Notes under the pieces: model-generated
Database searches by the model: none
What the model was told of the DNA's origin: nothing
The model's input: only the letters and a program-made list of their open reading frames with translations
Program-made: the position numbers and the translations under genes
NCBI GenBank assembly: GCA_026987075.1
Contig: JALSNI010000048.1
Location: 1 to 35,914 of the forward strand
Direction: 5' to 3'
From: Persephonella sp.
GTDB taxonomy: Bacteria > Aquificota > Aquificia > Aquificales > Hydrogenothermaceae
Length of the DNA stretch: 35,914 nt
Shown: piece by piece, positions 1 to 35,914 of the stretch
How the letters are laid out: each line of letters starts with the position of its first letter
Position numbering within the stretch: the stretch's first letter is position 1

Positions 1-1
1 A

Positions 2-271
2 ATTTTTAAAACTTTTTTAGCTTTAGGACTGTCTTTATTGTTTACTCCTCTGTTTTTATTTAGTGTTGGGGTTGTTTTGGTTTTAATCTGGTATGCTGTT
101 AGCGTTATTTTACCTTTTGTTATTTCTTTTTTACTTCTTGGATTTTGGTTTTTAATTTTCACTGGGTTTGTTCTTACCGTTAACGAAAATCGTAAAAGTA
201 ATAAATTTAGAAAAAACTTTAAAACCTACAAACACAACCGCGTGCCTTCGCAGTTTTATCTGTATAAATAA
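2..271 (+). CDS. Unknown membrane protein, 3' end only
   Basis: The reading frame is open from base 2, so the gene starts before the window; the first in-frame start codon seen is TTG at 38. The visible 89 codons encode two or three strongly hydrophobic segments (Leu/Phe/Val-rich, about codons 1-60) followed by a basic, Lys/Asn/Arg-rich tail ending in QFYLYK. No catalytic motif is visible and I do not recognise the family. It ends 3 bases before the first possible start of cas4, so it may share a transcript with the cas genes, but it does not look like the end of Cas3 or of any other Cas protein I know. Only its topology can be stated. Confidence 0.5.
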   Translation: MFKTFLALGLSLLFTPLFLFSVGVVLVLIWYAVSVILPFVISFLLLGFWFLIFTGFVLTVNENRKSNKFRKNFKTYKHNRVPSQFYLYK

Positions 272-310
272 AATTTGTCAAAAAAACTTAAAAAGTTTAA
301 ATTTAACCAC

Positions 311-808
311 ATGAACAAATTGGAAAACATTAACGGGACATTAATCTGGTATTACTACATATGTCCCCGTGAAGTCTGGCTTATTGGACACGGCATAGAA
401 GCTGACCAAGAAAGCGATTTTTTAATCCTTGGGAAGCATATTCAGGAAATTTTCTACAAAAGACAGAAAAAAGGATTTCTCATAGACAACACAATCCAGA
501 TAGACATTCTTCCAAACAAAAAGATAATTGGAGAAATTAAAAAATCATCAAAATTTTTAGAAAGTGCAAGAATGCAGGTAGCTTTTTATATATACTATAT
601 GAAGCAAAAGGGCATTAACTTAGAAGGAGAGCTGTTAATACCAGAAGAGAGAAAAAGAGAAAAAATTGTCCTTACAAAAGAATTAGAACAGAAGTTAGAA
701 GAAGCCGTCAAAGGAATACAAAAAATATTAAAACAGGAAACACCCCCAGAACCTGTAAAAATTCCCTACTGCAGAAACTGTGCATACAAAGAGATGTGCT
801 GGAGTTGA
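311..808 (+). CDS. cas4: CRISPR-associated exonuclease Cas4
   Basis: Cas4 is a RecB-type, iron-sulfur-containing nuclease that trims prespacers and selects their ends and PAM during CRISPR adaptation. Seen here: an N-terminal INGTLIWYYYICPREVW block with the first cluster cysteine, an IDIL segment with the metal-binding Asp, GEIKKSSK (the E-x-K nuclease motif), RMQVAFYIYYM (the motif with Gln and Tyr), and a C-terminal CRNCAYKEMC with three more cysteines. About 165 residues is normal. I chose ATG 311 because family members usually begin a few residues before INGTL; TTG 275 would add a Lys-rich leader and would be tightly coupled to the upstream gene. Neither start has a clear ribosome site. 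cas1 and cas2 follow, but only after a toxin-antitoxin insertion. Confidence 0.92.
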   Translation: MNKLENINGTLIWYYYICPREVWLIGHGIEADQESDFLILGKHIQEIFYKRQKKGFLIDNTIQIDILPNKKIIGEIKKSSKFLESARMQVAFYIYYMKQKGINLEGELLIPEERKREKIVLTKELEQKLEEAVKGIQKILKQETPPEPVKIPYCRNCAYKEMCWS

Positions 809-873
809 AAAATATATGTTAAACCGATAAATTTAAATAGAGATTTTAAGTTGATAGAACAGGTGGATAAAAA

Positions 874-1068
874 ATGTTAGTAAATGATAAAGAAATTAAG
901 AATCTTTTAAAAGCAGATTTACTTTATAGATTACATATTTTAGAAGAAGAAATTAAACTTTTTGAAAAAAAATACAATAAAAAATTTTCAGAATTTGAAA
1001 AAGAAGTTAGGAAAAAAGAAAATTTTGAAAAATGGGATGATCAGCCATCAAAGAACTTAAATACATAA
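874..1068 (+). CDS. Putative antitoxin of the TumE-like toxin, C-terminus frameshifted
   Basis: A 64-residue, highly charged helical protein lies directly before the TumE-like toxin gene. A strong AGGTGG ribosome site precedes ATG 874. From memory, small archaeal and thermophile proteins with the pattern LKADLxYKLxILEExIxxFEKKYxxxFEEFE...EKWDD are encoded before this toxin family and continue after WDD with an IEWKAY-type helix. Here WDD is followed by an unrelated QPSKNLNT and a stop. The second forward frame, read from about 1044, gives AIKELKYIKKKISEINS, a plausible missing C-terminal helix, and stops at 1101-1103, overlapping the toxin start. The gene therefore looks as if it has lost a few codons and its frame near 1041. 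DNA binding or toxin neutralisation is inferred from position only. Confidence 0.6.
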   Translation: MLVNDKEIKNLLKADLLYRLHILEEEIKLFEKKYNKKFSEFEKEVRKKENFEKWDDQPSKNLNT

Positions 1069-1092
1069 AAAAGAAAATATCAGAGATTAATA

Positions 1093-1464
1093 GTGGGAAT
1101 TCTTGATTGTTTAAATAGTTTTTCATTCATAAAAAGATATGAAGTCCTTAAATTCAAATACTTTGAAGAAGGTTTTTATATAAAAATCAAAGTAGATTTA
1201 AAAAATAATACACAGCTATATCTTACTGAATATTCTGATAATATCGCTCGTGAATATTCTTATCATTGGCAAACAATAGATGGGAAATTGATAATTAGAT
1301 GGGATAATGCTCCTCACCATAAAAATACAAGAACATATCCTCATCATAAACATGTTGGAGAAAATGTTTATGAAAGTTTTGAATTAGACTGCTATTCAAT
1401 CTTAAAAAAAAATAGAAAAATACCTGAAGAGCTAAAAGTTGAAGAAAGCAATTTACATTTTTAA
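1093..1464 (+). CDS. TumE-like toxin (DUF6516 family)
   Basis: The protein carries the core of the TumE/DUF6516 toxin family: RYEVLKFKYFEEGFYIKIKVDL, then REYSYHWQ, IRWDNAPHHKN and YPHHKHVG, with the family's clustered His, Trp and Asn residues. The fold is intact over about 110 residues. These proteins are regarded as toxins of two-gene modules with a small upstream antitoxin; the biochemical activity of this branch is not known to me. GTG 1093 is the only reasonable start, with a weak AGAG upstream. The last 13 residues (PEELKVEESNLHF) lie past the usual family end and overlap the start of cas1 by 26 bases, so translation of toxin and cas1 may be coupled. The toxin looks intact while its antitoxin appears damaged. 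Confidence 0.75.
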   Translation: MGILDCLNSFSFIKRYEVLKFKYFEEGFYIKIKVDLKNNTQLYLTEYSDNIAREYSYHWQTIDGKLIIRWDNAPHHKNTRTYPHHKHVGENVYESFELDCYSILKKNRKIPEELKVEESNLHF

Positions 1465-2435
1465 TGACGGACAGCTTAAAAGGAAAGATAATACACTAAT
1501 TTTTATAAAAGAAAATGAGGAAAAGAGAGTAATTCCTGTAAATGCAGTTTCTGAAATACACGTTTTCGGTGATTTAGACCTGAATAAGAGGGTTTTAGAA
1601 TTTCTGACCAGCAATAAAATTCCTGTTTATTTCTACAATTACTACGGCTATTACATCGGAAGCTATTATCCAAGGGATCATCTAAACTCTGGAATGATAA
1701 TTTTAAAACAGGCACAGTTTTATCTAAAAAAAGAAGAAAGAATGTTTTTGGCAAAAAGTTTTGTTTATGGAGCAATAGCAAACATTCTTAAAAATCTAAA
1801 CTATTACAAAAAATCTAAAGAAGAGTATATAAAACCTTTTATTGAAAAAATTGAAGAAAAATCAAAAGAGATTGATAAAAAAAGAAGATATTCCATCTTT
1901 AATGGCATTAGAAGGGGATATTAGAAAAAAGTATTACGAGGCCTTTAATGTAATTTTAAACATTGGAGATTTCTTTTTTGATAAAAGAACCAAAAGACCT
2001 CCAGAAAACCCTCTGAATGCTCTTATTAGTTTTGGGAACTCTCTGATTTATACGACGATTCTTTCACAAATTTACAGAACTCACCTTGACCCGCGGATTG
2101 GATATCTCCACGAAACAAACCACAGAAGCTTTAGCCTAAACCTTGATTTGGCAGAGATTTTTAAGCCAGTAATTGTAGATAGGGTTATTTTTTCTCTCAT
2201 AAATAAAAATCAAATCCAGCTTAAGCATTTTGAGGAAGATATTGATTTCGCTTATCTAAACGAGAAAGGAAAGCAGATTTTCATTAGAGCTTTTGAAGAA
2301 AAACTAAACACCACTATAAAATACAAAAATTTAGGTAAAGTTTCTTACAGAAAATTAATAAGACTAGAATGTTATAAGCTTTATAAGCATTTTTTTGGAG
2401 AGCAGATTTATCAACCATTTATAGCTAACTGGTGA
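1439..2435 (+). CDS. cas1: CRISPR integrase Cas1, interrupted by a frameshift at an A7 run
   Basis: Cas1 is the integrase that, with Cas2, inserts new spacers into CRISPR arrays. The N-terminal beta domain (IYIFNDGQLKRKDNTLIF...) starts at TTG 1439 and is read to a stop at 1922-1924. The C-terminal alpha-helical domain continues in another frame to 2435, with the metal ligands in LMALEGDIRK, the GYLHE motif and LDLAEIFKP. The two frames meet at seven A's (1877-1883): removing one A gives IDKKEDIPSLMALEGD, the expected family reading, and a normal length of 331 residues. All catalytic residues lie after the shift, so conventional translation makes no active enzyme. The cause may be mutation, slippage or sequencing error. 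A GAAGAG ribosome site lies 7 bases before the TTG, inside the toxin gene. Confidence 0.85.
1877..1883 (+). other. A7 homopolymer at the cas1 frame break
   Basis: Seven consecutive A's follow ATTGAT. The upstream frame reads GAT AAA AAA AGA AGA, whereas the conserved Cas1 continuation requires GAT AAA AAA GAA GAT. A loss of one A on the DNA, on the transcript (polymerase slippage) or in decoding (+1) would restore the gene. Confidence 0.85.
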
Positions 2436-2439
2436 GGAA

Positions 2440-2706
2440 ATGTTTATTATTCTTGTTTATGACATAAATGAAAAGAGAGTTCAAAAAATACACAAAATAT
2501 GCAAAAAGTATTTAACACCAGTTCAAAATAGTGTGTTTGAAGGGGATATTACGCAGGCAACACTGAGAATATTAAAAGATGAGCTTAAAGAGATAATGGA
2601 TGAAAATGAAGACAGCGTTTTGATATACAAATTCAGAACAAAAAAGTATTATGATAGGGAAAGTATAGGAATAAAGAAGCCCTCCCACGAGGATTTATTT
2701 TTGTAA
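2440..2706 (+). CDS. cas2: CRISPR-associated protein Cas2
   Basis: Cas2 is the small dimeric scaffold that bridges two Cas1 dimers during spacer integration. The 88 residues show the ferredoxin-like fold signature: the first strand MFIILVYDINEKRVQKI with the conserved Asp8, TPVQNSVFEGDIT in the centre, and LIYKFRTKKYYDRESIG near the end. The TGAGGA overlapping the end of cas1 provides a good ribosome site four bases before ATG 2440, so translation is probably coupled to the second part of cas1. The gene appears intact. It converges with the Yip1-like gene and overlaps it by 12 bases, and no repeats follow, so any CRISPR array served by this module lies elsewhere. Confidence 0.93.
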   Translation: MFIILVYDINEKRVQKIHKICKKYLTPVQNSVFEGDITQATLRILKDELKEIMDENEDSVLIYKFRTKKYYDRESIGIKKPSHEDLFL

Positions 2707-3219
2707 AAGTTTCAGTAATACTGGATTGGTTGCTATTATTTCAGATAAAACTGCATCTATTACATATAAAACAAGATGGAAAACAGAAAGAATAATAAAT
2801 TTTTTCTTTAAATCTATGCTTTCTAAAACTTTATAGAGAATATAAAAACTGTAAATTAGTCCAACATTACTCAAAATCCTTAACGGCTGGTAAATATCAA
2901 AAATGTCTGACAGCCATATGGGAATGTTGACCAGAACATACATTTTTAAAGTTTTGTGAAAATCTCGTTCAAACAATCTAAAAACAAGGTACGAAAAAAC
3001 CAGAACAACTAATAAATCCATAAAATAAGTAGTTACAGAATATAAAAAAGCTTTTCCTATGCTATATTTCATCTGGGTTGTGAGACTGTAAAAGGATAAG
3101 ACAGGACCAATCAAGCCAAATGTAAGGGCATATTTTATAAAGTAATCCCAGCCAGACTGATTATCACTTATATATTTTTTCAGATATTTATTAGGAAGAA
3201 ATACTCCTTTCAGTATCAA
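2695..3219 (-). CDS. Yip1-like multi-pass membrane protein
   Basis: This 174-residue integral membrane protein has about five hydrophobic helices. A soluble N-terminus (PNKYLKKYISDNQSGWDYFIKYAL) leads into LTFGLIGPVLSFY, a pattern seen in bacterial Yip1-domain proteins, whose function is mostly unknown. The only usable start near the 5' end is TTG 3219, inside the last 29 bases of the helicase gene, with AAAGG close upstream, so the two genes are probably translationally coupled. The 3' end overlaps cas2 in convergent orientation. The family call rests on hydrophobic pattern and the IGP motif, so it is moderate. Confidence 0.6.
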   Translation of the reverse strand: MILKGVFLPNKYLKKYISDNQSGWDYFIKYALTFGLIGPVLSFYSLTTQMKYSIGKAFLYSVTTYFMDLLVVLVFSYLVFRLFERDFHKTLKMYVLVNIPIWLSDIFDIYQPLRILSNVGLIYSFYILYKVLESIDLKKKFIILSVFHLVLYVIDAVLSEIIATNPVLLKLLQK

Positions 3220-5176
3220 CCTTTAACAGCTCCTGTGCTTTTATAACTTCTCCTTTCTGGGACACAAACTGAATAAACTTTTTGTAAGTTTCGTTTGAAG
3301 ACAATGTCTTTGCATCTCCTACAACTATCAGCTTTCTCTTTGCTCTCGTTAAAGCCACATTCAGCCTTCTTAAATCGTCTAAAAACCCTATCTCTTCATC
3401 AGGATTTGAGCGAACAAGGGATATTATGATTACTTCCTTTTCCCTTCCCTGAAACCCGTCAACAGTCTTTACCTCCACCTCTGGAATAATTTTTTTCAGA
3501 TACTCCTCGTGGTCTTTGTAAGGGGTTATTATTCCTATATCTTCCTTTTTTACGCCTATTTTTATTAGTTCTTCTACTATATGCTCAACAATCTTTGCTT
3601 CTTCTGGATTATAACGGGAACGACTTCCTTTTTTCTGCTTCTCTAACAGCTTTCCTTCTGTGTCTATAAAAACAACAGGGGTATCATCTGTTATAGGGTC
3701 GTAACCTTTTTCCCCTGTAATGTCTGAGAGCTTTCTGTCCTTTACCTCTTCTGCTGATATAAGCTGTCCGTTGTAAAACTCCTCAGATGGGAACTGTTTT
3801 ATAAGGTCATTCATACGATACTGGATTTTCAGCATATATGAGTTTTCAGGATACAGCTCTATAAATCTTTCAAACATTGTAAAGGATAGAGGTTTAGCAT
3901 CTGGATGCAGAACTGTTGGTGGGAGCTGTTTGTGGTCTCCTGCGAGGACAACTTTTTTACCTTTGATTAAAGGGATAAGGCAGGAAGGCTCTGTAGACTG
4001 GGAGGCTTCGTCTATAAAAATAACGTCAAATATGTCTTCCATCAAAAACTCTGAGCCTGCTCCTGAGTTTGTAGCACAGACAACATCGGCATTCTGGATA
4101 ATATCGTCTAAGATTTCTTCTTCTATGTTTCTTTTTTGTTTTATAAGTTTCTGCACTTCCTTCTGAAGTCTTATCCATTCTGCCATGCTTTTTAATGTTT
4201 CAAGTCTGTGTCCTCTTACTTTTTTTCCTGCTTTTGCATACTTTAAAATCTCATCATAAGAAAGACCTCTTCTAAGCTGAGGAGTAGGTTTCCTGTAGCT
4301 TTCCTGATAACTTCTCAGTTTCCTTATCTTGTTTTCTATTTCCTTGATTTTCGCATACTGAGGATGGGCTTCGGCTTTTGCATCAATTGATACATCTAAA
4401 AGCTCTTTTTTAAGTCTTGCAGGATGTCCTATTCTGACTACATTTACTCCTCTTTTGATTAGACCTTCTACTATGTTGTCAACTGCTGTGTTGCTGTCTG
4501 CTGTGGCTAAAATCCTGTAGCCTTTTTTTATGTGCTGGATTATCACTTCAATAAGTGTTGTTGTTTTTCCTGTTCCGGGAGGTCCATGTATCAGAAAAAG
4601 CTCTTTACTGCAAACAGCCCTTTTTACTGCTTCCCTCTGAAACTGGTTCAGCTTTTTATTTTCAATCTCTACTTCCTCTTCACAAAAATGAGGTTTTTTC
4701 CTGCCTAAAACAACTTTTTCATCAAAGAGGGAATAACCTTTTTCAAAGAATTCTAAAGAGCCAAGCATCCTCTTAAATGTTATGTCGTTAACAAACAGGT
4801 CTATTCTCCATTTTTTCCCTTGAGGAAGTCTCTGGGAAAACACAACAGTTATAAAGTTTTTTCCCTTTTCAAAGACAGTTCCTTCTATGCCGTCTCTGAG
4901 GGGATGTTTCCTGCTGACTAAAACTACATCTCCCACATTTATCTGGTGGTCTGGCATGTCATCTCTGTAAAACCTGTAAACCAAAAAATCTCCTACAATT
5001 GTTCCGATAAATACAGCTTTCAGTCCAAGTACAGCCCTGCCCTTTTTTTCTCTTTCCCTGCCAGACAGGGAGGTTATCTCCGAAAGGTGAAACTGCTTTT
5101 CTGCTTCCCTTTCTAAGTTGACATATCTTTCCCAGTAAAGGGAGTATTCATAACGGTCTTTAAATTTTAGTTTCAA
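3191..5176 (-). CDS. Superfamily 1 DNA/RNA helicase, IGHMBP2/DNA2-NAM7 type
   Basis: This 661-residue ATP-dependent helicase has an N-terminal beta-barrel region (about 45-135: GDVVLVSRKHPL...GTVFEKGKNFITVVF) as in IGHMBP2 (SMUBP-2) relatives. The two RecA-like domains follow: motif I GPPGTGKTT at 198-206, TADSNTAVDNIVEGL (Ia), IFIDEASQSTEP around 389 (II), GDHKQLPPT (III), QYRMN (IV), TVDGFQGREKEVIIISLVRSN (V) and NVALTRAKRKLIVVGD (VI). All key residues are present. The family unwinds 5'-to-3' on DNA or RNA; the substrate here is unknown. The start is TTG 5176, with AAGGAG six bases upstream. It lies 10 bases after the protoglobin gene and overlaps the Yip1-like gene, so the three form one operon. 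Confidence 0.9.
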   Translation of the reverse strand: MKLKFKDRYEYSLYWERYVNLEREAEKQFHLSEITSLSGREREKKGRAVLGLKAVFIGTIVGDFLVYRFYRDDMPDHQINVGDVVLVSRKHPLRDGIEGTVFEKGKNFITVVFSQRLPQGKKWRIDLFVNDITFKRMLGSLEFFEKGYSLFDEKVVLGRKKPHFCEEEVEIENKKLNQFQREAVKRAVCSKELFLIHGPPGTGKTTTLIEVIIQHIKKGYRILATADSNTAVDNIVEGLIKRGVNVVRIGHPARLKKELLDVSIDAKAEAHPQYAKIKEIENKIRKLRSYQESYRKPTPQLRRGLSYDEILKYAKAGKKVRGHRLETLKSMAEWIRLQKEVQKLIKQKRNIEEEILDDIIQNADVVCATNSGAGSEFLMEDIFDVIFIDEASQSTEPSCLIPLIKGKKVVLAGDHKQLPPTVLHPDAKPLSFTMFERFIELYPENSYMLKIQYRMNDLIKQFPSEEFYNGQLISAEEVKDRKLSDITGEKGYDPITDDTPVVFIDTEGKLLEKQKKGSRSRYNPEEAKIVEHIVEELIKIGVKKEDIGIITPYKDHEEYLKKIIPEVEVKTVDGFQGREKEVIIISLVRSNPDEEIGFLDDLRRLNVALTRAKRKLIVVGDAKTLSSNETYKKFIQFVSQKGEVIKAQELLKVDTERSISS

Positions 5177-5186
5177 GATTTCTCCT

Positions 5187-6080
5187 TTATACTTTTTTGT
5201 TCATCAGTAGCCAGTAAACTATTCCAAGAGCTAACACTATAGCTCCAAAGCTTAAAAGTTCAAGGGCTTTTTCAGCAGAAAGGGAAACTATAAGTATTTT
5301 CCTGATTACAGCAGCAAGGGCAACACCGATAAACGCACCAATAGCAAAGCCCCCACCTTTCAGGTGCTTAATCTCTTCCTGCATCAGCTCAGAAACTGCC
5401 CACAGAACAAGGAGTGTTCCCAAAGTCATCAGTATCCCCTTATCTATCGGAACAATACCAAAAACAAGCTGGTAAATGTCGTAAACAAAAAGTCCTAAAA
5501 CAAAGAAAGAAACTAATATCAATGCTCCTACAAGGGCAAAATCCAGCATTTCAGAAAACTTTTTGGCTGTTACAAAAAGGGTTTTTTCAAACTTTGACAT
5601 TATCTGGTATCGGCTGAGCTCCTCTTCCCTATAAGCTGCTGTCAGAACATCAAGATTTATGTCTAAAAGTTTTCCAATAGAAGCAACAAGCTGGTTTCTC
5701 TCTTCAGAAAGACCGAATTCCTGATTTATTTTTTCTATAAAAAATCTCCTGATAAAGTTAAAAGATGCATTCACATAGTGTGTAGGCAGTCCTATCTCCA
5801 CATGCTTTTCACCTATTCTGTAAAGTTTCGCAAAATAGGAGTAATCATATCTTCCTGAAAACAGGTCATCATACCATTCCCTAAGTTTGTCCTGATGCCT
5901 TTTGACTATCTCTTCTGATTTTAGGTATCTACCTGCTTCAGGAAACCTAAATATAAATTTATAAAATCTCTCTATGAACTCTTCCTTGTACTTTTCCATT
6001 ACAGGTTTTAGTCTCAGAATATTTCTAACGTCGTCATCCCTAAACTCAAAATCTCTCTTTATCTGCTCAAAGTTTTCCAT
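5187..6080 (-). CDS. Protoglobin sensor domain fused to a PsiE-like membrane domain
   Basis: Residues 1-160 resemble protoglobin/globin-coupled sensors: FEFRDDDVRNILRLKPVMEKYKEEFIERFYKFI, then RIGEKHVEIGLPTHYV with the likely proximal heme ligand His93. Residues about 178-295 contain four hydrophobic helices and the ELMQEEIKHLKGG...AAVIRKILIV pattern of PsiE-type (phosphate-starvation-inducible) membrane proteins. This suggests a heme-based gas or redox sensor tied directly to the inner membrane. There is no methyl-accepting, kinase or cyclase output domain. What PsiE-like domains do is not known. It is first in an operon with the helicase and the Yip1-like protein, from ATG 6080 with an AGGAG site, and is divergent from the zinc-ribbon gene. 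The fold calls are by pattern and are fairly secure for the globin part. Confidence 0.78.
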   Translation of the reverse strand: MENFEQIKRDFEFRDDDVRNILRLKPVMEKYKEEFIERFYKFIFRFPEAGRYLKSEEIVKRHQDKLREWYDDLFSGRYDYSYFAKLYRIGEKHVEIGLPTHYVNASFNFIRRFFIEKINQEFGLSEERNQLVASIGKLLDINLDVLTAAYREEELSRYQIMSKFEKTLFVTAKKFSEMLDFALVGALILVSFFVLGLFVYDIYQLVFGIVPIDKGILMTLGTLLVLWAVSELMQEEIKHLKGGGFAIGAFIGVALAAVIRKILIVSLSAEKALELLSFGAIVLALGIVYWLLMNKKV

Positions 6081-6156
6081 AACTCCTCCTTATGCTGTTT
6101 ATCATACATAAACTTTCCTGTTTTTATTAATTTTATAGCAAAAATGGGAGTTTAAA

Positions 6157-6360
6157 ATGGACAAAATAAAAAGTTTAAAAAGATTAAACAAAAAAACCGG
6201 CAAAGATGCAGAGTGTTATAAATGCGGAGCTACTAACGTTCCTGTTTACGAAGACCCAAACATTGAAGAGTTATACTTCTGTGAAAAATGCTGGCAGGAG
6301 AGACTGAAAACAGAAGAGATAGAAGAGTGGGGATTTGAAGAAGAAATCCCCTATGAGTAG
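6157..6360 (+). CDS. Small zinc-ribbon protein
   Basis: This 67-residue protein has two CxxC knuckles, CYKCGA at 20-25 and FCEKC at about 42-46, a spacing typical of a single zinc ribbon. A basic N-terminus and an acidic tail (EEIEEWGFEEEIPYE) surround it. GGGAG precedes ATG 6157 by seven bases. It stands alone, divergent from the protoglobin gene; its stop codon abuts the secA stop with no base between them. Nucleic-acid or protein binding is likely for such a ribbon, but no specific role can be assigned. Confidence 0.75.
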   Translation: MDKIKSLKRLNKKTGKDAECYKCGATNVPVYEDPNIEELYFCEKCWQERLKTEEIEEWGFEEEIPYE

Positions 6361-9180
6361 TTATTTAGACTTTTTCTTTTTTCTCCTTTCTACTCTGTTT
6401 TTGTATTTTATCAGTTTTTTCTTTTTCTTCTTTTTCTTTGCTTCCTCTTCTTCTGTTGAGAGCTGAGCTTCTTCTAACAGTTTTTGAGTTTCTTCTTCTA
6501 ATTTTTTCTTTTCCTCTTCAACCTGTTCTTCTGATGTTATCTCTGTTTTAAACAGATACTCTAATGTATGCTGTTTCATTCTAAAGAGCATGTCCTCAAA
6601 CAGATTGAACGACTCCTTCTTATACTCAACTAATGGGTCTCTCTGGGCGTATCCCCTCAGGTAAACACTCTCTCTCAGTCTGTCCAACAGATGGAGGTGT
6701 TCCTTCCACAGATTATCTAAAACCTGCAGTGTTATGTATCTTTCAAATTCTCTCATCAAGCCAGAGCCGTAATATTCTTCTTTTCTGGCATAAACCTTTT
6801 CTACCTCAGAGAAGATAAAATCTTCAAGTTCTTTTCTGTCCCATTCTCTATCCCTTGGGATTTTTATCTCAATGTTAAGCCACTCTTTAAATGTTTTTTC
6901 CAGTTCGTCTAAATCCCATTTTTCCTGATATTCTTCTGCCGGAGCATACTTATCTATGTAAAACAGCCCCACATCGTAAAGCCACTGCTTCAGCTCTTCC
7001 TTCAGGTTAACCCCTTCTAATATGTCTCTTCTGAGAGAGTATATAACCTGTCTCTGTTTGTTCATTACATCGTCAAATTCAAGCAGTCTCTTTCTTATCT
7101 GGAAGTTCTGACCCTCTATTCTTTTCTGAGCATTTTCTATAGCCTTTGTTACCATTGAGCTCTCTATTGGCTCTCCATCAGGAATTTTCAGTCTGTCCAT
7201 CAGATTCTTTAGTTTGTCTCCGCCAAACAGTCTGAGAAGGTCATCCTCAAGGGAAAGATAAAATCTTGAAGAACCGGGGTCTCCCTGTCTTCCAGCTCTA
7301 CCTCTAAGCTGATTATCTATTCTTCTTGATTCGTGCCTTTCTGTTCCTATTACAGCAAGTCCTCCAAGCTCAACAACCTTTTTCTTTTCTTCTGCTGTTA
7401 TCTTCTGGGCTTCCTTTAATGCTTCTTTAAACTGTTCTTCTGTTGCTTCTTCTGGTGTTAAACCTTTTTTCTTCAGTATCTCTTTTGCCAAAAATTCAGG
7501 GTTTCCACCAAGAAGAATGTCTGTTCCTCTTCCTGCCATGTTTGTGGCTATAGTAACAGCTCCAATTCTTCCAGCCTGCGCTATTATTTCCGCTTCCTTC
7601 TCGTGGTGCTTAGCGTTCAGAACGTGATGTTTTATGCCTTTTTTCTTCAGGAGTGCTGACAGATGCTCAGATGTCTCAATAGATGCCGTTCCAACAAGTA
7701 TAGGTCTTCCCTGTTTGTGGAGCTGTTCAATCTCTTTTATGGCAGCATCAAACTTTTCTTTTTTTGTTTTGTAAACAAGGTCCGGGTAGTCCTTTCTGAT
7801 AACAGGTTTGTTTGTAGGTATAACAAGAACGTCAAGTCCATATATCTCCTTAAACTCTTCTGCTTCTGTTTCTGCTGTTCCTGTCATACCAGCTAACTTG
7901 TCGTACATTCTGAAGTAGTTCTGGAATGTTATGGATGCAAGGGTCTGGTTCTCTGCTTCTATTTTTACCCCTTCTTTTGCCTCTATTGCCTGATGGAGAC
8001 CATCAGACCATCTTCTACCGGGCATAAGTCTGCCGGTAAACTCGTCAACAATAATTACCTGACCATCTTTCACAACATAATCAACATCCCTGTGGAACAG
8101 AGAGTTTGCTCTGAGAGACTGGGTGATAGCGTGAAGTATGTCTATATTTTTAGGATCATAAAGGTTTTCAAGATTAAAGTATTTTTCTGCCTTCTCTGCT
8201 CCTTTTTCTGTTAAAACAGCTGTTTTGTTTTTCTCATCAACAATAAAGTCTTCATCTTTTACAAGTGTTTTAACAAAGGCATCTGCTGTGTAGTAGATAG
8301 AAACGTCTTCCCCTGAAGGTCCTGAAATAATCAGAGGTGTTCTTGCTTCATCAATAAGTATTGAATCAACTTCGTCAACTATCGCATAGTGATGCCCTTT
8401 TACCTGAACAACCTGTTCTATAGAAAAGACCATGTTGTCTCTCAGATAGTCAAATCCAAACTCATTATTTGTTCCGTAAGTTATATCTGCTTCATAAGCC
8501 TGCCTTCTTTCTGCTTCTACAGCATGTGTAAAGAAGTTTTTCCTTGCTTCAATGTTGTAAAGCTCGGAAGGCAAAAGCTCTCCTTCATATCCTTTTGGCC
8601 ATACTCTCATATCTTTTTCTATAGCTTCATTAAATTTTTCTTCATCTACCCACTCTACCATGAAAGACTGGTGGTTTGTGTTTATAACCCCAACGTCCAG
8701 TCCTAAAAATTTGTATATAGAACCCATCCAGACGGCATCCCTTTTTGCAAGATAATCGTTGACTGTAACAAGGTGAACACCTTTTCCTGTAAGAGCATTA
8801 AGGTATATAGATATAGATGCAACGAGAGTTTTACCTTCACCTGTTTTCATCTCTGCCACATTTCCCTTGTGGAGAGCAACAGCACCGATCAGCTGAACAT
8901 CAAAAGGTCTAAGCCCCAGTGTTCTTTTTGCTGCTTCTTTCACAAGAGCAAAAGCTTCAGGCAGGATATCAACAATCTCTCCCTGTGTTATAGCATCACT
9001 TAGCTGTTTATCTGACCTGACTCTTTCAATCAGTTTCAAGCTTTTTTCTCTGATTTCCTTGTTTGATAACTGGTCAAACTGCTTTTCTAACTGGTTAACT
9101 TTTTCTACAATAGGTCTTATCTTTTTTATTTCCCTTTCATTTTTTGTTCCAAAAATCTTTTTAAACACGTATCCAATCAT
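6361..9180 (-). CDS. secA: Preprotein translocase ATPase SecA
   Basis: SecA is the ATPase motor that drives unfolded preproteins through SecYEG. The 939 residues show Walker A MKTGEGKT (111-118), [18 protein letters not shown] (from 269), NMAGRGTDI, the [19 protein letters not shown] arginine-finger region, and a C-terminal scaffold ending in [23 protein letters not shown]. Two points are unusual. Between GVINTN (about 168) and [13 protein letters not shown] (about 225) lies an insert of some 50 residues absent from E. coli SecA, which I recall as a signature of Aquificales and Thermotogales. The C-terminus is a long Lys/Arg tail instead of the cysteine-rich SecB-binding zinc motif. It follows lspA by 74 bases in a dksA-lspA-secA operon. 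AAGGG lies upstream of ATG 9180. Confidence 0.98.
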
Positions 9181-9254
9181 CTTTTACCCTTTTCCTCCGT
9201 TATTAACAGATTAATTATATCAGTTTTATAAATATAGGAAACTGTGGGAAGATT

Positions 9255-9740
9255 TCAGTTTTTTTTCTTGAAAAATAGTTCGTATACAACAAAACCTGCA
9301 ATTCCTATCGTGATAGCTGAATCTGCTATATTAAAGGCTGGCCAGTGGTGGTTTTTTATGTAAAAATCAAAGAAATCCCTTACAGCCCCAATAAAAATTC
9401 TGTCATAAAGGTTGCCTACTGCTCCACCTGCAATAAGAGCCAGAGAAATTATTTCCCAGTAAGAGAGTTTACTGCTTTTTATGTATGCATAAATGAATGC
9501 TACCACAGCAGCTACAGAAGAAGCTCCTATCAAAATTAGTTTCCTGATGTATTCTGGAGCATCTCCAAAAATTCCAAAAGCTGCCCCCCTGTTCCATACA
9601 AGTGTAAGGTCAAAGAATCCGGGAATGATAGAAACATTTCCGTTTCTAATCAGATAATCGGTGATAATCTTTTTTGTAAGCAGGTCTATTCCTATCACAG
9701 AGAGGGAAATTACCAAAAAAATTAAAAACTTTTTATCCAT
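9255..9740 (-). CDS. lspA: Lipoprotein signal peptidase (signal peptidase II)
   Basis: This inner-membrane aspartyl protease removes signal peptides from diacylated prolipoproteins. The 161 residues contain four hydrophobic helices, the NRGAAFGIF motif (50-58), GGAVGNLYDRIFIGAVRDFFDF with the probable catalytic Asp122, and FNIADSAI with Asp140. Length and motif order are normal. The ATG at 9740 overlaps the last base of the dksA-like stop, so the two are coupled; secA follows. Substrates in this window include the TPR lipoprotein at 13237-13707. Confidence 0.97.
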   Translation of the reverse strand: MDKKFLIFLVISLSVIGIDLLTKKIITDYLIRNGNVSIIPGFFDLTLVWNRGAAFGIFGDAPEYIRKLILIGASSVAAVVAFIYAYIKSSKLSYWEIISLALIAGGAVGNLYDRIFIGAVRDFFDFYIKNHHWPAFNIADSAITIGIAGFVVYELFFKKKN

Positions 9741-10165
9741 TACTCTGGAATTTTTCCTGTGTCCTCGTCTTCCATTGTTCCAGGGATAATGTGGTAAAAT
9801 CCAAGGTCATCAGACCTGTTGGAAAAGGATTTAAGCACTTCTTCATTCTGACTGCAGTCAATACAGAGTCTAACCCACGGAATAGCCTCCAATCTTTTTT
9901 CCCCTATTGGAGCTCCACATTCTTCACACACACCGTAAGTTCCGTTTTCTATCTTTTTCAGGGCAATATCTATATAAAACAGTGTTTCTCTTTCTGCCTG
10001 TGAAAGCTTATACAGAGTTTCTCTGCTCATCTCAGAAGTAACAGTATCAGCTGCATCTTCAACTCCAGACTTTTCATTCAGGTCTTCACTGTTGTTGTTT
10101 GCTAAAGATTCAAGGATTTCTGCCTTTTTTTTCAGAAGATTTTCCCTGATTTTTTCAATATCCAT
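9740..10165 (-). CDS. DksA/TraR-family zinc-finger regulator
   Basis: A 141-residue protein has an N-terminal coiled coil (1-70, KIRENLLKKKAEILESL...) containing a DAADTVTSEMSRE tip and a C4 zinc finger (Cys80, Cys83, Cys101, Cys104 in GVCEECGAPIGEKRLEAIPWVRLCIDC). This is the DksA/TraR architecture: proteins that enter the secondary channel of RNA polymerase. Whether it works like DksA with ppGpp or is a YocK/TraR-like relative cannot be told. It has a GGGAGGA ribosome site and is the first gene of the dksA-lspA-secA operon, with a TTGACA box about 55 bases upstream. Confidence 0.88.
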   Translation of the reverse strand: MDIEKIRENLLKKKAEILESLANNNSEDLNEKSGVEDAADTVTSEMSRETLYKLSQAERETLFYIDIALKKIENGTYGVCEECGAPIGEKRLEAIPWVRLCIDCSQNEEVLKSFSNRSDDLGFYHIIPGTMEDEDTGKIPE

Positions 10166-10198
10166 AGTAGTCCTCCCTGCTTTTAAATGAGCATACTA

Positions 10199-10225
10199 AA
10201 TATAATTTTTTTTTGTGAATGTCAA
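10199..10225 (-). promoter_or_regulatory. Candidate promoter of the dksA-lspA-secA operon
   Basis: On the minus strand a perfect TTGACA (10225-10220) is followed after 15 bases by TATATT (10204-10199). The 15-base spacer is two shorter than ideal, which lowers confidence, but no better pair was seen in the divergent region to wecB. Confidence 0.4.
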
Positions 10226-10399
10226 GTATGTTTTTCACTTTTCGTTTTTTGTAACTGAAACTTTAGTTCTTTGATGTAACCTCAGAATTTTATAAAGCAG
10301 TTTTGAAAAGGTTGTTCTGGAATTGATGGAAAAAACGGTTTAAGGTGGCAGCATTAAGGAATATACTTAATTTATGATTTTTTAGAGAAGGTTTGTCAT

Positions 10400-11530
10400 A
10401 TGAGAAATAAATTTAAGATTTTACTGATTTTTGGGACAAGACCAGAGGCAATAAAGTTAGCTCCACTGATAAAAGAGTTTGAAAAATATGCAGAAATATT
10501 TGAAACAAAGGTGTGTATAACTGCTCAACATAGAGAAATGCTTGACCAGGTTTTAAAATTCTTTAAGATAAAACCAGATTTTGATTTAAATATTATGAAA
10601 CCTAATCAATCTCTTTCTGAACTTACAGCAAATATGATTAAAGAAATTGAACCTGTTTTACAGAATTTCAGACCAGATTTAGTTTTTGTTCAGGGAGATA
10701 CTACAACAGCTTTTGTTGGAGCATTATCTGCTTTCTACCAAAAGGTATCTATAGCTCATATAGAAGCAGGACTTAGAAGTTTTAACAAATACTCTCCATT
10801 TCCAGAAGAGATAAATAGGGTTTTAGTTGGACATTTAGCAGATTATCACTTTGCCCCTACTGAGAAAGCCAAAGAAAATCTTTTTAATGAAAACATAAAG
10901 AAAAATGTTTATGTTGTAGGAAATACTGTTATAGATGCCCTTTTTTTAGGTTTAGATATAATAAAAAAACAGGGAGAAGAAAAGTTTTATAAATTTTTTA
11001 ATTTCTTGGACTTTTCAAAAAAAATAATATTAGTTACAGGACACAGAAGAGAAAGTTTTGGAAAACCCTTTGAAAATATATGTAATGCATTAAAAGAAAT
11101 AGCCCAAAAGCATAAAGATGTGGAAATAGTTTATCCTGTTCATCTTAATCCCAACGTAAGAAAACCAGTTTTTGAGATACTGAAAGGGACAGAAAATATT
11201 CATTTAATAGAGCCTTTAGAATATCCATATCTCATATGGCTTATGAACAAATCCTATTTAGTCTTAACAGATAGTGGAGGAATACAGGAAGAGGCTCCTT
11301 CATTAGGTAAACCTGTTTTAGTGATGAGAGAAGTTACAGAAAGAACGGAAGGAATAGAAGCAGGAACGGCAAAGTTAGTGGGAACAAATAGGGAAAAGAT
11401 AGCTGAAGAGGTATCTTTACTTTTAGAGGATAAAGACGAATACAGAAAGATGTCAAAAGCTGTTAATCCTTATGGTGATGGTAAAGCTTCAGAAAGGATA
11501 AGAGAAATAATAGAGAAGGTGTATGTATAA
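10400..11530 (+). CDS. wecB: UDP-N-acetylglucosamine 2-epimerase (non-hydrolysing)
   Basis: The enzyme interconverts UDP-GlcNAc and UDP-ManNAc for surface polysaccharide synthesis. It is 376 residues, the usual length. Visible motifs are FGTRPEAIKLAPLI at the N-terminus, the QGDTTTAFVGAL and HIEAGLRSF segments, PEEINRVLVGHLADYHFAPTE, TGHRRESFGKP, YPVHLNPNV and TDSGGIQEEAPSLGKPVLVMREVTERTEG. Key His, Asp and Glu residues are retained. It stands alone, with no other glycan genes, beside a decayed IS and two tRNA genes. It is richer in A/T and in TTA/TTT/AAA codons than its neighbours, which suggests acquisition by transfer. AGAAGG precedes ATG 10400. Confidence 0.95.
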   Translation: MRNKFKILLIFGTRPEAIKLAPLIKEFEKYAEIFETKVCITAQHREMLDQVLKFFKIKPDFDLNIMKPNQSLSELTANMIKEIEPVLQNFRPDLVFVQGDTTTAFVGALSAFYQKVSIAHIEAGLRSFNKYSPFPEEINRVLVGHLADYHFAPTEKAKENLFNENIKKNVYVVGNTVIDALFLGLDIIKKQGEEKFYKFFNFLDFSKKIILVTGHRRESFGKPFENICNALKEIAQKHKDVEIVYPVHLNPNVRKPVFEILKGTENIHLIEPLEYPYLIWLMNKSYLVLTDSGGIQEEAPSLGKPVLVMREVTERTEGIEAGTAKLVGTNREKIAEEVSLLLEDKDEYRKMSKAVNPYGDGKASERIREIIEKVYV

Positions 11531-11543
11531 GTTCAGAAAGAAA

Positions 11544-11558
11544 GTGGACACCTACCGA
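11544..11558 (+). repeat. Left terminal inverted repeat of the IS remnant
   Basis: GTGGACACCTACCGA; its reverse complement recurs at 12106-12120 with a single mismatch at the fourth base. Confidence 0.85.
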
Positions 11559-11585
11559 AAGAGATAAAAAAAGGAGGTAGGTGTC
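11547..11585 (+). promoter_or_regulatory. Hairpin overlapping the transposase ribosome site
   Basis: GACACCTACC (11547-11556) pairs perfectly with GGTAGGTGTC (11576-11585) across 19 bases. The AAGGAGGT ribosome site of the transposase runs into the 3' arm, just before ATG 11586. A transcript entering from wecB would fold and hide it, as several IS families do to limit transposase made from outside promoters. Confidence 0.55.
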
Positions 11586-12097
11586 ATGAAAGGAATAGTT
11601 GAAACAAGCACATATATGTTTTCGTTATTTCCAAAGAAAATCTCAAGCAAAATAAGAGAAGTAAAAATAAGACTAAAAAAGAAAAAATAGCTAAATACTT
11701 AGAAATAGAGAAAGGAATAAAAGTTTCTCCGTCAACAGTTTATATGGTATTAAAACAAACCAGGCTAATAGAAACGTATTATCAGTTTATAGACAAATCT
11801 ATGATTTGAGCCAACAGACACAACAATAGCGAGTTTTTAGGAGAGTTTGACAAATACCTGAAAGAAGAGGGGATAAAGCATTACTTTAGCTATCCCAAAA
11901 GTCCAAAGACAAACTCAAATGTAGAGAGGCTAATAAGGAGTATAGAAGAGGAATTATGACTAATAGAGGGAACAGAATACACTATAGATGAGCTAAATAG
12001 AAAGCTAAGGAGATATCTCAGGGTTTATAACTTTATAAGACCACATTACGCCTTAGGATTAAGAACTCCTGCTGAAGTAGCCTATGGAAAGTGTTAA
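11586..12097 (+). pseudogene. Transposase remnant (integrase/DDE type)
   Basis: Only pieces remain. An N-terminal fragment from ATG 11586 hits a stop after about 34 codons. A shifted frame then gives KIAKYLEIEKGIKVSPSTVY, a helix-turn-helix-like segment, ending in a stop near 11808. After an apparent deletion of the first catalytic Asp region, NSEFLGEFDKYLKEEGIKHYF, SPKTNSNVERLIRSIEEEL and IRPHYALGLRTPAEV follow, ending at 12095-12097. The second catalytic Asp seems changed to His (RHNNSEF for the usual DNGSEF) and a TGA replaces a likely Trp at about 11957. The gene is dead. Confidence 0.85.
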
Positions 12098-12105
12098 AAT
12101 TTTTA

Positions 12106-12120
12106 TCGGTAGGTGTTCAC
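12106..12120 (-). repeat. Right terminal inverted repeat of the IS remnant
   Basis: TCGGTAGGTGTTCAC on the plus strand, the inverted partner of 11544-11558. Confidence 0.85.
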
Positions 12121-12146
12121 CATGTATTGAACCGATACACAAAATC

Positions 12147-12175
12147 TTGACAAAGCCTTAATTTTATTCTAAATT
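12147..12175 (+). promoter_or_regulatory. Promoter of the tRNA-Lys/tRNA-Glu unit
   Basis: TTGACA at 12147-12152, a 17-base spacer, then TAAATT at 12170-12175, about 15 bases before the mature 5' end of tRNA-Lys. This is a strong vegetative promoter match in the short gap between the IS remnant and the tRNA genes. Confidence 0.7.
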
Positions 12176-12190
12176 ATTCTGTCCTTGGTT

Positions 12191-12266
12191 GAGTCGCTAG
12201 CTCAGTTGGTAGAGCACCGGTCTTTTAAACCGGTGGTCCCGGGTTCGACCCCCGGGCGACTCACCA
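12191..12266 (+). tRNA. tRNA-Lys (anticodon TTT)
   Basis: A complete 76-base cloverleaf: acceptor stem GAGTCGC/GCGACTC, D arm with AGCTCAGTTGGTAGAGC, anticodon stem CCGGT/ACCGG around CTTTTAA (TTT anticodon), and T arm CCGGG-TTCGACC-CCCGG. The 3' CCA is encoded. All stems are perfectly paired and GC-rich, as expected in a thermophile. It is three bases before tRNA-Glu and shares its transcript. Confidence 0.97.
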
Positions 12267-12269
12267 TTT

Positions 12270-12344
<75 letters not shown>

Positions 12345-12345
12345 C

Positions 12346-12786
12346 TTATTTTAAATATTCTTCAATTTCTTCAACAGAAAAAATCTTAATAACACCTTTG
12401 ACTCTGTGAGTTTTGTATCCTAACACTGTTTTTCCATATATGAGACTGTAAGCTATTTCAGATAGTGTCCCGTAACCTCCACCTACTGCTACAACAAACT
12501 CCCCAGAAGAAACAACAATAGGATTTCTTCCGTGCCCCAATCCTGTATTTATTTTTATGTCTATATAAGGATTTGCATCTTCTCCTGTTATAGAAGGCAT
12601 TATCCCAACTGTTAATCCCCCCTCTTCCTTTGCTCCTCTACATACAGCTTCCATAACACCTGATTTACCTCCACATACAACTCCCCAGCCTTTTTTTGCT
12701 ATTAGTTTTCCAAGCTTGTAAGCAAAGGAATATTCTTCGGAAGAAGGTAAAATCTGTGAACCACCTATCACAGAAACAAGTTTCAT
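12346..12786 (-). CDS. TIGR00725/LOG-like nucleotide-binding protein
   Basis: A 146-residue Rossmann-type protein. MKLVSVIGGSQ at the N-terminus, CGGKSGVMEAVCRGAKEEGGLTVGI and VAVGGGYGTLSEIAYSL are the phosphate-binding loops of the TIGR00725/LOG (lysine-decarboxylase-like) superfamily. The superfamily's PGGxGTxxE motif appears as GGGYGTLSE. Some relatives release cytokinin bases or bind molybdenum cofactor; the activity of this branch is unknown. The ATG overlaps the upstream membrane-protein gene by four bases (ATGA). It is last in its operon. Confidence 0.8.
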   Translation of the reverse strand: MKLVSVIGGSQILPSSEEYSFAYKLGKLIAKKGWGVVCGGKSGVMEAVCRGAKEEGGLTVGIMPSITGEDANPYIDIKINTGLGHGRNPIVVSSGEFVVAVGGGYGTLSEIAYSLIYGKTVLGYKTHRVKGVIKIFSVEEIEEYLK

Positions 12787-13250
12787 AATTTTTCCTCCGG
12801 CGGTTTATAAAAAAGTGAAAGTGTAACTCCCCACACCAAATGGAGGAGAAACAGTGTGATGTGTCCACTTACGTCCATATGTATCAGTGCAGACATCCAT
12901 TTAGAACCAAGTAAACCCGTTATGCCAGATACAATTAAAACTAAAATGTGCCAGATTACTGCAAACAAACCGCCTTTTAAAATCAGACTGCTGGGAAGCC
13001 TGTTGTACACATAAGGATAGGCAAAGAAAAATCCAAAGAGTATGCTGTTAAACTGATGCCCTAAAAAAAGGGCTATGTCCTCAAAACCCGGGAACAGCCC
13101 TGCATCAACAAGCCACTGTTTATAAATCTTGTAGCTGCCAAACAGACCTAAAAATCCATCTAAAGCAAGGTCAACAACATACATCACATATCCTGCAACA
13201 AATCCAGCAAACAGGACAGAGCCAATATTAACCCCTTTAGTCAGATTCAT
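12783..13250 (-). CDS. Unknown four-helix membrane protein
   Basis: A 155-residue protein has hydrophobic helices at about 8-28, 58-82, 88-112 and 128-147, with conserved-looking polar residues inside or near the membrane (ALFLGHQFNSILFGF, FAVIWHIL, IHMDVSGHITLFLLHLVWG). Three or four membrane histidines could bind a metal or heme, but I do not recognise the family. ATG 13250 overlaps the TPR gene end by 14 bases, and its own end overlaps the TIGR00725 gene by four, so it belongs to the operon. Confidence 0.65.
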   Translation of the reverse strand: MNLTKGVNIGSVLFAGFVAGYVMYVVDLALDGFLGLFGSYKIYKQWLVDAGLFPGFEDIALFLGHQFNSILFGFFFAYPYVYNRLPSSLILKGGLFAVIWHILVLIVSGITGLLGSKWMSALIHMDVSGHITLFLLHLVWGVTLSLFYKPPEEKL

Positions 13251-13707
13251 AAATCTTTTCCTCTATCTCTTTCATTGTCTGGAGATATTCAGATTTCAAT
13301 TTTTTAGAAAGGGCTTTTTTGATGTAATAATAGGCTTTATTGTAATCCTTTAATAGATAATATACATACGCAATGTTGTTCAGAGCATCTGTGTTGTCAG
13401 GATTAAGTTCTACAGCCTTTTTGTAAAACTGCAGGGCTTTTTTCAGATTTCCTTTCTTATAATAAATATTACCTAAATTAAAGTATGGAATATCCCAGTC
13501 AGGTTTTTTCCTTATGGCCTTTTTATATTCTTTTTCTGCAAGGTCAAGAAGACCTTTTTTTTCGTATGCCACTCCTAAGTTGTTATGCTCTTCAGCTGAG
13601 AGGGGGTCTTTGAGAACAACTATTTTAGGCATAGAGCAGGAGTATAAAAATATTGAAAACAATATCAGCGATAAATAGCTAAATAAGCCTTTCCTGTTTT
13701 TTTCCAT
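13237..13707 (-). CDS. TPR-repeat lipoprotein
   Basis: A 156-residue lipoprotein has a basic N-terminus, hydrophobic segment and lipobox LYSC (Cys24), predicting lipidation and cleavage by LspA. It then has about three tetratricopeptide repeats: AEEHNNLGVAYEKKGLLDLA, IPYFNLGNIYYKKGNLKKAL and TDALNNIAYVYYLLKDYNKA. TPRs bind proteins; it probably works at the envelope with the upstream C39-like peptidase, whose gene it overlaps by 43 bases. I recall PA2778-type peptidases that carry TPRs in the same chain, so this may be the same unit in two genes. ATG 13707 is the start. Confidence 0.85.
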   Translation of the reverse strand: MEKNRKGLFSYLSLILFSIFLYSCSMPKIVVLKDPLSAEEHNNLGVAYEKKGLLDLAEKEYKKAIRKKPDWDIPYFNLGNIYYKKGNLKKALQFYKKAVELNPDNTDALNNIAYVYYLLKDYNKAYYYIKKALSKKLKSEYLQTMKEIEEKIYESD

Positions 13708-14150
13708 AATTTCTCAAAATCCCTGTATTTTATCAGTCTATTTTTCTCATAACCTGTATGGATAGTAAACCCATCTTCATTATAACCTGTTATCACGACA
13801 TAATGGAGTTTCGTAAACATCAAAAAACCATAATCAAGGAGGACAATAACAGGAATTTTTCTATCTATGTATTTTTTAATTATTTCAATATTTCCCTGAC
13901 CTAATTGTGTTTTAAAACCCATGGACTTTGCATAATTTTCAAGGTCTGATATTAATGCCCCTTTTAGCTGAGGAGTGTAGACTTTTTCGGCTATCTTTTC
14001 CTGAGATATTTTTAAGCCGTAATAAGAAAAAACAGAAGATAAAGCAGCCGGTCCGCAAAACTCCGACTGCTGTTTGACAAATGGAACATTCAGCGTTGCA
14101 CTGTGAGCCAGGTTAAACAAAAGTAGTAAAGATAAAATGTATCTCCTCAA
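13665..14150 (-). CDS. C39-like cysteine peptidase, PA2778 family
   Basis: A signal peptide (MRRYILSLLLLFNLAHSA) leads to a papain-fold C39-like domain. VPFVKQQSEFCGPAALSSVFSYYG carries the oxyanion Gln and nucleophile Cys32, and LHYVVITGYNEDGF carries the catalytic His116. It resembles the PA2778 family, and the gene just upstream resembles PA2779, matching the gene pair in Pseudomonas. C39 domains cleave double-glycine leaders or act as non-specific papain-like proteases; the substrate is unknown. ATG 14150 lies two bases after the PA2779-like gene. The domain is exported to the periplasm, unlike ABC-transporter-linked C39 domains. Confidence 0.85.
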   Translation of the reverse strand: MRRYILSLLLLFNLAHSATLNVPFVKQQSEFCGPAALSSVFSYYGLKISQEKIAEKVYTPQLKGALISDLENYAKSMGFKTQLGQGNIEIIKKYIDRKIPVIVLLDYGFLMFTKLHYVVITGYNEDGFTIHTGYEKNRLIKYRDFEKLWKKTGKAYLAIYR

Positions 14151-14152
14151 CT

Positions 14153-14548
14153 TCAGGCTATTATTATCTCTTTCCCCATCAGTTTAAGTATCAGAACAAT
14201 GAGGAGAATTATTATAAGAACTGCTATTGTTGTTCCTAACAGGTCTCCACCTGCTAAGACCTTATCTGAAGCCTGTGCAAGCATGTGTATCTGCTGGTCA
14301 GACATCTGTGAAAGTTTCTCGTTAACTTCCTGAGGTGTCAGTCCATACGCCTGCAGTTTTTCTCTTACAAGCTCGTTTTCAAGAGCTCTCTGTATTTTGT
14401 TTATTTCCATCTCTCTTAATGATTGAACTGTTTTACCCTCTGAAGTTACAGAGCCTACCATACCTGCCAGTGCAGGAGCAGTATGAAGAAACAGAAAGTA
14501 AAATGCCATTGACAGAACCACAAAAGGATGGGAAACTTTCCTCAGCAT
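14153..14548 (-). CDS. PA2779-family membrane-anchored protein
   Basis: A 131-residue protein has an N-terminal signal or anchor segment (about 8-28, ending HTAPALA), a charged helical middle (LREMEINKIQRALENELVREKLQAYGLTPQEVNEKLSQMSDQQIHMLAQ) and a C-terminal transmembrane helix (about 104-125). The pattern RALENxxVxxKLxxxGLxxxEVxxxLxxMSDxxxxxLA...GG is what I recall for the PA2779 family, whose role is unknown. It is the first gene of the PA2779-PA2778-TPR operon. ATG 14548 has a GGGAGG site upstream. Confidence 0.82.
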   Translation of the reverse strand: MLRKVSHPFVVLSMAFYFLFLHTAPALAGMVGSVTSEGKTVQSLREMEINKIQRALENELVREKLQAYGLTPQEVNEKLSQMSDQQIHMLAQASDKVLAGGDLLGTTIAVLIIILLIVLILKLMGKEIIIA

Positions 14549-14611
14549 ATTTTAACCTCCCATTTTTTTTCTTATAATATCTTTTCGTCAATTAATATAT
14601 CGGAGCTTGAG

Positions 14612-15022
14612 TTGGAATACAACCTTGTTCACGCAATGGTCGGAAGATTTGGAGTTCTCATCCCACTCCTCGGCCTTTTTTTTGAGCTTGGAGCTGTCAT
14701 TACAGGGAAAAAAACTGTATCCAAAATAGCTGGAAGCATTGTTTTATTTGGATACATTATTGTTATTCTTGCAGGAATTACAGGGTTTGAAGAGTTAACA
14801 TATCTACATTCTGTTCAGACTCCTGCTGACAGATACAGTCTCCACATTCTGCTTGGCAGCACTATTATTTTTTTGTTCACGATAATTTCATTCATAAGAA
14901 TATATTTATTTAAAAATGTTGTAGAAAAGCTTGTTGTTACATATTTTGTTTTGTATGTGCTTATGGTTACTTTGAGCCTTTTCAGTAATGAGTTTGTTAC
15001 CAGAGCGGTCTGGGGGAGGTAA
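14612..15022 (+). CDS. DUF2231-like membrane protein
   Basis: A 136-residue protein of four hydrophobic helices, with LVHAMVGRFGVLIPLLGLFFELGAVITG, an AGITGFEELTYLHSVQT loop and RYSLHILLGSTIIFLF. The paired membrane histidines (near residues 6 and 77) fit DUF2231-like proteins, some of which are thought to bind heme. I chose TTG 14612 because GGAG lies six bases before it; the ATG at 14528 lies inside the divergent PA2779 gene and would add an atypical leader. It is the first gene of a plus-strand series, and its stop sits in the ribosome site of the kamA-like gene. Confidence 0.65.
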   Translation: MEYNLVHAMVGRFGVLIPLLGLFFELGAVITGKKTVSKIAGSIVLFGYIIVILAGITGFEELTYLHSVQTPADRYSLHILLGSTIIFLFTIISFIRIYLFKNVVEKLVVTYFVLYVLMVTLSLFSNEFVTRAVWGR

Positions 15023-15026
15023 AAAA

Positions 15027-16205
15027 ATGAGAGTTCTTAAAAAGGACTACTGGAAGAGATTTCCACAATGGGCTGATGTTTCAAAATGGGATTGGGAAGA
15101 TTGGAAGTGGCAGATAAGAAACAGAATAAGGTCTCTTTCCCAGCTTGAAGAGATATTAGGCATAGACCTATCCCATTTGAAAAAAGTGGAGAAAGTATTC
15201 AGAACAGGAACAACTCCATACTATCTATCCCTTGTCAAAGACCTTTCTGACCTGAATAATCCTATTCTAAAACAGATACTCCCTTCCTGTAAGGAAATAG
15301 ACCCACAAATACAAGCAGAAGGAAGTTTTGACCCTTTCAAAGAAGAAGTTATGAGCCCTGTTAAAGGACTGACCCACAGGTATCCTGACAGAGTTCTTTT
15401 CAGGGTTACCACATTCTGCTCTGTTTACTGCAGGCACTGTATGAGAAAAAGGATTTTTTTAGAGGAAGAAAGGGCAAACAGGTATGAAGAATACATAAGG
15501 ATGATTGAATACATCAGGAATAACCCTATTATAAAGGAAGTCCTTATTTCTGGGGGAGATCCTCTAACACTTCCAAACAGAAAGTTAGAGTTTATATTGG
15601 AGCATCTAAGCAGAATTGAACATGTAAAGATTATCAGAATAGGAACAAGGGAGTTAGTCGTTAATCCTTACAGATTTTTTGATGATGGACTGCTTGAGCT
15701 GTTAGATAGATGCGACAAGCTGTGGATTGTTACACATTTTAATCATCCTGACGAGGTTACAGATGTTGTCAAAAAGGCTGTCAGAAATATACTTTCAACA
15801 GGAACTCCTGTTCTAAACCAGACAGTCCTGCTAAAAGGAATAAATGACGACCCTTACATAATTGAGGACTTAATGAGAAATCTTCTTCAGGTAAAAATAA
15901 AACCTTACTACCTGTTTTACTGTGACCCTACAAAAGGTGTTATGCATTTTAGAACAGACATTAAAAGAGGAATAGAGATATTAGAACATCTAAGGGGAAA
16001 AGTTTCAGGAATGGGTATCCCTGTTTATGCAGTTGACTTGCCTGGTGGATTAGGAAAAGTCCCCCTAACTCCAGATTATGTATTAGAAGAAACAAAAGAG
16101 TATCTTTTGCTAAAGAGTCCCGAAGGAAAAACAGTAAAAATAAACAGACTTAATTTTGATATAATAGACAATCATACTAAAGAGCAGGAGGATTTATGCT
16201 TATAA
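15027..16205 (+). CDS. kamA: KamA-family radical SAM aminomutase (lysine 2,3-aminomutase-like)
   Basis: This is a PLP- and [4Fe-4S]-dependent radical SAM enzyme of the lysine 2,3-aminomutase family. The cluster motif CSVYCRHC (Cys131, 135, 138), the SAM-binding GGDPL, and the C-terminal VDLPGGLGK with the probable PLP lysine Lys344 are present. The 392 residues match catabolic or solute-type KamA better than the shorter EpmB, which modifies EF-P. In thermophiles and methanogens the beta-lysine product feeds N-acetyl-beta-lysine, an osmolyte, but no acetyltransferase gene is adjacent; glutamate 2,3-aminomutase is another possibility. ATG 15027 has a GGGGGAGG site; an upstream ATG in the same frame at 14988 is less likely. 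It overlaps the aminotransferase gene by 10 bases. Confidence 0.88.
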   Translation: MRVLKKDYWKRFPQWADVSKWDWEDWKWQIRNRIRSLSQLEEILGIDLSHLKKVEKVFRTGTTPYYLSLVKDLSDLNNPILKQILPSCKEIDPQIQAEGSFDPFKEEVMSPVKGLTHRYPDRVLFRVTTFCSVYCRHCMRKRIFLEEERANRYEEYIRMIEYIRNNPIIKEVLISGGDPLTLPNRKLEFILEHLSRIEHVKIIRIGTRELVVNPYRFFDDGLLELLDRCDKLWIVTHFNHPDEVTDVVKKAVRNILSTGTPVLNQTVLLKGINDDPYIIEDLMRNLLQVKIKPYYLFYCDPTKGVMHFRTDIKRGIEILEHLRGKVSGMGIPVYAVDLPGGLGKVPLTPDYVLEETKEYLLLKSPEGKTVKINRLNFDIIDNHTKEQEDLCL

Positions 16206-17338
16206 AGGAAAGACTGTTCACACCAGGACCTGTTCCTCTTCCTCCTCAGGTTATCAAAGCATTAGGACAGCAGATTATCCATCACAGGACGCCAGAGTTT
16301 ACCCAGATATTCAAAGATGTTAGACAAAAACTGCAGAAACTGTTAAAAACAGAAAGAGATGTCGTTCTGTTTTCCTCATCTGGAACAGGAGCAATGGAAG
16401 CATCTGTTTTGAATTTTTTCAGAAAAGGAGACAGGGTTTTAATAATAAATGGGGGAAAGTTTGGTCAGAGGTGGAAAGAGATAGCCTCCCAATTTGAGTT
16501 GAAAGTGGTTGATTACGAGATAGAATGGGGAAAAACATACGATAAAGACAGAATAGTTGAGATAGTTGGTGAATTTCCTGACATAAGAGGAATTTTTGTC
16601 CAGCAATCAGAAACATCCACAACAACATATCATGATGTTAAGTTTTTAGGTGAGATTTCTGCAAAACTTGAGGACTGTATATTAGTCGTTGACGGTATAA
16701 CATCTGTTGGAGTTTATGAGGTTTATCCAGAAGAATTGGGAATAGATGTTCTTGTAACAGGTTCCCAAAAGGCGTTGATGCTTCCTCCAGGACTGTCTGT
16801 TCTTTACTTCAGCGAAAAGGCAGAAAAAAGACTATCAAAAAGCAACATACCAAAGTATTACTTTGACGTGGCAAAGGAAGCTAAAAAACAGCAAAAGGGA
16901 CAGACAGCCTACACACCAGCAATAAATCTAATCATTGCACTTAACGAAAGTTTACAGCTTATACTCAGTGAAGGTCTTGAAAACCTTGCAAAAAGACATC
17001 AGATACTTGCACAGGCAACAAGAGAGGCTGTTAAAGAAATCGGTCTAAAACTTCTGTCAGAAAGTCCTTCCAATTCAGCAACAGGCGTTTACGCTCCTGC
17101 AGGAATAGATGCTGACCAGCTGAGGAAAAAGCTGTTAGAACTTGGCTTCAGGGTTGCAGGTGGGCAGGACCACCTCAAAGGCAAAATTTTCCGTATAGCC
17201 CACATGGGATATTTTGACTTTAATGATATTATTCAGGTTATTGCAGGATTAGAAATAGCACTATACAAAATGGGACTGAACGTAGATATAGGAAAAGGCG
17301 TTAAAAAAGCTCAGGAAATTATAATAAATAACATCTGA
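16196..17338 (+). CDS. Class V PLP-dependent aminotransferase, possible phosphoserine or serine-glyoxylate type
   Basis: A 380-residue fold-type I PLP enzyme of the alanine-glyoxylate/serine-pyruvate aminotransferase group. It begins with the family block LFTPGPVPLPPQV, has SSSGTGAMEASVLN for phosphate binding, VDGITSVGVYEV with the PLP-ring Asp, and the Schiff-base lysine Lys192 in VTGSQKALMLPPGLS. Family members use alanine, serine or aspartate with glyoxylate or pyruvate. Because a phosphoserine phosphatase follows 10 bases downstream and serA is also in the window, it may supply the phosphoserine aminotransferase step; that is inference from context. An AGGAGG site precedes ATG 16196. Confidence 0.88.
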   Translation: MLIKERLFTPGPVPLPPQVIKALGQQIIHHRTPEFTQIFKDVRQKLQKLLKTERDVVLFSSSGTGAMEASVLNFFRKGDRVLIINGGKFGQRWKEIASQFELKVVDYEIEWGKTYDKDRIVEIVGEFPDIRGIFVQQSETSTTTYHDVKFLGEISAKLEDCILVVDGITSVGVYEVYPEELGIDVLVTGSQKALMLPPGLSVLYFSEKAEKRLSKSNIPKYYFDVAKEAKKQQKGQTAYTPAINLIIALNESLQLILSEGLENLAKRHQILAQATREAVKEIGLKLLSESPSNSATGVYAPAGIDADQLRKKLLELGFRVAGGQDHLKGKIFRIAHMGYFDFNDIIQVIAGLEIALYKMGLNVDIGKGVKKAQEIIINNI

Positions 17339-17348
17339 AGGAGAAAAA

Positions 17349-17987
17349 ATGGCAGTAAGGATTATATATGTCAGGCATGCAGAGAGTCTGTGGAATCCTA
17401 TTGGAAAATATCAGGGAAGACTTGACCCTGAGCTGTCAGAAAGAGGGCACAAACAGGCACAGCTTTTAGCACTTACTCTGAAAAAGTACAAACCTTCAGC
17501 CCTTTACTCAAGCCCCTTAAAAAGAACCTACATGACTGCCGAGTATATATCAAAAGAATTAGGTCTTGATATACAGATTGACGAAGATATTATAGAGATA
17601 GACCACGGAGAGTGGTCTGGAATGTTAGTTGAGGAAGTAAAGGAAAAATATCCAGACATGTTCCGTCAGTGGCTTTACGAACCTGAAACAATCAAATTTC
17701 CCCATGGAGAAACGCTGGTAGATGTTTACAACAGGGTTAAGAGATTTCAGGAAAGAATGCTTGAAAAGCACGACGGAGAAACAGTTGTGGCAGTATCCCA
17801 TACAGTCCCAATAAGAGCTTCCTTTGTGGCAGGTCTTAATCTACCTCTGGCAAAATTCTGGAGCTTTGGATGTGATAACGCATCTTACTCAATACTGGAT
17901 TACGAAAAGGTCAGACCTATTCTGTACAAGCTGAATAACACATACTTCCTTGGTGATTTGTTTATTCCTGCTTTAGATGCACTGTAA
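17349..17987 (+). CDS. pspA: Metal-independent phosphoserine phosphatase (histidine phosphatase superfamily)
   Basis: A 212-residue phosphoglycerate-mutase-like enzyme. It has VRHAESLWNP with the phosphoryl-accepting His10, SSPLKRT, the acid residue region IIEIDHGEWSGM, VSHTVPIR with His151, and FWSFGCDNASYSI. It closely resembles, as I recall it, the metal-independent phosphoserine phosphatase PspA of Hydrogenobacter thermophilus, including the HGxWSGMLVEEV and KFWSFGCDNASYS stretches and the LG-rich end. That enzyme makes L-serine from phosphoserine. A cobalamin-pathway or general phosphatase role is less likely. It lies between the class V aminotransferase and hisZ in one transcript. Confidence 0.85.
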   Translation: MAVRIIYVRHAESLWNPIGKYQGRLDPELSERGHKQAQLLALTLKKYKPSALYSSPLKRTYMTAEYISKELGLDIQIDEDIIEIDHGEWSGMLVEEVKEKYPDMFRQWLYEPETIKFPHGETLVDVYNRVKRFQERMLEKHDGETVVAVSHTVPIRASFVAGLNLPLAKFWSFGCDNASYSILDYEKVRPILYKLNNTYFLGDLFIPALDAL

Positions 17988-17997
17988 TGGAGAAGTG

Positions 17998-19254
17998 ATG
18001 AACATAGATTTACCAGCAGGCGTTAGAACCTTCAGCAGAGCTGAAACTTTTGAGATAAAACAGATAATAAAAAAAATAAATAATGTTTTTGAGCAGTGGG
18101 CTTATGAAGAGATAAAACTGCCGTTTTTTGAATATCTTTCAGTCCACAGCAGAGGGTTAGACGAAGAGATTACAGGGAAAAGCTTTAAGATTGTTGATAG
18201 GAGCAGTGGTGAGATACTCTCACTAAGAGCAGACTTTACCGCACAGATAGCACGATACTATTCTTCTCTGAAGAATAAAGAGCTACCAAAAAGATACTAC
18301 TACACAGGCACAATATTCAGGTATTCACCTCCAAAAGGAGACAATCTGTGGGAAAAAGTTCAGACAGGTATTGAGTTAATAGGTTCCAGAAGTTTGGAGG
18401 CAGATGCGGAAGTTATAGCCGTTGCATCCCAATCTTTGAAAACATTAGACATAAAGAATTTTCAGATAGACATAAACAATACCAGGATATTTTCTACTTT
18501 AAAAGAACTTCTCCAAATAACAGAGGAAGAATATTCTGCTTTCATGGAATACGTAAAAAACAGGGAGATTTATAATTTAAAAAGATTTATTTCAAAAAAA
18601 AATATAGGAGGTAGCCTAAAAGATTTTATCATTGAACTGCCTAAACTTCAGGGAAACATTTCTTTAATAAACTACCTGACAGACAAATACAGTATAAAAG
18701 GGATAACAGAAATATTTAATCAACTAAATCAAATTTACTCTATTTTAAAAGAATACGAACTTTCTGAACAGATTGTTTTTGATTTAGGAGAACCAAAAGA
18801 AATCTCTTACTACACGGGGATTGTTTTTGAAATCTTTATTAAAGATTTTAAAAAACCTATAGGACATGGGGGAAGATACGACAATCTAATATCAAAATAT
18901 GATGGAGATGTCCCTGCAACTGGTTTTGCATTTGATGTTCTAAGTATGTGGGAATACTTAAGAAATTCCAATCTAATAAGAGAAAAAAATTACAAAGATT
19001 TCTTTATAATAGACATTACTCCTGACAAAAAATTAGCCTATAGATTAGGGAAACATTTAAGAGAAAAAGGATACAAAGTAGGTAGAGACATTATCAACAG
19101 AGATTTTAAAGAATCTCTTAGATTTGCTTTTAATAATAGATACAAAAAAGTAATAGTTATTGGACTGGACAGCACCGAAAAAAGCATATATATTTATTCA
19201 ACTGAAGAAAATTTTGAGAGAAAAAGTATTCAGGAGTTTTTGAAGGAAGTATAG
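17998..19254 (+). CDS. hisZ: ATP phosphoribosyltransferase regulatory subunit HisZ
   Basis: HisZ is a catalytically dead histidyl-tRNA-synthetase paralogue that activates the short form of HisG in histidine synthesis. The 418 residues retain the synthetase core: PAGVRTFSRAETFEIK, LSLRADFTAQIARYY, RYYYTGTIFRYS, DLGEPKEISYYTGIVFEIF and GHGGRYDNLISKY. Motif 2 lacks the normal PQxGRxREFxQ run (it reads SPPKGDNLWEKVQTG), and only a degenerate C-terminal region remains, so a true HisS is unlikely. ATG 17998 was chosen because GGAG lies five bases upstream and the family begins near PxGVRDxxP; in-frame ATG 17977 overlaps pspA. It is A-rich compared with pspA. No hisG is in the window. Confidence 0.87.
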   Translation: MNIDLPAGVRTFSRAETFEIKQIIKKINNVFEQWAYEEIKLPFFEYLSVHSRGLDEEITGKSFKIVDRSSGEILSLRADFTAQIARYYSSLKNKELPKRYYYTGTIFRYSPPKGDNLWEKVQTGIELIGSRSLEADAEVIAVASQSLKTLDIKNFQIDINNTRIFSTLKELLQITEEEYSAFMEYVKNREIYNLKRFISKKNIGGSLKDFIIELPKLQGNISLINYLTDKYSIKGITEIFNQLNQIYSILKEYELSEQIVFDLGEPKEISYYTGIVFEIFIKDFKKPIGHGGRYDNLISKYDGDVPATGFAFDVLSMWEYLRNSNLIREKNYKDFFIIDITPDKKLAYRLGKHLREKGYKVGRDIINRDFKESLRFAFNNRYKKVIVIGLDSTEKSIYIYSTEENFERKSIQEFLKEV

Positions 19255-19270
19255 CACCATAAAGGTGCTA
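19252..19270 (+). promoter_or_regulatory. Hairpin at the hisZ stop codon
   Basis: TAGCACC (19252-19258, containing the hisZ stop) pairs with GGTGCTA (19264-19270) over a five-base ATAAA loop. No T-run follows, so it is more likely an RNA stability or processing element between hisZ and slyD than a terminator. Confidence 0.45.
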
Positions 19271-19295
19271 AATACAGATAAAAGGAGTTTTTTTT

Positions 19296-19784
19296 ATGAA
19301 AGCTACAGGTAACAAAGTAGTAACATTCCACTACACACTCAAGGACAAAGAAACTGGTGAAGTCCTTGACAGCAGTCAGGCTTATGGTCAACCTCTTACC
19401 GTTCTGTTTGGAGCTGAGAACATCATACCTGGATTAGAAAGCAGAATGGAAGGTATGGAAGTAGGAGAAAAAAGGACTATTGAGGTTCCTGCTTCAGAAG
19501 CATACGGAGAAAAAAATCCTGAACTTGTCCAGCAGGTTCCAAGAGAGTATTTCCAGGGTATTGAACTTGAAGAAGGTATGCCTCTACAGGCTCAAACACC
19601 AGATGGTCAGATTATTAATATGGTTGTTGTAAGTTTTGATGAAAACAGTGTTACTGTTGATATGAATCATCCACTGGCAGGTAAAGACCTTGTTTTTGAA
19701 GTAGAAGTAGTTAATGTAAGAGATGCATCTTTAGAAGAGATTAAACACGGACATCCCCACGGAGAAGGTGGCGTCCAGCATTAA
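19296..19784 (+). CDS. slyD: FKBP-type peptidyl-prolyl isomerase, SlyD-like
   Basis: A 162-residue prolyl isomerase and chaperone. The FKBP domain is split by an insert-in-flap domain: VTFHYTLKDKETGEVLDSS and GAENIIPGLESRMEGMEVGEKRTIEVPASEAYGE come first, then the flap insert (about 75-125, VPREYFQGIELEEGMPLQAQTPDGQ), then DMNHPLAGKDLVFEVEVVNV. The tail has only a few histidines (HGHPHGEGGVQH), much shorter than the metal-binding tail of E. coli SlyD, so a nickel-delivery role is weaker. AAGGAG precedes ATG 19296. A strong hairpin terminator follows. Confidence 0.93.
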   Translation: MKATGNKVVTFHYTLKDKETGEVLDSSQAYGQPLTVLFGAENIIPGLESRMEGMEVGEKRTIEVPASEAYGEKNPELVQQVPREYFQGIELEEGMPLQAQTPDGQIINMVVVSFDENSVTVDMNHPLAGKDLVFEVEVVNVRDASLEEIKHGHPHGEGGVQH

Positions 19785-19788
19785 GATA

Positions 19789-19810
19789 AAAGGGGGATTA
19801 CTCCCCCTTT
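19789..19810. terminator. Bidirectional terminator between slyD and the glycerophosphodiesterase gene
   Basis: AAAGGGGGA (19789-19797) and TCCCCCTTT (19802-19810) form a nine-pair stem with a TTAC loop. A-rich and T-rich arms give both strands a usable end signal. The stop of the minus-strand gene lies inside it. Confidence 0.8.
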
Positions 19811-20520
19811 AGCATTTCTCTCCACTTTACAGCCAGGTCCGGATAATCTGATGCTACCGCATCAACGCCTCTGCTGTCCATAAGTTTTGCCGTCTCATAG
19901 TCGTTTATAACCCACGAAACAACCTTCAGATTTAATCTGTGGGCAAATTTTACTGCCTTTTCTGTGGCAAGTCTGTATAGGGGAAGGACAATTTCACACT
20001 CTATTTTTTTAGCCTGATATATTTTTCCCGGAGGTTTCATATAAATCAGCCCTGTTTTCAACTGAGGATTAATCTCTTTAATCTTTATCAGTGCTTCTTC
20101 ATAAAAAGATATAAAACATACCCACTTTTCAGCATTATAAGAGATTACTGTCTCAACGACTTTTTCTGTAGTTTCAGGCTCTTTTATCTCAATAAACAGA
20201 CCTGCCTTCCCATTTACTACCTTTAAAGCATCTTCAAGTGTTGCTACAGGTTCACCATCTATGGTTATGTTTTCCTTTATAAATCTATAGCTCAGCTGTG
20301 ATGGAATAAAAGCTCTGCCTGTTAGCCTCTTAAAATCCCTATCATGTAAAAGGATAAGCTCTCCATCCTTTGTCTGTCTGACGTCAACTTCCACAACATC
20401 AGCTCCCACTTTCAGGGCATACTCAATGGCAGAAACTGTGTTTTCAGGTTTCCTTCCCTTTGCACCTCTATGTCCAACAACAGCAAAAGGTTCTATTGAA
20501 ATAATGTCAATAATATCCAC
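19798..20520 (-). CDS. ugpQ: Glycerophosphodiester phosphodiesterase
   Basis: A 240-residue TIM-barrel GDPD enzyme that hydrolyses glycerophosphodiesters to glycerol-3-phosphate and an alcohol. Signature residues are present: VVGHRGAKGRKPENT (His17, Arg18, Glu26), GADVVEVDVRQTKDGELILLHD (Glu44, Asp46, His59), FIEIKEP, and LKVVSWVINDYE near the end. There is no signal peptide, so it is cytoplasmic. The start at 20520 lies 2 bases after the copper ATPase stop, so the two are transcribed together; a functional link is not evident. The stop falls inside the shared terminator. Confidence 0.93.
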   Translation of the reverse strand: MDIIDIISIEPFAVVGHRGAKGRKPENTVSAIEYALKVGADVVEVDVRQTKDGELILLHDRDFKRLTGRAFIPSQLSYRFIKENITIDGEPVATLEDALKVVNGKAGLFIEIKEPETTEKVVETVISYNAEKWVCFISFYEEALIKIKEINPQLKTGLIYMKPPGKIYQAKKIECEIVLPLYRLATEKAVKFAHRLNLKVVSWVINDYETAKLMDSRGVDAVASDYPDLAVKWREMLKGE

Positions 20521-20522
20521 AG

Positions 20523-22771
20523 CTACTCCTCTAAATTTTTAAACTGTATTCTAAGGGCGTTCAAAACGACAGTAACAGAGCTAAAAGACATTGCTATTCC
20601 TGCAAGCACAGGTTTTAACATGATTCCAAAAGAATATAGAATTCCAGCAGCTACAGGTATTCCAATAAGATTGTACACGTAAGCCCAGAAAAGGTTCTGT
20701 TTTATTATTTTAAAAGACTGTTTTGATAAGTTTATCGCTTTTAGCAGTAATCTCAGGTCTTTTTTTATCAGGATTATATCACCTGCTTCCTTTGCTATGT
20801 CTGTTGCCTGAAGAACAGCTATGCCGACATCAGAAACAGCCATTGAGGGAGCATCATTTATTCCATCTCCTACAAATGCCACTTTTTTCCCTTTTTTCTG
20901 TTTTTCTTTTACGATTTCGTATTTTTCTTCTGGAAGGAGCTGATAATAGCACTCATCTATATTTAGAGTCTCACATACCTTTTTACCTGCATCCTCTTTG
21001 TCTCCCGTAAGAAGAACTGTTTGAAAACCCATTTTTTTTAGCTTTGATACTACCCTTTTTGCTTCATCTTTTAACCTGTCCTCAAGTAAAAACTGGGCAA
21101 CAACAGTTCCATCAACACCTATTAACAGCTCTGTATAACCTGAACTGGCTTCTGCAGTGTAGCCATTTTCAGAAAGGAAAACACTATTGCCTATGATAAC
21201 TTCCATACCGTTAACTTTTCCTTTAATGCCTTTGCCGGGAACAGATTTTATGTCTTCAGCTTTTATACCAGTTTCAGGGATGTAAGGAAGGACAGCCTGA
21301 GAAACAGGATGAGAACTGCTCTTCAGCAGAGGATATGCCACGGAAAGGAGATTTTCATTTTTTATCATTTTTTTAATGACAGATGGTTTTCCTTCAGTTA
21401 ATGTTCCTGTTTTATCAAAAATGACTGTATCAATACTGTTTATCCTTTCTACCATCTCAGGATTTTTTATCAAAATTCCTTCCTTTGCTCCCCTTCCTAC
21501 AGAGGCAACAACAGCAATAGGAGTAGCAATTCCAAGGGCACAGGGGCAGGCAATAATAAGGACAGAAACAGCAGACAAAAATGCAATATCAGGCCTATCA
21601 AGGATATACCATACATCAAATGTCAAAATAGAAACAATCATAATCGCAGGAACAAAAATAGCAACAATTTTATCTGCAAGTCTTCCAATAGGAGGTTTTT
21701 TTTCTTGAGCTTCTGATAAGAGCTTAATCATCTGAGATACAAAGCTGTCTTTTCCTGTCTTTTCTGCCCGAATTACAAGATAACCGTTTGTGTTAACTGT
21801 TCCTCCTATTACTGTATCTCCCTCTTTTTTCAAAACAGGAACAGACTCTCCTGTAACCATAGATTGGTCAATCTCTGCCGAGCCAGAAATAATTACTCCA
21901 TCAACAGGTATCTTTTCACCTGCCCTGACAATAACTGCATCTCCTACAACTATGTTTTCTATAGGTACATCTATCTCTTTGCCGTCTACCAGTATAGTAG
22001 CTTTTTCTGGTTTTAGACTGAGAAGTTTTTTCATAAAATCTGAAGCTTTATTCCTTGAACGGCTTTCTAAATATCTGCCTAAAAGAACAAAGGTTATGAT
22101 TGCTGCAGCCCCATCAAAATACAGATTTCTCATATCCACAGGAAAGAGATGGGGAAAAAGAAAAACAAAAACAGAGTAAAAGTAAGCGGCTGATGTTCCA
22201 ATAACTACTAAAAGGTTCATATCTGCAATTCTGTTTTTTAAGTTAGAGATAGCTGACCGATAAAAATCAAAACCAGCATAAAACTGAACCACCGTTGCCA
22301 GCAGGAAGATAAGGATATTTTCTGCTGTTTCGTTTATGGAAAAAGGAGAAAAATGTATCAGGAATATAAAAACTGTTAATACAAAAGCAGTTAAAAATCT
22401 ATATCTTAATCTCTGCTCTTCTTCTAACTTTTTTTTTCAAAATCTTCCATAGACTCAGAAGCCTGATATCCAAGCTCACCTATTTTTTTTATTATCTGTT
22501 CTTTCGTTATCTTGGAGGGGTCAAACTCAAATACTCCCTTTGATGTTGCGAGGTTAACAGATGCTGTAATTATCCCTTCTGTTGCTCCCAAAGTTGCCTC
22601 TATTCCAGCAGCACAACCTGCACAGTGCATACCTGATATGTTTAATTCAATCCTCTCAATACCAGAACTTTTTTCTGTAGTCTTTTTTCCTTCTCCCTTC
22701 TTTCCAAAAAAGAACCAGCTAATTCCACCAATCATACCCATAGAAACTGACAGAACTATCCACTTATCCAA
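20523..22771 (-). CDS. copA: Copper-type P1B ATPase, full-length product made by -1 frameshift
   Basis: A heavy-metal (Cu+/Ag+) exporting P-type ATPase. The transporter body, in frame down to 20523, shows eight-helix topology, [10 protein letters not shown] (actuator), ACPCALGIA (the CPC metal motif), [10 protein letters not shown] with the phosphorylated Asp, a [10 protein letters not shown] His-Pro motif and GDGINDAP. Its N-terminus with the HMA domain ([10 protein letters not shown]) is in a different frame (22771-22424). At the A9 run (22429-22437) a -1 shift joins the frames and gives an uninterrupted 749-residue protein: ...[18 protein letters not shown].... The joined frame continues through the first membrane helices before the first internal ATG/GTG, so the body alone would lack them. 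Start is TTG 22771, with GGAGG eight bases upstream. Alternatives are transcript slippage or a one-base sequence error. Confidence 0.85.
22424..22771 (-). CDS. Membrane-anchored HMA copper-binding protein (zero-frame product of copA)
   Basis: Read without a shift, the 5' part of the copA locus encodes 115 residues: an N-terminal membrane helix (about 4-22), a charged linker, and one HMA metal-binding domain with [16 protein letters not shown] (the CxxC copper site) and the usual ferredoxin-like strands. It stops at TAG 22426-22424, four codons past DFE. This matches the type of short chaperone product made by recoding in E. coli copA, except that there the shift makes the short form, whereas here the zero frame does. 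The membrane helix would hold the copper carrier at the inner membrane, next to the transporter. Confidence 0.7.
22429..22437 (-). other. Slippery A9 recoding site in copA
   Basis: On the minus strand nine A's follow GATTTTG. Zero frame is GAA AAA AAA AGT TAG, so the heptamer A AAA AAA (22436-22430) is a classic -1 slip site followed at once by a stop. Both lysine tRNAs could re-pair perfectly after slipping back one base. The next codons in the new frame are AAG TTA GAA GAA. Confidence 0.75.
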
Positions 22772-22863
22772 GTATCAGACCTCCATATATTTATAAACCA
22801 TAATTTATAACTTTTTACCACAAAATAAAAGGTTTTTCTGATAAAATTACGAAAAGAATAAGT

Positions 22864-23970
22864 ATGGTTAAAGGAGAGAAAAAGATATATCTAAAAGGTT
22901 TTAGAAGCTGGGCTGAGGTTAGTAGAAAAAGACTGATTGAAAATGTATCTATGATTCACGATTTTACAGGAAAAAACATATTTGCAGTTGTTAAAGCAGA
23001 TGCATACGGACACGGGGCTGTTAATGTATCAAAGATACTGACAGAGATTCCAGAAGTTAAATATCTGTGTGTTGCCACAGCAGAAGAGGGAAAAGAGCTG
23101 AGAAAAGCAGGCATAAATAGAGATATATTAGTTTTGGGAGGAGTGTTAGAAGACGAAGCTGAATGTTTTAAAAGATACAACCTTGTGCCTGTAATATCAG
23201 ATTTTCAGCAGTTAAATACAGCATTAAAACACAGCATAAAGAAAGTTCATCTAAAATTTGATACAGGAATGCACAGATTAGGTTTTCTTACTCAGGATGT
23301 GAACACAGTTTTGGAAAAGGTAAAAAATCTGCAGGTTGAAGGTTTAATGTCCCACTTTCCTTCAGCTGATACAGACCCTGAATTTACCAAAAAACAGATT
23401 TTAGTTTTCCACAGTATTGTGAATACTTTTCAGCGAGCAGGTATTTATCCTGAACACATCCATCTGCAAAACAGTGCAGGGCTTGTTTATAACTGCGATT
23501 ACTGTAATGCTGTTAGAGTAGGAATATCCATCTATGGAGGAAAACCTGCTGATAACTTTCCTGTTCCGGTAAACACTGTAATGTCTGTAAAAGCCAAAGT
23601 TATTACTGTAAAAAGATTAAAAAAAGGTGATACTGTCTCTTACGGTGGAACATTTAAAGCTCCAAAGGATATGAATGTTGCCGTTGTTGCATTTGGTTAT
23701 GCAGATGGACTTCCAAGAGAGCTGTCTAACAGAGGTTATTTCCTTTTTAGAGATAGAAAACTGAAGATACTGGGCAGTGTTACAATGGACATGACAGTTG
23801 TTAATGCTACAGGAATAGAGATAAAACCAATGGACGCTGTAACAGTTATTGGAAAAGACAATAAAAATGAAATATATTTTGAAGATATTGCAAAAATGTG
23901 CAACACCATACCTTATGAGATTATGTGCAGAATATCAAAAAGGGTAAAAAGGGTTGTGGTAGATGAATAA
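22864..23970 (+). CDS. alr: Alanine racemase
   Basis: A PLP enzyme that makes D-alanine for peptidoglycan. The 368 residues carry the N-terminal TIM barrel with AVVKADAYGHGA (PLP lysine Lys44), HLKFDTGMHRLGF, and SSAGLV-like LQNSAGLVYN. The C-terminal beta domain has DTVSYGGTF with the second catalytic base, the Tyr, and VAFGYADGLPRELSN, GSVTMDMTVVNA and YEIMCRISKRVKR. All key residues are present. ATG 22864 has no clear ribosome site upstream (an AAAGGAG lies just inside the gene). It overlaps the response-regulator gene by eight bases and is divergent from copA. Confidence 0.96.
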   Translation: MVKGEKKIYLKGFRSWAEVSRKRLIENVSMIHDFTGKNIFAVVKADAYGHGAVNVSKILTEIPEVKYLCVATAEEGKELRKAGINRDILVLGGVLEDEAECFKRYNLVPVISDFQQLNTALKHSIKKVHLKFDTGMHRLGFLTQDVNTVLEKVKNLQVEGLMSHFPSADTDPEFTKKQILVFHSIVNTFQRAGIYPEHIHLQNSAGLVYNCDYCNAVRVGISIYGGKPADNFPVPVNTVMSVKAKVITVKRLKKGDTVSYGGTFKAPKDMNVAVVAFGYADGLPRELSNRGYFLFRDRKLKILGSVTMDMTVVNATGIEIKPMDAVTVIGKDNKNEIYFEDIAKMCNTIPYEIMCRISKRVKRVVVDE

Positions 23971-25321
23971 TCAAAACATAACAATTCTGGTTGTTGATGA
24001 CGAGAAAAACATAACAGACCTGCTAAAAGATATATTAGAAGACGAAGGATTCACTGTTGAAACTGCATCGGACATAAAAGAAGCAAAAGAAAAACTGAAA
24101 GAAAAAGATTATGAGATTGTTTTTCTTGATGTATGGCTGCCTGACGGGGAAGGAACAGACCTGATACCTTTTATTAAGGAAGCAAACCAGATAACAAAAA
24201 TTATTATGATATCCGGGCATGCAAACATTCCTGTTGCAGTCAAAGCTCTAAAGGAAGGAGCCTATGACTTTTTAGAAAAACCTATATCCACAGACTCAAT
24301 ACTTGCCGTTCTTCAAAAAGCAATAAATGAGATTAAAAAAGACCTTGAGTATATATTCTTAAAACAACAACAAACAAAAGATATTGAGATAATAGGAAAC
24401 AGCCCTCCTATATTAAAGCTTAAAAAGCAGATTGAAAAGGTAGCAAAAACAAATGCATGGGTGATGATTTTTGGTGAAAATGGAACAGGAAAGGAGCTTG
24501 TAGCAAAATCTATACACTTTTTGAGTGAAAGGGCAGATAAACCATTTGTTGACATAAACTGTGCTGCTCTGCCAGATGACCTGATTGAAGCAGAGCTGTT
24601 TGGATATGAGAAAGGAGCATTTACAGGGGCTGTAAACAGAAAAATTGGAAAGTTAGAGATAGCAGATGGGGGAACGCTGTTTTTAGACGAAGTGACAGAT
24701 ATGAGTCTTCCTGCACAGGCAAAACTCCTGAGGGTTTTAGAGGAAAAAGAGTTTACCAGACTGGGAAGCAACCATAAAATAAAGGTAGACATAAGGGTCA
24801 TATCTGCTACAAACAAGGATTTAGAAAAAGAGATAGAAGAAGGTCGATTCAGACAGGATTTAGCGTTTAGACTTGCAGTCGTTCCCATATATGTTCCCCC
24901 TCTCAGGGAAAGGGGAGAAGACATTTTGCTACTGGCAGAGCATTTTCTCAAAAAATCCTGTATTGAAAACAAGATGAACCCCCTAAAGCTGTCAGAAGAA
25001 GTTAAAAAAGTGTTCCTGCGGTACAGCTGGCCTGGAAACGTGAGAGAGTTGAAAAATCTTATGGAAAGGCTGTGTATTTTCGCTACAGGAGAGGAGATTA
25101 CACTGGAAGATTTACCTCCCTATATGTTTAGAGGAAAATCTCCAACAGGCAAAAAGATAGAGATAAAACCACTGAAAAAGGTAAGAGAAGAAGCTGAAAA
25201 AGAGGTCATAAAACTTGCTTTAGAAAAATACGGCAGAAATCTGAAAGAGGTAGCAAAAGCTCTTGAGATAGACCTGTCTTCCCTCTACAGAAAACTAAAA
25301 CAGTACAATCTGGAGGAGTGA
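23963..25321 (+). CDS. Sigma-54-dependent response regulator (NtrC family)
   Basis: A 452-residue transcription activator of three domains. The receiver (1-120) has the acidic pocket VDDE, phospho-acceptor Asp56 in FLDVWLPDGEG and Lys106. The AAA+ domain (about 140-370) has GENGTGKE (171-178), the sigma-54-contacting GAFTGA (218-223), GGTLFLDEV, a sensor RVISATNKDL and RPLREREDI-like PPLRERGEDI. The C-terminal Fis-type HTH (about 405-450) ends NLKEVAKALEIDLSSLYRKLKQY. It should drive RpoN promoters when phosphorylated. No sensor kinase is adjacent, so its partner and targets are unknown. ATG overlaps alr, and the tautomerase gene starts one base after its stop. Confidence 0.96.
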   Translation: MNNQNITILVVDDEKNITDLLKDILEDEGFTVETASDIKEAKEKLKEKDYEIVFLDVWLPDGEGTDLIPFIKEANQITKIIMISGHANIPVAVKALKEGAYDFLEKPISTDSILAVLQKAINEIKKDLEYIFLKQQQTKDIEIIGNSPPILKLKKQIEKVAKTNAWVMIFGENGTGKELVAKSIHFLSERADKPFVDINCAALPDDLIEAELFGYEKGAFTGAVNRKIGKLEIADGGTLFLDEVTDMSLPAQAKLLRVLEEKEFTRLGSNHKIKVDIRVISATNKDLEKEIEEGRFRQDLAFRLAVVPIYVPPLRERGEDILLLAEHFLKKSCIENKMNPLKLSEEVKKVFLRYSWPGNVRELKNLMERLCIFATGEEITLEDLPPYMFRGKSPTGKKIEIKPLKKVREEAEKEVIKLALEKYGRNLKEVAKALEIDLSSLYRKLKQYNLEE

Positions 25322-25322
25322 T

Positions 25323-25508
25323 ATGCCTTATGTGAATGTTAAAGTTGCTGGAAAGCTGTCTAAAGACCAGAAAAGAAAAATCGTTGAAGGAATTACAAAA
25401 CTGTTAGAAGAGGTAGCAAACAAACCCCCATCAGCCACGTATGTTGTTATAGAAGAGATAGACAGGGACAACTGGGGGAAAGAAGGAAAACTGCTCTCAG
25501 ATAAATAG
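25323..25508 (+). CDS. 4-Oxalocrotonate tautomerase-family protein
   Basis: A 61-residue protein of the small tautomerase superfamily. It begins MPYVNVKV with the catalytic amino-terminal proline exposed after Met removal, then KLSKDQKRKIVEGITKLLEEV and SATYVVIEEIDRDNWGKEG. These are the strand-helix-strand elements with the Arg in the usual late position. It would act as a hexamer on keto-enol isomerisation; the substrate in this organism is unknown, and no aromatic-degradation genes are nearby. It lies one base after the NtrC-type gene, whose 3' end supplies the GGAG site. Confidence 0.9.
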   Translation: MPYVNVKVAGKLSKDQKRKIVEGITKLLEEVANKPPSATYVVIEEIDRDNWGKEGKLLSDK

Positions 25509-25509
25509 A

Positions 25510-25526
25510 AAGCCCTCAAAGGGCTT
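25510..25526. terminator. Convergent terminator hairpin
   Basis: AAGCCCT and AGGGCTT form a perfect seven-pair stem with a CAA loop. On the minus strand TCTATTTAT follows, a T-rich end; on the plus strand there is no T-run, so it serves mainly the minus-strand barrel gene, whose stop lies in the stem. Confidence 0.65.
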
Positions 25527-26295
25527 AGAACAGAATACCTGCAGTCAGATAGGGCTGTTTTATTTTTACATCTGCACTTGTGTTGTCTATATCATCTATT
25601 TTCAGCTTTTCGTATTTATATCCACCACCTATATAAAAGTCTGCAAGAATGTTCCTGATAGGTTTTATTCTCAGCTCCCCAGTAATATCGTAGTAATGAC
25701 TTCCCTGATATGCTATACCGTTGGCTTCAACCAATAAGGAGAAAAATCCTACAGGTTTTATCTCTAACGAACCGTGGAGCATAGGAATAGGTGCTAAAAA
25801 TGATGTGGAATCTTCCTGATTTCTTGTTACATCCCTTACCTTTGCGTAAAAGTCTATAACTCTGATATTTAGACCAACTTCAGCGTCTATAATCTGAAAT
25901 ATATTGATAAATGGAAGATTATAAAAAAGAACAATGTCATAATGGTCAAGGTCTAACTTTGTCTGAACTCTATCGTTTACGTTAACAGTTATATTTCCAA
26001 ATGTGTAGCTTTTTGTAACTGTTCCATCTCCTGTAAATCTCATTCTGGTATACTGAAGTTTGATATTAGGTAGCAAAGGTATGGGATGTTCAAGCTTTGC
26101 CCTGATAAAGTATGAATTTTTATCACCGATGTTCAGTTTATCCTTTATGTCTATTCTGTCTCCTTCGTATTGAACCCAGCCAGAGATTTTCTGTTTCATA
26201 TAACCTGCAGAGATTTCCCCATCTACTCCTGGAACAGCAAGAGATGAATAAAAAATAGCTGAAGATAAAAATAAAAGCCCTGCTGCTTTTTTCAT
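25525..26295 (-). CDS. Outer-membrane beta-barrel protein, TIGR04219-like
   Basis: A 256-residue exported protein. A signal peptide (about 1-20, ending SSLAVPG) is followed by alternating hydrophobic strands with aromatic girdles (EISAGYMKQKISGWVQYEG, IKLQYTRMRFTG, LTAGILF), ending in Phe as most outer-membrane barrels do. Its pattern, including LPFINIFQIIDAEVGLNIRVIDFYAKV, matches what I recall of TIGR04219 family proteins, whose function is unknown. AGGAGG lies upstream of ATG 26295, 25 bases after ino1, so it could be co-transcribed with it. Confidence 0.82.
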   Translation of the reverse strand: MKKAAGLLFLSSAIFYSSLAVPGVDGEISAGYMKQKISGWVQYEGDRIDIKDKLNIGDKNSYFIRAKLEHPIPLLPNIKLQYTRMRFTGDGTVTKSYTFGNITVNVNDRVQTKLDLDHYDIVLFYNLPFINIFQIIDAEVGLNIRVIDFYAKVRDVTRNQEDSTSFLAPIPMLHGSLEIKPVGFFSLLVEANGIAYQGSHYYDITGELRIKPIRNILADFYIGGGYKYEKLKIDDIDNTSADVKIKQPYLTAGILF

Positions 26296-26320
26296 AAGGA
26301 AGCCCTCCTGATTTTTTATA

Positions 26321-27430
26321 TTATCTTTCTCGGATACCTGCTATAAATTCTTCAACCATTTCTCTGGCCTGCCAGTCTTTGTACTGGATAGGAGGATGTT
26401 TCATTGTATAGGCAGAGATAGAGTATAGAGGGCCTCCTATACCTCTATCCTGAGCAAGCTTTGCACACCTGATTGCATCTATTGCAACTCCTGCACTGTT
26501 TGGAGAATCCTCAACATCAAGTCTAAGTTCAATATGCATAGGAACATCACCAAACAGTCTACCTTCAAGTCTGATAAAAGCAATCTTTCTGTCTTTAAGC
26601 CACGGAACATAATCTGAAGGACCTATATGTATGTTGCGGGAGTCCATTCCGTAAGGAATAAGAGACGAAACTGCCTCTGTTTTTGACTTTTTCTTTGTTG
26701 CAAGCCTGCTTCTTTCAAGCATATTTAAAAAGTCTGTATTTCCTCCCACATTAAGTTGATATGTTCTGTCTATCTTTACTCCTCTGTCTAATAAAAGCTG
26801 TGTTAAAACCCTGTGGGTTATTGTTGCTCCAACCTGAGACTTTATATCGTCCCCAACTGCTGGAATACCTTCTGACTCAAACTTTTTTGCCCATTCGTCG
26901 TCAGAAACGATAAATGTTGGCATGCAGTTTATAAATGCTACTCCTGCTTTTAGGCAGGCTTCTGCATAGTATCTTGCTGCCTGTTCAGCCCCAACTGGAA
27001 CATAATTTATCAGAACATCTGCCCCGCTTTCTATAAGAACTTTTGCAACTGTATCAACACTATCCTCCCTTGCGTCAGACAAAACAAATGCATTTTCTGG
27101 TGGATAATTTTTCATATGCTCAGGAAATCCGTCTAACACTTTACCTTTCCTTACTTTCACACCTGTCTTTGGTATGTCCCTTTGAAAAATAGCTGTACAG
27201 TTTGGTGGATTAAAAATAGCCTCCGAAACATCATAACCAACCTTTCTTTCATCTATGTCCCACGCGGCAACAATCTCTATATCCCACGGCTTGTATCCCC
27301 CAATATCCTCATGCATAAGACCGCTTGCTTCAATACTCTGTTTTTCTTTGTAGTAATAAATCCCCTGAATTAATGCACTGGCACAGTTTCCAACACCAGC
27401 TATGGCCACCTTTATCTTTCTGTCTGACAC
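26321..27430 (-). CDS. ino1: Inositol-3-phosphate synthase
   Basis: An NAD-dependent lyase-isomerase that converts glucose-6-phosphate to inositol-3-phosphate. The 369 residues have [16 protein letters not shown] (NAD loop), [31 protein letters not shown] and [12 protein letters not shown] with the family's catalytic lysine and Asn/Asp residues. The size fits the bacterial/archaeal form. In hyperthermophiles inositol phosphate is a precursor of di-myo-inositol phosphate, a heat-protecting solute; the genes for the next steps are not in the window. The start is GTG 27430, with AGGAGG upstream, 10 bases after serA. Confidence 0.95.
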
Positions 27431-27440
27431 TTTCTTCCTC

Positions 27441-29030
27441 CTATAGTATTATCTGTTTCGCCTTTAGTATTTCAGGTATTTCATTTATCTCTTCTAAAAC
27501 TGCATCACTGACCTTTTCGTCAAGTTGCAGTGCACCAAGGGCTATTTTGCCTTTTTCAAGTCTCCCCAGTCTAAAGCCTGCAATGTTTATGTTATGTCTT
27601 GCCAGTATCTCTCCAATTTTTGCTATAACCCCTGGAACATCTTTATTTTCAAACATCAGTATCACACCTTCCGGATCAATGTCTATCCAGTATCCGTCAA
27701 CAAGCATTATTTTCGGAATCTGCCCATAGAATGCTGTCCCTCCTACAACATGCTCTCTGCCGTTCTGTGAAACAGTAATCTTGATAAAATCTTTGAACAC
27801 CAGACCTTCTTCCCGTGAAGACTCAACAATGTTTATTCCCCTTTCTTTTGCCAAAAACGGAGCATTTATGATGTTTACAGGTCTGTCTAATATAGGCTCT
27901 AAAAATCCTTTCAGAACATAAGCAGTTATCGGTTTTATATGCTCAGCTACCGAGCCTCTAACCTCAACATTAAGTTCTTTAAAGTTTCCACCTGCATACT
28001 GGGTAAGGAAACTTCCTAATCTTTCTGCAAGGAGCAGAAAAGCCTTTATGTTTTCAAAACCTTCTGTTACAGTAAATGGTGCATTTACTGCTGCCTCAAC
28101 AAACTGCCCTTTAAGGGCTGCTATAACCTGCTGTGCTATTTTTATTGCAACTTTATCCTGTGATTCGTATGTGTTTGCTCCAATATGAGGAGATAGACTG
28201 ATATTTGGAAATTCAAATATTCTCCTTATTCTGTCATCGGGAGGTTCTTTACCAAAAACATCCAGACCTATGCCTGCAAACTTTCCTTTTTTCATGTATT
28301 CGTACATGGCATCTTCGTCAACTATCCCTCCCCTTGCACAGTTTATGAAGTAAACTCCATCTTTCATCATCTCAAACTCTTTTGCCCCTATCATCCCCCT
28401 TGTCTCTTCCGTCAGCGGACAGTGAAGAGTAACAATATCTGACCTTTTTATCAGCTCCTCTAACGTGTCAACAAGTTCAACACCCAGTCTATCTCCTTTT
28501 TCTCTTGGGATGTATGGGTCATATGCAATAACTGTAGCTCCTGCGGCTTTACACCTGATGGCAACCTGTGAACCTACATTTCCCAGACCTATAATACCTA
28601 CTACTTTTCCGTCTAACTCCTCACCCATAAATCTTTTTCTATCCCACTCTCCCCTCATCATAGATTCATGAGCAAGATGAAGTCTTCTCAGCACTGTGTA
28701 AAGGTGAGCCATCGTAAGCTCTGCAGCACCTACAGTATTTGCACCCGGTGCGTTAACAACCAATATTCCTCTTCTTGAACACGCCTCAAGGTCTACATTG
28801 TCCACACCAACACCAGCTCTTCCAACAACTTTCAAATTTTTAGCCCTTTCCAACAGTTCCTCAGTAACAGGTGTTCTGCTCCGTGTTATTATCGCGTGAT
28901 AGTCCTGAATTATCTCAAGTAGCTCCTCCCATCTGATTTCAGGTTGGTAGTCAAGGTCTATCTCTGGGTCTGAATTAAGAATATCAAGGCCTTTACTGGA
29001 AATGTGGTCTGTTACCAGAACTTTATACAT
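27441..29030 (-). CDS. serA: D-3-phosphoglycerate dehydrogenase
   Basis: The first enzyme of the phosphorylated serine pathway. The 529 residues are the long form. The catalytic and NAD domains (1-310) have [42 protein letters not shown] with the active Arg region, and [11 protein letters not shown] with the catalytic His. A middle domain (about 315-450, [18 protein letters not shown]) and a C-terminal ACT domain (about 455-529, [29 protein letters not shown]) follow; ACT domains bind serine for feedback control. ATG 29030 has AGGAGG upstream. It precedes ino1 in a minus-strand operon. A 71-base leader separates it from the small peptide gene at 29102. Confidence 0.97.
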
Positions 29031-29101
29031 TTAATAAAATCCTCCTAAAGATTTTAAAAGGTAAATATTATTATACTTGATAAGATTTGATATGTTGAAA
29101 A

Positions 29102-29179
29102 TTACTTTTTCATACCTATTAGTATACTTATAAACACTAAAACTATGAAGAAGACCATAATAAATGCAAGTTTTTCCAT
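29102..29179 (-). CDS. Possible 25-residue single-span membrane peptide
   Basis: A tiny reading frame from ATG 29179 encodes MEKLAFIMVFFIV, a long run of Leu/Ile/Val/Phe, and a GMKK end: one membrane helix with flanking charges. AGGTG lies six bases before the ATG, a good ribosome site. It lies 71 bases before serA on the same strand. It could be a small subunit of a membrane complex or a leader peptide; with a single Ser it does not look like a serine attenuator. No homologue is recognised. Confidence 0.45.
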   Translation of the reverse strand: MEKLAFIMVFFIVLVFISILIGMKK

Positions 29180-29268
29180 ATCCCGCACCTGAAAACAAGA
29201 TATTGTTAATATATACTAACTTATAACACATTATGATAAAATTAAACATTCAATCAGGAGGCGTAGTT

Positions 29269-29406
29269 ATGGAAAATAATTGGTGGGAGTTGGCAGGCAT
29301 CATATTTTTTTCATTTATGGTTATAACTGTGGCCATTATATGGGGACTTGCCGTAAAGGCAAGTTATAACGAGGAGAAAGAAAAACAAAAACAGGAAAAT
29401 AAATGA
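29269..29406 (+). CDS. 45-residue single-span membrane protein
   Basis: ATG 29269 follows a strong AGGAGG site by eight bases. The protein begins MENNWWELAG, has one transmembrane helix (about 9-31: IIFFSFMVITVAIIWGLAVK) and ends in a Glu/Lys-rich tail. Its stop overlaps the next start (ATGA), so it is coupled to the DUF302-like gene and is very likely real. The shape resembles small subunits of cbb3 oxidases, but no oxidase genes are present, and I assign no function. Confidence 0.75.
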   Translation: MENNWWELAGIIFFSFMVITVAIIWGLAVKASYNEEKEKQKQENK

Positions 29407-29894
29407 AAAGAAACTGGCCTTTTATCATCATTACAGGATTTGGTATTCTTGCTACACTTATCTTCCTTTACATTTTTGTTTACAGTTTAGCAACAAACAC
29501 AGTAAAGTCAGCAGTTTTGCTTGAAAAGGCTTACCCTCACATAAAACCACAGGAATACATGAACTTTCTTCAAAAAAAGGCAGAAAAAAATAATCTCAAG
29601 ATTATTCAGATAAAATCAGAAGAAAACTACTTTTTAGTTCAGATAATAAACGAAAAAATCGTCAATGAGCTGTTTTCCCTTGCTCCTCAGGTTGCTCCTT
29701 TGGGAATTGTAAACTTAGTTATTTATGACCTTGGAGATGGAACAGGCATTGTGGGAAACAATCCTTATGTCTGGGATATTGTTATTGACAGTAAAAGAAT
29801 AGACGAGATAGCACAGAATTATTCTGAATTTCTGTCTGATGTTTTAGACAGTATATACTGGGACTACAAAAAAGAAAAGGAGATGCTGAAGTAA
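29403..29894 (+). CDS. Membrane-anchored protein, possibly DUF302-like
   Basis: A 163-residue protein has an N-terminal transmembrane anchor (about 6-30) and a soluble alpha/beta domain outside it: MNFLQKKAEKNNLKIIQIKSEENYFLVQIINEKIVNELFSLAPQVAPLGIVNLVIYDLGDGTGIVGNNPYVWD. The two-repeat pattern and the late NPYVWDIV-type segment suggest DUF302, but this is weak. Its function is unknown. The start overlaps the 45-residue gene, and its stop overlaps the COG0720 gene start by one base, so the three are co-translated. Confidence 0.6.
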   Translation: MKRNWPFIIITGFGILATLIFLYIFVYSLATNTVKSAVLLEKAYPHIKPQEYMNFLQKKAEKNNLKIIQIKSEENYFLVQIINEKIVNELFSLAPQVAPLGIVNLVIYDLGDGTGIVGNNPYVWDIVIDSKRIDEIAQNYSEFLSDVLDSIYWDYKKEKEMLK

Positions 29895-30241
29895 TGCCGT
29901 TTATTATAAGAGTAAAGAGAGAGTTTCAGGCAGCCCATTATCTGACAGACTATCACGGAAAACCTGAACCACTCCACGGTCATACATGGGAGGTTGAGCT
30001 TTTTATAAAAGCAGAAAAGTTAGACAAAGGGGGAATGGGTTTTGATTTTGTAGAGATACATAGATTTTTAGATAAGATACTACCAGACTACAAATGTATG
30101 AATGATATATACGACTTTTCCCCCAGTGCAGAAAATGTAGCAAGGCACATATACCAGCAGGTCAAGAAAAAATATCCCACCCTCCAGAAAGTTGTCGTAT
30201 GGGAAACAAAACACGGGGGAGCTGAGTATTACGAAGAATAA
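29894..30241 (+). CDS. COG0720 (QueD/PTPS) family protein with altered active site
   Basis: A 115-residue pterin-synthase-fold protein. Zinc ligands are kept: His15 in FQAAH, and His28 and His30 in LHGHTW; Glu104, the substrate-binding Glu, is kept in VVWETKHGG. Compared with E. coli QueD, the nucleophile Cys (CxxxHGH) is Pro24, and the catalytic His of the Asp-His pair is Tyr66 (DYKCMN instead of DHxxLN). Glu25 lies three residues before HGH, the position I recall for PTPS-III enzymes, which replace dihydroneopterin aldolase in folate synthesis. Queuosine synthesis by this protein therefore seems unlikely. ATG 29894 overlaps the preceding stop. Confidence 0.82.
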   Translation: MPFIIRVKREFQAAHYLTDYHGKPEPLHGHTWEVELFIKAEKLDKGGMGFDFVEIHRFLDKILPDYKCMNDIYDFSPSAENVARHIYQQVKKKYPTLQKVVVWETKHGGAEYYEE

Positions 30242-30255
30242 ACATTGACAGTATT

Positions 30256-30284
30256 TAGACAGGTAATATCTTAATTACTATAAG
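30256..30284 (+). promoter_or_regulatory. Promoter of the kaiC-like/HTH operon
   Basis: TAGACA (30256-30261), a 17-base spacer and TATAAG (30279-30284): five of six matches at each box. It lies 22 bases before the start codon and is overlapped by an inverted repeat. Confidence 0.6.
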
Positions 30285-30287
30285 ATA
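30267..30287 (+). promoter_or_regulatory. Inverted repeat over the -10 box, candidate operator
   Basis: TATCTTA (30267-30273) and TAAGATA (30281-30287) are perfect inverted seven-mers with a seven-base gap, overlapping the spacer and -10 element. The geometry suits a dimeric repressor with a small HTH; the HTH protein encoded in the same operon is the obvious candidate. Confidence 0.5.
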
Positions 30288-30305
30288 AACATTAAGGAGG
30301 GCGGA

Positions 30306-31205
30306 ATGACAGAAGACCCAAAATTTCACGAAGAATCTGAAAGGGTTCACGAATACAGAGAGCCTAAAGTCGTAAAAGAAAGTATCTTCACAGGAAGTAA
30401 AGCCCTTGAAAAAGCTCCCAAAATCTACGGTATACCAACAGGAATAGAAGGTCTTGACGATTTATTTTTTATTGTCGAATCAGAAGATGGAAAAATAGTA
30501 AAAAAAACACTTGGAGGAATTCCAGCCTACTCTGTGTTCAACATTACAGGTGTTTCTGACACAGGAAAATCACTGATGGTTGAACAGTTTACAGTAGAAC
30601 AGGCAAGAAAAGGGCATAAGGTAGCCTTTATCACCGTTGAATCTCCTGCAAACTTTGTTATAGCTTCCATAAAGCTGAGAGCTGCAGCTATGGGATATAA
30701 CTTTGAGGAGTTTGAAGACAACGTTATTCTGATTGATGCTGCGTCCCACTCTACACTTAGAGAAAACATACCAGACCTTCTTGCAACACTGGCATATGCC
30801 ATAAAAACATATCACATCAAGTTCACAGTAATAGACTCTGTGACAGGACTGTTTGAAAACAAAGAGATGTTAGCAAGGGGAGTAGTTAGAAGACTGTTTA
30901 ACTTTATGAAAAAGTGGTATCAGACTGCTCTGTTTGTATCTCAGAAAAGAAGCGGACACGAGGAACTTACAGCAGAAGCAGCAGGTGGTTATGCAGTAGG
31001 GCATATCGTTGACGGAACAATGGTTTTAGCAAAAGAGCTAATAGACTCTTCCTTTAAAGCAAAACTATACAGAAAGGAAGTGGGAGACATTGTTCGGCTT
31101 TTCAGAATAGATGGATGCAGAATGTCTGGACATGATACAAAAACCCACTACCTTGAAATTACAGATACAGGACTGGTAAGGATATTAGAACCAATAGGAA
31201 AATAA
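30306..31205 (+). CDS. KaiC-like RecA-superfamily ATPase
   Basis: A 299-residue single-domain KaiC homologue. It has GIPTGIEGLDDLFF, a Walker A at about 82-89 (GVSDTGKS), FITVESPANFV, the Walker B region FTVIDSVTGLF (about 173-183), and a C-terminal strand region DGTMVLAKELI...RLFRIDGCRMSGH. KaiC-like ATPases of archaea and thermophiles are seen as signalling modules; no clock is implied. The catalytic Glu pair that follows Walker A in KaiC (EE) appears only as TVESP. AGGAGGGCGG lies before ATG 30306. The next gene encodes an HTH protein with the same AAGGAGGGCG site, so the two form a unit. Confidence 0.87.
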   Translation: MTEDPKFHEESERVHEYREPKVVKESIFTGSKALEKAPKIYGIPTGIEGLDDLFFIVESEDGKIVKKTLGGIPAYSVFNITGVSDTGKSLMVEQFTVEQARKGHKVAFITVESPANFVIASIKLRAAAMGYNFEEFEDNVILIDAASHSTLRENIPDLLATLAYAIKTYHIKFTVIDSVTGLFENKEMLARGVVRRLFNFMKKWYQTALFVSQKRSGHEELTAEAAGGYAVGHIVDGTMVLAKELIDSSFKAKLYRKEVGDIVRLFRIDGCRMSGHDTKTHYLEITDTGLVRILEPIGK

Positions 31206-31226
31206 AAACATAAGGAGGGCGATAAA

Positions 31227-31880
31227 ATGGTAGTGTTACTTACATCAAAACCTGTAGATGAACATGATTTAGAGCAGTTAGTAGGAAGGGTGTTCTTTAA
31301 AGCTATAGACCTTCTTGGAGGTCTTCATAAATTAGCTGAATACAGAACATTAACCTGGCTTCCATCACTGGCAAGAGCTGCATTTGCCATAGTTTTGAGG
31401 GAGGAATACCTGAAAACAGAAGAAGAGATAGCAGAGATTGTAGGACTGACAAGAAACACTGTAAGAAACATACTCAGAGCAGACCCAAATGCTGCAATGT
31501 TCAAGATTGAGCATATGGACGAGCTAACCAAAGAAGAGAAAAAAGAGCTGAGAGTCCACACGGCAGGAGGAGTTGCAAAACTTGCATACAAACTGGTCAA
31601 AGAAGGAAACGAAGCTCAGACACTTTTAGAGTTCTGCAGAGAAATCTCAGCAAAAGCTGTTCAGGTATGTGAAGCTCCATGGGCTTACACAGTGCTGAAA
31701 CACACAAAAGGGCTGAAATATCCTGTTGAAAGCCCAGAAGCCCTTAAAGAAAAACTGTCTGGTATAACCATCAAAGGACTGTCTGCTGAAGAAGTAGCAG
31801 AAAATCTCACATATCCTATAAAAAATCCTGCCCAGCTACTTCACGAGATAAAAGAGTTCTTACAGATGAAAGAGGTTTAA
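31227..31880 (+). CDS. HTH regulator associated with KaiC-like ATPase
   Basis: A 217-residue protein has an HTH at about 64-85 (TEEEIAEIVGLTRNTVRNILRADP), after an N-terminal helical part, and a mixed C-terminal region (ELRVHTAGGVAKLAYKLVKEG...). I recall NCBI calling such proteins KaiC-associated regulatory domain proteins in Aquificales and archaea, which fits its place directly after the kaiC-like gene. It presumably binds DNA in response to the ATPase state. AAGGAGGGCG precedes ATG 31227. A strong terminator ends the unit just after it. Confidence 0.78.
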   Translation: MVVLLTSKPVDEHDLEQLVGRVFFKAIDLLGGLHKLAEYRTLTWLPSLARAAFAIVLREEYLKTEEEIAEIVGLTRNTVRNILRADPNAAMFKIEHMDELTKEEKKELRVHTAGGVAKLAYKLVKEGNEAQTLLEFCREISAKAVQVCEAPWAYTVLKHTKGLKYPVESPEALKEKLSGITIKGLSAEEVAENLTYPIKNPAQLLHEIKEFLQMKEV

Positions 31881-31884
31881 AGGA

Positions 31885-31908
31885 GCGGGCTAAAAGCCCG
31901 CTTTTTTT
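31885..31908 (+). terminator. Intrinsic terminator after the HTH gene
   Basis: GCGGGCT (31885-31891), AAA loop, AGCCCGC (31895-31901), then seven T's (31902-31908): a textbook rho-independent terminator. Only 26 bases separate it from reverse gyrase, so that gene needs read-through or a promoter inside the HTH gene. Confidence 0.93.
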
Positions 31909-31934
31909 AATTTCTGTCAGGAGAGAGGAAGAGA

Positions 31935-34900
31935 ATGAAAAAAGAGACAATACCTCTGATTTATAAAAATATGTGTCCTAACTGCGGAGGAGACATAACC
32001 TCTGAGAGACTGTTTAAAGGTCTTGTATGTGAAAACTGCCTGCCAGAAGAGATAGACAGGAAAGAACTGTGCGACTTTTTAGGATACGGCAGGTTCACAG
32101 ATGTATGTCATCTATGGGATAGAGTCAGGGACTTTAAACAGTTTTTCAAAGAAATAATAAAAAACGACCTGTGGTCTATACAGGAAACATGGGCTACAAG
32201 GTTTTTTATGAACATCTCTTATGCTTTGCTGGCACCAACAGGTATAGGAAAAACAACATTTGGTCTTGTTTTATCAAAATACCTGAAGGAAAAAGAAAAC
32301 AAAAAAGCATACCTGATTTTCCCAACACAGATGCTTGTTAATCAGGCTCACGAAAGACTTGTATCTTTTGGTGTTCCAGAAGAGGAGATATTAGCCTACA
32401 CATCAAAGTTTGCCAGCACAAAGAAAAGACAGGAAGAGCTGAAAGAAAGAATAAAAAACAATGATTTTCAGATACTTTTAACAACAACTATGTTCCTATA
32501 CAAGAACATAGACATCATCCCAAAGGGTGAATATGCACTTGTTTTTGTTGACGATGTGGACAGCATTTTAAAAACAGCAAAAAATATAGACAAAGTGCTG
32601 ATGCTTTTAGGATTTTCTCAGGAAGATATTGATTACACTCTAAAGTTTATAACATTTAAACAAAACCTGTTTAAAAAAGGACAGCCTTCAGAAGAAGATT
32701 TAGAAATTTACCAGCACTGGCAGTCAAAAATCCAGAAAATAACGCAGAAGAGGAAAGGAGTTCTTATAGTATCGTCAGCAACATCAAACCCCCGCTCAAA
32801 AAGGGTAAATCTGTTCAGAGAGCTTTTAGGTTTTGAGGTTGGAAGACCATCCCTCACACTGAGAAACATAGAAGACGTGTATGAAAAACCAGAAAATGTA
32901 TGGGAAAGAAGCATAGAGGTTATAAAACAGCTTGGAAAAGGTGGGCTTGCTTTCCTGTCTTCGTCAGAAACAGTAGAGACATTAGAAAAATATGTAGAAT
33001 TTTTAAACAAAAATGGGATAACTGCTGTTTCTTATCAGGATTTAATGGACAGGATAGATGAGTTCAGGGAAGGAAAAATCCAGATTGCTGTAGGTTTTGC
33101 CAGCTATAGAAATCCACTGGCAAGGGGAATAGACCTGCCTGACGTGATTAGATATGCTGTATTTGTAGGTGTTCCAAAACTTCAGTTTAACATCAGATTT
33201 GAAGAAGAATTTATTCATTTATACTACTTTCTCCTCTCTTTAACACCTTTCCTTGCAAAGAAAAAACTGATTGACCCTGTTCAGATAAAACAGCTTTACG
33301 ACTACATAAATTACCTAAAGATATACGCCTTTATTCCCCCTGAAAAATTAGAGCCTGAAAAGTTAGAAAAGATGAGAAAGATACAGCTGTATGTTAGAGA
33401 GCTGATAGAAAAACCTGATATTTTTGCAGCTGTTCAGCAGTCTCCAGAAATAACACTGAAAAAAGAGGGGGACAGTTTTGTTCTGACTACAGCAGACGTT
33501 ACAGGATACATTCAGGCATCAGGAAGAACATCAAGACTATACGCTGGCGGTCTAACAAAAGGGCTTGCATATCTGCTCGTTGACGATGAAAAAGCATTTT
33601 ACTCACTTCAGAAAAAGGTGCGGTGGTTCAGTGAAGATATACAGTTTAAACATATTAAAGAAATAAATCTTGATAAGCTGTTGGAAGAGATTGACAGAGA
33701 CAGGGAAAAAGTAAGAAAAGTTCTGTCAGGACAGATGATATCAGAAGAGAGACAGTCCTTCCTCACTACTGTTGTTGTTGTTGAATCCCCAAACAAAGCA
33801 AGAACAATAGCAAACTTTTTTGGAAAACCCCTTAGAAGAAGACTGAAAAATCTTGATGCCTATGAGATAGCAATAGGAGATAGATTTTTAACAATTGTTG
33901 CAAGCAAGGGACACGTTTTTGACCTTAATAAAGAGGAAGAATACTTTGGAGTAAAGAAAAACGGCTCCTTTATTCCTATTTTTGAACCGATTGATGAAGG
34001 GAAAAATCAGATTATACAGAGTATAAGGGAGTTAGACCTTGAGGTAAACGAGATATTCATAGCCACTGACCCTGACACAGAAGGGGAGAAGATAAGCTAC
34101 GACCTATATCTGAACTCACTTCCGTATAACTACAACATAAAAAGGGCAGAGTTTCACGAGGTTACCAAATGGGCATTCTTAAATGCTGTAAACAATCCAA
34201 GGGATTTTGATGTCAATCTTGTGAAAGCACAGCTTGTCAGAAGAATAGCCGATAGATGGATAGGATTTACCATATCCCAGTATATACAGGAAAAACTCCA
34301 CAGACACTGGCTGTCTGCAGGAAGGGTTCAGACACCTGTATTGGAGTGGATTATAGATAGGACTGACCAGGCAAAACAGAAGATAGCTATAATTCGTGTT
34401 GAGATAAATGGTTATCCATTTGAGTTTCAGTTTGAAGATAAAAAGAAGGCAAAATGGTTTTATGACCATCTACAGTTTGTAATGATTGAAGAAAAAGAGA
34501 AAAAAGAGGAGCACCTGTTTGTAAAACCATTCACCACAGATATTATGCTTTCAGAGGCAGCAAGAGAGCTGAGGTTTTCACCTCAAGAAACTATGCAGCT
34601 TGCACAGGACTTGTTTGAAGCAGGTCTGATAACATACCACAGGACAGACAGTTTCAGAGTTTCTGAAGCAGGAGTTTTTGTAGCCAGAGAATACATAACA
34701 GAAAACTTTGGAGAAGAGTATCTGAAAGTAAGAACATTCTCAGGAGCAGGAGGAGCCCACGAATGTATAAGACCAACAAAACCGATGGATGCTGATGACT
34801 TGAGGTCTACAATATTTACTATGAACATTCAGGGAATAACAAACAGGCATATAAAACTGTACGACCTTATATTCAAAAGGTTTATTGCCTCACAGATGAG

Positions 34901-35438
34901 AGAAACAGTCGTTGAAAAAACGCTATTTGAGGTGAAGGCTTTTGATGAAAAGATTGAGGAAGAAATAAACACAAGAATTATCCAGCACGGATACGACCTT
35001 ATTTTACCTGTGAAAATATACACCATTCCTACAGGGAAAGTAGAAGTTGAAAACAAGAAATCCTACCACCTTAAGCCAAAACTGCCCTACTATACATTTG
35101 CTACAGTTATACAGGAGATGAAAGAGAAAGGTATAGGAAGACCCTCCACATATGCTGTTACTGTGCAGAAACTGTTAGACAGACATTACATTGTTGAAAG
35201 AAGGGGATACCTGTTCCCAACAAAGCTTGGAAGAGCCGTTATTTCCCTTATAAAGAAAAGAGAAGAGATATACAGATTTGTAAGTGAAAACTTCACAAAA
35301 CAGTTAGAAGAGATTATGGACAGGGTAGAAAAAGGAGAAGCTGACTATCAGAAAGAGTTAGAGAAACTGTTCACACAGCTGAAAGAAAAAAGGCTGTTTT
35401 TCAAAGTGAGATTGGGAGAATATGCATACGAGGAGTAG
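31935..35438 (+). CDS. rgy: Reverse gyrase
   Basis: This enzyme introduces positive supercoils; it is the hallmark of hyperthermophiles. The 1167 residues show an N-terminal zinc finger (CPNCGG...VCENC, 14-35). The helicase-like half has Walker A APTGIGKTT (100-108), VFVDDVDS (203-210), VSSATSNPRSKR and SGRTSRLYAGG. The type IA topoisomerase half has VVVESPNKARTIA (about 613), TDPDTEGEKISYDL (about 710), SAGRVQTPVLEWI, the catalytic Tyr901 in GLITYHRTDS, and IGRPSTYA. All essential residues are present. No second CxxC zinc finger at the domain junction is seen; many family members have one. ATG 31935 has AGGAG and GAGG upstream. Aquificales often have two reverse gyrases, so this may not be the only one. 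Confidence 0.97.
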   Translation: MKKETIPLIYKNMCPNCGGDITSERLFKGLVCENCLPEEIDRKELCDFLGYGRFTDVCHLWDRVRDFKQFFKEIIKNDLWSIQETWATRFFMNISYALLAPTGIGKTTFGLVLSKYLKEKENKKAYLIFPTQMLVNQAHERLVSFGVPEEEILAYTSKFASTKKRQEELKERIKNNDFQILLTTTMFLYKNIDIIPKGEYALVFVDDVDSILKTAKNIDKVLMLLGFSQEDIDYTLKFITFKQNLFKKGQPSEEDLEIYQHWQSKIQKITQKRKGVLIVSSATSNPRSKRVNLFRELLGFEVGRPSLTLRNIEDVYEKPENVWERSIEVIKQLGKGGLAFLSSSETVETLEKYVEFLNKNGITAVSYQDLMDRIDEFREGKIQIAVGFASYRNPLARGIDLPDVIRYAVFVGVPKLQFNIRFEEEFIHLYYFLLSLTPFLAKKKLIDPVQIKQLYDYINYLKIYAFIPPEKLEPEKLEKMRKIQLYVRELIEKPDIFAAVQQSPEITLKKEGDSFVLTTADVTGYIQASGRTSRLYAGGLTKGLAYLLVDDEKAFYSLQKKVRWFSEDIQFKHIKEINLDKLLEEIDRDREKVRKVLSGQMISEERQSFLTTVVVVESPNKARTIANFFGKPLRRRLKNLDAYEIAIGDRFLTIVASKGHVFDLNKEEEYFGVKKNGSFIPIFEPIDEGKNQIIQSIRELDLEVNEIFIATDPDTEGEKISYDLYLNSLPYNYNIKRAEFHEVTKWAFLNAVNNPRDFDVNLVKAQLVRRIADRWIGFTISQYIQEKLHRHWLSAGRVQTPVLEWIIDRTDQAKQKIAIIRVEINGYPFEFQFEDKKKAKWFYDHLQFVMIEEKEKKEEHLFVKPFTTDIMLSEAARELRFSPQETMQLAQDLFEAGLITYHRTDSFRVSEAGVFVAREYITENFGEEYLKVRTFSGAGGAHECIRPTKPMDADDLRSTIFTMNIQGITNRHIKLYDLIFKRFIASQMRETVVEKTLFEVKAFDEKIEEEINTRIIQHGYDLILPVKIYTIPTGKVEVENKKSYHLKPKLPYYTFATVIQEMKEKGIGRPSTYAVTVQKLLDRHYIVERRGYLFPTKLGRAVISLIKKREEIYRFVSENFTKQLEEIMDRVEKGEADYQKELEKLFTQLKEKRLFFKVRLGEYAYEE

Positions 35439-35486
35439 AAATATTATTAATAACATTAAATCAAAATAAACTATCAGAGGGACTTT

Positions 35487-35822
35487 ATGCAGAAGATTTT
35501 TATTTTTATGATATTTGTGTTATCTACCTTTGTATACGCCAGATCAGAAATTGTGAAACCAGAATATGTGTGTATGGTTAACGACAGATTTATGGGTGTA
35601 GAACAGATTCCAGTTAAAGTAGACGAAAAGGTTTACTATGGATGCTGTAAAATGTGTATAGGTAGACTGCAAAATAATGAAAGTTTACGCTACGCAGTAG
35701 ATCCCATCTCAGGTAAAAAGGTAGATAAGGCAAAAGCGGTAATACTGAAACAAAAGGATGGCTCTGTGCTGTACTTTAAAAATGAATCTAATGCCAACCG
35801 GTTTATCAAAAACAATTACTGA
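35487..35822 (+). CDS. Exported TRASH-like metal-binding protein
   Basis: A 111-residue protein has a signal peptide (about 1-18, ending VYA) and a cysteine cluster: Cys29 in [11 protein letters not shown], then YYGCCKMC (Cys53, 54, 57). [35 protein letters not shown] follows. The Cys pattern with DPxSGxxVDKA and the YF...N end is what I recall for small periplasmic TRASH-like proteins next to copper and other metal systems, so copper or zinc binding is probable. AGAGGGA precedes ATG 35487. Its end overlaps the convergent gatB by seven bases. It follows rgy by 48 bases, without a terminator in between. Confidence 0.8.
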
Positions 35823-35914
35823 TTCAAAAGCTCAGACAGAATTTTATTTACTACTTTTGGATTTGCCTTTCCTTTTGTAGCTTTCATCACCTGACCAACA
35901 AAGAAACCTATCAG
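35816..35914 (-). CDS. gatB: GatB, aspartyl/glutamyl-tRNA amidotransferase subunit B, 3' end
   Basis: The last 32 codons are visible: [19 protein letters not shown] followed by a short helix and a stop at 35818-35816. The sequence is the typical GatB YqeY-like tail, which binds tRNA. GatCAB converts misacylated Glu-tRNA(Gln) or Asp-tRNA(Asn) to the amide forms. The rest of the gene lies beyond the window. Confidence 0.92.

Follow-up and report, generated by a model that had tools for sequence, protein, structure and literature searches.

In the stretch of DNA analyzed here (35,914 nucleotides of a Persephonella sp. contig, JALSNI010000048.1; referred to as the window), the genes for a KaiC-like ATPase (kaiC), an HTH-type partner and reverse gyrase (rgy) follow each other on the forward strand, and we found that the order kaiC-HTH-rgy also exists in Nitratiruptor-type Campylobacterota, that is, in a second phylum. 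Both families of the kaiC-HTH pair are already catalogued, the ATPase as TIGR03878 and its partner as TIGR03879, a probable regulatory domain. The one-line descriptions of these families do not mention reverse gyrase, and by comparison with them the order of the trio and the overlap of its genes in Campylobacterota go further.

Gene products of the trio

The open reading frame at 30306-31205 (+ strand) encodes a single-domain KaiC-like ATPase that matched the TIGR03878 profile (thermo_KaiC_2) over residues 40-297 with 460.7 bits (cut-off 232.2). The protein shares the ATPase family PF06745 with the cyanobacterial circadian KaiC (TIGR02655), and KaiC chains were its top sequence matches among solved structures. 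However, circadian KaiC is composed of two tandem domains, whereas the KaiC domain of the window's ATPase forms one stretch (residues 43-295), and the score against TIGR02655 amounted to 33.9 bits at a cut-off of 546. Weak matches to RecA/Rad51 were also returned by the domain search. Alignment of 11 sequences disclosed a Walker-A-like GVSDTGKS and invariant residues G82, D85-K88, E112 and D177. We take GVSDTGKS together with E112 and D177 to be the motifs of an active ATPase, and the predicted protein is consistent with such an activity. It is 63-90% identical to the KaiC proteins of 10 other Aquificota, in settings linked to rgy and unlinked from it alike.

The HTH-type partner (31227-31880, + strand) matched TIGR03879 (near_KaiC_dom) with 128.7 bits (cut-off 65.1). 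Hence, both products of the pair pass curated NCBIfam cut-offs, and the adjacency of their genes is what the name near_KaiC_dom leads one to expect. Matches of the HTH-type protein to Pfam HTH and sigma-region families all lay under their cut-offs. Its predicted structure is helical (mean pLDDT 86.8); structure searches with this model gave weak PDB matches, with nothing from Foldseek at an E value of 0.001 or better and a top Z of 5.5, obtained with a designed protein, and a sequence search against solved structures gave two weak matches (E 0.014 and 0.73). Sequence and model together suggest that the protein may bind DNA.

Reverse gyrase, which is characteristic of organisms living in the heat, is encoded at 31935-35438 (+ strand). 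Its product scored 1258 bits against TIGR01054 (cut-off 472; residues 6-1150) and harbors DEAD, Toprim and topoisomerase domains, i.e., it is a helicase-topoisomerase fusion. An earlier sequence-only reading had described a gene pair for an ATPase and a HTH-type protein that adjoins rgy and has a promoter and a terminator to itself; this part of the reading is supported. Upstream of kaiC, a QueD/PTPS-like gene (PF01242) is located at 29894-30241. Behind rgy, a small open reading frame (35487-35822) gave a sub-threshold match to a TRASH domain; it is 98% identical in the nearest relative, G081, and has no match behind rgy at the loci L293 and L294.

Promoter, inverted repeat and terminator

The upstream regions of kaiC were compared in an alignment of 13 rows, comprising the 12 members of the window's genus with kaiC (window included) and G080. 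TTGACA (30245-30250) is present in all rows and is followed 16 nt on by a TATxTT hexamer in 12 of them, G084 having TAATTT. The corresponding sigma-70-type promoter of the kaiC-HTH unit, TTGACA-16-TATCTT (30245-30272, + strand), was the best of three promoter-like sites within 29800-32000, for which shuffled sequences averaged 4.3 sites. The sequence-only reading had assigned the promoter to TAGACA (30256-30261) and, 17 nt downstream, TATAAG (30279-30284). These letters are indeed present, but TAGACA is kept in only three of the 13 rows (window, G081 and G093), and this assignment of the -35 and -10 regions is probably wrong, the conserved hexamers pointing to TTGACA-16-TATCTT instead.

The same reading had proposed the inverted repeat TATCTTA-N7-TAAGATA (30267-30287) as an operator to which the HTH protein binds, thereby repressing its own operon. 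The repeat exists and overlaps the conserved -10 region, but it is not conserved and probably not functional: the palindrome is absent from all 11 genus relatives with kaiC and from G080 (0 of 12 other upstream regions), and in G081 the right arm reads TAAGAAA, by which the repeat is broken. Partial conservation of the left arm in relatives may be due to the fact that this arm overlies the conserved -10 region. In the genome of 1.66 Mb the exact sequence occurs only once. Allowing up to two mismatches, 33 forward places were detected (one exact, one with one mismatch and 31 with two), compared to 16 for a reversed control pattern, and no regulon could be derived from these counts. When the 64-bp intergenic stretch was shuffled 5000 times with its dinucleotides preserved, 155 of the shuffles contained a perfect inverted repeat with 7-bp arms and a loop of 3-12, which makes the repeat mildly unusual; such repeats were also present in 27 of 561 tiles of 64 bp from the window. 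In total, the window holds 54 perfect 7-bp-arm inverted repeats, overlapping registers counted. Its position over the -10 region and its slight rarity thus speak for autorepression through this site, while its absence from the other upstream regions, in spite of an identity of 92-99% between the window's HTH protein and those of six genus members compared (99% in G081), and the lack of a second exact copy in the genome speak against it. We consider this mechanism highly improbable, and the palindrome was rejected as an operator on grounds of conservation. In three Nitratiruptor-type trio loci (L265, L266 and L268) we noticed by eye a different inverted repeat, TGCAA-N6-TTGCA, before a TATAAT hexamer upstream of kaiC. 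This repeat may be considered as a possible operator, although two of the loci, L266 and L268, are closely related.

Behind the HTH gene, the hairpin GCGGGCTAAAAGCCCGC and seven T ending at 31908 make up an intrinsic terminator of the pair (31884-31908, + strand); the ATG of rgy at 31935 follows 26 bases later. On both points, the terminator and the distance to rgy, the earlier description was correct. At this position, 11 of 12 genus members have a GC-rich hairpin followed by several T, the twelfth being G093, whose frames are broken. It is this conservation that makes the case for the terminator and not the number of sites, since two terminator-like sites within 29800-32000 compare with 1.6 in shuffled sequences. 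In G093, a metagenome-assembled relative (locus L121), the broken frames are those of kaiC and the HTH gene and may reflect assembly error or decay. The hairpin was also seen behind the HTH gene in four family members without rgy at this place (G080, G072, G076 and G077), three of which have a T run of five or six, while the tail of G080, TTTACAC, is weak. Of these four, G072 lacks a rgy over the cut-off, and the other three have the gene at another place. Thus, the terminator seems to be the pair's own. A terminator that melts with rising temperature was also considered and rejected, because the stem stabilities calculated for 75 C are unremarkable, amounting to -4.0 to -6.4 kcal/mol in ten genus members and to -4.5 to -7.1 kcal/mol in the four relatives without rgy behind the stem.

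A promoter scan of 11 genomes disclosed no sigma-70-type promoter in front of rgy that is common to the genus, while in 10 of these genomes the same scan did recover the promoter of kaiC. The best promoter-like sites before rgy scored 8 of 12; their positions are shared within subgroups and differ between them, and G084 has none. Judging from these sequences, rgy may possibly be transcribed by read-through, from a non-consensus promoter, or by both, and read-through from kaiC-HTH into rgy is plausible.

Distribution and phylogeny of the trio

Searches of 136 Aquificota genomes revealed TIGR03878 in 114, TIGR03879 in 116 and rgy in 123 genomes over cut-off. Both kaiC and rgy are present in 108 genomes, kaiC only in 6, rgy only in 15 and neither in 7 (p 0.001, taking the genomes at face value and ignoring incompleteness). 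Within the window's genus, 12 of 14 genomes contain kaiC, and in all 12 the genes kaiC, HTH and rgy lie on one strand. The remaining two genomes are both incomplete: in G085 the HTH gene alone exceeds its cut-off, and G086 is devoid of all three genes, as judged for rgy from the best E-value. According to the listed coordinates, kaiC and rgy are adjacent in at least 13 of the 108 Aquificota genomes possessing both, contig ends hiding some cases. The only neighboring case outside the genus in these coordinates is G078, a further member of the window's family, in which rgy is divergent from the pair, with 80 bases between the start codons. Hence, the expectation that the pair neighbors rgy elsewhere holds for the genus, for a second phylum and for G078, but in most Aquificota with both they lie apart. 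The term "self-contained", which had been used for the unit, is doubtful too: within the window's family the HTH gene adjoins kaiC at 30 of 33 loci (including the window itself and one locus with reversed order), but outside this family it lies directly behind kaiC in only 7 of 58 Aquificota loci and is also found at other places. In seven Aquificaceae loci (L123, L127, L130, L134, L135, L140 and L141), the upstream sequence places the unlinked HTH gene directly behind an apparent tRNA gene. At L095 (G030), kaiC is followed by an open reading frame of 510 aa, transposase-like by eye, and the HTH gene comes only after this frame, at a distance of about 2 kb.

A genome scan, from which the best 80 out of 164 loci were kept, gave a rgy-like open reading frame in view at 16 of the 80: five of the window's genus, ten of the Campylobacterota type and G078. 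Among these best 80, the trio is present at 10 of 11 loci assigned to Nitratiruptor, Campylobacterales, Campylobacterota or Epsilonproteobacteria; an additional locus, L206 of Desulfurellaceae, is without it. In nine Campylobacterota-type trio loci, whose rgy starts (GTG or TTG) are putative and derived from the frame, the HTH stop codon overlaps the rgy start in eight cases and directly adjoins it in the ninth, so that a terminator would not fit between the two genes in the Nitratiruptor types.

We also determined the co-occurrence of the genes in 80 genomes drawn evenly from one Campylobacterota order, the centre of which (G137) had been chosen for having the trio. Over cut-off, the HTH gene was found in 9 and rgy in 10 genomes, which divide into eight with both, one with the HTH gene alone (G190), two with rgy alone (G216 and G230) and 69 with neither (Fisher p 1.4e-8, ignoring kinship); both genes may simply mark thermophily. 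Looking at the 11 genomes with HTH or rgy, kaiC is present in exactly the nine that bear the HTH gene. The trio is adjacent in five of the eight genomes with HTH and rgy. G230, which we took as Nautilia profundicola, contains rgy and neither gene of the pair; its rgy and that of the window are members of one large clade. Passages of PMC2628731 report that N. profundicola rgy is induced over 100-fold at 65 C, so that in this organism rgy can respond to heat in the absence of the pair.

Trees were inferred quickly, with SH-aLRT support only, and contain several long branches. In the rgy tree, 16 of 24 Hydrogenothermaceae rows, all 15 Campylobacterota rows and one unplaced bin form one clade (100), which stands apart from Aquificaceae. 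The rgy of G078 is sister to Thermodesulfobacteria (100), with which its HTH protein is also grouped (91), while its KaiC belongs to a clade of 21 rows (98) comprising Thermodesulfobacteria, Sulfurihydrogenibium, Hydrogenobaculum and some Aquificaceae, within which it is not placed as the sister of Thermodesulfobacteria. Genes also disagree in other members of the family. In G104, KaiC and HTH are of the Aquificaceae type and rgy is of the Hydrogenothermaceae type. The Hydrogenothermaceae genome G065 (L260) has a KaiC that lies among those of its family and a rgy grouping with Desulfurobacteriaceae, which suggests that this rgy came from a separate transfer. The rgy of G073 falls inside the clade of the window's genus; in this genome, rgy and the HTH gene lie on different contigs. 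The trio may be ancestral to both phyla or may have arisen twice; the former implies that the linkage was lost in the near relatives G080 and g8, and in G073.

Evolutionary distances of KaiC and rgy were compared by partial Mantel tests controlling for rpoB, in 48 of the 53 genomes searched; five genomes with missing or partial rpoB, the window's included, were left out. All 48 genomes together gave r 0.23 (p 2e-4), and the 12 Campylobacterota genomes gave r 0.57 (p 0.002). There was no association in the 35 unlinked genomes (r 0.01, p 0.41), in the 26 Aquificota genomes (r 0.08, p 0.16) or in the 14 Hydrogenothermaceae genomes (r 0.02, p 0.42). Given these null results, the overall value seems to rest on the linked and the Campylobacterota genomes.

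Possible relation of the pair to reverse gyrase

The reading we favor, tentatively and at somewhat less than even likelihood, is that the pair is an ATP-dependent regulator or helper in a heat/DNA-topology response and is co-expressed with rgy where the genes are linked. ATPase and HTH-type partner would be transcribed as a unit, from a sigma-70 promoter to a terminator that belongs to them. In the Persephonella-like genus, rgy just behind this terminator would most likely be transcribed at least partly by read-through, and in the Nitratiruptor-type Campylobacterota the same three genes would be tightly coupled with no apparent terminator. In the linked lineages, rgy would be one output of the response. 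Read-through and any functional link of the pair with rgy are what we infer here; the reading is favored by the trio in all members of the genus with kaiC and at nearly all Campylobacterota-type loci among the best 80, by the gene overlap, the co-occurrence and the neighboring genes of G078, as well as by the conserved terminator and the lack of a genus-wide promoter before rgy in the 11 genomes scanned. The heat-induced genes PF1931 and PF1932 of Pyrococcus, described below, may be cited in its favor as an analogy. A tight link is opposed by the low share of Aquificota genomes with adjacent genes, by the null distance tests and by the pair-independent heat induction in N. profundicola. The placement of the G078 KaiC and the possibility that both families only mark thermophily also count against the favored reading. 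A narrower version, in which the pair is devoted to the control of reverse gyrase and depends on ATP for it, being co-translated with rgy in the Nitratiruptor types and acting in Persephonella through a terminator that heat or the HTH/KaiC proteins weaken to set transcription into rgy, appears distinctly unlikely; if it were true, positive supercoiling would follow temperature and energy state.

The adjacency could also be incidental, the pair and rgy being separate thermophily genes brought together, with rgy transcribed from a weak or non-consensus promoter of its own. This explanation is quite possible, if short of probable, as pair and rgy are unlinked in most Aquificota with both and show no signal of co-inheritance there, the terminator is apparently the pair's own, G216 and G230 have rgy without the pair, and weak promoter-like sites before rgy do exist and are common within subgroups. 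It is at odds with the conservation of the order in two phyla, in one of which the genes overlap, and with the divergent arrangement in G078. Alternatively, the pair might serve general heat-stress signaling with no specific relation to rgy. The genes PF1931 and PF1932 of Pyrococcus furiosus, which are numbered consecutively and code for a KaiC-domain protein and a predicted transcriptional regulator, are described in passages of PMC10746257 as strongly heat-induced targets of Phr and may have such a role. These genes are archaeal, are assigned to the Phr regulon and resemble the window's pair by description, so that the comparison remains an analogy. Although the similarity of KaiC proteins in linked and unlinked settings fits such a role, the repeated placement beside rgy does not, and we regard it as unlikely. 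Overlapping genes are common for interacting proteins, and the HTH-rgy overlap in the Nitratiruptor types together with the weak RecA/Rad51 matches of the ATPase might point to a topology or repair complex, in which HTH and KaiC act on DNA directly with reverse gyrase and not as transcription regulators. The interaction is putative, and in most Aquificota with both the genes are unlinked; this explanation seems very unlikely to us.

Titles and abstract openings among the matches listed in the literature searched revealed no dedicated regulator of bacterial reverse gyrase. A link between the pair and reverse gyrase was not found in this literature either, most subscription journals lying outside it, as does Figure S2 of PMC2628731, according to its legend a rgy neighborhood. 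Where reverse gyrase and KaiC were mentioned jointly in the literature searched, it was in separate contexts; COG0467 together with reverse gyrase gave nothing there. The text portion of PMC6878951 contains neither "KaiC" nor "neighbo". A literature search on TIGR03878, TIGR03879 and related names matched only the string af0795, in papers with unrelated titles. A link to rgy would give a first role to these two strongly conserved families, which are named only as KaiC-domain protein and probable regulatory domain. A small ATPase/HTH-type unit that adjoins rgy in members of two phyla, and in the Nitratiruptor types even has a stop codon in common with the putative rgy start, is a candidate regulator in organisms amenable to testing. 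One trio-bearing genome, G232, was taken as Nitratiruptor SB155-2, for which a table of PMC2628731 gives best growth at 55 C.
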